In this document: positions 1 through 45,530 of the stretch, piece after piece | Layout of the letters: each line of letters starts with the position of its first letter | Position numbering within the stretch: the stretch's first letter is position 1 | NCBI GenBank assembly: GCA_009903935.1 | Contig: WYEG01000036.1 | Location: forward strand, 1 to 45,530 | Length of the DNA: 45,530 nucleotides | Origin: Caldimicrobium sp. | GTDB taxonomy: Bacteria > Desulfobacterota > Thermodesulfobacteria > Thermodesulfobacteriales > Thermodesulfobacteriaceae | Reading direction: 5' to 3' | Program-made: the position numbers and the translations under genes | The notes under the pieces: generated by a model | What the model saw: the letters and a program-made list of their open reading frames with translations, nothing else | Databases searched by the model: none | Told to the model about the DNA's origin: nothing

Positions 1-263
1 AGCACTCCTCTTCCGATGACTATTTCCTTTGGGTCGTAGCCAAAAAGACCAAGATGACCGGGACCACTTCCTGGGGTTATGCCAAGGTCAACAGGAATGT
101 GAAGCCCAGTCGCGCTCTCCTTGGCTAAGGAATCAAGGTTTGGTGTTTTTGCATACTCAAGAGGGGTCTTTCCATCCTTACCGGGAAGGTCTCCTACCCC
201 ATCAAGCACTATAAGAACAATCTTAGCCTCGTTCTTTTTTATCAAATCCTTGAGTATGTCCAT
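1..263 (-). CDS. apgM: 2,3-bisphosphoglycerate-independent phosphoglycerate mutase, archaeal type (5' part only)
   Basis: The first 87 codons of a gene that leaves the window at the left edge. It interconverts 3- and 2-phosphoglycerate in glycolysis and gluconeogenesis. The translation begins [17 protein letters not shown], followed by the metal-binding stretch [17 protein letters not shown] and [15 protein letters not shown]. These match the N-terminus and phosphoserine loop region of the ApgM branch of the alkaline phosphatase superfamily. The ATG at 261-263 is supported because the homologous N-terminal helix starts right there, and GGGGGT lies just upstream. It is the last visible gene of the mrp operon. 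The 3' end of the preceding zinc-ribbon frame overlaps it by 39 bases in another frame. Confidence 0.85.
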
Positions 264-450
264 CGTGAACCCCCAGGGTGCAGTAGTTTTTTAGAAAATC
301 TTGCCACATCTTCTCTTTTGCTTTTTCTATGTCCTCTTCATAGTCTTTGGCGCTGAATTCAGCTCCGCAGGTAAGGCACCTTACCTTGGCGTTAGCTCAA
401 GTTCCGAAAAGCTCTGCCTTTGCCCCGCAGGCTTTGCAAAAAAGCTCCAT
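223..450 (-). CDS. Small zinc-ribbon protein with in-frame UGA (candidate selenoprotein or decayed gene)
   Basis: An ATG at 448-450 follows the mrp stop codon directly and has AGGAGG nine bases upstream, so translation should start here. The frame reads [17 protein letters not shown], meets TGA at 397-399 (codon 18), then continues open for 57 codons to TAA at 223-225. The continuation includes [11 protein letters not shown] and a charged helix ([16 protein letters not shown]). Together the two halves supply the CxxC...CxxC pairs of a zinc ribbon, so the reading frame is biologically sensible across the UGA. A strong hairpin (370-385) lies 11 bases beyond the UGA. Either UGA is decoded as selenocysteine, or the gene carries a nonsense mutation. 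No sel genes are in the window. I do not recognise the family. Confidence 0.5.
370..385 (-). promoter_or_regulatory. Hairpin just downstream of in-frame UGA (SECIS-like candidate)
   Basis: On the minus strand GGTAAG pairs with CTTACC around a GTGC loop; a seventh G-C pair is possible. The loop begins about 18 bases after the UGA. Weaker outer pairings (CGC/GCG and GCU/AGC) could extend the stem back to the UGA itself. Bacterial SECIS elements are stem-loops directly after the UGA with a guanine early in the apical loop. Position and shape fit, but function is inference. Confidence 0.4.
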
Positions 451-1629
451 CTATGCTGTCCTCCTACTCTCAACCTGCTCGATGTATTCTTTAACTAAGT
501 CATCAGGATTTGCCTTTTCTTCGTCGGTTGCTAAGACCCTTAGACCAAGGAGATTAAACCGCTCCGCAAGCTCTGGGGTTGGCTCAAAGAGGACGATGTG
601 GGTTGCCACCTGCTCTTTTAGGAACTCGTTCAAATCCTGGTCATCTGGCTTTCTAACTACATCTTTAACTAAGATTTTCCCCTTTTCTACATCGTAGAGA
701 GCAAAGAGCACCGCTTGGTTTATGTCCTTCTCTATCTTTGTTGGCGTAGAAATGGGGATCGCAATCCGCATGAAGGCTTCCTCAAGGACCTCTCTTCTCA
801 TCTCTTCCGTTGCCGAAACAACATTCCTTATCAAATCTTCAAAAGCTTTAGCGGTAACGGATTCTGGGTAGCTACCAACAATAGGTCTTCCCGCATCGCC
901 GGTATCAACAACCCTCGGGTCAACGGGGATCCTTCCCAAGAACCTCACTCCCATCTCCTCGGCAAGCTTTTGCCCTCCACCCCTCTTAAAGAGGTCGATA
1001 GCTTTTCCGCAGTGGGGACAGATGAACCCGCTCATGTTCTCCACAATGCCAAGGATCCTAAGCTTTACCTTTTGGCAAAACCGGATGGACTTCTTTACAT
1101 CTATCAGCGAAACCTCTTGAGGAGTGGTGACGATCAGGGCATAAGCATCTGGGATGGTTTTAGCTATCGTCAGAGGCTCATCGCCCGTCCCAGGAGGGGC
1201 ATCGATGACAAGGTAGTCAAGCTCTCCCCAGTCTATGTCTCCAATGAACTGTTTTATGGCCGAGATCTTTATCGGTCCTCTCCATATTACTGCCGAATCC
1301 TCGGAAGGAAGAAGGGGCTCGATGGAGAGGAATTTTAGGTTTGGAGAATACTTGATGGCTCCAAGCTTTCCGTCAGGGCGCCTTGTTAGCTTGAGGTCCC
1401 TTGCCCCGAGCATCTTAGGGATGCTTGGACCGTGGAGGTCTACATCAAGAAGACCTACCATAAAGTCCTGCAAAGATAAACCAACGGCTAAGTTTACCGC
1501 AACCGTGCTTTTTCCTACACCACCCTTGCCAGACATCACCATGATTTTGTGCTTAATCTTGGAAAGTTGTTCCTTAACCCGCTTGTCCTGCTGGTCAAGC
1601 AGAAAACCTTTCTCTTTCAAAAGCGCCAT
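451..1629 (-). CDS. mrp: Mrp/NBP35-family Fe-S cluster carrier ATPase fused to a FeMo-cofactor-binding-like domain
   Basis: A 392-residue protein. Residues about 30-275 form a Mrp ParA-like ATPase with the deviant Walker A SGKGGVGKST, LLDVDLHGPSIP, IDAPPGTGDEP and CPHCGKAIDLF, whose CxxC binds a bridging Fe-S cluster in this family. From about residue 288 a second domain begins, MRIAIPISTPTKIEKDI, resembling the dinitrogenase iron-molybdenum cofactor-binding (NifX/NafY) fold. The DUF59 domain found at the N-terminus of many Mrp proteins is absent. The ATG has GGGAGG just upstream. The protein probably scaffolds or delivers Fe-S clusters in the cytosol. It heads an operon with the zinc-ribbon frame and apgM, served by the promoter at 1659-1686. 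Confidence 0.9.
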   Translation of the reverse strand: MALLKEKGFLLDQQDKRVKEQLSKIKHKIMVMSGKGGVGKSTVAVNLAVGLSLQDFMVGLLDVDLHGPSIPKMLGARDLKLTRRPDGKLGAIKYSPNLKFLSIEPLLPSEDSAVIWRGPIKISAIKQFIGDIDWGELDYLVIDAPPGTGDEPLTIAKTIPDAYALIVTTPQEVSLIDVKKSIRFCQKVKLRILGIVENMSGFICPHCGKAIDLFKRGGGQKLAEEMGVRFLGRIPVDPRVVDTGDAGRPIVGSYPESVTAKAFEDLIRNVVSATEEMRREVLEEAFMRIAIPISTPTKIEKDINQAVLFALYDVEKGKILVKDVVRKPDDQDLNEFLKEQVATHIVLFEPTPELAERFNLLGLRVLATDEEKANPDDLVKEYIEQVESRRTA

Positions 1630-1658
1630 TGCTTCCTCCCTGAATGAGTTTTAAAAGA

Positions 1659-1686
1659 ATTATAATACAAAAAAGTGGATTGTCAC
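1659..1686 (-). promoter_or_regulatory. Sigma-70-type promoter for the mrp operon
   Basis: On the minus strand GTGACA (1681-1686), a 16-base spacer and a perfect TATAAT (1659-1664) lie about 30 bases before the mrp ATG, leaving room for its Shine-Dalgarno. The -35 box overlaps the -35 of the divergent promoter on the plus strand. Confidence 0.6.
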
Positions 1687-1708
1687 CGAAAGGCTGGTAT
1701 ACTTTAAT
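1680..1708 (+). promoter_or_regulatory. Promoter for the EamA-polA operon, leaderless geometry
   Basis: TTGTCA (1680-1685), 17 bases, TTTAAT (1703-1708). The in-frame ATG at 1716 lies seven bases after the -10 box, about where transcription should begin. No Shine-Dalgarno precedes this ATG. Confidence 0.5.
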
Positions 1709-1715
1709 ATTACCT

Positions 1716-2144
1716 ATGGATGGGAAAACATTTGCCCTTTGGCTAGCAACCATCTTCTTCTGGGGTATTACCCCTATCATAGAGAAGGCTGGGTTAAGAA
1801 ATGTTGACCCCTTAGCGGGTTTGTTTGTGAGAACAATTTCCGCCTTAGTCGGCATATTTCTCATCCTTTTAATTTTCTACCCGCAAAGCCTTAAAGAGTT
1901 AAGCCTGAGGGAGGTTTCCATACTTAGCTTAAGCGGAATAACGGGCGGCTTCTTGGGCATGTATTTTTATTTCCAATTGTTAAAGCACAACCAGGCTTCC
2001 CAGGTCGTCCCCCTTACTTCAACTTATCCGCTGATTACGACCCTCTTTGCCATATTTATTCTCCGTGAACCCATAACCTTTCAAAAAATCATAGGCACCC
2101 TCCTCATAATGAGCGGAATATACCTCCTCTTTCGTCAGGAATAG
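1716..2144 (+). CDS. EamA-type small membrane transporter
   Basis: A 142-residue hydrophobic protein with one EamA (DMT superfamily) repeat, about five membrane segments. Recognisable parts include the N-terminal FALWLATIFFWGITPIIEKAG and the C-terminal PLTSTYPLITTLFAIFILREP followed by QKIIGTLLIMSGIYLLF. Full-length DMT permeases carry two such repeats, so this one should work as a dimer; its substrate is unknown. An earlier in-frame ATG at 1644 would add 24 polar residues that do not look like this family and would place the start upstream of the promoter. I therefore prefer 1716. polA follows after five bases, suggesting cotranscription. Confidence 0.8.
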   Translation: MDGKTFALWLATIFFWGITPIIEKAGLRNVDPLAGLFVRTISALVGIFLILLIFYPQSLKELSLREVSILSLSGITGGFLGMYFYFQLLKHNQASQVVPLTSTYPLITTLFAIFILREPITFQKIIGTLLIMSGIYLLFRQE

Positions 2145-2149
2145 AGGCT

Positions 2150-4750
2150 ATGGTCAAAAAAGAGGAGCTAAAAGATTGGGCCATCCTTATAGATGGGAGC
2201 TCTTTTATCTACCGAGCTTACTTTGCCATTCAAGGCTATCTTTCAACTTCAAGGGGGTTCCCAACTAAAGCCATCTTTGGTGTCACGCAGATGCTTATCA
2301 AAATCTTAAAGGAATTTGAGCCTCAGACCATCGTCTGGTTTGCCGATGAGAAGGGACCTACCTTCAGGCATCTTGCCTTCGCAGAATACAAGGCGCAAAG
2401 ACCAGGAATGCCAGATGACTTAAAAGTTCAAATCTCCTACATAAAAAAAATCGTCTCTTCCTTAGGCATACCCTTTCTCTCTAAGGAAGGCTTTGAGGCT
2501 GACGACCTGATCTCGACCTTTGTTCACAAATTCCCCATCAAATCTATCATCGTAGCCCCGGACAAAGACCTTTACGCCTTAGTCTCTGAAAGGACTATTC
2601 TCTACGACCCTGTAAGAGAAGTCTTCATAGACAAAGAGGAATTCCTAAAAAAATTTGGCTTTCCGCCCGAGAGGTTCCCTGAGTTCCGGGCTTTGGTTGG
2701 AGACCCAAGCGATAACATAAAAGGGGTGCCGGGAGTCGGGGAAAAAACAGCCAAAGAGCTAATACTTCGCTTTAAAAGCCTTGAAGAGCTGTTTGAAAAT
2801 TTACACAAGGTGACCCCTCTTAAGCTTCGTGAGGCTTTAGCAAAGAATAAAGAAAGGGTCTTCGAAAACTTAAGCTTAATGAGGCTAAGAACTGATGTCG
2901 AGCTTCCTTCTCACGACCTAAGCTTTTATCAAAGGCGTGAGCCAGACCTTTTAACCCTTAAAAGCCTTTTCAAAGAGCTTGAATTCAAAAAGTTTTTAAA
3001 GGAGTTCAACTTCCCCTCAGAAGAAATAGAGTATAGCCTCCTAAAGGTTGATGAGGGAAGCCTTGATAAACATTTAGAAAAATCCGACTTGATAGGTTTT
3101 AGCCTAAAAAAAGAGGAAATAAAACTCTTTAATCTGGGCTTAAATAGAGAGGTCTTTTTAGCCCCATCGGACAAGGAATGCTTATCTCTCCCTCTAAATG
3201 AGCAAACCTTATCCCGTCTAACCCAAAAGCGCTTCTGTTTTTTTGACCTAAAAGAGAACCTTCATGAATTGAAGAAGACCTTTAAAGTTGAGCCCTTTTT
3301 TGAAGCGCTTTCAAATTTTGATGATGTAAAGCTTATGGCTTATCTTTTGGACCCTGGCAAAAAAAGCTACGAGCTTTCAGAATTAGCCTTCCACTATCTT
3401 GATGTCAACCTTAAAGAGACTGATGAACCCTGTAAAAAGGCTATCGTCGTTAGACGCCTTGGCAGCGCCTTAAAGGATGAGGTTTCAAAGGAAGGGCTAA
3501 AGGAGTGGTATCAAAGCGTAGAGGTTCCGTTAAGCTATGTCCTTTTTGAGATGGAGGATGCAGGTGTAAAGATTGACCTTTCCTATGTTAAAGAGCTAAG
3601 CCAAGAGTTTAGCGAGAGGCTAAAAGCCATCGAGGAAAAGCTTTATGAGTTGGCAGGCTTTCGGTTTAATCCCCGTTCTCCGCAGGAGGTTGCTAAGGTC
3701 CTTTTTGATAAACTAAAGCTTCCCAAGGTTAAGAATACACCTAAAGGGGAGCAGCCCTCAACGGATGTTGAAGTCCTTGAAGAGCTAAGGGGGCAACACC
3801 CCATAGTTGAGTATCTATTACAATACCGAAACCTCTACAAGCTAAAGAGCACTTACCTTGATGTTTTTTTGAAGCAAACAAGCCTTAAGGACCACAGGCT
3901 TAGGACTACTTACCATCAAACTGGTACAGCAACAGGAAGGCTTAGCTCGCAGAACCCAAACCTGCAGAACATCCCAGTTAAAGGAGAAGAAGGGCTAAAG
4001 ATAAGACGGGCTTTTATCGCCGAGGAAGGGTATTATCTTTTTAGCCTTGATTATTCTCAGATTGAGCTTCGTATCTTAGCCCATTTTTCCCAGGATGAAA
4101 ACCTTATCTCCTCTTTCCTTAGAGGGGAGGACATTCATACAAAAACCGCCTGCGAGGTCTTCGGGGTAAAACCTGAGGATGTAAGCCCAGAGATGAGGCG
4201 CGTTGCTAAGGTCATCAACTTTGGTATTGCCTACGGGATGAGCCCCTATGGGCTGGCAAAGGAGCTAAACATAGATAGACACTCGGCGGAGCTTTATATT
4301 AAAAGGTATTTTGAGAGATATCCTCAGGTAAAATCATACATAGAAGAGATTATAAAGTTTGCCCAAGAAACAGGGTATGTCAAGACCATTTCCGGTAGAA
4401 AAAGATACATCCCTGAGATCTTTAGCCCAAACAAAAACTTAAGAGACCTTGGTTTTCGGATGGCTATAAACACTCCTATCCAAGGGTCAGCGGCAGACCT
4501 TATGAAGTCCGCAATGGTTGCTTTAGCTCAAGAGATGAAACAAAGAGGGCTTAAGAGCAAAATACTCCTTCAGGTTCACGATGAGCTTATCCTTGAGGTT
4601 CCGGAAGAAGAATTAGAGGTTGTTCGAAGCTTGGCTATTGAAGTCATGGAAGAGCCCTTTTCCAGGCTTTCTTTACCTATTCGGCTTTCTGTTCCGATTA
4701 AGGTAAACTTTGCCTACGGGAGGTCTTGGGCAGATTGCAAGGAACAATAA
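2150..4750 (+). CDS. polA: DNA polymerase I
   Basis: An 866-residue family A polymerase for gap filling and Okazaki fragment processing. Residues about 8-290 are the 5' nuclease: ILIDGSSFIYRAYFAI, EADDLI, APDKDL, and a helix-hairpin-helix DNIKGVPGVGEKTAKEL. Residues about 300-470 correspond to the 3'-5' exonuclease fold, but the first catalytic motif (DxE) is replaced by IGFSLKKEE, so proofreading is probably lost, as in Taq polymerase. Polymerase motifs are intact: A, DYSQIELRILAHF near 633; B, RRVAKVINFGIAYG near 682; C, QVHDELILEV near 808. The gene sits five bases after the EamA gene and overlaps the start of the next gene. Confidence 0.97.
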   Translation: MVKKEELKDWAILIDGSSFIYRAYFAIQGYLSTSRGFPTKAIFGVTQMLIKILKEFEPQTIVWFADEKGPTFRHLAFAEYKAQRPGMPDDLKVQISYIKKIVSSLGIPFLSKEGFEADDLISTFVHKFPIKSIIVAPDKDLYALVSERTILYDPVREVFIDKEEFLKKFGFPPERFPEFRALVGDPSDNIKGVPGVGEKTAKELILRFKSLEELFENLHKVTPLKLREALAKNKERVFENLSLMRLRTDVELPSHDLSFYQRREPDLLTLKSLFKELEFKKFLKEFNFPSEEIEYSLLKVDEGSLDKHLEKSDLIGFSLKKEEIKLFNLGLNREVFLAPSDKECLSLPLNEQTLSRLTQKRFCFFDLKENLHELKKTFKVEPFFEALSNFDDVKLMAYLLDPGKKSYELSELAFHYLDVNLKETDEPCKKAIVVRRLGSALKDEVSKEGLKEWYQSVEVPLSYVLFEMEDAGVKIDLSYVKELSQEFSERLKAIEEKLYELAGFRFNPRSPQEVAKVLFDKLKLPKVKNTPKGEQPSTDVEVLEELRGQHPIVEYLLQYRNLYKLKSTYLDVFLKQTSLKDHRLRTTYHQTGTATGRLSSQNPNLQNIPVKGEEGLKIRRAFIAEEGYYLFSLDYSQIELRILAHFSQDENLISSFLRGEDIHTKTACEVFGVKPEDVSPEMRRVAKVINFGIAYGMSPYGLAKELNIDRHSAELYIKRYFERYPQVKSYIEEIIKFAQETGYVKTISGRKRYIPEIFSPNKNLRDLGFRMAINTPIQGSAADLMKSAMVALAQEMKQRGLKSKILLQVHDELILEVPEEELEVVRSLAIEVMEEPFSRLSLPIRLSVPIKVNFAYGRSWADCKEQ

Positions 4751-5523
4751 GGCTTGATAAATACTTAACCCATATTGGGGTTAGCTCTCGCAGAGAAGCG
4801 GTAAAGCTCATCAAAGCCGGCAAGGTCAAAGTAAACAGCAAAAATGTCTTTGACCCTGCTTTTAAGATAAACCCAGAGAAAGATGTGGTAGAGGTTGAAG
4901 GTTTCCAGAAAATCCCTTTCCAAGAGAACTTCTACTACAAGTTCTACAAACCCAAGGGATATATTACCTCAACCAAGGACAAAGAACCAACCATTTTTGA
5001 GCTTCTCCCTAAGGCTCTACCGGGCTTAAAGAGGCTTTTTCCTGCTGGAAGGCTTGACAAGGATGCCGAGGGACTCTTGATCTTGACAACCGACGGCGAG
5101 CTTGCCCATAGGATCATGCATCCAAAATGGAAGCTTGAAAAACGCTATGAGGTTCTCCTCGATAAACCTATAACCGATGAGGACATAAAAAGGCTTGAAG
5201 AAGGGATTGAGCTTAGTTCCCCATGTCACGCCGAGCTCCCCCTTTTGTCACCCCGAGCGAAGCGAGGGGTCCTTCACAAGGAAAAAACTTTACCAGCAAG
5301 GATAAAGGTCTTAGCCGAGGATAGAAAATTCTTAGAAGTAGCAGTGATAGAAGGGCGGTATCATCTGATAAAAAGGATGTTTGGCAAGCTTGGCTACCAA
5401 GTTTTATCCTTAAAAAGAATAGCCATAGGTCCTGTTTGTTTAGGAGAGCTAAAGCCAGCTGAAGCATTACCTTTGTCTCAAGAAGAGTTAGAAAGTCTTA
5501 AAACACTTTTGGGATTGAAATAA
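4726..5523 (+). CDS. RsuA/RluB-family rRNA pseudouridine synthase with a repeat-derived insertion
   Basis: A 265-residue synthase with an N-terminal S4 RNA-binding domain (RLDKYLTHIGVSSRREAVKLI) and a catalytic domain with the family motif FPAGRLDKDAEGLLILTTDG, where the aspartate of GRLD is the nucleophile. It modifies 16S or 23S rRNA; RluB-like action on 23S is likelier but unproven. Residues about 167-189 (bases 5224-5290) are not part of the family. They translate two adjoining copies of the palindromic repeat found elsewhere in this window, and the normal sequence resumes at LPARIKVL. There is no ATG start. TTG at 4726 or 4735 follows GGGAGG (4718-4723), both inside the polA end, implying translational coupling. 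Confidence 0.9.
   Translation: MGRLQGTIRLDKYLTHIGVSSRREAVKLIKAGKVKVNSKNVFDPAFKINPEKDVVEVEGFQKIPFQENFYYKFYKPKGYITSTKDKEPTIFELLPKALPGLKRLFPAGRLDKDAEGLLILTTDGELAHRIMHPKWKLEKRYEVLLDKPITDEDIKRLEEGIELSSPCHAELPLLSPRAKRGVLHKEKTLPARIKVLAEDRKFLEVAVIEGRYHLIKRMFGKLGYQVLSLKRIAIGPVCLGELKPAEALPLSQEELESLKTLLGLK
5224..5274 (+). repeat. Two adjoining palindromic repeat units inside the pseudouridine synthase gene
   Basis: A partial unit TGTCACGCCGAGC (5224-5236) is followed by a fuller unit starting TGTCACCCCGAGCG near 5246 and ending GCGAGGGGTCC near 5272. They match the intergenic family at 15330-15700. The insertion keeps the reading frame and adds about 23 residues. Confidence 0.8.
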
Positions 5524-5525
5524 GG

Positions 5526-7595
5526 TCATTTTTTAGTAATAGGAAACTCTATGATAAATCTTGAGCCTCGAGGATGTGCTCGTTCACATCGGACCCTGCC
5601 GTTATGTAAATGGACAACAGTTTGAATGACTATAAGACCTGTGCCAAATTTTTTAAGGCTTTCCCATTGACCGCTGTTAAAGGTAGAAATTACCTCATCC
5701 GGAAGCCCCTCCCCTGTATCAGTAAAAACAATCATTACTTCATCTGAGCTAGCCAAAACATCGATCGTTATGCTTCCTTCCTCCTTCATGGATTTGATAG
5801 AGTTTTCAAAAAGGTTTATCCATAACCTTTTCATTACTAACGGGTCAAAAGGAAAAACCACATCCTTGTCGGTATTAAGCTTGATAGTGATGTTAGGATA
5901 AGCCAACTTGTAAAGATTGATCACTTCTTTTATATTTTCTATTAAACTTCCTTCCACTTTATCCAAAATGGGTTTCTTAGTTAATACATATAGATCATGG
6001 GATAATTTTTGGAGCTCTTCAATAGACTTTAGCACTACATCCACCGTTTGATTTAAAAGGTTCTTATCCTCTTCTGATAAACTATCAGATAATTTCTTTC
6101 TTAATCTTTCAATTGATAACTTAATTGGAGTTAGTGGATTTTTTATTTCGTGAGCTATCCTGATTGCGACTTCTTTCCATATGGATAATCTTTTTAAAAC
6201 TTCCTTTTCGGTAAGGTTTTCTATAATGATAAGATAATGTAATTGACCTGTTAACTCAAATGGAAAAACAGAAATTCCTAAATTAAAAACCCCCTTTACA
6301 GTAGTAAATTCATAAACTTTATAGAAACCATTAGTAATGTCGATAGATGACAAAACATCAAAAAGTTTTATTTGATCGCATAGCTCATTACAATTCTCTA
6401 AACCAATATCATTTAAAAAGTCAAGTATAAATCGATTTTGAAAGATTGGTTGAAAATCCTTTGTCAATAAAAGTATACCGATTGGAAGTTGATCTAAAAT
6501 AGCTTTTAAAGATTCTATATATTTTTTTCTTTCTTCTTCAAAATCTTTTAATCTTTTTACCATCTCGTTAAATCTCCTAATCAGCAATCCAATTTCATCG
6601 TCTTGGTAAAAAATATCGGGTAAATTAATATTATAATCTTGATGTGATATCTTCTCTGTTGCTTCGCTTAACAATCTTAATGGTTCAGATAAACGCTTAC
6701 CAAGCTTGTTCCCAACCCAAACTCCGATGAACAAAACGAGTAAAAAAAGAAGAATTAAGAACAAGAAAATAGATAGGCGAAGTATCTTATCCCAAGCCAC
6801 CTCCTCAGTTTTAAAAATTTCAGAGGAATCTAAAACTTTACCTACCACAAGAATATAGGGATGACCATCCTTGGTTTTAACATAAGTAAAAACCCGGACA
6901 TAATACTTACCGCCTAAATTGATTATTTGTCTTTTCGGAGTTTTATCCTTTAAGAGTTCTTCAAGAATAGAAGGTGGTATACCATACTTTTTAAACTCGT
7001 CATTTGAGTAGGTCTTTTTGTATAAATCCCCATCAAGAGTATAAACCTCAATAGCATCAAGATTAAGAAGATATCTATACTTTTCTCGTAGTTCTTTACT
7101 TCTAATTATATCTGTTTTAGTAATATATTCATTTTCTATAAGATTGGCTTTGGCGATTAATTGGGATTCCAGGGACCTGAAGATATCTTCTTTTCCAAAA
7201 GCAGTTAAGTATAATTGAACAGCTGAGTATTCTCTAAACCAAAGGTCTAATGTTTTTTTTAAAAAGAAGAACCCAACAATTATTAATAAAGTCGAGGCAA
7301 AAACCATTGAAAAAAGATATATAAACAACAATTTTACCCTTAAACTCTTTGAAAATCTTTGAATTTTTATTTCAAGAAAGGTATAAAAGATATACCTAAA
7401 AATTTGGTAAATAAGAAAAAGGATAAGAATTAAATTAATTTGAAAGAGCAAAAAAAGATAGAAATATCTATGAGAAAGATTTAATAGATTAAGCTTAAAC
7501 AAAAGATACTCGGCTACCAAGAAAAGAATGAAAAGCAATAAAAAAATGGAACGCTTAGGCTTAGTCTTTAGAAAATTTATAAATTGTTTCAGCAT
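5526..7595 (-). CDS. NtrY-like membrane sensor histidine kinase
   Basis: A 689-residue kinase. Three to four N-terminal membrane segments (within residues 15-115) precede an extracytoplasmic sensor region and a further membrane segment near 275-295. A HAMP linker follows (EPLRLLSEATEKIS), then a PAS-like domain (ILDQLPIGILLLTKDF), the dimerisation helix with phospho-acceptor H482 in IRIAHEIKNPLTPIKLS, and the ATPase domain with DTGEGLPDEV and FGTGL. The HEIKNPLTPIKLS box is typical of NtrY. No response regulator is adjacent, so the partner is unknown. The stretch is visibly richer in A+T than its neighbours. It overlaps the DUF4390 gene by 35 bases, as the two are commonly paired. Confidence 0.88.
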   Translation of the reverse strand: MLKQFINFLKTKPKRSIFLLLFILFLVAEYLLFKLNLLNLSHRYFYLFLLFQINLILILFLIYQIFRYIFYTFLEIKIQRFSKSLRVKLLFIYLFSMVFASTLLIIVGFFFLKKTLDLWFREYSAVQLYLTAFGKEDIFRSLESQLIAKANLIENEYITKTDIIRSKELREKYRYLLNLDAIEVYTLDGDLYKKTYSNDEFKKYGIPPSILEELLKDKTPKRQIINLGGKYYVRVFTYVKTKDGHPYILVVGKVLDSSEIFKTEEVAWDKILRLSIFLFLILLFLLVLFIGVWVGNKLGKRLSEPLRLLSEATEKISHQDYNINLPDIFYQDDEIGLLIRRFNEMVKRLKDFEEERKKYIESLKAILDQLPIGILLLTKDFQPIFQNRFILDFLNDIGLENCNELCDQIKLFDVLSSIDITNGFYKVYEFTTVKGVFNLGISVFPFELTGQLHYLIIIENLTEKEVLKRLSIWKEVAIRIAHEIKNPLTPIKLSIERLRKKLSDSLSEEDKNLLNQTVDVVLKSIEELQKLSHDLYVLTKKPILDKVEGSLIENIKEVINLYKLAYPNITIKLNTDKDVVFPFDPLVMKRLWINLFENSIKSMKEEGSITIDVLASSDEVMIVFTDTGEGLPDEVISTFNSGQWESLKKFGTGLIVIQTVVHLHNGRVRCERAHPRGSRFIIEFPITKK

Positions 7596-8097
7596 TTTTA
7601 ATATATGTATTTAGCTTTGAAGTATATCGTAATTTAGGATTTAGATGGGTTTTATAAGTAAGAGTTGCTTTAAACACAACAAAGTGTCTTTCATGAAGCA
7701 TTTCTGAAAAGAGGAAATAATAAGATTCCGACCTTACTAAAAAAAGGGCAGCATCTTCGGCTGAGTTAAATGTTAATGTCGTCTTTTCGGTATCCACTCT
7801 GTATGCATTGTCTTCAGGATTAAAATAAGCCTTTTTAAAATAGACGAGCTTTTTAACGAAAAGGCCTGGCAATAAGAAGCGCCTTTCATAGAGGCTCGCT
7901 TCGAGAATTAGTAAGACATCTTCTTTCTGTTCCTTGAGGCTTAAGATTACTTCCTGTAGAGGAAAGTTTTTGTATCTAACTGAAAAAATAAAACCCTGCT
8001 CTTCCTTTTGCACATAAGGAATGGAGAGACTAAAGGCATTAAGATTTGAAGCTAAAAAATGAAGGAAAAATATACACAAAAGGGAAATTTTTCGCAT
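7561..8097 (-). CDS. DUF4390-type secreted protein upstream of the NtrY-like kinase
   Basis: A 178-residue protein with a signal peptide (ISLLCIFFLHFLASNLNAF) and a beta-rich body containing SVRYKNFPLQEVILSLK, LPGLFVKKLVYFKKAYF and FKATLTYKTHLNPKLRY. This fits the DUF4390 family, which often precedes ntrY-type kinases. I infer it acts outside the inner membrane and may supply the signal sensed by the kinase; no biochemical role is known to me. The ATG lies 11 bases after a clear -10 box and lacks a strong Shine-Dalgarno. Confidence 0.8.
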   Translation of the reverse strand: MRKISLLCIFFLHFLASNLNAFSLSIPYVQKEEQGFIFSVRYKNFPLQEVILSLKEQKEDVLLILEASLYERRFLLPGLFVKKLVYFKKAYFNPEDNAYRVDTEKTTLTFNSAEDAALFLVRSESYYFLFSEMLHERHFVVFKATLTYKTHLNPKLRYTSKLNTYIKNAETIYKFSKD

Positions 8098-8108
8098 CTT
8101 CTTTTAGA

Positions 8109-8136
8109 ATTTTACCACAGACCTTCCTGTTGACAA
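8109..8136 (-). promoter_or_regulatory. Promoter for the DUF4390-NtrY operon
   Basis: On the minus strand TTGTCA (8131-8136), 16 bases, TAAAAT (8109-8114). The start codon lies 11 bases further, so the leader should be only about four bases. The -35 overlaps the tRNA-Pro promoter's TTGACA by five bases. Confidence 0.6.
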
Positions 8137-8157
8137 AGACAAAGAAAAGACTAAATT
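8130..8157 (+). promoter_or_regulatory. Promoter for tRNA-Pro/tRNA-Arg/SpoU transcript
   Basis: TTGACA (8130-8135) is perfect, followed by 16 bases and TAAATT (8152-8157). Transcription would begin a few bases before the tRNA at 8169. It shares the heptamer TTGACAA with the divergent promoter. Confidence 0.55.
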
Positions 8158-8168
8158 TTTTATAAAAC

Positions 8169-8242
8169 CGGGGCGTAGCTCAGCCTGGGAGAGCGTCGGC
8201 TTCGGGAGCCGAGTGTCGGAGGTTCAAATCCTCTCGCCCCGA
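8169..8242 (+). tRNA. tRNA-Pro (anticodon CGG)
   Basis: Acceptor arms CGGGGCG/CGCCCCG, D stem GCTC/GAGC, anticodon stem TCGGC/GCCGA with loop TTCGGGA, T arm with TTCAAAT. The C1-G72 pair and A73 discriminator are typical of tRNA-Pro. CCA is not encoded. Confidence 0.95.
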
Positions 8243-8290
8243 TTTGCTTGAAAATCTTTCGTTTAGTTTTAAAATATTCAAATAGCAAGT

Positions 8291-8364
8291 GCGCCCGTAG
8301 CTCAATTGGACAGAGCATTGGACTACGAATCCAAAGGTTGCAGGTTCGAGTCCTGCCGGGCGCG
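8291..8364 (+). tRNA. tRNA-Arg (anticodon ACG)
   Basis: Acceptor arms GCGCCCG/CGGGCGC, anticodon stem TTGGA/TCCAA with loop CTACGAA, T loop TTCGAGT. The A34 would normally be edited to inosine to read CGN codons. CCA is not encoded. The SpoU gene starts 30 bases later. Confidence 0.95.
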
Positions 8365-8394
8365 CATATCTTGACCATTCTCTCTTTCAAATAA

Positions 8395-8883
8395 ATGTTC
8401 TCTAAGCCCTTCCCCATAAGCGTCATCCTTGAAAACATAAGAAGTGCCTACAATGTAGGCTCAATGTTCCGAACTTCAGCCTGCTTCAACCTTGAAAAGG
8501 TTTATCTTGTCGGGATCACCGCAACGCCCCCTCATCCAGGGGTTGAAAAAACTGCCCTTGGCGCAACCTCAATGATCCCCTGGGAAAAATGGGAAGCTAC
8601 CCTACCCTTAGTTCAAAAATTAAAATCTGAAGGCTATCTTATCTTAGCCCTTGAGCTCACCAATAAAAGTATCCCTATTCAAGATTTGAAAGAGGCAGAA
8701 AAGCCAATTGCCCTCATCGTAGGAAACGAAGTAGACGGCGTCTCCCAAGAAGCTTTAACCCTTGCAGATAAGGTTATTAAAATTCCCCTTTATGGGAAGA
8801 AGGAATCTTTAAACGTTGCTGTTGCTTTTGGGATAGCAGTATTTTATCTCACTGAACTTTTTAGAAAATCAGAAGGCTTTTGA
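8395..8883 (+). CDS. SpoU/TrmH-family RNA 2'-O-methyltransferase
   Basis: A 162-residue SPOUT methyltransferase lacking an extra N-terminal RNA-binding domain. Motif 1 is in ENIRSAYNVGSMFRTS, motif 2 is ALIVGNEVDGVSQEAL and motif 3 is IPLYGKKESLNVAVAFGIAV; these form the trefoil knot that binds SAM. The target (tRNA or rRNA ribose) cannot be told from sequence. The ATG follows tRNA-Arg by 30 bases without terminator or Shine-Dalgarno, so it is probably transcribed with the tRNAs. Its last 15 bases overlap the convergent methyltransferase. Confidence 0.88.
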   Translation: MFSKPFPISVILENIRSAYNVGSMFRTSACFNLEKVYLVGITATPPHPGVEKTALGATSMIPWEKWEATLPLVQKLKSEGYLILALELTNKSIPIQDLKEAEKPIALIVGNEVDGVSQEALTLADKVIKIPLYGKKESLNVAVAFGIAVFYLTELFRKSEGF

Positions 8884-9513
8884 GGCTAAAAGGCAGAAAA
8901 AGCCCCCTTCCCTATGAAAACCCTCTCTTACCTCCTGACACCTAACCTCCCTTTCATCCTGAGGCTCATCAAAGATGGTTGTAAAAATGCGACCAAGCTT
9001 AAAGCCTGCCTCTTTTAGCATAGAGTTTAACTCTTCAAAGGAATAAAACTTGGCTTTAGAATAAAGAGGATGCCCCTTCTTTGCCTTATCAAGGTAAAAC
9101 CTTGCCCAGGGACTTTCATAAAGAATCAGTCCAAGGATCAGCCTTCCTTTTGGTTTTAGCGCACGATACGCCTCCTTAAGAGCAAGGATTGGGCTTTCAA
9201 AAAAGCAGATGGAAACCACCATGTAGACTTCCTCAAACAATCCATCTTTAAAAGGAAGCTCTTCAGCCCTTGCAAGTATAGCTTTTATCCCACGGTTTTT
9301 AGCAATTTTTAAAAGCTCTTTAGAGGTGTCTACTCCGAAGGTTATTCCCAGGGATGAGGCAAACCTTCCGCTTCCAACTCCAACCTCAAGGGATAAGGGG
9401 CTTCCCCCGGAAAGTCTCCTTAGGCATTCTAATTCAAGCCTAAAAGCAGAGCTACCAAAAGGCTTTTCATACCACTCGTCATACTTTTGAGCATACTCGT
9501 CAAAGACCTTCAT
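8869..9513 (-). CDS. Class I SAM-dependent methyltransferase
   Basis: A 214-residue small-molecule-type methyltransferase. The N-terminus FDEYAQKYDEWYEK precedes SAM motif I, SLEVGVGSGRFASSLG; then GVDTSKELLKIAKNRG, ARAEELPFKDGLFEEVYMV and LKPKGRLILG. These match the Methyltransf_11 pattern. Its substrate is unknown. The start ATG overlaps the stop of the RND gene (TAATG), so it ends the efflux operon, perhaps by chance of position. Confidence 0.82.
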   Translation of the reverse strand: MKVFDEYAQKYDEWYEKPFGSSAFRLELECLRRLSGGSPLSLEVGVGSGRFASSLGITFGVDTSKELLKIAKNRGIKAILARAEELPFKDGLFEEVYMVVSICFFESPILALKEAYRALKPKGRLILGLILYESPWARFYLDKAKKGHPLYSKAKFYSFEELNSMLKEAGFKLGRIFTTIFDEPQDEREVRCQEVREGFHREGGFFCLLASKAF

Positions 9514-12500
9514 TAGGTTAGAAGCCTTGCCACCTCTTCTTTTGTTGGCTGTTTATAACCCTTCTTTAGCTTATGTCCGTAGTAAAGAAGGGGGATAAGC
9601 AGTAGAGAAAGGGTTGTTGAACCGATGGTTCCGAATATTAGGGAGATGGCAAGTCCGTTAAAGATCGGGTCAAACAGGATGACAAAGGCGCCCACGATAA
9701 CACCAACCGCGGTAAGCATGATGGGTCTTGTCCGGACTGCAGCTGCCTTAACTACAGCAAGAGGAAGAGGAACGCCGCTTTTTACCAAATTTTCAGCAAA
9801 ATCAACGACGATGATAGAATTTCGAACTATGATGCCAGCAAGGGCAATGAAGCCTATCATAGAGGTTGCGGTAAAGAATGAATTTAGGAGTAAATGTCCG
9901 GGGATGATACCGATTAAGGTCAGAGGAATAGGAGCCATGATCACACCCGGTATGCCAAAATCTTTGAACCAAGCAAGGATAAGAACATACATCACAAAGA
10001 TGGCGGCAACAAAAGCCAGCCCAAGGTCTCTAAAAACCTCCAAAGTGATGTGCATTTCTCCATCCCATTTTACCGCAACCTCATTGATGGGTATGGGATG
10101 GGTAAGCCAGTATTCAGAAACTTTACCATAAGGATTTGGAAGATTCTTAATCTTATCTCGGACCGCGAAGATCCCGTAGACAGGGGCTTCGTATTTTCCT
10201 GTAACATCTGCGATGACATAGTTTACCCGTCTCATGTTCTTGCGATAGATGCTCTTTGGAATGGTCTCTACTTTAAGTTCTGCTATTTCTGATAGCGGAA
10301 CTAAATTGCCTTGCCTGGTTGGGATTTTTAGATTTTTGAGAAAATCTAAGGTCCGGTATGGTTCGTCAAGCTTGATGATGATAGGCACATGCTCGGCATC
10401 CGTTGTTTGTAAAATGCCTACCTGCAAACCCTGACAAAGGGCTCTAATGTTTTCTACCAATTCTTCTTTTGTTAAGCCAACTAATTTAAGCTTATCCTCT
10501 TTGGGGATGATCTTAACCATAGGAGCATCGCTCTCGAGGTAGATGCCAATATCAGAAAGCTCGGGCGTTCTTTTGAAAAGCTCAAGCACAGCCAGGGCAA
10601 AGTTCTGCTGAACTTTCAGCTCTGGGGCATAGACTTCAGCCACAACGGGAGATAAAACCGGAGGTCCCGGTGGAACCTCAACCACGGCTGCATACTTTGC
10701 TCCATAGGCTTTAGCAATCTCAGCGACTTTTGGTCTTATCCTCTTTGCAAAATCATGAGACTGCTCATCTCGATGATGCTTCCCCACGAGGTTTACTTGA
10801 ATATCTCCTAAATTGCTATCTTGCCTCAAGTAATAATGTCTTATTAAACCGTTAAAGTTATAAGGTGCTGAGGTTCCAGCGTAGATCTGATAATCCGTAA
10901 CAATTCTTTCCCTTACTAAGTAATCACCTATGGCCTTTAAAACTTCAAGCGTTCTTTCTACAGGGGTGCCCTCAGGCATGTCAACCACAATCTGAACTTC
11001 GCTCTTGTTGTCATAAGGAAGCATCTTAACCAGAACAAGCTTGAAATAAAAAAGAGAAAAACAGAGAAGGAGTAAAACTACTACTCCTAAATACAGGAAA
11101 GCTCTGTTCTTCCTACTCAGAAGAAAAGGTGTCATTAACTTAGCATAAAATCTGTAAATTTTAGTATGCTTAATGTCTTTTTCTTTGGCAGATAGCTCAC
11201 CATGTACCTGCTCTTGCTTTAAAAATCTGTAGGCTGCCCAGGGGGTTATGATTAAAGCTATGAGCAAAGAAAAGAGCATGGCAACTGAGGCGTTGATCGG
11301 AATGGGACGCATGTATGGTCCCATAAGACCAGTAACAAAAGCCATGGGCATGAGTGCAGCGATAACCGTAAAGGTAGCAAGGATGATAGGGGCACGAACC
11401 TCGTTTATAGCTCCTATGATTAACCTTCTTTTATCCAAGCCGACCCTTGTTTCAAACCAACGATGGATGTTTTCCACATCCACTATCGGGTCGTCAACCA
11501 AGATACCGATGCAAAAGATTAGAGCAAAAAGGGTAACCCTGTTTAAGGTAAACCCAAACATCATGCTGAAGAATAAGGCCATAGCCAAGGTAACCGGCAC
11601 GGCAATGCCAACTACAAAAGCCTCTCTCATTCCAAGGACAACGCCGATTAAAAGAATGACCGCGAAGGTGGCTATGAAAAGATGTTCAAGAAGCTCGTTT
11701 GCCTTCTCTTTAGCCGTCTCTCCGTAGTTTCTGGTAATCGTAATGTTTACATTACTTGGAACATACTTCCCTCGAACCTCTTCAACAAACTTTATAACCC
11801 TTTCTGCTACCTCAACTGCATTCGTCCCCTTTCTCTTAGAGATAGCTATGGTTACAGCAGGAAATAGCCTTTCGGTAGAATTTTCGACTTTTATTCCCTT
11901 TTCTTTGGCACTCGGACCTAACCCAAAGAGGACATAATCCTTAATCTCGCTTGGACCATCAACAATCCTTGCTACATCCCGGAGATAGACGGGTTTACCA
12001 CCATAGAAACCCACGACGATGTTTTCAACATCTGCCCTACTCTTTAAAAATTCGCCAGTTTTAACCACATACTCAAGGTTTCCTTGTTTGACCTTTCCGT
12101 TCACGCATTGAGCGTTGGCGTTTTTAAGGATCTGAGCAATCTGTAAAGGGGAAATGCGATAGGCTGAAAGTTTTATAGGGTCAAGTAGGACTTGGAGCTC
12201 CCTTGGGCGCCCACCTATAATGGTTGTCTCCGCAACATCTGGGATCTTCTTTATCTCCTCTTCTAAAGCTAAAGCCATCTTTCTTAAGCTGTACCAATCA
12301 TAATCCTTACTCCAAAGAGTTAGACTAAGGATGGGAACATCATCGATAGATTTTGGCTTGATAAGAGGAGGAAGGATAACCCCTGGTGGGGCTATATCTA
12401 CAGCAGACATCCATTTGGAATTGAGGTCAACAAGGGCCTTAACCGGGTCTGTCCCTACATAGAACCTTGCGGTAACAACCGCAACCCCTTCCTTCGCAAC

Positions 12501-12773
12501 TGAATAAATGTATTCAATATCTTTAAGCTCCCAAAGCTTTTTCTCTAAGGGGAAAATGATCCTCTTTTCAATCTCGGTTGGCTCTGCCCCAGGATACTGA
12601 ATGATGATGTCAATCATGGGGACCACGATCTGGGGCTCTTCATCCTTTGGCGTTTTAAGAATGGCAAAGAGACCTAAAAAAAGAGAAACAAGAATGAAAA
12701 TAGGGGTAAGCTTAGAATCTATAAAGTAGCTTACAATTTTGCCTGTTAGCCCAAGATGCTCTTCATCCTTCAT
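9513..12773 (-). CDS. RND-family efflux pump, AcrB-like inner membrane subunit
   Basis: A 1086-residue proton-driven exporter, close to the usual length. It has the N-terminal membrane helix, two large periplasmic loops and two sets of six helices. The TM4 signature GILVDDPIVDVENIHRWFE (near residue 426) keeps the Asp pair of the proton relay. The fold repeats in the second half, with GFIALAGIIVRNSIIVVDF and AAAVRTRPIMLTAVGVIVG. It forms a tripartite pump with the adaptor and TolC-like genes immediately upstream in the operon. Substrate is not predictable; the sequence does not carry an obvious heavy-metal signature. Confidence 0.93.
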   Translation of the reverse strand: MKDEEHLGLTGKIVSYFIDSKLTPIFILVSLFLGLFAILKTPKDEEPQIVVPMIDIIIQYPGAEPTEIEKRIIFPLEKKLWELKDIEYIYSVAKEGVAVVTARFYVGTDPVKALVDLNSKWMSAVDIAPPGVILPPLIKPKSIDDVPILSLTLWSKDYDWYSLRKMALALEEEIKKIPDVAETTIIGGRPRELQVLLDPIKLSAYRISPLQIAQILKNANAQCVNGKVKQGNLEYVVKTGEFLKSRADVENIVVGFYGGKPVYLRDVARIVDGPSEIKDYVLFGLGPSAKEKGIKVENSTERLFPAVTIAISKRKGTNAVEVAERVIKFVEEVRGKYVPSNVNITITRNYGETAKEKANELLEHLFIATFAVILLIGVVLGMREAFVVGIAVPVTLAMALFFSMMFGFTLNRVTLFALIFCIGILVDDPIVDVENIHRWFETRVGLDKRRLIIGAINEVRAPIILATFTVIAALMPMAFVTGLMGPYMRPIPINASVAMLFSLLIALIITPWAAYRFLKQEQVHGELSAKEKDIKHTKIYRFYAKLMTPFLLSRKNRAFLYLGVVVLLLLCFSLFYFKLVLVKMLPYDNKSEVQIVVDMPEGTPVERTLEVLKAIGDYLVRERIVTDYQIYAGTSAPYNFNGLIRHYYLRQDSNLGDIQVNLVGKHHRDEQSHDFAKRIRPKVAEIAKAYGAKYAAVVEVPPGPPVLSPVVAEVYAPELKVQQNFALAVLELFKRTPELSDIGIYLESDAPMVKIIPKEDKLKLVGLTKEELVENIRALCQGLQVGILQTTDAEHVPIIIKLDEPYRTLDFLKNLKIPTRQGNLVPLSEIAELKVETIPKSIYRKNMRRVNYVIADVTGKYEAPVYGIFAVRDKIKNLPNPYGKVSEYWLTHPIPINEVAVKWDGEMHITLEVFRDLGLAFVAAIFVMYVLILAWFKDFGIPGVIMAPIPLTLIGIIPGHLLLNSFFTATSMIGFIALAGIIVRNSIIVVDFAENLVKSGVPLPLAVVKAAAVRTRPIMLTAVGVIVGAFVILFDPIFNGLAISLIFGTIGSTTLSLLLIPLLYYGHKLKKGYKQPTKEEVARLLT

Positions 12774-12792
12774 AGGACGACCTTTGAAAGGC

Positions 12793-13929
12793 TTATTTTT
12801 CTAAAATGCAACCGTCGCAGGCTCTCTCAATGCCCTCAACCACAATCTTCTCATGTGGGTTAAGCCCAGAAATTACTTCAATCTTGTCTCCTATCTGAAT
12901 ACCAAGTTTGACAAATCTGAGTTCTAAGGTCCCATCAGGTCGGACCACAAAGACGCCTGTAAAATCGTTCCTCTGATAAAGGCTCTTCTGCGGAATTAGG
13001 ACAAATTTCCCTTTCTCTGGCAAAAGTATCCTTACCGCTTGACCTGATTTGATCCCGGTTTGCTGGTAAAGTAAAACCTTAACCCTAAAAGTGCGTGTGA
13101 CTGGATTAATAGCGGATGAGCGCTCAACAACCCTTCCCTTTATGATTTCCTTTCCTTCCTCGTCAAGCTGAACATCAACCTCCCTGTTTAAGGTTAAATA
13201 GTCCCAAAATTTTTCTGGGACTTCAACCTCTACTTTAAAAGGTCCTCTTTCTAACACAAAAAGAGTCTGACCAGGCGTTGCCAGGTCGCCCACATCAACG
13301 CGTTTCTCAACGATAGTTCCGCTAAAGGGGGCTCTAAGGGTAGTATAGTTAAGCTGTGAACTTATGCTACTTTTCTGATAGCTTAAGGCTTTGAGAGCTT
13401 GCTCAGCCTCTTTTACTCGTTCCTTTGCGGACTCATACCGAGCTTTGACCTCATCGTATTCTTGAGGAGTGATAGCCTTCTCATGTAAAAGCTTTTCATA
13501 GCGCTCAAAGGTCCTTCGCTCTGCCTCATACTGGGCTTTTGCTGCCCGTAAAGCTGCCTCTGCCCCCTTAATCTGAGCCTCAACCGCGGAAATGTTAGCC
13601 TTAATATCTTCAGCATCGATTATCGCAAGGAGCTTCCCAGTTGAAACTGCATCACCCTCCTTCACAAAAACCCTCTCCACCCTACCAAAGACCCTGCTTG
13701 CAATTTCCGCCCGGTCATCAGGCTGAACCAAGCCAAAATAAGGTGTCTGTAAAGCCTCAACAACTTCCACTTCTGCAACCTTTAGCCCAGAAACCTTTTT
13801 TGCTTGAGGCTTTATTTCCCCGCTCTTAATCTTCGGAGTAAAAAATCCCGAAAGCCAAAGCAGAGTAATAACGATTACTACCACAAAAAGAATATATTTT
13901 CCGTAGGCCTTCATGAAGTTTTCTTTCAT
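12793..13929 (-). CDS. RND efflux periplasmic adaptor (membrane fusion protein)
   Basis: A 378-residue HlyD/AcrA-type adaptor. An N-terminal anchor helix (YILFVVVIVITLLWLSGFF) is followed by a lipoyl half-motif (VFGRVERVFVKEGDAVSTGKL), a long coiled-coil hairpin (residues about 110-180, rich in A, E, K), the second lipoyl half (LRAPFSGTIVEKRVDVGD), a beta-barrel and a membrane-proximal domain. The C-terminus ends ERACDGCILEK, a CxxC unusual for this family that might bind metal or be redox active. The start overlaps the TolC-like stop by four bases (ATGA), which implies translational coupling. Confidence 0.92.
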   Translation of the reverse strand: MKENFMKAYGKYILFVVVIVITLLWLSGFFTPKIKSGEIKPQAKKVSGLKVAEVEVVEALQTPYFGLVQPDDRAEIASRVFGRVERVFVKEGDAVSTGKLLAIIDAEDIKANISAVEAQIKGAEAALRAAKAQYEAERRTFERYEKLLHEKAITPQEYDEVKARYESAKERVKEAEQALKALSYQKSSISSQLNYTTLRAPFSGTIVEKRVDVGDLATPGQTLFVLERGPFKVEVEVPEKFWDYLTLNREVDVQLDEEGKEIIKGRVVERSSAINPVTRTFRVKVLLYQQTGIKSGQAVRILLPEKGKFVLIPQKSLYQRNDFTGVFVVRPDGTLELRFVKLGIQIGDKIEVISGLNPHEKIVVEGIERACDGCILEK

Positions 13930-15269
13930 AGCAACTCCTCAAAGGAACTACTTGCGAATAAAAGCTTTGCAAAGGCTTCATGACAAGCCTTTATGGCTTC
14001 TATCCTTTCAAACCTTGCAAGGTCAAGCTGGGTCTGAGCATCAAGAAGGTCTACCATCCGAACAAGACCGGCGCTATACCTTGTTTGCATCACTCTTACT
14101 ACTTCCTTAGCATGCTTTACCCTTTCCTCAGCGCTTCTAAGCTTGGTTAAAGCGTTCCGGTAGTCGCTGATAGCACTTTCCACCTCAAGGGCTATGTTGT
14201 CCTGCAGGTATTTATACCTTTCAAGAAGGGCAGATTTTTGCTCAACAGTCGCGGAAGCCTTCTTTAGCACCGTAAGCCCTGTATCAAAGCGCCATACAAA
14301 CTTTATACCTGCAGTGTATCCATCTCCTTGATTTTCAAAGGGATAATTTTTGCCGTTCATACTGTATTCGACAAATCCAGAAATTTGCGGAAGATTATCT
14401 GAAAGAACAACTTTTCTCTGCTCGTCAAGGGCTTTAATCTCGTAATCTAAGGCTTTTAGGTCTGGTCTTTTCTTCAGGGCAATTTGCATATACTTTTCCT
14501 CTTCGATCGTTGGACAGGCTTGTAACTCCTCAATGTCAAAAGGCGAAAGTTTAGTGTTAACAAGAACTTCAAGCCTTCTTTTGGCAAGGTTAAGATTATT
14601 TACCGCTACATCCCTACTTTCCTTAGCTTTGGCAAGATAAACCTCTGCTCGATAGACATCTGCCTCAAGAGCTAAACCCGCTCTATACCTTGCCTGAGCC
14701 ACTCGAAGATGTTCCTCAGCCTCAGCTATAGAAGTTTCTGCAACCTTAACGGCTTGTTTGTTCAAGAAAATCCAAAGATAGGCTAAGTAGGTCTCAAAGA
14801 GTATTTCGTCGGTTTTTCTAAGCTTTAGGCTTTCGGTAGAGAGAAGCCTAAGCTCTGATAGCTTGTTTAGAGCTTGGATCTTTCCTCCAAGCCAGATGGG
14901 AAGCTCAAGGACAAATTTTGTCTCAAAATTTTCATAGCTTGAAGGCGAATTTAGGCGTTTGACCTCAAAATCCTTTGCCTCCATCTTCCCTTGGTTAAGC
15001 TTGTAGAAGAAGACATTAGCTGGAAGGTCGGTTTTGGCATAGGTTTCCTCAAATCTAAAAACTGGAAAATAGGCACCTTTTGCTGATTCTTTTTCAAGTT
15101 GAGATGCTTGAACAAAACGCTCCTGGGCTTTTAGCTCTAAATTCCTTTCTTTGGCAAGACGTAAAGCCTCTTTAAGGGATATAGTTTGAGCTACAGTTTG
15201 AGAATAGCTCGATAGCGTTTGAAATAGAAATAATATAAACCAAAAAAGGAGCAAAATAATCGGTCTCAT
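13926..15269 (-). CDS. TolC-like outer membrane efflux protein
   Basis: A 447-residue outer membrane factor with a signal peptide (ILLLFWFILFLFQTLSSYSQ) and two OEP repeats of long helices and beta strands. Examples are ISLKEALRLAKERNLELKAQ and the repeat-end signatures RYRAGLALEADVYRAEVYLAKAK and RYSAGLVRMVDLLDAQTQLD. It provides the outer-membrane channel of the pump and is the first gene of the four-gene operon. The ATG is only about eight bases from the -10 box and has no Shine-Dalgarno. Confidence 0.92.
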   Translation of the reverse strand: MRPIILLLFWFILFLFQTLSSYSQTVAQTISLKEALRLAKERNLELKAQERFVQASQLEKESAKGAYFPVFRFEETYAKTDLPANVFFYKLNQGKMEAKDFEVKRLNSPSSYENFETKFVLELPIWLGGKIQALNKLSELRLLSTESLKLRKTDEILFETYLAYLWIFLNKQAVKVAETSIAEAEEHLRVAQARYRAGLALEADVYRAEVYLAKAKESRDVAVNNLNLAKRRLEVLVNTKLSPFDIEELQACPTIEEEKYMQIALKKRPDLKALDYEIKALDEQRKVVLSDNLPQISGFVEYSMNGKNYPFENQGDGYTAGIKFVWRFDTGLTVLKKASATVEQKSALLERYKYLQDNIALEVESAISDYRNALTKLRSAEERVKHAKEVVRVMQTRYSAGLVRMVDLLDAQTQLDLARFERIEAIKACHEAFAKLLFASSSFEELL

Positions 15270-15277
15270 TTGAATAT

Positions 15278-15307
15278 ATTTTATACAACTTTTTTAAATA
15301 AGTCAAC
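15278..15307 (-). promoter_or_regulatory. Promoter for the efflux operon
   Basis: On the minus strand TTGACT, 17 bases, TAAAAT, then eight bases to the TolC-like start codon. Transcription should start at or within about two bases of the ATG. Coordinates may be off by one. Confidence 0.55.
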
Positions 15308-15329
15308 ATTAGTTAGAGGCTGTTCAAAA

Positions 15330-15700
15330 AAGTTCCCTACTCCGTCCTGTCGAGCGTCCTTTTTTGTCCTGCCGAGCAACATCTTTTTGTCCTGCCGAGC
15401 GATAGCGAGGCATCTCCTACTCATCTTGTCATTTCGAGCGTAGCGAGAAATCTCCTATTTGACAATTGGAGACCCCTCGGCTTGCGCCTCGGGGCGACAA
15501 AAAAATGGCTCGGGGTGACCCCTCCATCCATGTCCTGCCGAGCCCCCATTTTTGTCGTGCCGAGCGTAGCGAGGCATCCCTCACTTCGTTCGGGATGACG
15601 CTTCAGGATGTCTTCCCGAGGCACGTAAGCGCCGAGGGACCCCTCGCTTATGCTTGGGGCGACAAAAAAGTAGGCTCGGGACGACTGCAGGAGGGCTTGC
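15330..15700. repeat. Cluster of palindromic repeats in both orientations
   Basis: The roughly 440-base gap between the efflux operon promoter and the THEP1-Tmk gene holds no believable gene. It is filled with six to eight diverged units of a family with consensus like TGTCNTNCCGAGCGNAGCGAG followed by GNATCTCCT. Forward units lie near 15349, 15366, 15388, 15426, 15530 and 15554. Inverted units are seen in CCCCTCGGCTTGCGCCTCGG (15473-15492), near 15587 and in 15635-15665. The outer arms are self-complementary (TTTC/GAAA, TCCC/GGGA), so transcripts would fold into hairpins. Small open frames here are just translations of the repeats. Confidence 0.85.
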
Positions 15701-15712
15701 CCAAAAACATTT

Positions 15713-16873
15713 TTAATACAGCCTCACATTACTCAATACTTCATCGATCAGCTTATCAACAGGCTGCAAAGCATCAAGCCTCTGCACCTTAAAGAGGGGA
15801 AGGAGCTTCTCGTAGTTTCCGGCAATCCTTACAAGCTTTTCCTCTTTCTCAAAGATAGAAAATTCGTTTCCTCTCTCCTTTAATCTCTTTACAGCCACCT
15901 CAACTGGTAAGTCAAAGTAAATCACCAGGTCAGGAGTTGGGGCAATGGTCTCATTAAGGATCAAAAGCTCTTTAAAATCAAAGCCTTCAGCACCTTGGTA
16001 GGCGATGGTTGATGGATAGTAGCGGTCAAGGATGACAAGCTTTCCTTCCTTTAAAGAAGGAATGATAAGGCTTTTAACATGCTCAAGGCGATCCTTGATA
16101 AAAAGGGAAAGCCTCTCCTCCTTGGGAAAATTCCCATTTTTTAAGGCTTCTCTTAATTTTTTTCCGTAGGCTCCGTTTGTTGGCTCATAGGAAAAAACAA
16201 ATTTAGGATTATTTTTTAGCCTTTCCACCAAGGCTTTATGCACTGTGGTTTTCCCTGCTCCGTCAATCCCCTCAAGGACGACCAAAAGCCCCGGTCTTAA
16301 AAATTCAAGCAAAAGCCTTTCACGCAAAAAATCCCTATTCTCTAAGGTTACTTCGCACAATAGAACCTTTTCTAAATTCCTTATCCGCTGTAAAAAGGGA
16401 TGGTCTCCCTTACCAACGGTAGCAATAAAAGGGATGTTTCTCTCTAAAACCTTCTCAAAAAAAGGAATAAACTTGGGAGATTTTAGCTCCATCTTCCCGA
16501 CCTCATCAAGGATAAGGACGACATCTATTTTTTCCGAAAGTTCATGCTCTAAGATAGAAAGCATTCTTTCCAAATTTTCAACAAGGACAGTGTAGCTACC
16601 AACCTTAGGTAGGTCTTTTCTTGAAAGATGTTTCCGGGCTAAGGGTAATGAGGAAGGAAAAACTTTTTTCGTTTCCCCAATCGGAACAAGGTCAAATCCT
16701 ATCCTATCCCGTTTGCCTTTAGTCTCTCTCACCTCTTCGGTAATGAAGCCAAAAAACTTAACCTTTGGAAAGGTCTTCTCTAAGATGTCTTCAAAATACT
16801 TAATGAGTGTGGTTTTACCAGACCGAGGATTACCTGTTATTAAGAGCCCTTTTCGGAAGCAAAAAAGACGCAT
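15713..16873 (-). CDS. tmk: THEP1-type NTPase fused to thymidylate kinase
   Basis: A 386-residue protein with two P-loop domains. Residues 1-190 look like THEP1 nucleoside-triphosphatase: Walker A GNPRSGKTT (14-22), FGFITEEVRE, and Walker B VVLILDEVGKMEL around D123-E124. Residues about 193-386 are thymidylate kinase: LVVLEGIDGAGKTT (P-loop near 202-210), SYEPTNGAYGKKLREAL, and the DRY motif in LDRYYPSTIAYQG (283-293). The second half makes dTDP from dTMP; the first half's physiological substrate is uncertain. Both active sites look intact. The start follows the Smr gene's stop with no gap, so the two are coupled. The fusion is unusual to my knowledge. Confidence 0.9.
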   Translation of the reverse strand: MRLFCFRKGLLITGNPRSGKTTLIKYFEDILEKTFPKVKFFGFITEEVRETKGKRDRIGFDLVPIGETKKVFPSSLPLARKHLSRKDLPKVGSYTVLVENLERMLSILEHELSEKIDVVLILDEVGKMELKSPKFIPFFEKVLERNIPFIATVGKGDHPFLQRIRNLEKVLLCEVTLENRDFLRERLLLEFLRPGLLVVLEGIDGAGKTTVHKALVERLKNNPKFVFSYEPTNGAYGKKLREALKNGNFPKEERLSLFIKDRLEHVKSLIIPSLKEGKLVILDRYYPSTIAYQGAEGFDFKELLILNETIAPTPDLVIYFDLPVEVAVKRLKERGNEFSIFEKEEKLVRIAGNYEKLLPLFKVQRLDALQPVDKLIDEVLSNVRLY

Positions 16874-17500
16874 CTACTTTTTGACCGGTCTTTGACTAAG
16901 AAGCACATAGGTAGCACCGAGACCGCCATCGCAAGGACGAGCTGAAGCATAGGCAAGAACATGCCTCCGGTATGGACCCTTTTCAAGCCAGCTTCTAAAA
17001 AGGGGCTTAAGCACTGGCTCTCCGTTTGGGGAGGATAGCCCTCTCCCATGAATGACAAGAACGCAAGAATACCCAAGCTCTATAGCCTTTCTGAAGAAAT
17101 CCTCAAGGGCTAAAAGAGCCTCTTCAACAGTAAGCCTTCTCAAGTTCAAGACGGCTTTAACTGAAAATTTTCCATCCCTAAGCCTTCTTAGGGTTTCATG
17201 GCTTACGCATTCCTTTTTGCCTTCGATGTATTCAGAGGTGAGAGGAAGATAAACTTCTAAAGGTCTGGGAGGCCAGATTGAACGCTCCTTATCTCTTCGC
17301 TTGCTTAAGACCTCCTTCACAACCTTTGCCACCTTTGGAGGTTCAGAAAAAACGAGGTTTTTATCCGTTAAAGGCTTTACCTCTCTGCGTAGTTCTTCCC
17401 AGTTATTAAACTTAAGGGGAATAGCCTTCTCAGGATGAACATACTCCTGAGAAGGCTTTACACCAAAGACCTCTCCAAGCTTGAGGAAAGGTTTTCGCAT
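16874..17500 (-). CDS. Smr-domain protein
   Basis: A 208-residue protein with an unassigned N-terminal half and a C-terminal Smr domain (about 115-205): LNLRRLTVEEALLALEDFF, CVLVIHGRGLSSPNGEPVLK, and VLAYASARPCDGGLGATYVLL. The HGRG loop and the glycine-rich end are conserved. The usual first motif, LDLHG, is degraded to LNLRR, losing the Asp and His. Smr domains nick or bind nucleic acid; this one may be altered. It precedes the THEP1-Tmk gene with stop and start codons abutting. Confidence 0.82.
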   Translation of the reverse strand: MRKPFLKLGEVFGVKPSQEYVHPEKAIPLKFNNWEELRREVKPLTDKNLVFSEPPKVAKVVKEVLSKRRDKERSIWPPRPLEVYLPLTSEYIEGKKECVSHETLRRLRDGKFSVKAVLNLRRLTVEEALLALEDFFRKAIELGYSCVLVIHGRGLSSPNGEPVLKPLFRSWLEKGPYRRHVLAYASARPCDGGLGATYVLLSQRPVKK

Positions 17501-17526
17501 CTTTTAATAGCTTTTTTAATAGCTTT
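17501..17526. repeat. Short AT-rich direct repeat before the Smr gene
   Basis: TTTTAATAGC occurs twice in tandem at a 14-base period across 17502-17525, followed by a third partial TTTT. It fills the gap between the lipoprotein and Smr genes. It may be slippage; no function is evident. Confidence 0.5.
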
Positions 17527-17871
17527 TTATTTCTTTAATCCCTTTTCAAAGACACGCTCTGCCTTTTGAGCAGCTGTTTCAGCCTTCTTTGCGGCCTCTT
17601 CAGCGCGGTTTGCTGCGGCTACAGCCTTGTCAGCTGCCTCCTTTGCCGCGCTTGCTTCTACTTTGACCGCATCAAGCTGGCTCTTTAGAGCGTTAACCTC
17701 CATCTTCAAAGCGGAAAGCTCGTTTTCGAGTTTTTTGCAGCAATCAGGCTCAGCTGGAGCTGGTGCTGGTTGAGCAGCCGCCTTCTCTGCTACCTGTGGT
17801 GCTGGACATTGACAAGCATAGAGCATAGCTAAACCGGAGAGCAAACCAACAAGCTTTAAACCTCTCTTCAT
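17527..17871 (-). CDS. Small alanine-rich coiled-coil lipoprotein
   Basis: A 114-residue protein with a lipoprotein signal sequence ending in the lipobox LYAC, Cys20 being the lipidation site. A proline/alanine linker (QPAPAPAEPDCC) follows, then a continuous coiled coil of about 65 residues rich in Ala, Glu and Lys (ELSALKMEVNALKSQLDAVK, then AEEAAKKAETAAQKAE). The shape resembles Lpp-like proteins that tether the outer membrane, but it lacks a clear Lpp C-terminus. A strong AAGGAGGT lies before the ATG. The strong RBS and own promoter suggest high expression. Confidence 0.82.
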   Translation of the reverse strand: MKRGLKLVGLLSGLAMLYACQCPAPQVAEKAAAQPAPAPAEPDCCKKLENELSALKMEVNALKSQLDAVKVEASAAKEAADKAVAAANRAEEAAKKAETAAQKAERVFEKGLKK

Positions 17872-17897
17872 GGCCCACCTCCTTGTGTTTTTATAGT

Positions 17898-17926
17898 ATT
17901 TTATAGTATATTACCCCTTGATGCAA
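17898..17926 (-). promoter_or_regulatory. Promoter for the lipoprotein gene
   Basis: On the minus strand TTGCAT (17921-17926), 17 bases, TAAAAT (17898-17903), with a second TATAAA-like box just downstream. The element overlaps the end of rtcB and leaves about 25 bases of leader with a strong Shine-Dalgarno. Confidence 0.45.
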
Positions 17927-19341
17927 CCAAGGGGAAGGAGCTTTGCCACCTTTTTGGTTAAGCCTGCTTTGCAGGTTGCTTCGATCACTTCGGAAACATC
18001 CTTGTAAGCCTCTGGTGCCTCCTCAGCAAGCCCCTTTTTAGACTTGCCCATAACAATTATACCCTTCTTTCTCAACCGTTCAACGATCTCATCAGCCCTA
18101 AAACTCTTAATGGCTTGGTTTCTGCTCATAGTCCTTCCTGCTCCATGACAACAGGACCCAAAGGCCTTTTCTTCTCCTTCCTTTGTGCCTACAAGAATGT
18201 AAGAGGCAGTCCCCATGGACCCGCCTATGATCACCGGTTGACCAACCTTACGATACTTCTCTGGAAGCCCCTTTCTACCTGGACCCCATGCCCTGGTTGC
18301 CCCTTTCCGATGCACATATAGCTTCATTCTCCTTCCGTCAACTTCGTGGTATTCTACTTTGCAAGTGTTGTGGCTCACATCATAAAGAAGAGAAAGATGC
18401 ACACCAGGGAAAAAGCTTTTAAAAACCTCTCTTACCAGATGGGTTATCACCTGTCTGTTAGCTAAAGCGCAGTTTATGCCGCAGCACATGGCTTTAAAGT
18501 AGCTCTGCCCCTCTTCGGAATTTATAGGGGCACAGACAAGCTCCTTTTCCTTGATGGGAATGCCGTATTTTTTTGCCGCCTTTGCTAAGATAGGGAGGTA
18601 GTCTGTAGCGATCTGATGACCTAAAGCCCTTGAACCACAATGGATGCTAACCACAACCTGCCCTTCAAACAGACCAAAGGCGTTAGCCACCTCCCTATCG
18701 TAGACCTCAGCTACATACTGAACCTCAAGGTAATGATTCCCTGAACCAAGGGTGCCAACCTGTCTATGCTGTCTTTTCTTTGCCTCCATGGAGACATAAG
18801 ATGGGTCGGCACCTGGCATGCAACCTCTTTCCTCGATGTATTCAAGGTCCTCAGGCTCACCATACCCCTTTTCAACCGCCCATTTTGCCCCGCCAATCAA
18901 AACCTCATCAAGCTGAGAGGGCGAAAGCTTTATCTCACCCTCCGAGCCAACCCCAGAGGGAACGGTCTCAAAAAGCTCTCGAACTAACTCTTCAAGGTAA
19001 GGCTCAACATCTTTTTTGGTCAAAGGTGAGAGAAGGGTTCTAACCCCGCAAGAGATATCATAGCCAACACCGCCAACGGAGATGACGCCGCCTGCATCCG
19101 GGTCAAAGGCGGCAACTCCTCCTATAGGAAAACCATAGCCCCAATGGGCATCGGGCATGGCTATCGCTGCCTTCACAATGCCAGGAAGCTCAGCCACATT
19201 GCTCAACTGCTCATACACCTTCTCATCCATCTCTTCTATCAGCTCTTTCGTGGCAAATATCTTCCCCGGAACTCGCATGTTTCCAGTCTTAGGTATTTCC
19301 CATTCATACTCGCTAACTTTTACCAGTTTTTTAAGCTCCAT
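17911..19341 (-). CDS. rtcB: RtcB-type RNA ligase (3'-phosphate/5'-hydroxyl)
   Basis: A 476-residue RtcB. It seals RNA 2',3'-cyclic phosphate or 3'-phosphate ends to 5'-OH ends using GTP and Mn2+. Conserved blocks include MPDAHWGYGFPIGGVAAF, GGVGYDISCGVR (metal-binding Cys), LGSGNHYLEVQ, VSIHCGSRALGHQ, and the guanylylation region GSCCHGAGRTMSR whose His accepts GMP. I choose the ATG at 19339-19341 because GGGGTG lies seven bases upstream; an in-frame TTG two codons earlier is too close to it. No archease gene is adjacent. Confidence 0.95.
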   Translation of the reverse strand: MELKKLVKVSEYEWEIPKTGNMRVPGKIFATKELIEEMDEKVYEQLSNVAELPGIVKAAIAMPDAHWGYGFPIGGVAAFDPDAGGVISVGGVGYDISCGVRTLLSPLTKKDVEPYLEELVRELFETVPSGVGSEGEIKLSPSQLDEVLIGGAKWAVEKGYGEPEDLEYIEERGCMPGADPSYVSMEAKKRQHRQVGTLGSGNHYLEVQYVAEVYDREVANAFGLFEGQVVVSIHCGSRALGHQIATDYLPILAKAAKKYGIPIKEKELVCAPINSEEGQSYFKAMCCGINCALANRQVITHLVREVFKSFFPGVHLSLLYDVSHNTCKVEYHEVDGRRMKLYVHRKGATRAWGPGRKGLPEKYRKVGQPVIIGGSMGTASYILVGTKEGEEKAFGSCCHGAGRTMSRNQAIKSFRADEIVERLRKKGIIVMGKSKKGLAEEAPEAYKDVSEVIEATCKAGLTKKVAKLLPLGCIKG

Positions 19342-19381
19342 AACCAATCACCCCTTTTTGCCATTTTATTTTAAAATATTA

Positions 19382-19410
19382 ATATTAATTAACTACGAAG
19401 GTTAAATCAA
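19382..19410 (-). promoter_or_regulatory. Promoter for rtcB
   Basis: On the minus strand TTGATT (19405-19410), 17 bases, TAATAT (19382-19387). About 40 bases remain before the ATG, including its Shine-Dalgarno. Confidence 0.4.
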
Positions 19411-19433
19411 GGAGAAAACAAAACTTAATTAGC

Positions 19434-20150
19434 ATGACCATAGAAGAGACGCCTTTTCTTCAAGGCAAGCTTTTAGTTTTTCAGCCAGATGAGGGCTATC
19501 GGTTTGGGATAAACTCTGTTCTTCTTGCAAACTTTGTAGAGCTAAGGAAGGGAGAGGTGGCTTTAGAGGTTGGGGCTTGTCAAGGGATCGTAAGCTTCAT
19601 CTTAGCCTTACGCTATCCTCATGCCAAGGTCTTTGCCTTAGAAAAAGAAAGGCTTTATATGGAATGTTTGCGAAAGGGAATTGAAGCAAACGCCTTCCAG
19701 AATAAGATTTTCCCTGTGCTTGGAAACTTTAAGCAAACTTGCTTTAAACCGAACAGCCTTGATGTGGTCTTTGCCAACCCTCCTTACTTTGAGGTTGGAA
19801 GGGGAAGAAGGAGCCCAAACACTTTTAAAGAGGTAGCAAGAAGGGATGATGCTTTAAGCCTTAAAGAGCTCCTTCAAGGGGCAAAGGCTCTTCTAAAAAC
19901 CAAAGGAAGGCTCTATCTTATCTTCACTGCCTATCGCACAACCGAGCTTATAAACCTCTTATATCAGCATGGCTTGACTCCAAAGGTCGTAAGATTTGTC
20001 CATTCTTACCCAGGAGACAGAGCAAGGCTCGTTTTAATTTGTGCCCAAAAATCTGCCGGAGAGGAGGTTATAGTCCTTCCCCCGCTTTTTATCTACAAGG
20101 AAAGAAAGGGAGATTACACCGAGGAGGTCAAGGAATGGTTGAAAGGATAA
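19434..20150 (+). CDS. TrmN6/YfiC-like tRNA (adenine-N6) methyltransferase
   Basis: A 238-residue methyltransferase. It opens with FQPDEGYRFGINSVLLANF, typical of the YfiC family, then SAM motif ALEVGACQGIVSFILA, FALEKE, and the catalytic NPPY in VVFANPPYFEVGRG. E. coli YfiC methylates A37 of tRNA-Val; the same type of N6-adenine methylation is likely here. A purine-rich AAGGAG lies about 20 bases before the ATG, too far for a normal Shine-Dalgarno. It overlaps the next gene by 16 bases. Confidence 0.85.
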   Translation: MTIEETPFLQGKLLVFQPDEGYRFGINSVLLANFVELRKGEVALEVGACQGIVSFILALRYPHAKVFALEKERLYMECLRKGIEANAFQNKIFPVLGNFKQTCFKPNSLDVVFANPPYFEVGRGRRSPNTFKEVARRDDALSLKELLQGAKALLKTKGRLYLIFTAYRTTELINLLYQHGLTPKVVRFVHSYPGDRARLVLICAQKSAGEEVIVLPPLFIYKERKGDYTEEVKEWLKG

Positions 20151-21205
20151 GGTTGGCTCAGGAGCTGCTTGACGAGTATAGGGTATCAGCTCTTCTTTTA
20201 ATGAGTTCGGCAAATGTTTTTTACCTTTCAGGTCTTAAAGCAAGCCTTGCCTATTTGGTGATCACAAAAGAAAAAGCCTACCTCCTTACAGACGGGAGAT
20301 ACTTTGAAAGGGCAAAGCCCTTAGCCCATGAACTTCTTGAGGTGCACCTTATCCTTGAAAACCCCCTGCAAACCCTGAAAAAATTCCTCCGCTCCCTTGG
20401 TGTTTCTTCTGTTGGAATAGAAGGAGATTATGTAACCATTGCGGTTAAGTCCGCCCTTCGCTCAAAATTTTATAAGCTCATCCCTTTGCTCTTACCCTTA
20501 AAAAAGCTCCGGTTAAAAAAGGATAAAACAGAGCGAGAGCTCATAAAAAAAGCGATAAATCTTACGGATAGAATATTTAAGGAGCTTTTAGATGAGCCTC
20601 TAAGCGGCGAGACTGAGCTTAGCATAAGAGGAAAAATCGTCAACAAAGCTTTTACTTTAGGCTCAACCGGGGAATCTTTTCCAGCCATAGTTGCCTTTCG
20701 GGAACATTCAGCCATACCCCACTGGGAAAGCTCAAGCACTAAGATTAACGGGAAGGGGGCTTTTCTTCTTGATTTTGGGGTTGTCTTTCAGGGCTATGTG
20801 AGCGATTTCACAAGAACGGTTTACCTTGGCAGGGCTGACGAGGAGTTTAAGAGGGCTTATCAATGGGTAAAGGAAGCCTACTTTAAAGCCCTGGAGACGG
20901 TTAAGGTTGGGCGGGATGTTAGGGAGGTTGACCTTGCGGTAAGGGATTACCTCAAGGAAAAGGGAGTGCTTAGCCATTTTACCCATTCGACCGGACATGG
21001 AGTTGGGATTGAAGTTCATGAACCGCCGAGGCTTTACTACAAGCTTAAAGAGGAGATTAAGATAGAAGAAGGCATGGTTTTTACCATTGAGCCGGGTTTA
21101 TACTTTCCGGGGAAGTTTGGGATAAGGCTTGAAAACATTGTGTTTGTTGAGGATGGGAGGGGTGTTGTTTACTCGGAGGTCCCTCTTGAATTGCTTGAAC
21201 TTTAG
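20135..21205 (+). CDS. M24-family Xaa-Pro aminopeptidase
   Basis: A 356-residue metallopeptidase that removes N-terminal residues preceding proline. The N-terminal creatinase-like domain (VSALLLMSSANVFYLSGLKA) is followed by the pita-bread catalytic domain. Its ligands are visible: Asp residues in LLDFGVVFQGYVSDFTRTV, His in HSTGHGVGIEVHEPP, and Glu in FTIEPGLYFPG and GIRLENIV. The ATG at 20135 is preceded by GAGGAGGT with six bases spacing. An open frame reaching to 20039 is just overlap with the upstream gene. The stop codon falls inside the next promoter. Confidence 0.92.
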   Translation: MVERIRLAQELLDEYRVSALLLMSSANVFYLSGLKASLAYLVITKEKAYLLTDGRYFERAKPLAHELLEVHLILENPLQTLKKFLRSLGVSSVGIEGDYVTIAVKSALRSKFYKLIPLLLPLKKLRLKKDKTERELIKKAINLTDRIFKELLDEPLSGETELSIRGKIVNKAFTLGSTGESFPAIVAFREHSAIPHWESSSTKINGKGAFLLDFGVVFQGYVSDFTRTVYLGRADEEFKRAYQWVKEAYFKALETVKVGRDVREVDLAVRDYLKEKGVLSHFTHSTGHGVGIEVHEPPRLYYKLKEEIKIEEGMVFTIEPGLYFPGKFGIRLENIVFVEDGRGVVYSEVPLELLEL

Positions 21206-21213
21206 AATATAAT
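21186..21213 (+). promoter_or_regulatory. Promoter for the tRNA-Gln/Ser/Thr-rsmE transcript
   Basis: TTGAAT (21186-21191), 16 bases, perfect TATAAT (21208-21213). It overlaps the end of the peptidase gene. Transcription would start right at the tRNA-Gln 5' end (21222). Confidence 0.55.
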
Positions 21214-21221
21214 TTTATTTA

Positions 21222-21296
21222 TCCGGGGTCGTCTAACTGGTAGGACATGGGACTTTGGATCCCAGTATCCTGGTTCGAATCCAGGCCCCGGAACCA
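21222..21296 (+). tRNA. tRNA-Gln (anticodon TTG)
   Basis: Acceptor arms TCCGGGG/CCCCGGA, anticodon stem TGGGA/TCCCA with loop CTTTGGA, T loop TTCGAAT. It is the only tRNA in this window with an encoded CCA end (21294-21296). Confidence 0.95.
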
Positions 21297-21314
21297 TTTT
21301 TAATGTTAAAGCTT

Positions 21315-21406
21315 GGAGGAGTGGCCGAGAGGTCGAAGGCGCTCGCCTGCTAAGCGAGTGCACGGGTGAAAAGCCCGTGCCGCGGGTTCGAATCCCGCCT
21401 CCTCCG
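21315..21406 (+). tRNA. tRNA-Ser (anticodon GCT)
   Basis: Acceptor arms GGAGGAG/CTCCTCC, anticodon stem CTCGC/GCGAG with loop CTGCTAA, long variable arm GCACGGG/CCCGTGC diagnostic of a class II tRNA, G discriminator. CCA is not encoded. Confidence 0.95.
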
Positions 21407-21424
21407 TTTGAGATATAGAAGCTT

Positions 21425-21497
21425 GCCGGCGTAGCTCAACTGGCAGAGCGTGGGATTTGTAATCCCAAGGTTGAGGGTTCAAGCCCCTCCGCCGGCT
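21425..21497 (+). tRNA. tRNA-Thr (anticodon TGT)
   Basis: Acceptor arms GCCGGCG/CGCCGGC, anticodon stem TGGGA/TCCCA with loop TTTGTAA, T loop TTCAAGC, discriminator T. CCA is not encoded. rsmE starts 10 bases after it. Confidence 0.95.
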
Positions 21498-21507
21498 CTC
21501 TCCTTTT

Positions 21508-22269
21508 ATGCCCCACTTCAAGGCTGGAAATCGTTTCTTTTTTGACTCATCAACTAATCTTCTTTCCCCCGAAGAAACTCACCATTTAGCTCGTGTCTTA
21601 AGACATAAACCAGGAGACCAAATCCTTGTCATCGATGGTCTTGGGCAGGAATTTCAAGCAAGAGTCTTAGCTATAGAAAGAACCAAGGAAGGGGAACAAG
21701 CTCGGGTTGAAATTCTAAAGCTCGTTCGTAAAGAGTTTTCACCAAGAATAAAGATAACAGCCCTCATTCCCATCCTAAAAGGTGACTTAACCGAGTTTTT
21801 GGTTGAGAAGGGAACTGAGCTTGGAGTTTGGCGTTTTATTCCTTTTTTTAGCAGACATACGGTTGTCAAGCCAAAGAAAAACCTTACTCAAAGGCTTAGG
21901 GCAAAAGCCATCTCAGCCTTAAAACAATCAGGAAGGCTTATCTTGCCTAAGGTCTGCGACCCAGCCGACCTAAAAACTCTGGTAGAAGCTATTCCAGCTA
22001 ATTCCCTTAAAGTCTTAGCCCATCCTCAGGGCGAGCTAAACCTTGAAAATTTGCTTAGTCTTTTTAAAAAAGAAGACCTCGCTGAGGTTTATTTAATTTC
22101 TGGTCCTGAGGGAGGTTTTTCGGAGGATGAGCTCTCTCTGCTGTTTGAAGCTGGGTTTAAAACTCTTTGCCTTTCCCCTTACATCTTAAGGGCTGAGACG
22201 GCAAGCCTTGTCCTCATGAGCTTAGCGCAAGCCCTAAGCCTTTCTTTTGCCAAGGATAAACTTTCTTAA
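21508..22269 (+). CDS. rsmE: 16S rRNA (uridine1498-N3)-methyltransferase
   Basis: A 253-residue SPOUT methyltransferase with an N-terminal PUA-like domain (HHLARVLRHKPGDQILVID) and a knotted SAM domain containing EKGTELGVWRFIPFFSRHTV, ALKQSGRLILPKV, LISGPEGGFSEDEL and LSPYILRAETASLVLMSL. These are the family hallmarks. The ATG is 10 bases after tRNA-Thr and preceded only by pyrimidines, so there is no Shine-Dalgarno; the gene appears to share the tRNA transcript. Its end overlaps the convergent ATPase gene by 36 bases. Confidence 0.93.
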   Translation: MPHFKAGNRFFFDSSTNLLSPEETHHLARVLRHKPGDQILVIDGLGQEFQARVLAIERTKEGEQARVEILKLVRKEFSPRIKITALIPILKGDLTEFLVEKGTELGVWRFIPFFSRHTVVKPKKNLTQRLRAKAISALKQSGRLILPKVCDPADLKTLVEAIPANSLKVLAHPQGELNLENLLSLFKKEDLAEVYLISGPEGGFSEDELSLLFEAGFKTLCLSPYILRAETASLVLMSLAQALSLSFAKDKLS

Positions 22270-24825
22270 CTCTTCAACGGCGAAGAGAAAAACTCCGAAA
22301 GGTAGCAAAACCAACCAGACCTTTAGGGGCAAGGGATAAGTGGAAAAAATTTTGTTCCCTATCGGATGGTAGACGAGGAAAATCTGAAGAAGGATTTCAG
22401 AAAGCACTCCTATAAGCAAAAGGCGGTTAGAAAATAGCCCTATACGGAGGACGGGTTCCCTGAAGGTCCGGCAGGCAAAGCCATTTGCTACCTGGGTTAG
22501 AACTATGCCTGTTAGGCAAGCTGTAGTTGCTTTTAAATAGAGCGGGTTTGAAGGATGAAGAGGCATCCCCCAGGTCCACCCTCCAGAATACAGCACAAAA
22601 AAGTAGCCAAAGAGCCCTGCCATAGCCTCGATCGGTCCAAGTATGAAAAAAACCCTTAAAAGAAGGGGGAGGGTTAAAAGCCTTTCTTTTGCGCTCCTTG
22701 GTGGTCTCTTCATTAGGTCTGGAGTTGGTGGCTCTGCACCAAGGGCAAGCCCAGGCAATATGTCCGTGCCGAGGTCTACTAGTAAAATCTGAATAACCGT
22801 AAGCGGTAAGGGCACTCGGAAAATTTGATAAACTATATACGGTGTTAGCTCAGCGATATTTGAGGTAAAGAAGTAGGAGACAAACTTCCTTATATTTTCA
22901 AACACAGTCCTTCCTTCTTCTACGGCTGAGACGATGGTGGCAAAGTTGTCATCAAGAAGAATAATGTCAGCAGCCTCCTTTGCCACCTCGGTTCCGCTTC
23001 CCATAGCAATTCCAATGTCAGCTTTTTTTAAAGCCGGGGCATCGTTTACTCCATCTCCAGTTACCGCAACCCTCTCACCCATCTCCTGAAGCAGGGTTAC
23101 GATCCTTAGCTTATCCTTTGGCGTCATACGGGTGAAAAGTATTTCCCTTGCGGTCAACCTTTCTTTAAGCTCGCTATCGCTTAGCCGATGAAACTCATCA
23201 CCCTCTATCACCACCGGAGCTCCCGTGACAAGCCCAACTTCTTTAGCTATGGCAAGGGCGGTTCTGCTTGCATCACCCGTAATTAAAATTATCCTAATTC
23301 CTGCCTCACGGCACTTTTTTATAGCCTCTTTTACTTTGGGTCTTGGTGGGTCTTCAAGCCCTGCTAAGCCTACAAACACCATTTCTTTTTCTGGTTCAAC
23401 CTCTGAATAGGCAAAGCTTAGAACCCTCAACCCCTCATCCATAAGAGCCTGGCTTGCCTCTAAAATTTTCTGCCTTAGCTCATCAGTAAGCTTTATCTTT
23501 TCTCCCCTTATTAAGGCATATCCACATAGAGGTAGGACCTTTTCTAAAGCACCTTTAGTAAGAAAAAGCCTCCTCCCCTCTATGAGGTTACCCGTAGTCA
23601 TCATTTTTCTTTCAAAATCAAAAGGTAGCTCCAAAAATCTTTCGGAGGGAACCTCTCCGCGAGCTTCTCGGGCATACTTAAGCAAGGCTACCTCAGTTGG
23701 GTCGCCTTGATACAGATTTTCTGTGAAGGTGGCGTTATTGCAAAGATAAGATATAGTCAAGAGCATATCCACTGCGCTTTGGTCGAAGGTCCAAACCCTT
23801 TTTACCTCCATGCGATTTTGAGTGATCGTTCCGGTCTTATCTGTGCAAATGACCGTGATGGAACCTAAGGCTTCAACAGCGCTTAAAGTTTTTACCAAGG
23901 CTTTCCTTTTGAGCATCCTTTGGCTTCCGATGGCCAGGGAAAGCGTTACCGTTGGCAGCATTCCCTCCGGAACAAGGGCAACGATAACCCCTATAGCAAA
24001 TAGAAAGTTTTCCCAAAAGCTCTTTCCCAAAGATTGTCCTATTATGAAAAAGATCCCACCAATGGTAGTGGCTACGAAGGCGATAATTTTGGATGTTCGG
24101 GCGATTTCTTTCTGAAGGGGAGTTCCTTCTTGTTTGACAGTTTCTGTTAGCTTAGCGATCCTCCCAAACTCAGTCCTCATCCCTGTGGCAAAGACCACTG
24201 CTTTCCCCCGTCCAGATAGGACTGTTGCCCCAGCAAAGGCGATGTTTTTACTCTCGATAAACCTACCAAAATACGGTTCTTCAGTTAAAACAACTGGTTC
24301 TGATTCTCCAGTCAAAGGGGCGTTGTTTACCGTAAGATATTCGGATTGCACAACCCTGGCATCAGCTGGGACCTTATCACCCTCGGAAAGGAGGATTAAA
24401 TCTCCGGGCACAAGCTCTCTTGCCAAAATTTCTCTCTCCTTCCCCTCCCTTATCACTCTAACTTTAAAAGGAAGCATAAGCTTTAGCTTTTCGATAGCCT
24501 TTTCTGCCTTATACTCTTGAATAAAAGAAAAGACAGCGTTTAAAAGTATGACCCCTATTATGGCAAAGCCCAGATTTCGCATGCCTTCACCGGGGTTTAA
24601 CCAATCAGAAATGAAGGCTAAAATAGCAGCAACCCAGAGGATGATGGCAAGAAAATGGGTAAACTGCTGAATAAACCGGAAGAATAGAGAAGTTTTGTGC
24701 GCCTCTTTAATTTCGTTATAGCCAAACTGCTTCAATCTTGTGCTGGCTTCTTCTTCGCTTAACCCTTGCGGTGAAGTATGAAGAAGAGTAAAAACCTCTT
24801 CCTTGGGGATCTCGGCTATTCTCAT
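22234..24825 (-). CDS. P2-type cation-transporting ATPase
   Basis: An 863-residue ion pump. It shows the N-terminal cation-ATPase domain (GLSEEEASTRLKQFGYNEI), actuator TGES, phosphorylation motif ICTDKTGTITQN, nucleotide-binding TKGALEKVL, hinge TGDGVNDAPALKKADIGIAMG, and a C-terminal bundle. Membrane motif VALVPEGMLPTVTLSLAIG and the later LLVDLGTDILPGLALGAEPP resemble Na+/K+-type (P2C) pumps, whose TM6 reads DLGTD, more than SERCA, which reads NLVTD. Na+ or another monovalent cation is therefore a fair guess. The ATG overlaps the stop of the UspA-like gene (ATGA), implying coupling. Confidence 0.92.
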   Translation of the reverse strand: MRIAEIPKEEVFTLLHTSPQGLSEEEASTRLKQFGYNEIKEAHKTSLFFRFIQQFTHFLAIILWVAAILAFISDWLNPGEGMRNLGFAIIGVILLNAVFSFIQEYKAEKAIEKLKLMLPFKVRVIREGKEREILARELVPGDLILLSEGDKVPADARVVQSEYLTVNNAPLTGESEPVVLTEEPYFGRFIESKNIAFAGATVLSGRGKAVVFATGMRTEFGRIAKLTETVKQEGTPLQKEIARTSKIIAFVATTIGGIFFIIGQSLGKSFWENFLFAIGVIVALVPEGMLPTVTLSLAIGSQRMLKRKALVKTLSAVEALGSITVICTDKTGTITQNRMEVKRVWTFDQSAVDMLLTISYLCNNATFTENLYQGDPTEVALLKYAREARGEVPSERFLELPFDFERKMMTTGNLIEGRRLFLTKGALEKVLPLCGYALIRGEKIKLTDELRQKILEASQALMDEGLRVLSFAYSEVEPEKEMVFVGLAGLEDPPRPKVKEAIKKCREAGIRIILITGDASRTALAIAKEVGLVTGAPVVIEGDEFHRLSDSELKERLTAREILFTRMTPKDKLRIVTLLQEMGERVAVTGDGVNDAPALKKADIGIAMGSGTEVAKEAADIILLDDNFATIVSAVEEGRTVFENIRKFVSYFFTSNIAELTPYIVYQIFRVPLPLTVIQILLVDLGTDILPGLALGAEPPTPDLMKRPPRSAKERLLTLPLLLRVFFILGPIEAMAGLFGYFFVLYSGGWTWGMPLHPSNPLYLKATTACLTGIVLTQVANGFACRTFREPVLRIGLFSNRLLLIGVLSEILLQIFLVYHPIGNKIFSTYPLPLKVWLVLLPFGVFLFAVEELRKFILGKRKA

Positions 24826-25259
24826 GGGCTAAGATGTGGTTTAAAGAGGATGATATTGCAGGGAGGATGTTCTATTAACCTTTTGACAGGATCCTTCTTA
24901 AAAAGGCGGATAAAACCTTCTTTATACGGTTCTATCACCAGCAGGTCTACTTTTTTGGAAAGGATTTCAAAGGTTAAAGCCCGATGGGATAACCTTTCCA
25001 AAAACTTAATTTCATACTTTACATCACTTTGTCTTAATCTTTTTATAACCCTTTCAAAGGCATCCTCCTTACCAACACAGCACAAAAACAATTTTGCCTC
25101 AAAAATCTTAGACAAAGCAACCAAAAAATCTAAGCCTTCCTCAACTTTGTCTTGACCCTCCCTCAGAAGCCCAAGGATGCGCCTTGGCGATATCTTCCCA
25201 AGATGTATAAACTTAAAAGGGCTAGGGAACAGGGCAATTTTAGAAAGCTTTTGAGCTCG
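24822..25259 (-). pseudogene. UspA-like protein, 3' part (shifted -1 relative to the 5' part)
   Basis: This frame joins the upstream UspA-like frame by a -1 shift. It reads RAQKLSKIALFPSPFKF at the join, then VEEGLDFLVALSKIFEAKLFLCC, and ends in VDLLVIEPYKEGFIRLFKKD followed by PVKRLIEHPPCNIILFKP. The ending resembles a UspA C-terminus, though the ATP-binding GxxGx9G(S/T) motif is degenerate. The 126 bases upstream of the first possible start (TTG at 25124) are clearly coding in the same frame, so the part is not an independent gene. Its stop overlaps the ATPase start. Combined length with the 5' part is about 241 residues, a tandem or extended UspA protein. Confidence 0.7.
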
Positions 25260-25549
25260 TTTAAAACCAAAAAGCTTAGGTCTACTCTTTCTTTCGTTAT
25301 AATTCCCTTAAGCTCGCGGTATCTCTCCCCGGGTTTAATAAAACATTCCACCTCTAATTTTAAACCCTCTGCTTCAAGAAAAATCCTTTCTAAAATCTTT
25401 TCCGCTTTCTCTAAATCAATACTCTTTTCATGAACCAAACATAGTATTAAGCTTGCTTTAGTTAATTTGGCATACTCTAAGGCATATCTTCCCGTTATCT
25501 CAGAAAGAAAATTATCGGTAACCTCGGCTAAGACGACCTTACTTCCCAT
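25163..25549 (-). pseudogene. UspA-like protein, 5' part (frame-broken or frameshifted gene)
   Basis: A 128-residue frame starting MGSKVVLAEVTDNFLSEITG, with the UspA pattern of strand, helix and second strand (ASLILCLVHEK), then KERVDLSFLVLN. From about residue 97 the sequence (SFLKLPCSLALLSLYIL) stops looking like UspA, while frame -1 continues it well. The switch point is GTT TTA AAC, a U UUA AAC slippery heptamer at 25259-25265. The gene overlaps the glycosyltransferase end by 11 bases and leads into the ATPase gene. Either a base was lost (a run of five T lies nearby, 25269-25273 on this strand) or the ribosome shifts. Confidence 0.7.
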
Positions 25550-26831
25550 AACATTCTAAAAGGGCGAAGGTTCTTTCAAAGTCTTTGGCAACCAAAAGAG
25601 GTTGGCAGTGAGGTATTTTGTCCGTATGCTCTTTTTTGGTGATGACCAAACCGGGTGGTATTTTGTCAGGGTCGTGAAAGATAGGGATGCATCTTTCGGT
25701 ATAGAAAACTATAGCTGAATTTTCTCCTTTATAAAAACTAACACTTCCATTATAAGATTTAACTATAGAAATAGCAAGGGGAGTAAACCTTTCCTTTTCG
25801 AAAGAATAAAGATATATCATAAAAAGGGAAAGCAAAAAAAGAGAAATAGTAAGGACATACTTTATGTATCTTTCGGGGGTATACTTTGCAAGTATCAAAG
25901 CAAGAGGAGGATAAGCATAGATTATGTAATGATGAAGTTTGTTCTTAGAAAGCGTATAGAATGTTAAAACAAATACAAACCAAAGAAGATAGGGCAACAA
26001 CTCCTTATCAAAAAACTTGATGTTTTTGAACAATTTTATATAGGAGGGTAGATAAAATAAGGTCGTTAAAATTATTATAACAATATAATAGTAAAATGGA
26101 TAAACATGGAGCTTCATCTCTCCTGTAAAACGCATTAAATTCTCATAGAGGAAAAACTTGAAGAAGTATTGATAGCCAAAATGATAGAGCATGTATAAAT
26201 ACCAGCTACTGCCAAGGATCAAAAAAAGAAGGATGCCTTTTAAGTTGACAAACTTAAGGTCTCTTTTCCAAAGTATGTAGACTGCGGTGGTTAAAAAGAC
26301 ACCAACCGGACCCTTTGTCAAGAAGGCTAAGGCAAGGATTAACCAGCCAACAGCATATCTTTCAGAAAGGAAAGAATAAAGGGCAAAGACCATGAAAAAA
26401 GTGTTTAACATCTCGGGGACGAAGGCTCTTCCTTCTACCCAAAGATGGGGGAAGGTTAAGAGGATGAGGAAGCTTTTTCTTGCCAACTCCTCGTTGAGAT
26501 GCTTCTTCACCAGTTGATAAAAGCTCAGAAGAAGCCCAACTGCCGACAATCCCGACACAAGCCTTAAAGAAAATTCGTTAAGACCAAGGACCTGAGAAGA
26601 GAGAAAAGCAACCCAGTAAAGCATAGGAGGTTTTTCAAACCTCGGTTGACAATTGTAGTAGGGCACAAGTAGGTCCCAAGTTTTAACCATATTTAACACC
26701 GCGCTCGCGTTTCGTCCTTCATCAGGGGAGGTAAGCAGAATGACCCAATTCCCAAAGACGAAAAAATAGAAGAGAAGCAAAGCTATTTTTACCCAAGCCC
26801 TTAATCTTTGCCCGTCAATAACCAAATTCAT
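25539..26831 (-). CDS. ArnT/PMT-like membrane glycosyltransferase (GT39/GT83 type)
   Basis: A 430-residue polytopic protein with about 10-11 membrane segments. The first loop carries TSPDEGRNASAVLNMVKTWD, where the Asp-Glu pair is the catalytic signature of the PMT_2/ArnT superfamily, and RFEKPPMLYWVAFLSS. AFLTKGPVG is another family hallmark. It transfers a sugar from a polyprenyl-phosphate carrier to lipid or protein on the periplasmic side; ArnT-like lipid A modification is possible but not shown. GAGAGGG precedes the ATG. It is the first gene of the operon with the UspA-like and ATPase genes. Confidence 0.85.
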   Translation of the reverse strand: MNLVIDGQRLRAWVKIALLLFYFFVFGNWVILLTSPDEGRNASAVLNMVKTWDLLVPYYNCQPRFEKPPMLYWVAFLSSQVLGLNEFSLRLVSGLSAVGLLLSFYQLVKKHLNEELARKSFLILLTFPHLWVEGRAFVPEMLNTFFMVFALYSFLSERYAVGWLILALAFLTKGPVGVFLTTAVYILWKRDLKFVNLKGILLFLILGSSWYLYMLYHFGYQYFFKFFLYENLMRFTGEMKLHVYPFYYYIVIIILTTLFYLPSYIKLFKNIKFFDKELLPYLLWFVFVLTFYTLSKNKLHHYIIYAYPPLALILAKYTPERYIKYVLTISLFLLSLFMIYLYSFEKERFTPLAISIVKSYNGSVSFYKGENSAIVFYTERCIPIFHDPDKIPPGLVITKKEHTDKIPHCQPLLVAKDFERTFALLECYGK

Positions 26832-26905
26832 TTTTCAGCCCTCTCAAATTGGTAAGCCCCTGATTGAGTATTATATTATAAAAGCCAAAGATTCACATAG
26901 AGAGC

Positions 26906-28969
26906 ATGAGCTGTGCGATGGGGACGCTTGCCAGAGAAAGGAAAAAGGAAACGCAAGCTTTGATAAAAAAGTCGCAAAAAGAATTTAAGCTTCATTCTAC
27001 GGTTTCTCCTAAGGGGGACCAGCCTAAAGCCATAGAGGAGCTTGTTTCTGGGCTTAAGAAGGGGTATAAGCATCAGGTTTTGCTTGGGGTTACTGGTTCT
27101 GGGAAAACCTTTACCATGGCCAATGTCATCGCAAGGGTAAACAAACCAACCTTGGTCATCGCTCCTAACAAGACCTTAGCTGCCCAGCTTTACAACGAGT
27201 TTAAGAAGCTCTTCCCAGAGAACGCTGTTGAATACTTTGTCTCCTACTACGACTACTACCAGCCAGAAGCTTATGTGCCAGCAACGGACACCTACATTGA
27301 AAAGGATGCCTCGATAAACGAGATCATAGACAGACTTAGGCATTCGGCAACTACTGCGGTGCTCACGAGGCGAGATGTCATTGTCGTTGCCAGCGTTTCC
27401 TGTATCTACGGTCTTGGCGCTCCCCATGAATACTTCGCAAAGCACCTTTATTTAAGAAGAAACGACAAGATTACGAGGGATAAGCTGATCCTCTCCTTGG
27501 TAAAGATGCACTATGAGCGGGTTGAGACAGACTTTACCCGAGGAACCTTCAGGGTAAGGGGGGATGTGATAGACATCTTTCCGGCAAACGAAGAAAAACG
27601 AGCCCTAAGGGTCTCTCTTTGGGGAGACGAGATTGAAGCCCTAAAGCTTATAGACCCTTTCAGAGGAAAGACCTTAGGCGAGGTTGAAGACTACCTTATC
27701 TTCCCAGCAACGCACTATGTAACCTCCGATGATAAGCTTAGGGTAGCCATCGAAGAAATTAAAAAGGAGCTCAGAGAACGGGTTTCCTGGTTTCGTTCCC
27801 AGGGGCTTCACCTCTACGCTGAGCGTTTGGAAAAAAGGACGCTTTATGACCTTGAGCTTTTGGAAGAGGTAGGCTATTGCAAGGGGATAGAAAACTATAG
27901 CCGGTATCTTGACGGAAGGCGCCCTGGAGAGCCACCTTATACTCTTCTTGATTACTTCCCTGAGGACTATCTGATCTTTATCGACGAAAGCCACATCACT
28001 ATACCTCAGCTTGGGGGGATGCACCGAGGAGATAGGTCAAGGAAGCAAACCTTGGTGGATTACGGCTTTCGCTTGCCTTCAGCATTGGACAATAGACCCC
28101 TCACTTTTGAAGAGTTTGAAGAAAGGGTAAATCAGGTGATCTATGTATCGGCAACCCCTGGAGATTACGAGATTTCTCGCTCTGAAGGAAGGGTAATTGA
28201 ACAGATCATAAGACCCACAGGTCTTCTTGACCCTGAGGTTGAAGTTCGCCCCCTTGACAATCAAGTTGACGACCTATACTTCGAGATAAAGAAAAGGGCT
28301 GAAAGGGGAGAAAGGACGCTTGTCTGCACCTTGACTAAAAGAATGGCTGAAGAGCTCACAGATTACTACAAGGAGCTTGGGCTAAAAGCGTGCTATCTTC
28401 ATTCGGACCTAAAAACTTTAGAGAGGGCACGGATCATTAGAGACCTGCGAAGGGGAGTTTACGATTGTTTAATAGGGATAAACCTCCTACGCGAGGGGTT
28501 AGACCTTCCTGAGGTCTCTCTCATTGCCATCCTTGATGCCGACAAAGAGGGCTTTCTCCGGTCTGAGAGGAGCTTAATCCAGATGATTGGGCGAGCAGCC
28601 CGGAATGTTAACGGTAAAGCCATCCTTTACGCAAACACCATCACTCGTTCCATGAAAAGAGCTATTGAGGAGACGGAGAGAAGAAGGCGTATCCAGGAAG
28701 AATACAACCGTGCGCATGGCATAGTTCCTCAAACGGTGATAAAATCCCTCGACGACCCGCTGATGCAGATGATTTCCGCGGATTATGTAGATTTAGAAAA
28801 GCTTGTTCGTCTTGAAGAAAAGTTTTCCTCCGTAGAGGAGCTTAAAGCCGAAATCGAGAGGGTGGAGAAGGAGATGAAGGAATGCGCAAAGAGGTTTGAG
28901 TTTGAAAGGGCAGCTGAGCTCAGAGACAGGCTATTTTCCCTTCGCCAACTTCTTCTTGAATGGGAGTAG
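26906..28969 (+). CDS. uvrB: UvrABC system protein B
   Basis: A 687-residue excision-repair helicase. Motifs: [10 protein letters not shown], Walker [15 protein letters not shown], the beta-hairpin region [22 protein letters not shown] box [34 protein letters not shown], and a C-terminal UVR helix pair ([19 protein letters not shown]) that binds UvrC. It loads on damage with UvrA and recruits UvrC. The N-terminus carries about 25 residues more than usual ([16 protein letters not shown]...), so the true start may be further in, for example TTG at 26957. No uvrA or uvrC is nearby, as is common. Confidence 0.96.
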
Positions 28970-28972
28970 ACC

Positions 28973-30349
28973 TTGCCCAAGCTTCCAAAAACTAACCCGA
29001 GGGCAGTCGCCCTACGAACCCTTCTAATCTGGGAAAAGCATAAACCACCGGTTGATGAGCTGATAAGCGAGGTTCTAACAAAAAGCGTCCTTCCTCAAGA
29101 AAGGGACCGAGCTTTAGCAACTGAGCTTGTCTTAGGTGTCATCAGACACCTTAGATACATCGACTTTTTAATCTCCCGCTTCTCTCAAGAACCCTTAGAT
29201 AAGCTTGATCCTGAAGTCAAGAACGTTCTTAGGCTTGGCATCTATCAGCTCCTTTTTACTCGAATTCCACCCTGGGCAGCCCTTGCAGAAACGCTAAAGC
29301 TTCTCTTAAGAAGAGGAAGAGGAAAGTTTGTCAGAGACTTTGTCAACGCAGTCTTACACAGGATAGCAGAATCTAAAAACAACCTGCCTGAACCCCCAAA
29401 AGAGGTCCCTGAGCTTTACTTAGCGGTTAAGTATTCCTACCCCGATTGGCTTGTCAAGAGATGGCTGAAAAGGTTTGGGCTGGAAGAAACAGAGAGACTA
29501 CTTAGTGCTGGCAATGAAAGACCGCCCCTAATCATCAGAGCAAACTTGCTAAAAGTCACGCGAGATAGTCTGCTGGAATACCTTAGAAAAGACCAAGTTC
29601 CCGAGGCCGAAGCCTGCAAGTTTTCACCTGCGGGGATAATCTTAAAAGGTTTTAACGGAAAGGTCACAGACCTTAAGCCCTATCACTTTGGTTGGATAAC
29701 CGTTCAAGATTCGGCAAGCCAACTTGTCACCTACCTTTTAAACCCAAAGCCCGGAGAAAGAATACTTGATGCCTGCGCTGGAGTGGGTGGAAAAACTACA
29801 CACATCCTTGAGCTCTGCGAAAATAGAGCTGAAGTCTGGGCGGTTGACCTCTATCCCTTCCGTTTAAAGAAGCTTGAAGAAAACTGCCTTCGGCTTGGAC
29901 TAAGGCTACCCCAGGTGTTTGAAGGTGATGCCGTTCAGCTTATGGAAAAGCTCAAACCTCGCCCCTTTGACAGGATCCTCATCGATGCCCCCTGCACTGG
30001 AACTGGGATTATCCGGAGGCATCCTGACATCAAATGGGTAAGGACGGAAGAGGACTTTCTTGAAGTTCCCCAAAGGCAGCTTAGGCTCCTTAAGGGCTTA
30101 GCCCCCTATCTCAAGAAAGGTGGCGTTTTAGTCTACGCAACCTGTAGCCTTGAGCCTGAAGAGAACGAAGAGGTAGTCCAAGCTTTCTTAAAGGAACATC
30201 CAGAATTTGTGATAGAAAATCCGGAAAAGGTGTTAAGAAAATACTGCGGGGAAGCGGTGGCTGAGATAGTTGAAGGAGACTACTTAAAGACCTATCCTCA
30301 TAGGCACAATCTTGACGGCTTCACCTCAGTAAGGCTAAGGAAGGTTTAA
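28973..30349 (+). CDS. rsmB: 16S rRNA (cytosine967-C5)-methyltransferase
   Basis: A 458-residue protein. The N-terminal NusB-like RNA-binding domain (about 1-140, e.g. VKNVLRLGIYQLLF) is followed by a Rossmann methyltransferase: LDACAGVGGKTTHILEL, motif IV DAPCTGTGIIRRHPDIKW and motif VI YATCSLEPEENEE, whose two cysteines form and release the covalent adduct. It starts at TTG (28973) six bases after GGGAG, three bases beyond the uvrB stop, so it is cotranscribed with uvrB. The last 15 bases overlap the convergent rsmA. Confidence 0.94.
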   Translation: MPKLPKTNPRAVALRTLLIWEKHKPPVDELISEVLTKSVLPQERDRALATELVLGVIRHLRYIDFLISRFSQEPLDKLDPEVKNVLRLGIYQLLFTRIPPWAALAETLKLLLRRGRGKFVRDFVNAVLHRIAESKNNLPEPPKEVPELYLAVKYSYPDWLVKRWLKRFGLEETERLLSAGNERPPLIIRANLLKVTRDSLLEYLRKDQVPEAEACKFSPAGIILKGFNGKVTDLKPYHFGWITVQDSASQLVTYLLNPKPGERILDACAGVGGKTTHILELCENRAEVWAVDLYPFRLKKLEENCLRLGLRLPQVFEGDAVQLMEKLKPRPFDRILIDAPCTGTGIIRRHPDIKWVRTEEDFLEVPQRQLRLLKGLAPYLKKGGVLVYATCSLEPEENEEVVQAFLKEHPEFVIENPEKVLRKYCGEAVAEIVEGDYLKTYPHRHNLDGFTSVRLRKV

Positions 30350-31111
30350 TTTACCAAAGCGTAAAAGGCTATACAGTCGCATAAAATCTTCTGCGCTTAG
30401 CTCTTCGGCTCTTGCTAAAGGGGAGATGTTTGCCCTCTCCAAAAGGTCTGAAGGAAGCTTTGACCTTAGGGCTTTCCTTCGGTTAGCAAAAAGCTTGACT
30501 AAAAAACCTTTATAATCTTTAAGGTCAACAGCTTCAACCTTGGGCTTGCGCTTTAGCCTTATGACCGCAGAATCAACCTTGGGTTGTGGGACAAAGAACC
30601 TTGGGGGGACGGTCATCATATACTCTATGTCATAAAAGGTCTGAATAAAAACGGAGAGCCAGCTTTCAACTCCCATCCATCTTTCCGCAACCTCCTTCTG
30701 CACCATAAAAACCGCCAAGGGAATCTTCTGAAAATAATAAACCATCCTTTCTACGATGAGGCTTGCTCGGTTGTAAGGAAGGTTGCCAAGGACCTTAAAT
30801 TCCGCCTCAAGGATCAAAGAATAATCAAACTTTCCGGCATCAGCCTTAAGAAGGATAACCTTCTCCTCTTGAATTTCGTATCTAAACCTTTCTTTAAGAT
30901 AGGCGACCATCTCATCGTCTATCTCAAGGAGATAAAGCTTTCTGGGATTTCTTTTTAAGACCTCTTCGGTTAGATTTCCCGTGCCAGGACCGATTTCAAC
31001 GATAGGGTCTGCAGATGAAATTTCAGCAAACTCGGCTATTTTGGATAAGACCCCAGATGAGACGAGAAGATGCTGACCAAACCTCTTTTTAAGCCTTGGT
31101 CTTGGCTTCAC
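30335..31111 (-). CDS. rsmA: 16S rRNA dimethyladenosine transferase
   Basis: A 258-residue KsgA/RsmA that dimethylates A1518 and A1519 late in small-subunit assembly. The start RPRLKKRFGQHLLVSSGVL is typical, then VEIGPGTGNLTEEVL, LLEIDDEMVAYLKERF, catalytic NLPYN in VLGNLPYNRASLIVERM, VQKEVAERW, and VPPRFFVPQPKVDSAVIRL. The start lies 23 bases inside the 3' end of the upstream GGDEF-EAL gene, so the two are translationally linked. Confidence 0.95.
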   Translation of the reverse strand: MKPRPRLKKRFGQHLLVSSGVLSKIAEFAEISSADPIVEIGPGTGNLTEEVLKRNPRKLYLLEIDDEMVAYLKERFRYEIQEEKVILLKADAGKFDYSLILEAEFKVLGNLPYNRASLIVERMVYYFQKIPLAVFMVQKEVAERWMGVESWLSVFIQTFYDIEYMMTVPPRFFVPQPKVDSAVIRLKRKPKVEAVDLKDYKGFLVKLFANRRKALRSKLPSDLLERANISPLARAEELSAEDFMRLYSLLRFGKLNLP

Positions 31112-32756
31112 TTAGGTATTTTTTCTCAAATTCGGAGATGGGCAAGGGCTTCTCAAAGTAAAAGCCTTGAAGATAGTCGCAACCAAGCTGAGTAAGGATT
31201 TCCAGCTGTTCTACAGTTTCTACCCCCTCAGCTAAAGCCTTAGCCCCAAGACCATGGGCAAGGTCTATGATAGTTTTAACCAATTGTTTACTCTTTGGTT
31301 GGTCGTCCTTTAATGCTCTAACAAAGGAGATGTCGATTTTTACGATATCAATCGGTAGGTCTTTAAGGTAGGAGAGGTTGCTATAGCCTGTTCCAAAGTC
31401 GTCAAGGGCTATCCGAACCATGGGGAAGTTTTTTAAAAATTCGCAAACCTCTCTTGCCCTTTGCGGGTCATCAAGGGTTGCTCGTTCCGTGATCTCCAAC
31501 ACAAGAGGTGCAGAAAGCGACCGCAAAGTTTCTTCCCTTTCCAGAAAAAAATTTTTATTGTAGAAAGTTGCGGGATGCAGGTTCAAACCAAGGGAAATTT
31601 TAAAGGTGTTGATCAAATGGACAACGGTTTTAAAAGCCCATTTTTCAAACCTTTCAAGGTAGATAGACCTTTCAAGAGTTTGAATAAACACTCCGGGAGG
31701 AACCACCTCACCGTTTGGTTTGACAATCCTAACTAAGGTCTCACCGCCAGCAAGGCTAAAGGTATCAGCATAAAAATAGGGTTGAATAAAAAAGGTAAAC
31801 CAATTGTTGCTCAGGGCTTCTCTGATAAGCCTTTCCGCAGAAAGCTCGGTTTGAAGATGGTCTGAAATCTGAGGGTCAAAAAATTGGACCTTGTTGGGAC
31901 CACTTTTCTTAGCAAGCGCACAAGCAGACTGAGCGTGCCGATAAAGGATTTCAGAGGAGGTGCCATCGAAGGGATACACGGCAACACCAAGATTGTAGTT
32001 AAGCGTAAAGATTTCTCCCTTTTGGTTAAAGGGGATTTCAAAGATAAGGCTTATAGAGTCAAGGTATTGTAGAATGTTTTTACGGTGTTCTAAGCGGGGG
32101 ATAAAGATGACAAACTCATCAGACGCTGTCCTACCGAGGACGACTGAGGCTTCGAAAGCTTTCTTAAGCCTTTCTGCTACCTCTTTCAAGACCTCATCCC
32201 CCGCTTCAAGCCCGTAGAGGTCGTTTATGGCAGAAAAATTATAAAGGTCAAGCACAAGCATGCCGGCATACCGAGGTTTGGCTAACAGGGTTCTCTGAGT
32301 TTCTTCAAGGAAAGAAGAAAGGTTTAGAAGACCGGTTAATTTGTCAAATCTTAAGGATTGTTCAAGAGCCTCGATGATTTCAACATAGGGTGTGATTTCA
32401 TGGGCAAGAAGAAGAGCTAATTTCCCAGCTTCAGTTTGGACGGAAATTAGTTCAAAAAGTAAATATTTGTTCCTTCCTAAAAAGGGACTACTTTCTGTGA
32501 AGGATGGTCTGACTTCATAGATGGTTTGATAGATAAGGTCATTAGCAAGGTGATATTTAACGGTGGCTTCATCAAGGTTTGGAAAGAGGTCAAAAAGGCT
32601 TTTTTCTTCAAGGGAATAGCCTTCAAAGAACCCTTTGGCTTCCTCGTTAAAGCAAAGGACTTTTAGCTCATTGTCAAAAAGGATAACCACATGGTTAGAC
32701 CGTGAGAGGGCTTCTAAGATTGAGCTTGCGTATTCTAAAGGGATTTCGCATTTCAT
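31089..32756 (-). CDS. PAS-GGDEF-EAL cyclic-di-GMP protein with degenerate GGDEF
   Basis: A 555-residue protein without membrane segments. Residues about 10-130 look PAS-like (VVILFDNELKVLCFNEEAKGF). A GGDEF domain follows (FDKLTGLLNLSSFLEET), but its signature is RTASDEFVIF instead of GGDEF, so cyclase activity is doubtful. The EAL domain is better kept: ETLVRI in place of EALLRW, LVLEITERAT, ALDDFGTGYSNLSYLKDLPI, DIVKIDISFV and LAEGVETVEQLEIL. Phosphodiesterase activity, or a c-di-GMP receptor role, is plausible. The gene starts about ten bases after a -10 box with no Shine-Dalgarno. Confidence 0.9.
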   Translation of the reverse strand: MKCEIPLEYASSILEALSRSNHVVILFDNELKVLCFNEEAKGFFEGYSLEEKSLFDLFPNLDEATVKYHLANDLIYQTIYEVRPSFTESSPFLGRNKYLLFELISVQTEAGKLALLLAHEITPYVEIIEALEQSLRFDKLTGLLNLSSFLEETQRTLLAKPRYAGMLVLDLYNFSAINDLYGLEAGDEVLKEVAERLKKAFEASVVLGRTASDEFVIFIPRLEHRKNILQYLDSISLIFEIPFNQKGEIFTLNYNLGVAVYPFDGTSSEILYRHAQSACALAKKSGPNKVQFFDPQISDHLQTELSAERLIREALSNNWFTFFIQPYFYADTFSLAGGETLVRIVKPNGEVVPPGVFIQTLERSIYLERFEKWAFKTVVHLINTFKISLGLNLHPATFYNKNFFLEREETLRSLSAPLVLEITERATLDDPQRAREVCEFLKNFPMVRIALDDFGTGYSNLSYLKDLPIDIVKIDISFVRALKDDQPKSKQLVKTIIDLAHGLGAKALAEGVETVEQLEILTQLGCDYLQGFYFEKPLPISEFEKKYLSEAKTKA

Positions 32757-32766
32757 TTGCTAAAGT

Positions 32767-32795
32767 AGTATAAAAAAGAATTGATAAGCCGACAA
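32767..32795 (-). promoter_or_regulatory. Promoter for the GGDEF-EAL/rsmA operon
   Basis: On the minus strand TTGTCG (32790-32795), 17 bases, TATACT (32767-32772), then ten bases to the ATG. The leader would be about three or four bases long. Confidence 0.55.
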
Positions 32796-32833
32796 CCTTA
32801 CAAGTATGTTTAAAAAGTCCGCTATTTCGTTAT

Positions 32834-32851
32834 GCCACCGATAGCGAGGCA
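32834..32851 (+). repeat. Degenerate copy of the palindromic repeat
   Basis: GCCACCGATAGCGAGGCA matches the unit GCCGAGCGATAGCGAGGCA seen near 15395, with one base lost and two changed. It sits between divergent promoters in the 158-base gap between the GGDEF-EAL and J-domain genes. Confidence 0.5.
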
Positions 32852-32873
32852 GCTTTTGCAACTTCTCTTATGC

Positions 32874-32902
32874 TTGTAAAGAATTCAAAATCGGTTTAAG
32901 AT
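32874..32902 (+). promoter_or_regulatory. Promoter for the J-domain/lysC/cysS operon
   Basis: TTGTAA (32874-32879), 17 bases, TAAGAT (32897-32902), then 12 bases to the ATG. There is no Shine-Dalgarno before the ATG. The -10 box is weaker than in the other promoters. Confidence 0.4.
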
Positions 32903-32914
32903 AATAATTCTAAC

Positions 32915-33235
32915 ATGAACCCGGCAGAAGAAAAGTGGGAAAAATTAGAGAGGGCAAGGAAGCTCTTTGGCTTGCCCGCAAGAACCACAAGAAAAGAGGT
33001 CGTTGAGCGCTACCATCAGCTTGCAAAGCGCTTCCATCCAGACCATGGCGGAGATGCCGAGAAGATGAAAGAGATAAACGAGGCTTATCAGCTCCTAATT
33101 TCCTTTTGCGATAACTACCCTATTGAGATAAAGCCCCTTGATAATACCTTTGACCCGGTAGACTTTTGGTTCCAACACTTTAGCGAGGACCCAGTTTGGG
33201 GAAAGTTTACTGATAAAAAGAAGAGGAGAGGCTAA
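32915..33235 (+). CDS. Small J-domain protein
   Basis: A 106-residue protein consisting of one DnaJ domain: [22 protein letters not shown], the essential HPD in [22 protein letters not shown], then a short tail. The HPD motif stimulates the ATPase of an Hsp70 partner; no other DnaJ region (Gly/Phe, zinc fingers) is present, so it is a specialised co-chaperone. It is the first gene of a six-gene operon and ends two bases before lysC. Confidence 0.88.
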
Positions 33236-33237
33236 AG

Positions 33238-34467
33238 ATGCTTATCGTTCAAAAGTATGGCGGAACCTCGGTTGCTAACCTTGAGCGTATAAGGAATGTT
33301 GCCGAAAGAATTGCAGAATACAAACGGGCTGGGCATGATTTGGTGGTCGTAGTCTCAGCCATGGCTGGAGAGACGGATAGGCTCATAAACCTTGCCAAAT
33401 CTATCACTGAGAACCCGCCTTTGCGTGAGCTTGACATGCTTGTCTCAACGGGGGAGCAGGTCACATCAGCCTTACTTGCTATAACCCTTCAGGCAATGGG
33501 CTACAAAGCAAGAGCCTTTCTTGGCTACCAAATCCCCATCTATACTACCGACCTTTTTACCAAGGCTCGTATCAAGGAGATAAAGGTAGATACCATAAAA
33601 TCAGCCCTTGCCCGGGGTGAGATAGTGGTCGTTGCTGGTTTTCAGGGAGTAACCGAAGGGGGAGACATTACCACTCTCGGTAGGGGTGGGTCTGACACAA
33701 CCGCCGTTGCTTTAGCCGCAGCCTTAAAGGCTGACCTTTGCGAGATTTATACCGATGTTGAAGGCGTCTACACTGCAGACCCTCGCATCGTCCCAAAAGC
33801 AAGAAAGTTAGCTAAAGTGTCCTATGAAGAGATGCTTGAGATGGCAAGCTCTGGGGCTAAAGTCCTTGAGATGCGCTCCGTTGAGCTTGCTATGATCTAT
33901 AAGGTGCCCTTAGTTGTTCGTTCAAGCTTTAGTAGGACTAACGGAACACTAATTACCGAGGAGGATGAGGAGATGGAAAAGGTCCTGGTTTCAGGAATAA
34001 CTTACAACCGGAACGAGGCAAGGATAAGCATATACGGTGTGCCTGATGTGCCAGGGGTTGCGGCAAAGATCTTTGGTCCCATAGGAGATGCTGGCATTAT
34101 CGTTGACATGATCATTCAGACGGCAAGACCAGACGGCAAGGCAGACCTCACCTTTACTGTCCCCCGCACGGATTTCAAACAGGCTATGGAGGTCGTTAAA
34201 AAGATTGCCGAGGAGCTTAAAGCTGAAAGAGTAGAAGGAGACGACACCATCGCCAAGGTATCCATCATAGGGGCTGGCATGAGGACCCATTCAGGAGTGG
34301 CAACGAAGATGTTTGAAACCTTAGCTAAGCACGGGATAAACATCATGATGATATCAACTTCGGAGATCAAGATTTCCTGCGTCATTGATGAAAAGTTTAC
34401 CGAGCTTGCTGTCAGAGCCTTGCATGAAGCCTTCCAGCTTGAAGGGGAGGTGAAGGAAGAAAAATGA
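33238..34467 (+). CDS. lysC: Aspartate kinase
   Basis: A 409-residue aspartokinase catalysing the first step of lysine, threonine and methionine synthesis. The kinase core starts [16 protein letters not shown], then [29 protein letters not shown] and [17 protein letters not shown]. Two C-terminal ACT repeats ([16 protein letters not shown] and [20 protein letters not shown]) suggest feedback control by lysine and/or threonine. GAGGAGAGG is upstream of the ATG. It overlaps cimA by four bases. Confidence 0.96.
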
Positions 34468-36053
34468 AAAGGGTGGAAATCTATGATACCACCTTAAGGG
34501 ATGGAGCTCAAGCTGAAGAGGTAAATTTTTCTGTAGAGGATAAGGTTCGCATCGCCTTAAAGCTTGACGAGTTTAAGGTCGACTACATCGAGGGAGGGTG
34601 GCCTGGCTCAAACCCTAAGGATTTCCAATTCTTTAAAGAGATTGCCAATTATCAGCTAAAGCATTCCAAGGTGATTGCCTTTGGGAGCACCCACCATCCA
34701 AAGAAGGACCCTGAGAGGGATGAGATCTTTCAGAGTTTGCTTCATGCTCGGGCTGATGGCGTAACCATTTTCGGCAAGACCTGGACTATCCATGTTAAAT
34801 CAGCCTTAAACACCACCCTTGAGCACAACCTTGAGATCATTTCCAACTCTGTCCGGTACCTCAAGGATAGGGTGCCTATTGTCTTTTACGATGCTGAGCA
34901 CTTTTTTGACGGCTTCAAAGAGGACCCTGATTATGCCCTGGAAACGATAAAAAGGGCTTGGCAGGCAGGGGCTGATTGCATCATTCTTTGCGATACCAAC
35001 GGCGGCACTTTGCCCCATGAAGTGGCAGAAATCATAAACCGAGTAAAGCAAGTTCTTGGAGAAGACTTTCCCTTCGGAATACATGCCCACAACGATAGCG
35101 AGTGTGCGGTAGCAAACTCCTTGACAGCGGTTATACTTGGGGCAAGGCAGGTGCAGGGAACAATAAATGGAATAGGCGAACGCTGCGGAAACGCTAACCT
35201 CTGCTCCATCATCCCAAACCTAATCCTAAAGATGGGTTATGAAACCTCTTCAAAGGATGTTTTGCATAAGCTCACTGAGGTTTCGCGCTTTGTGTTCGAG
35301 ATAGCTAACCTTCCCCATCCTTCAAGGCTTCCCTATGTGGGAAGGTCTGCCTTTGCCCATAAGGGTGGGGTGCATGTCTCGGCAGTGCTCAAGCATCCAA
35401 GGACCTATGAACACATAGACCCATCACTTGTTGGAAATGAAAGAAGGGTCCTTGTTAGCGACCTATCAGGAAAGAGCAACATCATCTACAAGGCAAAGGA
35501 GTTTGGGATAGAGCTTGAGCCTGACAATCCTCTTCTTGTCAAGATAGTGGAAGAGATTAAAAAGCTTGAGGCTGAGGGCTTTGAGTTTGAGGCCGCTGAA
35601 GCCTCGCTTGAGCTCCTGATCTACAAGCTTCTTGGCGAGCCCAAACAATACTTTGAGCTCCTAAGCTACCGGGTTATCGATAGCCATTTTAACAAGACTG
35701 GGCAAGCTGAGGCTACGGTAATCGTGCGGGTTCCGCCTGGGGTTGGAGAGGTCGAGCACACCGCCTCCCTTGGGAACGGTCCAGTAAACGCCCTCGACAA
35801 CGCCCTAAGGAAAGCCTTAGTTCGGTTTTACCCTCAGATAAAAGAGATGGAGCTTGAGGACTACAAGGTTAGGGTTTTGCCAGGTCTTCCGGGAACCTCT
35901 TCAAAGGTCAGGGTTTTCATCCTTTCGAAGAGTAAGGACAGAAAATGGGGGACTGTAGGCGTTTCAACAAACATTCTTGAGGCAAGCTGTCAAGCCCTCG
36001 TTGACTCCTACACCTATAAGCTCTTCCTTGATAAAAAGAAAAAAGGGGTTTAA
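34464..36053 (+). CDS. cimA: (R)-citramalate synthase
   Basis: A 529-residue enzyme of the isopropylmalate synthase family. It condenses pyruvate and acetyl-CoA to citramalate, opening a threonine-independent route to isoleucine. Signatures: [61 protein letters not shown] and [15 protein letters not shown]; the C-terminal LeuA-type allosteric domain begins around residue 390. The [10 protein letters not shown] loop and length point to the CimA (AksA/LeuA-like) branch, not LeuA itself. Start and lysC stop overlap (ATGA), so the two are coupled. Confidence 0.92.
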
Positions 36054-36055
36054 AG

Positions 36056-36814
36056 ATGCCAATAAGGATCTCCTTTGCTGGCAAGGGTGGAACGGGAAAG
36101 AGCACCCTTTCAGCACTGCTTATCAACTACTTAGTTGACAAGGGGCTAAAGCCTATCCTTGCCGTTGACGCAGACCCAAACGCAAACCTCAACGAACTTT
36201 TGGGTGAGGAGGTGCACATTACCCTTGGCGAGATAAAAGAGGAGCTAAGAAAGAGCGTTCCAGACTCTATGGCAAGGTATGACTATGTAGAGATGAGGCT
36301 TCATCAAGCTATAATTGAAGGAACCGACTATGACTTAATCGTCATGGGTCAGCCTGAGGGACCAGGCTGTTACTGTGCTGCTCATTCCTTTTTATCTCAA
36401 GCCATTGAAAAGCTTATGAAATCCTACCGCTATTTAGTGATAGATAACGAAGCAGGGATGGAGCATCTTTCTCGTTTAAACCTTCTTGAGATGGAGCACC
36501 TTATCGTCGTCTCCGATGCCAGCATGAGGGGGATAATGACCGCAGGAAGGATCGCTGACTTACTTAAGACCTTGCAGGTAAAGGTAGAAAACCTTTGGTT
36601 TATAGTCAACCGTTGCCCTATGCCTGTCCCTGAAGAGCTCTTATCCTATGCTAAGGAGGTTTGCGAAAAATCTGGGCTAAAACTCTTAGCCTTTTTACCA
36701 GAAGACCCTATGGTTTTAAAGTATGAGGTCTCAAGGACGCCTGTTTTTTCCTGGCAAAACTCCCTTCTGAAAGAAAAAGCCTATGAAACTTGGGAAAGAC
36801 TAAATCTAAAATGA
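36056..36814 (+). CDS. CooC-type nickel-insertion/maturation ATPase
   Basis: A 252-residue SIMIBI ATPase. The P-loop ISFAGKGGTGKSTLSALLI carries the signature lysine of the deviant Walker A motif; AVDADPNANLNELLG, PEGPGCYCAAHSFL (a CxC that can bind metal at the dimer interface) and VIDNEAGMEHLSR follow. These fit CooC/AcsF, which load nickel into carbon monoxide dehydrogenase or acetyl-CoA synthase. No CODH gene is in the window, so the partner must be elsewhere. Its stop overlaps the cysS start (ATGA). Confidence 0.87.
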   Translation: MPIRISFAGKGGTGKSTLSALLINYLVDKGLKPILAVDADPNANLNELLGEEVHITLGEIKEELRKSVPDSMARYDYVEMRLHQAIIEGTDYDLIVMGQPEGPGCYCAAHSFLSQAIEKLMKSYRYLVIDNEAGMEHLSRLNLLEMEHLIVVSDASMRGIMTAGRIADLLKTLQVKVENLWFIVNRCPMPVPEELLSYAKEVCEKSGLKLLAFLPEDPMVLKYEVSRTPVFSWQNSLLKEKAYETWERLNLK

Positions 36815-38274
36815 GCCTAAGAATCTACAACAGCCTCACTCGTAAAGTAGAAGAGTTTACTCCCTTAAACCCTCCAAAGGTCACGATGTATGTCTGCGGG
36901 ATCACTGCCTATGACTCCAGCCATCTTGGGCATGCAAGGTCGGCTGTGATCTTCGATGTCCTCTATCGCCTTCTTCTTTACCTGGGCTATGAGGTTATCT
37001 ATGTTCGGAACATAACTGACATCGACGATAAGATCATAAACCGAGCAAACAGGGAAGGCATCTTTTGGAAGGACCTGACAGAAAAATACACTAAAGAATA
37101 CCAAGAGGAGTTAAAGGAGCTAAAGGTTCTTCCCCCTACCCTTGAGCCCAAAGCAAGCGACCATATTCCGGAGATCCTCTCTCTCATAGAACGGCTCATA
37201 GAGCTTGGTTATGCCTATGTTAGCGATGGGGATGTTTACTTTGCGGTAGAAAAATTCCCTTCCTACGGAAAGCTTTCAGGTAGAAAGCTTGAGGACCTAA
37301 TAGCTGGGGTAAGGATTGACCCTTCTGAAAAGAAGAGGCATCCCCTTGACTTTGCCCTTTGGAAGTCGGCAAAGCCTGGCGAGCCTTTTTGGCATAGTCC
37401 CTGGGGACCGGGTAGACCGGGGTGGCACATTGAGTGCTCCGCCATGAGTATGAAATACCTTGGAGAAACGATAGACATCCACGGCGGAGGTATGGACCTA
37501 AAGTTCCCCCATCATGAAAATGAGATCGCTCAAAGCGAGGCGGCAACGGGAAAACCTTTTGTTCGGTACTTCATACATCATGGCTTGATCACTGTAAACG
37601 GCGAAAAGATGAGTAAAAGCCTTGGCAACTTTGTCACCACCCGGTTCCTCCTTGAAAACTATCACCCTGAGGTAATCAGAGCCTTTCTCCTTTCGCAAAA
37701 CTACTCCTCACCCCTTGACTACAGCGAAAAAGCTCTAAAGGACACAGAAAAAGCTGTCTATCATCTGTATGAAACCTTATACCTCGCTTTAAGGCTCAAG
37801 ACAGATAAAGAAGGAGAAAGCTCAAAGGAATTTTTAGAGCTAAAAGAGCACTTTGCCAGCTTTAAGCAAAACTTTCTCTCAGCTTTGCTAAACGACTTGA
37901 ACACTGCCTTAGCCCTTGGGCATCTTTACTCCTTGGAATCAAAGCTTTATGAGCTTGTGACCAAGGCAAGCCAAAAGTTAGTCCAAAAGGACTTGGTTGA
38001 GCTTAAAGAGATGATAAAGGAGCTAAAGGAGCTTGCAGGGCGCCTTCTTGGTCTTGCTGAAGAGGACCCGATAGAGTTCTTTAAAAAGGAGAGGGAAAGG
38101 AAGCTTAGCCATCAGGGTGTCTCCGTAAAGCAGGTTGAGGAGCTAATCCAAAGGAGATTTTTAGCAAGAAAAGAAAAAAACTTTGCCCTTGCCGATAGCA
38201 TCAGAGAGGAGCTTAAGGCTTACGGAGTCGTGCTAAAAGATTTTAAAGATGAAACCTTCTGGTATGTAGAATGA
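36811..38274 (+). CDS. cysS: Cysteinyl-tRNA synthetase
   Basis: A 487-residue class I synthetase. It carries MYVCGITAYDSSHLGHARS (HIGH-type motif and a zinc Cys), GRPGWHIECSAMS and FPHHENEIAQSEA (other zinc ligands) and KMSKSLGNF (KMSKS). The C-terminal helical anticodon domain contains RRFLARKEKNFALADSIREEL. I place the start at ATG 36811, where SLRIYNSLTRK begins as in homologues; an upstream TTG at 36790 would overlap the CooC-like gene further. It overlaps cvpA by four bases. Confidence 0.96.
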   Translation: MSLRIYNSLTRKVEEFTPLNPPKVTMYVCGITAYDSSHLGHARSAVIFDVLYRLLLYLGYEVIYVRNITDIDDKIINRANREGIFWKDLTEKYTKEYQEELKELKVLPPTLEPKASDHIPEILSLIERLIELGYAYVSDGDVYFAVEKFPSYGKLSGRKLEDLIAGVRIDPSEKKRHPLDFALWKSAKPGEPFWHSPWGPGRPGWHIECSAMSMKYLGETIDIHGGGMDLKFPHHENEIAQSEAATGKPFVRYFIHHGLITVNGEKMSKSLGNFVTTRFLLENYHPEVIRAFLLSQNYSSPLDYSEKALKDTEKAVYHLYETLYLALRLKTDKEGESSKEFLELKEHFASFKQNFLSALLNDLNTALALGHLYSLESKLYELVTKASQKLVQKDLVELKEMIKELKELAGRLLGLAEEDPIEFFKKERERKLSHQGVSVKQVEELIQRRFLARKEKNFALADSIREELKAYGVVLKDFKDETFWYVE

Positions 38275-38807
38275 CTTGGTTTGATTTTATAAGCCTTGCC
38301 GTTCTTTTTTACTTTGTCATTCGAGGGTTTTTCCGTGGTCTCCTGCGAGCCCTTTTTCCGTTGGTAGGGATGGTTGTTGCTTTTCTTTATTCTGGATGGT
38401 TTGCCCTAAGGCTTCAGGGGTTTGTGGCTAAGTTTGTATCCCATCCCAAGGCTCAATTCTTTTTGAGCCTCTTTTTAGCCTTTTTCATCATCTACTTTAC
38501 CTTTGTGTTAGCTGGTTTTCTCCTCTTTGCCATGCTAAAGAGCTTAAATCTAAGCATCGCTGATAGGATCCTTGGGTCTCTTCTTGGCTTCGTTAAAGGG
38601 ACCCTGCTTATCACCTTTTTGTATCTTTTGTTCTTGCTAACGATGCCCGGCGAAAAGGCAACCTTTGAACGTTCCTTAACCTATCCCTTGGTTAGCAGAA
38701 CTCTGAACATAATGAAAGGGCTTTTACCTAAAGACTTTGTAGAGTTTATTCAGAAAACGAGGAAGCTTCATGAGCTTCCTCGGGAGTTTCAACCTAATCT
38801 AAAGTGA
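38271..38807 (+). CDS. cvpA: CvpA-family membrane protein
   Basis: A 178-residue inner membrane protein with four predicted helices. It starts MTWFDFISLAVLFYFVIRGFF then RGLLRALFPLVG, the CvpA/DedE signature, and includes LNLSIADRILGSLLGFVKG. Its homologue is required for colicin V production in E. coli; the general role is unknown. It is the last gene of the operon and its tail encodes the perfect hairpin at 38758-38782 and overlaps hisB by nine bases. Confidence 0.87.
   Translation: MTWFDFISLAVLFYFVIRGFFRGLLRALFPLVGMVVAFLYSGWFALRLQGFVAKFVSHPKAQFFLSLFLAFFIIYFTFVLAGFLLFAMLKSLNLSIADRILGSLLGFVKGTLLITFLYLLFLLTMPGEKATFERSLTYPLVSRTLNIMKGLLPKDFVEFIQKTRKLHELPREFQPNLK
38754..38782 (-). terminator. 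Candidate intrinsic terminator of the hisB operon, inside cvpA
   Basis: CGAGGAAGCT (38758-38767) pairs perfectly with AGCTTCCTCG (38773-38782) around a five-base loop. On the minus strand the stem is followed by TTTT (38754-38757), and it begins 16 bases past the hisB stop. On the plus strand there is no T-run. It is coding sequence for cvpA at the same time. Confidence 0.5.
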
Positions 38808-39383
38808 GCCTTTCACAGAGAAGATGGCTTCTTCGGCTGGCAGTAAGGCCCTCCTTAAAGCATGAGCCACTGCTTTAAAAAGGCTTTCGGCGATGTGATG
38901 GGAATTTTTACCGTAGAAATTCCTTATATGAAGGGTAAACATCCCGTTTAGGGCAAAGGCTCTGAAGAATTCTTCAATCAACTCGGCATCAAAGCTTCCT
39001 ATTTTAGATACAGGGAACTCAGCAGAATAGTAAAAATAAGGGCGCCGAACAAGGTCAACCACTGCTTGGCTTAAGGCATCATCCATGGGTATGGTTGCCT
39101 CTCCAAAACGAGAAATTCCCTTTCTATCCTCCAAGGCTTCATCTAAAGCCAAACCAAGAACGATGCCCACATCCTCAACGGTATGATGATAGTCTACCTC
39201 AAGGTCCCCCTCAGCCTTAAGCTCAAAGAGTATGCCAGAATAAAAGCTTAGAGTTTCGAGCATGTGGTCAAAAAAACCTATTCCTGTTTGAACCCGAGTT
39301 TCTTCAAGGAACTCTCCTCTCAGGTCAAAGGTAAGCTCAATGCGGGTTTCTTTAGTTTCCCGAACCTTTGAGATTAGCCCCAT
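38799..39383 (-). CDS. hisB: Imidazoleglycerol-phosphate dehydratase
   Basis: A 194-residue, single-function HisB of histidine synthesis. Its two repeats each carry metal-binding histidine motifs: GIGFFDHMLETLSFYSG and DYHHTVEDVGIVLG in the first half; FRAFALNGMFTLHI and NSHHIAESLFKAVAHALRRA in the second. The length is typical for the standalone enzyme. It lies nine bases after the chemoreceptor gene, so it seems cotranscribed with it and the aminotransferase; no other his gene is near. Confidence 0.96.
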   Translation of the reverse strand: MGLISKVRETKETRIELTFDLRGEFLEETRVQTGIGFFDHMLETLSFYSGILFELKAEGDLEVDYHHTVEDVGIVLGLALDEALEDRKGISRFGEATIPMDDALSQAVVDLVRRPYFYYSAEFPVSKIGSFDAELIEEFFRAFALNGMFTLHIRNFYGKNSHHIAESLFKAVAHALRRALLPAEEAIFSVKGSL

Positions 39384-39392
39384 TATTTACCC

Positions 39393-41141
39393 CTAAGCAA
39401 GCTTAAACCTATCTGCTACCTCTTTTAGTTTTTCAATGACTTCTTCCAAGGTTTTAGCTATTTCGCTATTTTCTGAAGCTAAGGACCTTAGTTTTTCTAC
39501 CGCCTGGAGGAGTTCATCCATGGTTTGACTGATCTCAGCCGTTGACCTTGAGCTCTCTTGCAAGTAGTTGTTCATCTCTCCGATGGTGATAGTCTGTTCT
39601 TCTGTTGCGCTTGCTATGACATTTGCCGCATCGTTTATTTGGATCACGCTCTCTTTTATGCCTTCAATGGCCGTGATGGTTTCTTTGACATTTTCTTGAA
39701 TGGTTTTGATCATGTCTTCAATGGTTTTGGTAGCTTGCTGCGTCTGTCTTGCAAGCTCTTTAACCTCGTTTGCCACAACCGCAAAGCCCTTTCCGGCTTC
39801 ACCTGCTCTTGCCGCCTCAATCGAGGCATTAAGAGCCAAGAGATTAGTGGCCTCGGCGATGTTGTTGATAAGGGTAATGATTTCTCCGATCTTTTCGCTG
39901 TTCTCAAGAAGCTTTTCCACAATCTGATGAGCCATCTCGGTCCTTTCCTTTGCGTCCTTTGTCATGTCTGTAGTCTTAAGGACGCTTTTTGTGATCTCCT
40001 GAATGGCAAGGTTCATCTGTTCAAAGGAGTGGGTTACCTCAGAAAGGCTCGTGTTTATCTCTACGATCTTCTGGTTCACTACCTCAGTAACTGTAGCTAA
40101 GTTGTTTGCTGAAAGGTCTACATCTTGAGATTTTTGCTGAAGGTTTGCGCTGATGGGTAAAACATTTTTGATAGCCTCAACAAGCCTTTGAATAAGCTCG
40201 ACTAACCCTCCTCTCATCCTCTCAAGGGTGGAAATAAGCCTTCCTATTTCATCGTCTTTATTATAGCTAAACCTAACGGAAAGGTTCCCTTGAGCTAACT
40301 CTTCTGCGACCTCCATCACCAGGCTTATGGGTTTCTGCAGGTTTTCCCTCATGAAGCGATGGATAACCAGTCCCGCAATTAAAAGCAAGGTAAAAGTAAT
40401 AAGAGCTGAGATGCCTATAACCAGATAAAGCCTGTTTAAATGCGTGTCAAGGAAGTAAATGATCTCAAAGGCTCCGTGGATTTCTCCTGCCTTCCAGCCT
40501 TCCATCGGACCGCCTGTTAGGTCCTTACCTTCTTTGTTCCCCCAAAGCTCATAGGATTTTGCTGGGTCGCCATGGCAAATAAGGCAGTCTTCGGTCAAGA
40601 TAACAGGACGAAAAACCCTAACAGCCTTCCTCTCCTTTCCAGAAGCCGGGTCTTTATATTTACCCTCAACCACATAGGTCCCCTTAATCTTCCCCTCCTG
40701 GTACATCTTCAGCACCACCTTTTCAACATCATCCGGTGCGTTGGCAGGGTTCCGCGGATATTCCTTAGGTACTCTAAAGAGATATCCTCCCTCTTTTTCT
40801 CCCAACTTTAGGGTCACCATTGACTGAACAACGGGCACGATGTTTAAAAATTCGGCAACTACTTTTTTGTATTCTGCCTCATCTCCCCTTGCCTTAGCAG
40901 AAAGGGCTCTTTCTTTAAGCTGAACCATAAGCTCTTTAAAGACGCCAGCTTCATGAAGTTTTCCAAAGTTTTTTCTGATGTTTTCACCTTGCAAGATGAT
41001 CCCCTCTGCTCCGATTATCAAGGTTTTCTTGAACTGAGAGTAGGTGTTGTAGCTCTGGATGGCAAAGGTAACCACCACAAGGATAGCGATCATTACTACT
41101 ACAATAAAAAGGATCCGGGAAATGAGCGAGCTTCTTTTCAT
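39393..41141 (-). CDS. Methyl-accepting chemotaxis protein with periplasmic haem-c sensor
   Basis: A 582-residue receptor. TM1 spans about 9-30. The periplasmic sensor (about 31-238) resembles the Tll0287-like (DUF3365) domain and contains C186-L-I-C189-H190 in [19 protein letters not shown], a haem c attachment motif. TM2 (about 239-262) leads to HAMP (264-316) and a methylation/signalling region with the hairpin tip [19 protein letters not shown] then [10 protein letters not shown]. It should sense redox state, oxygen or a gas and signal to CheA. AGGAGG precedes the ATG. It lies between the aminotransferase and hisB. Confidence 0.93.
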
Positions 41142-41158
41142 ACAATCCTCCTAAGTAT

Positions 41159-42358
41159 TTATTTCAACTTTTTCAAAGCTATATTAATTCTATCAACCGC
41201 TAACTTTAACACTTCCTCTGAGGTGGCAAAGGATATTCTTAAAAAGGCATCATCCCCAAAGGCTACCCCTGGAACCAAGGCAACCTTTGCTTGGTCAAGA
41301 AGATAGTCTGCCATATCAAGCGAGCTTTGAATTTCTTTCTCAGCTTCGGTTTTTCTGCCATAGTAAGCCGAAAAGTCAACGAAAACATAGAAGGCACCTT
41401 GAGGTTCATGAAACCTAAGCCCGGGTATTTCTCTCAGAGCCTGGCACAAGACCTTAGCCCTATTGGCAAAGGCTTCAACCATAACCTTTACAGGCTCTTG
41501 CGGTCCAGTAAGCGCCGCTTCAGCCCCTTTCTGGGCAAAGGATGTAGCATGGGATGTGCTTTGCCCTTGAAGGTTTGAGCAGGCTTTAATCACCTCCTTT
41601 GGTCCTACTGCCCAGCCTATCCTCCAACCCGTCATGGCGTAAGTCTTTGAAACACCGTTAACTAAAAAGACCCTATCCTTTAGCTCCTTCGCAAAGGTTA
41701 AGATGTTTTCCGGACCCTTTCCGTCAAACCTTAAACGATCGTAGATATCATCGCTTATGACCCAAAGATTGTGCTTTTTGATAATTTCAGAAAGCCCAAG
41801 ATAAAATTCCCGTCTATAAATAAGCCCCGTAGGATTGGAGGGGCTGTTTAATATCATCCCCTTTGTGCTTGGGCTAATGGATGCTTCAACATCGGTTAAG
41901 TCTGGCTCAAACCGCTTCTCAAAGCTTGAAGAAACAATCTTCGGGATACCCCCAGCTATCTCCACCATCGGAGGATAAGAAACCCAGTAGGGAGAAAGTA
42001 TTAAGACCTCATCTCCAAGGTTCACAAGGGCTAAAAGAAGATTAAATATGGCTTGCTTTGCACCGGATGCAACGATTACCTCTTCAGGGCTGTAATCAAG
42101 CCCATAATCCTCTTTTATACGTTGACAGATGGCTTTTCTTAGACTCAGAATTCCTTGGGTAGCCACATACTTGGTAAAACCCTCTTCAAGGGCTTTGATG
42201 CAGGCTTTTTTTATGTGTTCAGGAGTATCAAAATCAGGCTCACCTGCCGAAAGATTTAAGATGTCTTCACCTTGCTCTTTAAGAGCTTTGGCTTTAGCGT
42301 CTATGGCTAAGGTTGCGGAAGGTTTAAGACCTTTTACCCTTTCGGAAAGAAAGCTCAT
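41159..42358 (-). CDS. Class I aspartate/aromatic aminotransferase
   Basis: A 399-residue PLP enzyme of the aminotransferase Ib subgroup. Motifs: LSAGEPDFDTPEHI, YVATQGILSLRKAI, ILNSPSNPTGLIY, a conserved Tyr/Asp in WVISDDIYDRL, PLP lysine in VNGVSKTYAMTGWRIGW, and the substrate arginine in FLRISFATSEEVL. Aspartate aminotransferase is the usual activity, but substrate range cannot be read off. AGGAGG is before the ATG, 38 bases after a promoter. Confidence 0.93.
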   Translation of the reverse strand: MSFLSERVKGLKPSATLAIDAKAKALKEQGEDILNLSAGEPDFDTPEHIKKACIKALEEGFTKYVATQGILSLRKAICQRIKEDYGLDYSPEEVIVASGAKQAIFNLLLALVNLGDEVLILSPYWVSYPPMVEIAGGIPKIVSSSFEKRFEPDLTDVEASISPSTKGMILNSPSNPTGLIYRREFYLGLSEIIKKHNLWVISDDIYDRLRFDGKGPENILTFAKELKDRVFLVNGVSKTYAMTGWRIGWAVGPKEVIKACSNLQGQSTSHATSFAQKGAEAALTGPQEPVKVMVEAFANRAKVLCQALREIPGLRFHEPQGAFYVFVDFSAYYGRKTEAEKEIQSSLDMADYLLDQAKVALVPGVAFGDDAFLRISFATSEEVLKLAVDRINIALKKLK

Positions 42359-42398
42359 GAAACCTCCTAAAAAGGATTTTCGAGCCTACTTTTAATTG

Positions 42399-42427
42399 AA
42401 TATACTTAAAATTTGTGCCCATGACAA
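42399..42427 (-). promoter_or_regulatory. Promoter for the aminotransferase/chemoreceptor/hisB operon
   Basis: On the minus strand TTGTCA (42422-42427), 17 bases, TATATT (42399-42404). A leader of about 34 bases with AGGAGG follows, so this one is a normal leadered transcript. Confidence 0.55.
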
Positions 42428-42486
42428 GGCGATTTTAGACCCTTATCCTTTACCCTTAAGGTTAATCCTTTTTGAATGCGCAACCA

Positions 42487-43080
42487 TCATATCGATGGTC
42501 CTTTCTTATTTATTTTGCCTGCGATGCCATAAGCATACTTGTTAAACATCTCAATCCTCTTAACCTCTATTCCAGCCCTTCTTAAATAATTCTTGACCTC
42601 ATCCTCAGAATATACTTCTGAGGGAGGAGGTCCTTTGTCTCTATCTATCTTTGTCCAGTCTACAATCAAAAGGGTTGCATGAGCCTTCGCAACCCTTTTT
42701 ATCTCTTCAAGGTATTTTTGCGGTTCTTTAAGCTCATGAAAAACAAAGGCCATGAAGATAAAATCTATGGAGCTTTCAGGCAGCGGTATAGAATCCTCCC
42801 CTGACTTTAGGACCTCAACGTTTCTCAGCCTTAAATCTTCAACCCTTTTCTTGGCATAATCAAGGAGCTTCGGTTCAATGTCTACGGCATAGACCTTTCC
42901 TTTTTCACCAACAAGTTTTGAAAGATAAGGGAGGTAAAAACCTGTGCCTGTCCCTACATCAAGAACAGCCATTCCTTCTTTTAGACAAAATTTATTTAGA
43001 ACTGCTTCTGGGTGAAATATTTCAAGCCTTGAAGGGTCCTCTAATTTTTCAAGCATTGAGGGATCAAACTTATGCGCCAT
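42487..43080 (-). CDS. Class I SAM-dependent methyltransferase (UbiE-like)
   Basis: A 197-residue methyltransferase with FHPEAVLNKFCLKEGMAVLD leading into SAM motif I VLDVGTGTGFYLPYLSKLVG, then YAVDIEPKLLDYAKKRV, SGEDSIPLPESSIDFIFMAFV and VFHELKEPQKYLEEIKRV. It looks like the UbiE/arsenite methyltransferase-like superfamily without the Cys set of arsenite enzymes. Substrate unknown. The ATG lies six bases after a perfect -10 box, so its mRNA should be leaderless. Confidence 0.82.
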   Translation of the reverse strand: MAHKFDPSMLEKLEDPSRLEIFHPEAVLNKFCLKEGMAVLDVGTGTGFYLPYLSKLVGEKGKVYAVDIEPKLLDYAKKRVEDLRLRNVEVLKSGEDSIPLPESSIDFIFMAFVFHELKEPQKYLEEIKRVAKAHATLLIVDWTKIDRDKGPPPSEVYSEDEVKNYLRRAGIEVKRIEMFNKYAYGIAGKINKKGPSI

Positions 43081-43086
43081 ATCGTT

Positions 43087-43114
43087 ATTATACCTCTTTG
43101 TAAGCCCTTGACAA
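43087..43114 (-). promoter_or_regulatory. Leaderless-type promoter for the UbiE-like methyltransferase
   Basis: On the minus strand TTGTCA (43109-43114), 16 bases, TATAAT (43087-43092), six bases, ATG. It is the clearest leaderless geometry in the window. The -35 overlaps that of the divergent tRNA promoter. Confidence 0.6.
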
Positions 43115-43143
43115 CCTTATAGATATTGATTAATTATTATAAT
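43108..43143 (+). promoter_or_regulatory. Promoter for tRNA(CAU)-NIF3-zinc ribbon-Sua5 transcript
   Basis: TTGACA (43108-43113) is perfect. Seventeen bases later is TAATTA (43131-43136); a better -10, TATAAT at 43138-43143, lies at longer spacing but at the right distance from the tRNA 5' end. It shares TTGACAA with the divergent promoter. Confidence 0.5.
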
Positions 43144-43150
43144 ATGAAAT

Positions 43151-43224
43151 GGGCCCGTAGCTCAGCTGGTTAGAGCCGCCGGCTCATAACCGGAAGGTCC
43201 CAGGTTCGAGTCCTGGCGGGCCCA
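43151..43224 (+). tRNA. tRNA with CAT anticodon (Met elongator or Ile2)
   Basis: Acceptor arms GGGCCCG/CGGGCCC, D stem GCTC/GAGC, anticodon stem GCCGG/CCGGA (outer pair mismatched) with loop CTCATAA, T loop TTCGAGT, discriminator A. It is not an initiator, since the 1-72 pair is G-C and the anticodon stem lacks the three G-C pairs of initiators. GGCTCATAACC resembles Ile2 tRNAs with lysidine-modified C34, but elongator Met is possible. CCA is not encoded. Confidence 0.9.
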
Positions 43225-43238
43225 TCAATTCTTTGATA

Positions 43239-44066
43239 ATGAACCTTACGGTTTCTGATATCTTAGAGTTTTTAGAAAACGTTGCTCCTTCTTCCTTAGC
43301 AGAAAAAAATGACCCCATAGGGTTACAAGTCGGTTCAAAAAAAGCTCTTGTTAGGGGCATCCTCTTAACGGTTGACCCAAGCCTCTCAGCTTGCAAGTTC
43401 GCTATAGAGCAGGGTTTAAACATCATCGTATCTCATCATCCACTTTTCTATAATCCGGTGCAAAGCTTAACCCCTGATGCTTACCCAGGAAATGTTGCCT
43501 ACTTTGCGGTTAAAGAAGGTCTAAATCTTATTGCTTGGCATACCCCGCTTGATAAAGTCTCTTGGGGTGTAAGTGCAGCCCTTGCGGAAAGGCTTGGCTT
43601 ATCCCCTGAAAGCCCGATCCTTTCTGAAACTTCCTTGGGTGAGGGCTACGGGCTTGGGGTTCTGGTAAAATTTTCAAAATCTGTTAAACTTGGTGAGCTT
43701 GCAAAAGAAGTAGCAAAGAAGGTCAATTCTTGGGTGATGATGGTTGGAGACGAAAATTGCGAGGTAGATAGCTTAGGCATCTGTGGAGGTTCATGCTCCT
43801 TTCTTATGGAACACTTAAAGAAGCTCTCAGTTAAAACCCTTCTAACTTCGGATGTTAAATATCATACTGCCAAACAAGCCGAAGAAGAAGGCTTCAATTT
43901 CTTAATCGTAGACCACGGCGTAGCTGAAAGCTTTGTGCTTCCTAAGCTCAAAAAAAGGCTTAATCAATTTCTCTCCAAAAGAGGATCCCAAGTCCCCATA
44001 GTAATTTTTACCGAAAAAAGTCCATACAAGACCATACAGGAGGTGCAGGCTAAAAATGCAGGATGA
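43239..44066 (+). CDS. NIF3/YbgI-family metal-binding protein
   Basis: A 275-residue protein of the NIF3 family (GTP cyclohydrolase I type 2 homologue). It has VSDILEFLENVAPSSLAEKND then PIGLQVG, the metal-binding VSHHPLFYNPVQSL, AWHTPLDKVSWGVS, ICGGSCSFL, SDVKYHTA and VDHGVAE. Family members are toroids with a dinuclear metal site; function is unsettled. The ATG at 43239 begins 14 bases after the tRNA; an in-frame TTG at 43233 is the alternative. There is no Shine-Dalgarno. It overlaps the zinc-ribbon gene by 11 bases. Confidence 0.88.
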   Translation: MNLTVSDILEFLENVAPSSLAEKNDPIGLQVGSKKALVRGILLTVDPSLSACKFAIEQGLNIIVSHHPLFYNPVQSLTPDAYPGNVAYFAVKEGLNLIAWHTPLDKVSWGVSAALAERLGLSPESPILSETSLGEGYGLGVLVKFSKSVKLGELAKEVAKKVNSWVMMVGDENCEVDSLGICGGSCSFLMEHLKKLSVKTLLTSDVKYHTAKQAEEEGFNFLIVDHGVAESFVLPKLKKRLNQFLSKRGSQVPIVIFTEKSPYKTIQEVQAKNAG

Positions 44067-44817
44067 TATTGTGCGACTCATTGAGTTGCAGAAGCTTGAC
44101 TTAGAAATTCTAAAGTTAGAAAGGTCAAAGGCAGAGGTCCCAGAAGCATTAAAGAAAGCAAAAGAGAAAAAAGAAAACCTTGAGGGAAAATTAGCTAACC
44201 TTACAGCGATCATCGAAGAAAAGGAAGCTCAAAGAAAACTTTTTGAAGAGGAGCTAAAAGAGGAAATAAAGAGGCTTAAACAAACTCAGGCTCGACTAAC
44301 CCAAATCAGAGGAACAAGGGAATATCAAATCTTACTTGCTGAAATAGAAGAGATAAAAAGAACAAACAAGCAAAAGGAAGAGGAAATCCTTAAGCTTATG
44401 GAGGAAATAGAAAAGCTAACAGAAGAAAAAAACAAAATTGAAGAGGAATTGAATAAGATTACCCAGATTTTCGATGAAGAAAATAAAAAATTTGAAGAGC
44501 TTTGTCAAAAGTTGAAAGAGGAAATAGCGAAGCTTTCGGAAAAAAGGGCACAGATGGCAAAAAAAGTTTCATCTGGCATTCTCAGAAAATACGAAATGAT
44601 TAGGCAAAAGAAAGGGGGAATTGGTATAGCACCCGTTGACAATGGTGTGTGCGAAGGGTGTCATATGGCAATTCCTCCACAACTTTACATAGAAATTCAA
44701 AAGGATAACCGTTTCCATGAATGTCCGCATTGCAAGAGGATCATCTATTTTAAACGGTATTATCATCAAGAACCATTAGAAGAACCGAACCTAAAGGAAG
44801 CCAAAGCAAGTTCGTGA
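44056..44817 (+). CDS. C4-type zinc-ribbon coiled-coil protein
   Basis: A 253-residue protein. Residues about 5-175 form a long charged coiled coil (LELQKLDLEILKLERS-like, KQTQARLTQIRGTREYQILL). A C-terminal zinc ribbon follows with Cys pairs CEGC and CPHC in VCEGCHMAIPPQLYIEIQ and ECPHCKRIIYF. It belongs to the family that commonly follows nif3 genes (CT398-like). Roles in nucleic-acid binding or protein scaffolding are guesses. It overlaps its neighbours by 11 and 4 bases. Confidence 0.9.
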   Translation: MQDDIVRLIELQKLDLEILKLERSKAEVPEALKKAKEKKENLEGKLANLTAIIEEKEAQRKLFEEELKEEIKRLKQTQARLTQIRGTREYQILLAEIEEIKRTNKQKEEEILKLMEEIEKLTEEKNKIEEELNKITQIFDEENKKFEELCQKLKEEIAKLSEKRAQMAKKVSSGILRKYEMIRQKKGGIGIAPVDNGVCEGCHMAIPPQLYIEIQKDNRFHECPHCKRIIYFKRYYHQEPLEEPNLKEAKASS

Positions 44818-45443
44818 AGCGTTATTTTATAAGCCAAGAAAATTTCAGCGCTGTTCTTAAAGAGGTCGGAGAGCTTCTTCGATTAGAGAAGGTGGGAGCC
44901 ATACCTACGGAAACTTTCTATGGACTTGCCTGCAACCCCTTTTCTCAAAAGGCATTGGAACGCCTTGTAGATATCAAGGGACGAGAAGAGGGGAAACCAA
45001 TATTACTTCTCTTGGGTAGGCTTGATGACCTTCTTTTAGTAGCTGAGAGGGTTCCACCTCTGGGTTTAAAGTTGATTAAGCTTTTTTGGCCAGGTCCTCT
45101 AACTTTGGTTCTTCCTGCTAAGAAGAACTTGCCAAAGCTCATCACCGCTGGAACAGGAACGGTTGGGGTGAGGCTTTCAAGCCTTGAGCTAACAAGGAAG
45201 GTTGCCCAAGCCTTTGGTGGACCTATCACGGGAACGAGCGCAAACAAAAGCAATGAGCCAGCCATCTCAGACCCTGAAGAGCTGTTAAAAAAGTTGCCTG
45301 ACCTTGACTTTATTTTAGATGCGGGAAAGACTGAAGGGAAAGCCCCTTCTACTGTGGTATCTGTGGTAGAAAATAGGCTGGAGTTGATACGCGAAGGCGC
45401 CATACCTTTTGAAGAAATAAAAAGAAAGCTTGAGGAAGCTTAG
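44814..45443 (+). CDS. Sua5/YrdC-type L-threonylcarbamoyladenylate synthase
   Basis: A 209-residue YrdC-domain protein that makes threonylcarbamoyl-AMP from threonine, bicarbonate and ATP for tRNA t6A37 synthesis. Motifs: VGAIPTETFYGLACNPF, IKGREEGKPILLLL, GPLTLVLPAKK, GTVGVRLSSLEL and GPITGTSANKSNEPA. It lacks the extra C-terminal Sua5 domain. It starts at GTG 44814, overlapping the zinc-ribbon stop (GTGA). A repeat unit begins in the last base of its stop codon. Confidence 0.92.
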   Translation: MKRYFISQENFSAVLKEVGELLRLEKVGAIPTETFYGLACNPFSQKALERLVDIKGREEGKPILLLLGRLDDLLLVAERVPPLGLKLIKLFWPGPLTLVLPAKKNLPKLITAGTGTVGVRLSSLELTRKVAQAFGGPITGTSANKSNEPAISDPEELLKKLPDLDFILDAGKTEGKAPSTVVSVVENRLELIREGAIPFEEIKRKLEEA

Positions 45444-45530
45444 CATAGCGAGGGAGCAACAAACATGAAGATAGCCAACCATTTATTGTCATCCCGAGCA
45501 TAGCGAGGGAGCACAAACATGAAGATAGCC
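45443..45530 (+). repeat. Direct repeat pair containing the palindromic unit
   Basis: GCATAGCGAGGGAGC followed by (A)ACAAACATGAAGATAGCC occurs at 45443-45476 and again at 45498-45530, a 55-base period. The second copy has the fuller TGTCATCCCGAGCATAGCGA head. The window ends exactly at the end of the second copy, so the array may continue. Confidence 0.8.

Follow-up and report, generated by a model that had tools for sequence, protein, structure and literature searches.

Comparative evidence for an NF041197-family small zinc-ribbon selenoprotein in Caldimicrobium and other Thermodesulfobacteriales

A short gene of Caldimicrobium sp. very probably encodes a small zinc-ribbon selenoprotein of NCBIfam family NF041197, in which it falls within the subfamily marked by the motif GxU. 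Codon 18 of this gene is UGA, and comparison with related genomes indicates with near certainty that it is decoded as selenocysteine (Sec) through a bacterial SECIS (bSECIS) hairpin located just downstream. The comparison thereby adds one more predicted selenoprotein, which ordinary annotation would end at residue 17, and it shows that NF041197 contains two paralogous subfamilies.

Gene layout and neighbourhood

The window is the whole stretch of 45,530 nucleotides that was analysed. The selenoprotein open reading frame is located on its minus strand at 450-226 and is followed by a TAA stop at 225-223 (feature 223-450); it is defined by its translation, its NF041197 match and its homologues. 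Translation with the TGA as U yields a protein of 75 residues, from 17 codons, the TGA as codon 18 (399-397) and 57 more codons. A ribosome-binding site, AGGAGG (460-465, minus strand), was read directly from the sequence 9 nt before the ATG at 450. This arrangement immediately after mrp is the one described in the sequence-only reading, which had left the strand unstated. Two CxxC knuckles, C5 and C8 (427-438, minus strand) and C25 and C28 (367-378, minus strand), are invariant in alignment A2 together with U18, which gives the layout CxxC - Sec/Cys - CxxC.

The gene directly upstream encodes an Mrp/NBP35-like P-loop ATPase (451-1629, minus strand), and its TAG stop (453-451) abuts the selenoprotein ATG; the two genes likely belong to the same operon. 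Downstream, a phosphoglycerate-mutase-like gene (3-263, minus strand) runs off the window, and its ATG lies inside the selenoprotein frame (overlap 223-263, minus strand). The motif GGGGGT is found just upstream of this start, and translation of the phosphoglycerate-mutase-like gene might therefore depend on whether ribosomes get past the UGA. The window also holds six plus-strand tRNA genes, at 8169-8365 (Pro, Arg), 21222-21498 (Gln, Ser, Thr) and 43150-43226 (Met).

The same pair of upstream and downstream neighbours, mrp and phosphoglycerate mutase, flanks the gene in 4 loci. Neighbour gene names were assigned by eye from the sequences. topA is directly upstream in 15 loci (L011, L014-L021, L023-L028), a nucleoside-phosphorylase-like gene is downstream in 10 loci, often where topA lies upstream, and dnaX is downstream in 6. 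No function was deduced from these neighbours because they are housekeeping genes that change between lineages.

Conservation of the UGA codon

Homologues were searched with Cys written for U in the query, and the first search gave matches in 32 of 60 related genomes. Among 41 genomes of the order Thermodesulfobacteriales, 36 matches were found in 30 genomes of ten genera, including Thermodesulfobacterium, Thermodesulfatator and Thermosulfurimonas. Every one of the 36 carries TGA, always in the same alignment column, and the protein is conserved on both sides of it. In the window-type subfamily across the phylum, TGA is present in nearly all strong matches. Codon 18 is TGC (Cys) in two genomes, both from one genus in the same phylum but outside the order (G075 and G413); a proposal that the window-type subfamily is without Cys forms was rejected on account of these two genomes. 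The in-frame UGA of the window is thus matched by UGA or Cys in homologues, the pattern that marks a selenoprotein gene. A strict-pattern scan of genome contigs returned only Thermodesulfobacteriales and two short actinobacterial matches, to 21 residues, and the viral contigs searched contained no relative.

A single in-frame TGA, judged from one genome, would suggest an ordinary zinc-ribbon gene with a nonsense mutation or a sequencing error, and the sequence-only reading had named a nonsense mutation as its main alternative. The same UGA in all 36 order matches, from ten genera, and in most relatives from other families of the phylum excludes this explanation and leaves it a negligible probability.

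Selenocysteine machinery of the source genome

The genome from which the window comes has the genes for selenocysteine insertion. selC was found as a tRNA-Sec with anticodon tca (82 bits), selB is present, selA is present and cut by a contig end, and selD is present (L081, G000:C6:58265-59191). The selD gene has an in-frame TGA (ASGUASKL), which makes it a selenoprotein gene itself. SelB is found in nearly all relatives, including those without the selenoprotein gene, and its co-occurrence with the gene is therefore uninformative.

Decoding of the UGA as Sec, as first proposed from the window alone, is supported by these sel genes, by UGA throughout the order with Cys in two genomes, and by conservation of the hairpin. 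Observations that would speak against it, such as a genome lacking selB or selC, or unrelated residues at codon 18, did not turn up. In the proposed mechanism, SelB and tRNA-Sec would decode codon 18 as Sec under the direction of the hairpin at 386-369.

The SECIS hairpin in the order

The putative bSECIS hairpin, AGGUAAG-GUGC-CUUACCU (369-386, minus strand), was assigned by folding, by conservation of its register and by the published bSECIS model. It has a 7-bp stem and a GUGC loop and starts 11 bases 3' of the TGA, with outer pairs around it, as the sequence-only reading had described. The apical loop lies 17 nt after the UGA, and the codon of C25, the first Cys of the second knuckle, falls within it. 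The bare 18-mer folds at -7.3 kcal/mol (z -2.3 vs shuffles), a 34-mer from the UGA at -10.8 kcal/mol, and a 50-mer with the outer pairs at -17 kcal/mol (z -1.5 vs shuffles). Thermodynamics alone is weak evidence, since the 50-mer reaches only z -1.5. The bSECIS model requires a loop of 3-9 nt with G in the first two loop positions, a stem of 4-16 bp, a spacing of 16-37 nt and an MFE <= -7.5 (quoted in PMC13188914). The window has a 4-nt loop starting with GU, 7 bp, a spacing of 17 nt and, for the 34-mer, -10.8 kcal/mol, all within these limits.

Conservation, rather than folding energy, is the strong evidence for the hairpin. Of the 28 window-type genes in the order, 26 keep one register with 7-10 pairs, in which the apical loop starts at nucleotide 21 (taking the T of the TGA as nucleotide 1). 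The third positions of the stem Val and Leu codons switch together, GTA occurring with CTT and GTG with CTC. The Arg codon is AGG wherever the stem is kept. The next codon of the stem reads ACC; three rows have GCC there and pair it by G-U. The hairpin is thus kept through synonymous changes in both arms of the stem, a pattern that answers the earlier call for compensatory changes in relatives. Watson-Crick pairs numbered 166, vs 108 +/- 4.7 (maximum 125) in simulations that used the codon usage of each locus; related genomes were treated as independent, so the comparison gives no strict probability. By this sequence comparison, the hairpin of the order is maintained by synonymous codon choice beyond codon usage.

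Two order members are without the common-register hairpin, and other hairpins are possible in both. L022 (G030) has a downstream-register hairpin, GCCGC-AGGT-GCGGC, and in L010 (G010) a hairpin with a GTGG loop lies about 11 nt further on.

The SECIS register outside the order

A loop at nucleotide 21 was found in 0 of 59 other Sec genes, which comprised window-type genes outside the order and genes of the other subfamily. Of 32 window-type genes outside the order, 27 have a stem of 5 or more pairs whose loop lies 5-7 nt further downstream, within the CxxC codons, and the same downstream register (at least 5 pairs) occurs in 20 of 27 Sec genes of the other subfamily. The two Cys codons themselves partly dictate this register, and the Cys forms are therefore the needed control; the downstream hairpin is mostly missing there (present in 3 of 11). 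Relative to the register common to most other members, the SECIS loop in the window's order is thus shifted upstream by about 6 nt. This change of register inside a conserved protein offers a natural experiment on the needs of SelB, with the same residues and two hairpin positions.

These data also bear on the reading of the UGA as a genuine stop, which would end a 17-residue peptide or act as a regulatory stop, with the downstream conservation due to another overlapping function. Bacterial UGA normally terminates translation, and termination coupling is conceivable because the next gene begins inside the frame. Nevertheless, the second CxxC, A21, V23 and the helix residues are conserved as protein 3' of the UGA, the Cys forms read straight through, and Sec forms have a strong hairpin, which most Cys forms lack. 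A genuine stop is accordingly very improbable.

Predicted structure and proposed role of selenocysteine

The AlphaFold2 model of the 75-residue protein has a mean pLDDT of 80; over residues 1-50, every ten-residue block averages at least 90. It contains strands at 11-15, 22-25 and 31-33 and a helix at 34-56, and Sec is placed in a turn at 16-21. The two CxxC knuckles are joined by a beta hairpin, and the predicted fold supports the zinc ribbon that had been proposed from the window alone. Matches to solved structures were weak and mostly of zinc-ribbon type.

According to the model, the two knuckles probably bind zinc, with the beta hairpin followed by the helix, while Sec would sit in the turn between strands, distant from the knuckles. 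This position suggests that Sec is probably no zinc ligand, and an exposed redox centre is the moderately favoured role. The protein, with four Cys and one Sec among its 75 residues, would be suited to a soft metal, and Sec could then be correctly decoded and serve as a ligand in soft-metal binding or trafficking, with no redox role. This seems rather improbable, given that the model places Sec in the turn of the hairpin, far from the knuckles, and that no metal-handling genes recur among the neighbouring genes across loci.

If Sec is a redox centre, it may have a partner in the tail. A Cys after the helix is present in 50 of 60 type-2 and 23 of 27 type-1 Sec proteins (the GxU and the mostly RTU subfamily, respectively), and its position is not fixed. 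Its frequency, which is the whole ground for the idea, makes this Cys a tentative candidate for a selenenylsulfide bond with Sec.

Subfamilies of NF041197

The window's protein, with C written for U, matches NF041197 at 40.8 bits against a 40-bit cut-off, and all 29 members of alignment A1 match the model at E <= 0.01. Order members score 27-35 bits in a six-frame search, which places the window's subfamily at the edge of the model. The family is already known as a predicted selenoprotein. The "possible new selenoprotein" of the sequence-only reading is consequently not new, as publications already list its family (PMC13188914; PMC12013277). No zinc-ribbon selenoprotein described under another name turned up in a search of papers.

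In a tree of 98 short sequences, the family splits into two subfamilies with 100/99 support. Type 1 has mostly RTU and a C-terminal RCDRL; type 2, which includes the window, has GxU and AxARV, and GxU is invariant in the window's subfamily. Both occur together in several genomes. The present sequence analysis thus adds that NF041197 pools two well-separated paralogous subfamilies, often in the same genome. A broader proposal joins three parts: GxU would be a distinct selenoprotein family pooled with RxU; Sec at the hairpin tip and the tail Cys would form a redox switch; and SECIS would have moved by about 6 nt within the conserved coding sequence of one order, so that its position evolves independently of the protein. 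Taken as a whole, this proposal is speculative and less likely than not.

Comparison with known systems

At the level of fold, the nearest known systems are the two-knuckle ribbons of eS27 and of RNA polymerase subunit 9 type, with weak fold similarity and with weak sequence similarity to ribosomal protein eS27 (E 0.0047). In contrast to the window's protein, these are without Sec and have another length and tail; the similarity is that of a common small fold.

OS_HP3 was reportedly named by Zhang and Gladyshev in 2007. NF041197 itself, CxxC_Se_CxxC ("dual CXXC motif small (seleno)protein"), shares with the window's protein its small size, length and CxxC-Sec-CxxC order, but the best matches of the model belong to the other subfamily. 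A 2026 review lists NF041197 twice, as OS_HP3 with the motif RxU and as hypothetical protein DW with GxU (PMC13188914). DW (SMF39960.1) was reported in 2025 from Desulfosarcina by deep-Sep (Xiao and Zhang; PMC12013277). OS_HP3 has the same family and CxxC-U-CxxC layout (PMC13188914), whereas its RxU motif corresponds to type 1, which is split from the window's subfamily at 100/99. DW is likened to the window's protein by two features alone, the family accession and the GxU motif (PMC12013277; PMC13188914). From these motifs, we infer that type 1 corresponds to OS_HP3 and type 2, with the selenoprotein of the window, to DW.

Follow-up and report, generated by a model that had tools for sequence, protein, structure and literature searches.

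The RsuA/RluB-type pseudouridine synthase gene (rluB) of this Caldimicrobium sp. carries a genuine insertion, kept in frame, of a REP-like element, which is most likely tolerated as a loop and works in a manner resembling that of the Rickettsia palindromic elements (RPE). We consider it very probable that a repeat unit made up of a half-unit and a hairpin was inserted into rluB, that the resulting loop of 20 residues was tolerated, and that the same kind of event recurred in 13 other genes. The features in the window, which is the whole stretch of 45,530 nucleotides that was analysed, are given in Table 1.

Table 1. Position of the gene, its insert and the related repeat features in the window
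Feature	Position	Strand	Remarks
RsuA/RluB-type pseudouridine synthase ORF	4726..5523	+	265 aa; probable start at TTG; overlap with the end of polA
Net insertion relative to orthologues, 60 bp / 20 residues	5218..5277	+	Placement ambiguous within a few codons
Half-unit TGTCACGCCGAGC (TGTC...CCGAGC) with pyrimidine-rich spacer	5224..5246	+	Tandem unit of the intergenic arrays
Full palindrome GTCACCCCGAGCGAAGCGAGGGGTC	5247..5271	+	TGTC tag, stems, GA/GA mismatch, GAA loop; covariation, 63 copies
Intergenic MITE-like composite, about 410 bp	15316..15725		Inverted-repeat ends; several repeat copies; limits approximate
Another palindrome copy, at the end of the contig	45488..45512	+	Within a direct duplication of 54-55 bp

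The rluB protein contains the S4 and PseudoU_synth_2 domains and passes the cut-off of the TIGR00093 subfamily (133.7 bits, cut-off 109.3); it is nearest to RsuA, RluB and RluF and passed none of the equivalog cut-offs. The insert was absent from 29/29 orthologue loci of relatives, a set in which the sequence of L021 stops shortly past the insert site, and the gap of about 20 residues falls between GIELS and EKTLP. It was also absent from 8 more orthologue sequences taken from named records, which are partly the same genes, and the HMMER alignment of rluB with solved RsuA structures was interrupted or gapped at the insert. The earlier note had suggested this alignment of orthologues, and an orthologous loop of unrelated DNA was not seen in it. 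The note had also put the gain at about 23 residues, which has to be corrected to a net 20 in all 29 comparisons; the repeat does begin with the codon of C167, where the note had let the insert start. The ORF stays open across the repeat and beyond it, the catalytic and core motifs are intact, and GRLDKD and EGRYHLIKRMF beside the insert are preserved, as the note had stated for the flanking motifs. The half-unit in rluB has a spacing of 22, which is no multiple of 3, and the frame was saved by the total length alone. Among the relatives searched, no close one was found to carry the insert in rluB; the genome sets held no other genome of the genus of the window, and the closest named relatives by the rluB protein are Thermodesulfobacterium species. 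At the position where several orthologues have the ATG of MRLDK, rluB has ATA, and a TTG lies upstream within the overlap with polA (4726-4750). As ATA replaces the usual ATG, the upstream TTG start is probably needed.

An AlphaFold2 model of the protein was built from nine sequences (mean pLDDT 81.6). Residues 166-185, which correspond to the insert, had pLDDT values below 50 and were flanked by two short strands at residues 161-163 and 186-188. The best match of the model was the RNA-bound RluB 4lgt_D (Z 24.8, rmsd 2.9, 235 aligned), and RluF and RsuA were also matched. The model thus describes the insert as what is probably a disordered loop on an otherwise normal RluB fold, and we infer from the low model confidence that this loop is exposed on the surface. 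It had been proposed that the protein may tolerate the insert or use it as a surface loop. The first part is supported, and the second part is not. A loop retained for rRNA binding or for altered specificity is very improbable in our view. The middle of the loop is basic (SPRAKRGV) in an enzyme family that binds RNA, and the available text of PMC3733652 notes REPs in the pseudouridine synthase genes of other bacteria. However, other frames of the repeat DNA yield unrelated peptides in MurI, NadD, UbiE and other proteins, and the loop of rluB is not conserved across species and is predicted to be disordered.

The DNA at positions 5224-5273 belongs to a repeat found throughout the genome, of which it holds a half-unit and a hairpin unit, in agreement with the earlier assignment of 5224-5274 to the intergenic repeat family. 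A 101-base query around the insert gave 55 BLAST matches in the same genome, and the palindrome pattern GTCRNNNCGAGCGNAGCGAGNNNTC gave 123 genome matches when up to 3 mismatches were allowed, whereas the reversed-pattern control gave 0. In the hairpin fold, a 5-bp stem (5250-5254 / 5266-5270) is followed by facing GA/GA mismatches and then by a 2-bp stem, which is closed by a GAA loop. Its stability was not higher than that of shuffled DNA (z -0.87). On the other hand, the stem was paired in 89.8% of the cells in 63 distinct copies, and 61 cells were altered on both sides, compared with a shuffled mean of 20.8. The covariation score of the stem was 0.439 (shuffled mean 0.228) and was reached by 0/500 shuffles, a result that is no strict probability because the copies share kinship. 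The search pattern had left three stem positions per side free, so that covariation at these positions was not built in. The first stem pair was A-U in 22 copies, G-U in 21 and another combination in 20, while the second was U-A in 34, C-G in 23, U-G in 4 and another combination in 2. To judge from the sequences, the hairpin is conserved through compensation, and the evidence for this is covariation rather than stability. The Rfam scan of the window returned tRNAs and nothing else, and the repeat was not matched by any plasmid or phage record.

The stretches around the repeat matches were surveyed for copies inside protein genes, and in-frame copies were found in other genes, as the earlier note had asked one to look for. 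An internal in-frame repeat was present in 14 recognisable proteins including rluB, the 13 further hosts being HyuA-like, TrpE, CinA, TrxB-like, IspE, MurI, MetG, NtrC-like, AroD, NadD, MutS, AAA ATPase and UbiE. IspE, MurI, NadD and MetG are usually essential enzymes. The best-supported inserts are those of MutS (absent from 16/16 relatives), UbiE (absent from 15/15 aligned relatives; the sixteenth genome, G013, gave weak matches alone and was left out) and IspE (about 57 residues, absent from 16/16 relatives). In IspE (L103:1336-2340, minus strand), 18-bp tandem units stand immediately ahead of the SGTGST motif. MutS showed no clear gap against the solved E. coli protein and UbiE aligned roughly with its solved homologue, and these two inserts were settled by close relatives without them. 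MurI, NadD, TrxB, TrpE and AroD are good cases, with surplus residues relative to solved homologues, as is the AAA ATPase, in which a 181-residue match covers a 130-position profile. The weak cases are CinA, MetG, HyuA and NtrC. The alignment of CinA with its solved homologue was ambiguous, and the basis for MetG, HyuA and NtrC, and to a lesser extent for the AAA ATPase, is the in-frame repeat within a recognisable protein. For MetG, a single NCBIfam profile of 648 positions spans residues 2-645 and showed no net gain in length. IspE, MurI, NadD, MutS, UbiE and MetG scored above the NCBIfam cut-offs.

Several other candidates were set aside. The copy in BacA (L102:1736-2488) has 4 mismatches and was judged to be a chance match, as the protein is covered from end to end by its Pfam match and has no extra length. 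An N-terminal ORF extension in L055 runs through a MITE end and matched no family above cut-off. The terminal cases, namely a TPR protein (L112), an MBL-fold protein (L125), the C-terminus of AroE and L065:4661-5896, where the repeat lies 44 residues from the protein start, were kept apart from the 14, as was L102:1168-1716, which matched no family. Other ORFs of less than 150 codons near arrays were discarded as probably spurious. With inserts in 14 recognisable genes of one 1.56 Mb genome, in which the Y1_Tnp search found no REP transposase, the rest of the genome lifts the interest above that of the single rluB case and offers a natural test set of disordered loops gained by proteins from mobile DNA.

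The frames of the unit itself are mostly open. Its forward frames were open in 111, 109 and 69 of 112 copies, and its reverse frames in 107, 66 and 108. As four of the six frames are open in 107-111 of the 112 copies and two in 66-69, a random insertion would often be free of stops, and length would be the main filter. The arrays within genes have periods of 21 (HyuA), 24 (TrpE), 21 (CinA), 18 (IspE), 21 (NtrC) and 21 (AroD). Periods divisible by 3 were thus found in 6/6 in-gene arrays versus 14/42 elsewhere (Fisher p = 0.003), an outside count that is raised because the loose array filter also let other repeats into the 42, such as the coding period-21 repeats of L044 and L102. A count of single spacings, in which a non-coding run of L055 was wrongly entered as coding, showed no difference (8/18 vs 46/127). 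The divisibility of all in-gene periods by 3 is the best sign that these proteins are probably translated and their frame selected. This result does not extend to rluB, where the half-unit occurs once and an array is lacking.

We propose the following course of events. A unit present in more than 100 copies in the genome entered the RsuA/RluB-type gene, where the net 60 bp was a multiple of three by chance and the frame used is stop-free, so that 20 residues were gained. The loop between the two strands would have been translated and tolerated, 13 other recognisable genes underwent a like insertion, and frame-breaking insertions would presumably have been purged. The unit would be selfish or neutral toward the host proteins. 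It might be supposed instead that rluB is an incipient pseudogene, whose enzyme was inactivated by the insert and whose open frame is due to chance or to recent insertion. A second RsuA/RluB-type gene is present in the genome (G000:C44:43476-44186, 41% identical to rluB), and its match of 237 codons against 256 query residues fits the insert being absent there; it could compensate if the function of rluB were lost. This paralogue and the requirement for the upstream TTG would suit inactivation. They are opposed by the intact motifs and remaining frame of rluB, by the many in-frame cases, which include housekeeping genes, and by the in-gene periods divisible by 3, and we regard a pseudogene as improbable. 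Tolerance of the loop remains the preferred reading.

Outside genes, half-unit arrays closing with the full palindrome are often bounded by a left end resembling GAGGCTGTNTNAAAAATGTTTTTGTGCAAGCCC and a right end resembling TTTTTGAACAGCCCC. The list of these composites comprises 18 end pairs, two of which (1,012 and 1,663 bp) resemble chance pairings. Composites with GGGGCTGTTCAAAAA-type inverted ends and arrays were seen in the window (Table 1), in L042, L043, L044, L045, L047, L054, L119, L131 and L132, and in others. The composite of the window has a terminal inverted repeat match at 15316-15330, its opposite end was placed from a minus-strand match at 15693, and it contains palindrome copies at 15428-15452 and 15554-15578. 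Flanking duplications of 12 bp (L045), 11 bp (L131), 10 bp (L132), 9 bp (L054) and 8 bp (L119) were observed. The composites may accordingly be described as MITE-like: they end in terminal inverted repeats, and some copies have apparent target duplications of 8-12 bp. About half of the 18 pairs have, some 10 bp beyond one composite end, a sequence that resembles TTGACA (or TGTCAA), as if the composites inserted adjacent to -35 boxes. No IS-like pair of 1-2 kb that could be an autonomous partner was seen by eye among 53 terminal inverted repeat matches with up to 2 mismatches.

The context of the rluB copy differs from that of many intergenic copies, which sit within composites. The terminal inverted repeats were sought at the rluB insert and were absent, and the likeness to MITEs belongs to the intergenic composite alone. 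It is possible, although we lean against it, that the insert is a fragment of a MITE-like element that was used to fill a DNA break during its repair; this would be a version of the main explanation and not an exclusive alternative. The half-unit followed by a final palindrome is the inner layout of the MITE arrays, and the lack of inverted ends in rluB would fit a fragment. Yet clusters that consist of palindromes and have no MITE ends are common. Of the 30 short clusters (up to 80 bp, good core), 10 lie within ORFs of at least 150 codons, and some palindrome-only clusters have long flanking duplications.

When the flanks of all clusters were compared, 6/84 scored at least 15, where random places would give 0.12. 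Among the clusters of up to 80 bp, 4/29 scored at least 16, where 0.04 would be expected. The UbiE copy (L130:1648-1743) is flanked by a duplication identical in 28/30 bp, with 36 bp between and 66 bp from copy to copy. Others are those of L121 (26/29, 38 bp between), L113 (20/21, 74 bp), L110 (23/27, 61 bp) and L120 (20/23, 113 bp), and that of AroE (19/24, 65 bp) had a lower score of 11.5. Orthologues of UbiE have a single copy of the duplicated stretch, so the duplication probably arrived with the insertion. Duplications at HyuA (12 bp) and MBL (15 bp) do not adjoin the repeat, the conserved end of the MITE is part of the flank matches of L116 and L119, and L054:961 is rich in pyrimidines and its core is weak; these were not counted. 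The majority of repeat copies show no significant flanking duplication. The flanks of the rluB insert gave no significant duplication (P ~0.115), and so the rluB copy itself is not attributable to a duplication mechanism.

According to the available text of PMC2817692, larger target duplications are not made by IS200/IS605-type transfer, and the duplications of 19-30 bp thus suggest another route. Movement by a staggered break with fill-in, or by template switching, might be considered rather than IS200/IS605-type transfer. The Y1_Tnp/RAYT profile (PF01797) had no match in the Caldimicrobium genome, which is 97.4% complete, while 5/14 control genomes were positive, and mobilisation by Y1/RAYT was rejected because of this absence. 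Y1_Tnp is present in several repeat-bearing genomes of the phylum and also in G027, which has 2 exact matches, and it is lacking in G017, which has 1 match; an association of Y1_Tnp with the repeat is therefore unsupported. More tentatively still than the fragment origin, and on balance doubtfully, the palindromic unit could be an independently mobile mini-element that moves by a non-RAYT route, makes target duplications of 19-30 bp and adds loops to housekeeping proteins, with arrays then growing in-frame by threes. The flanking duplications provide a handle on the movement of such elements.

The genome also has a CRISPR array (L177, from 2139) with 38 copies of a repeat of about 36 bp at a spacing of 71-77 bp, and one cas1 match (C42:46418-47206). 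Placement of the palindromes by off-target Cas1-Cas2 spacer integration was considered, as cas1 is present and the inserts of UbiE and L121, 36 and 38 bp long, lie between duplications of 30 and 29 bp. It was rejected as hardly credible on geometry: the duplication-flanked inserts vary from 36 to 113 bp, and the duplications are unequal to the array repeat of about 36 bp with its 71-77 bp spacing.

Di Nocera et al. (2013, PMC3733652), in the part of the paper available, described GTAG and CGTC REPs with intragenic copies in many species, classed RPE-4 and RPE-6 of R. conorii as CGTC REPs, and reported in-frame palindromic insertions in Rickettsia as well as in several bacteria rich in REPs. 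The present repeat is like RPE-1, RPE-4 and RPE-6 as described there, short palindromes lying in frame in unrelated, apparently functional genes. The resemblance to RPE that the earlier note had seen holds in the sense of working alike and not of membership, the comparison being with the published description of RPE, and it is borne out by the in-frame copies in unrelated genes. Unlike RPE, the repeat belongs to a host of the Thermodesulfobacteriaceae that is not obligate intracellular, its palindrome has a facing GA/GA mismatch and a GAA loop, and it forms head-to-tail half-unit arrays, with many copies within a MITE-like element. It also resembles the CGTC (TGTC) REPs of the available text of PMC3733652 in the unpaired TGTC tag before the stem, that class having an unpaired CGTC, TGTC or CCTC tag at one end, and in its intragenic copies. 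The class has complementary A-T at the first two stem positions, and in the present repeat the first stem pair is A-T in part of the copies; a dedicated transposase was not seen in the Y1_Tnp search. However, its stem of 5 + 2 bp and 3-nt loop differ from the stem of 8-9 bp and loop of 4-5 nt that define that class, head-to-tail arrays are common, and several covarying stem types occur within one genome. With the GTAG REPs associated with RAYT it shares the high copy number of short palindromes and their clustering, but the tag is TGTC and not GTAG, and a Y1_Tnp gene was not found in the genome.

The kind of insertion is thus known, whereas the composite organisation and the flanking duplications look new relative to the open-licence literature. 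The word "duplication" is absent from the available text of PMC3733652. The accessible portion of PMC12306157 gives REP counts for three Thermodesulfobacteriota, and wording on intragenic copies was not found in it. Open-licence literature searches for the core sequence of the repeat returned nothing relevant.

The distribution of the repeat across the phylum is patchy. A 60-base query against 30 genomes of the family gave 44 matches in the own genome, 2 in G022, 1 in G017 and 0 in all others. At least one exact pattern match was found in 24/297 genomes of the phylum; the Caldimicrobium genome had 33, and dozens were found elsewhere in three genomes of one other genus (28, 40 and 103). The end of the contig (45442-45530) falls inside the direct repeat that holds the last palindrome copy of Table 1, and this may be an assembly edge or one more duplication-flanked insertion.
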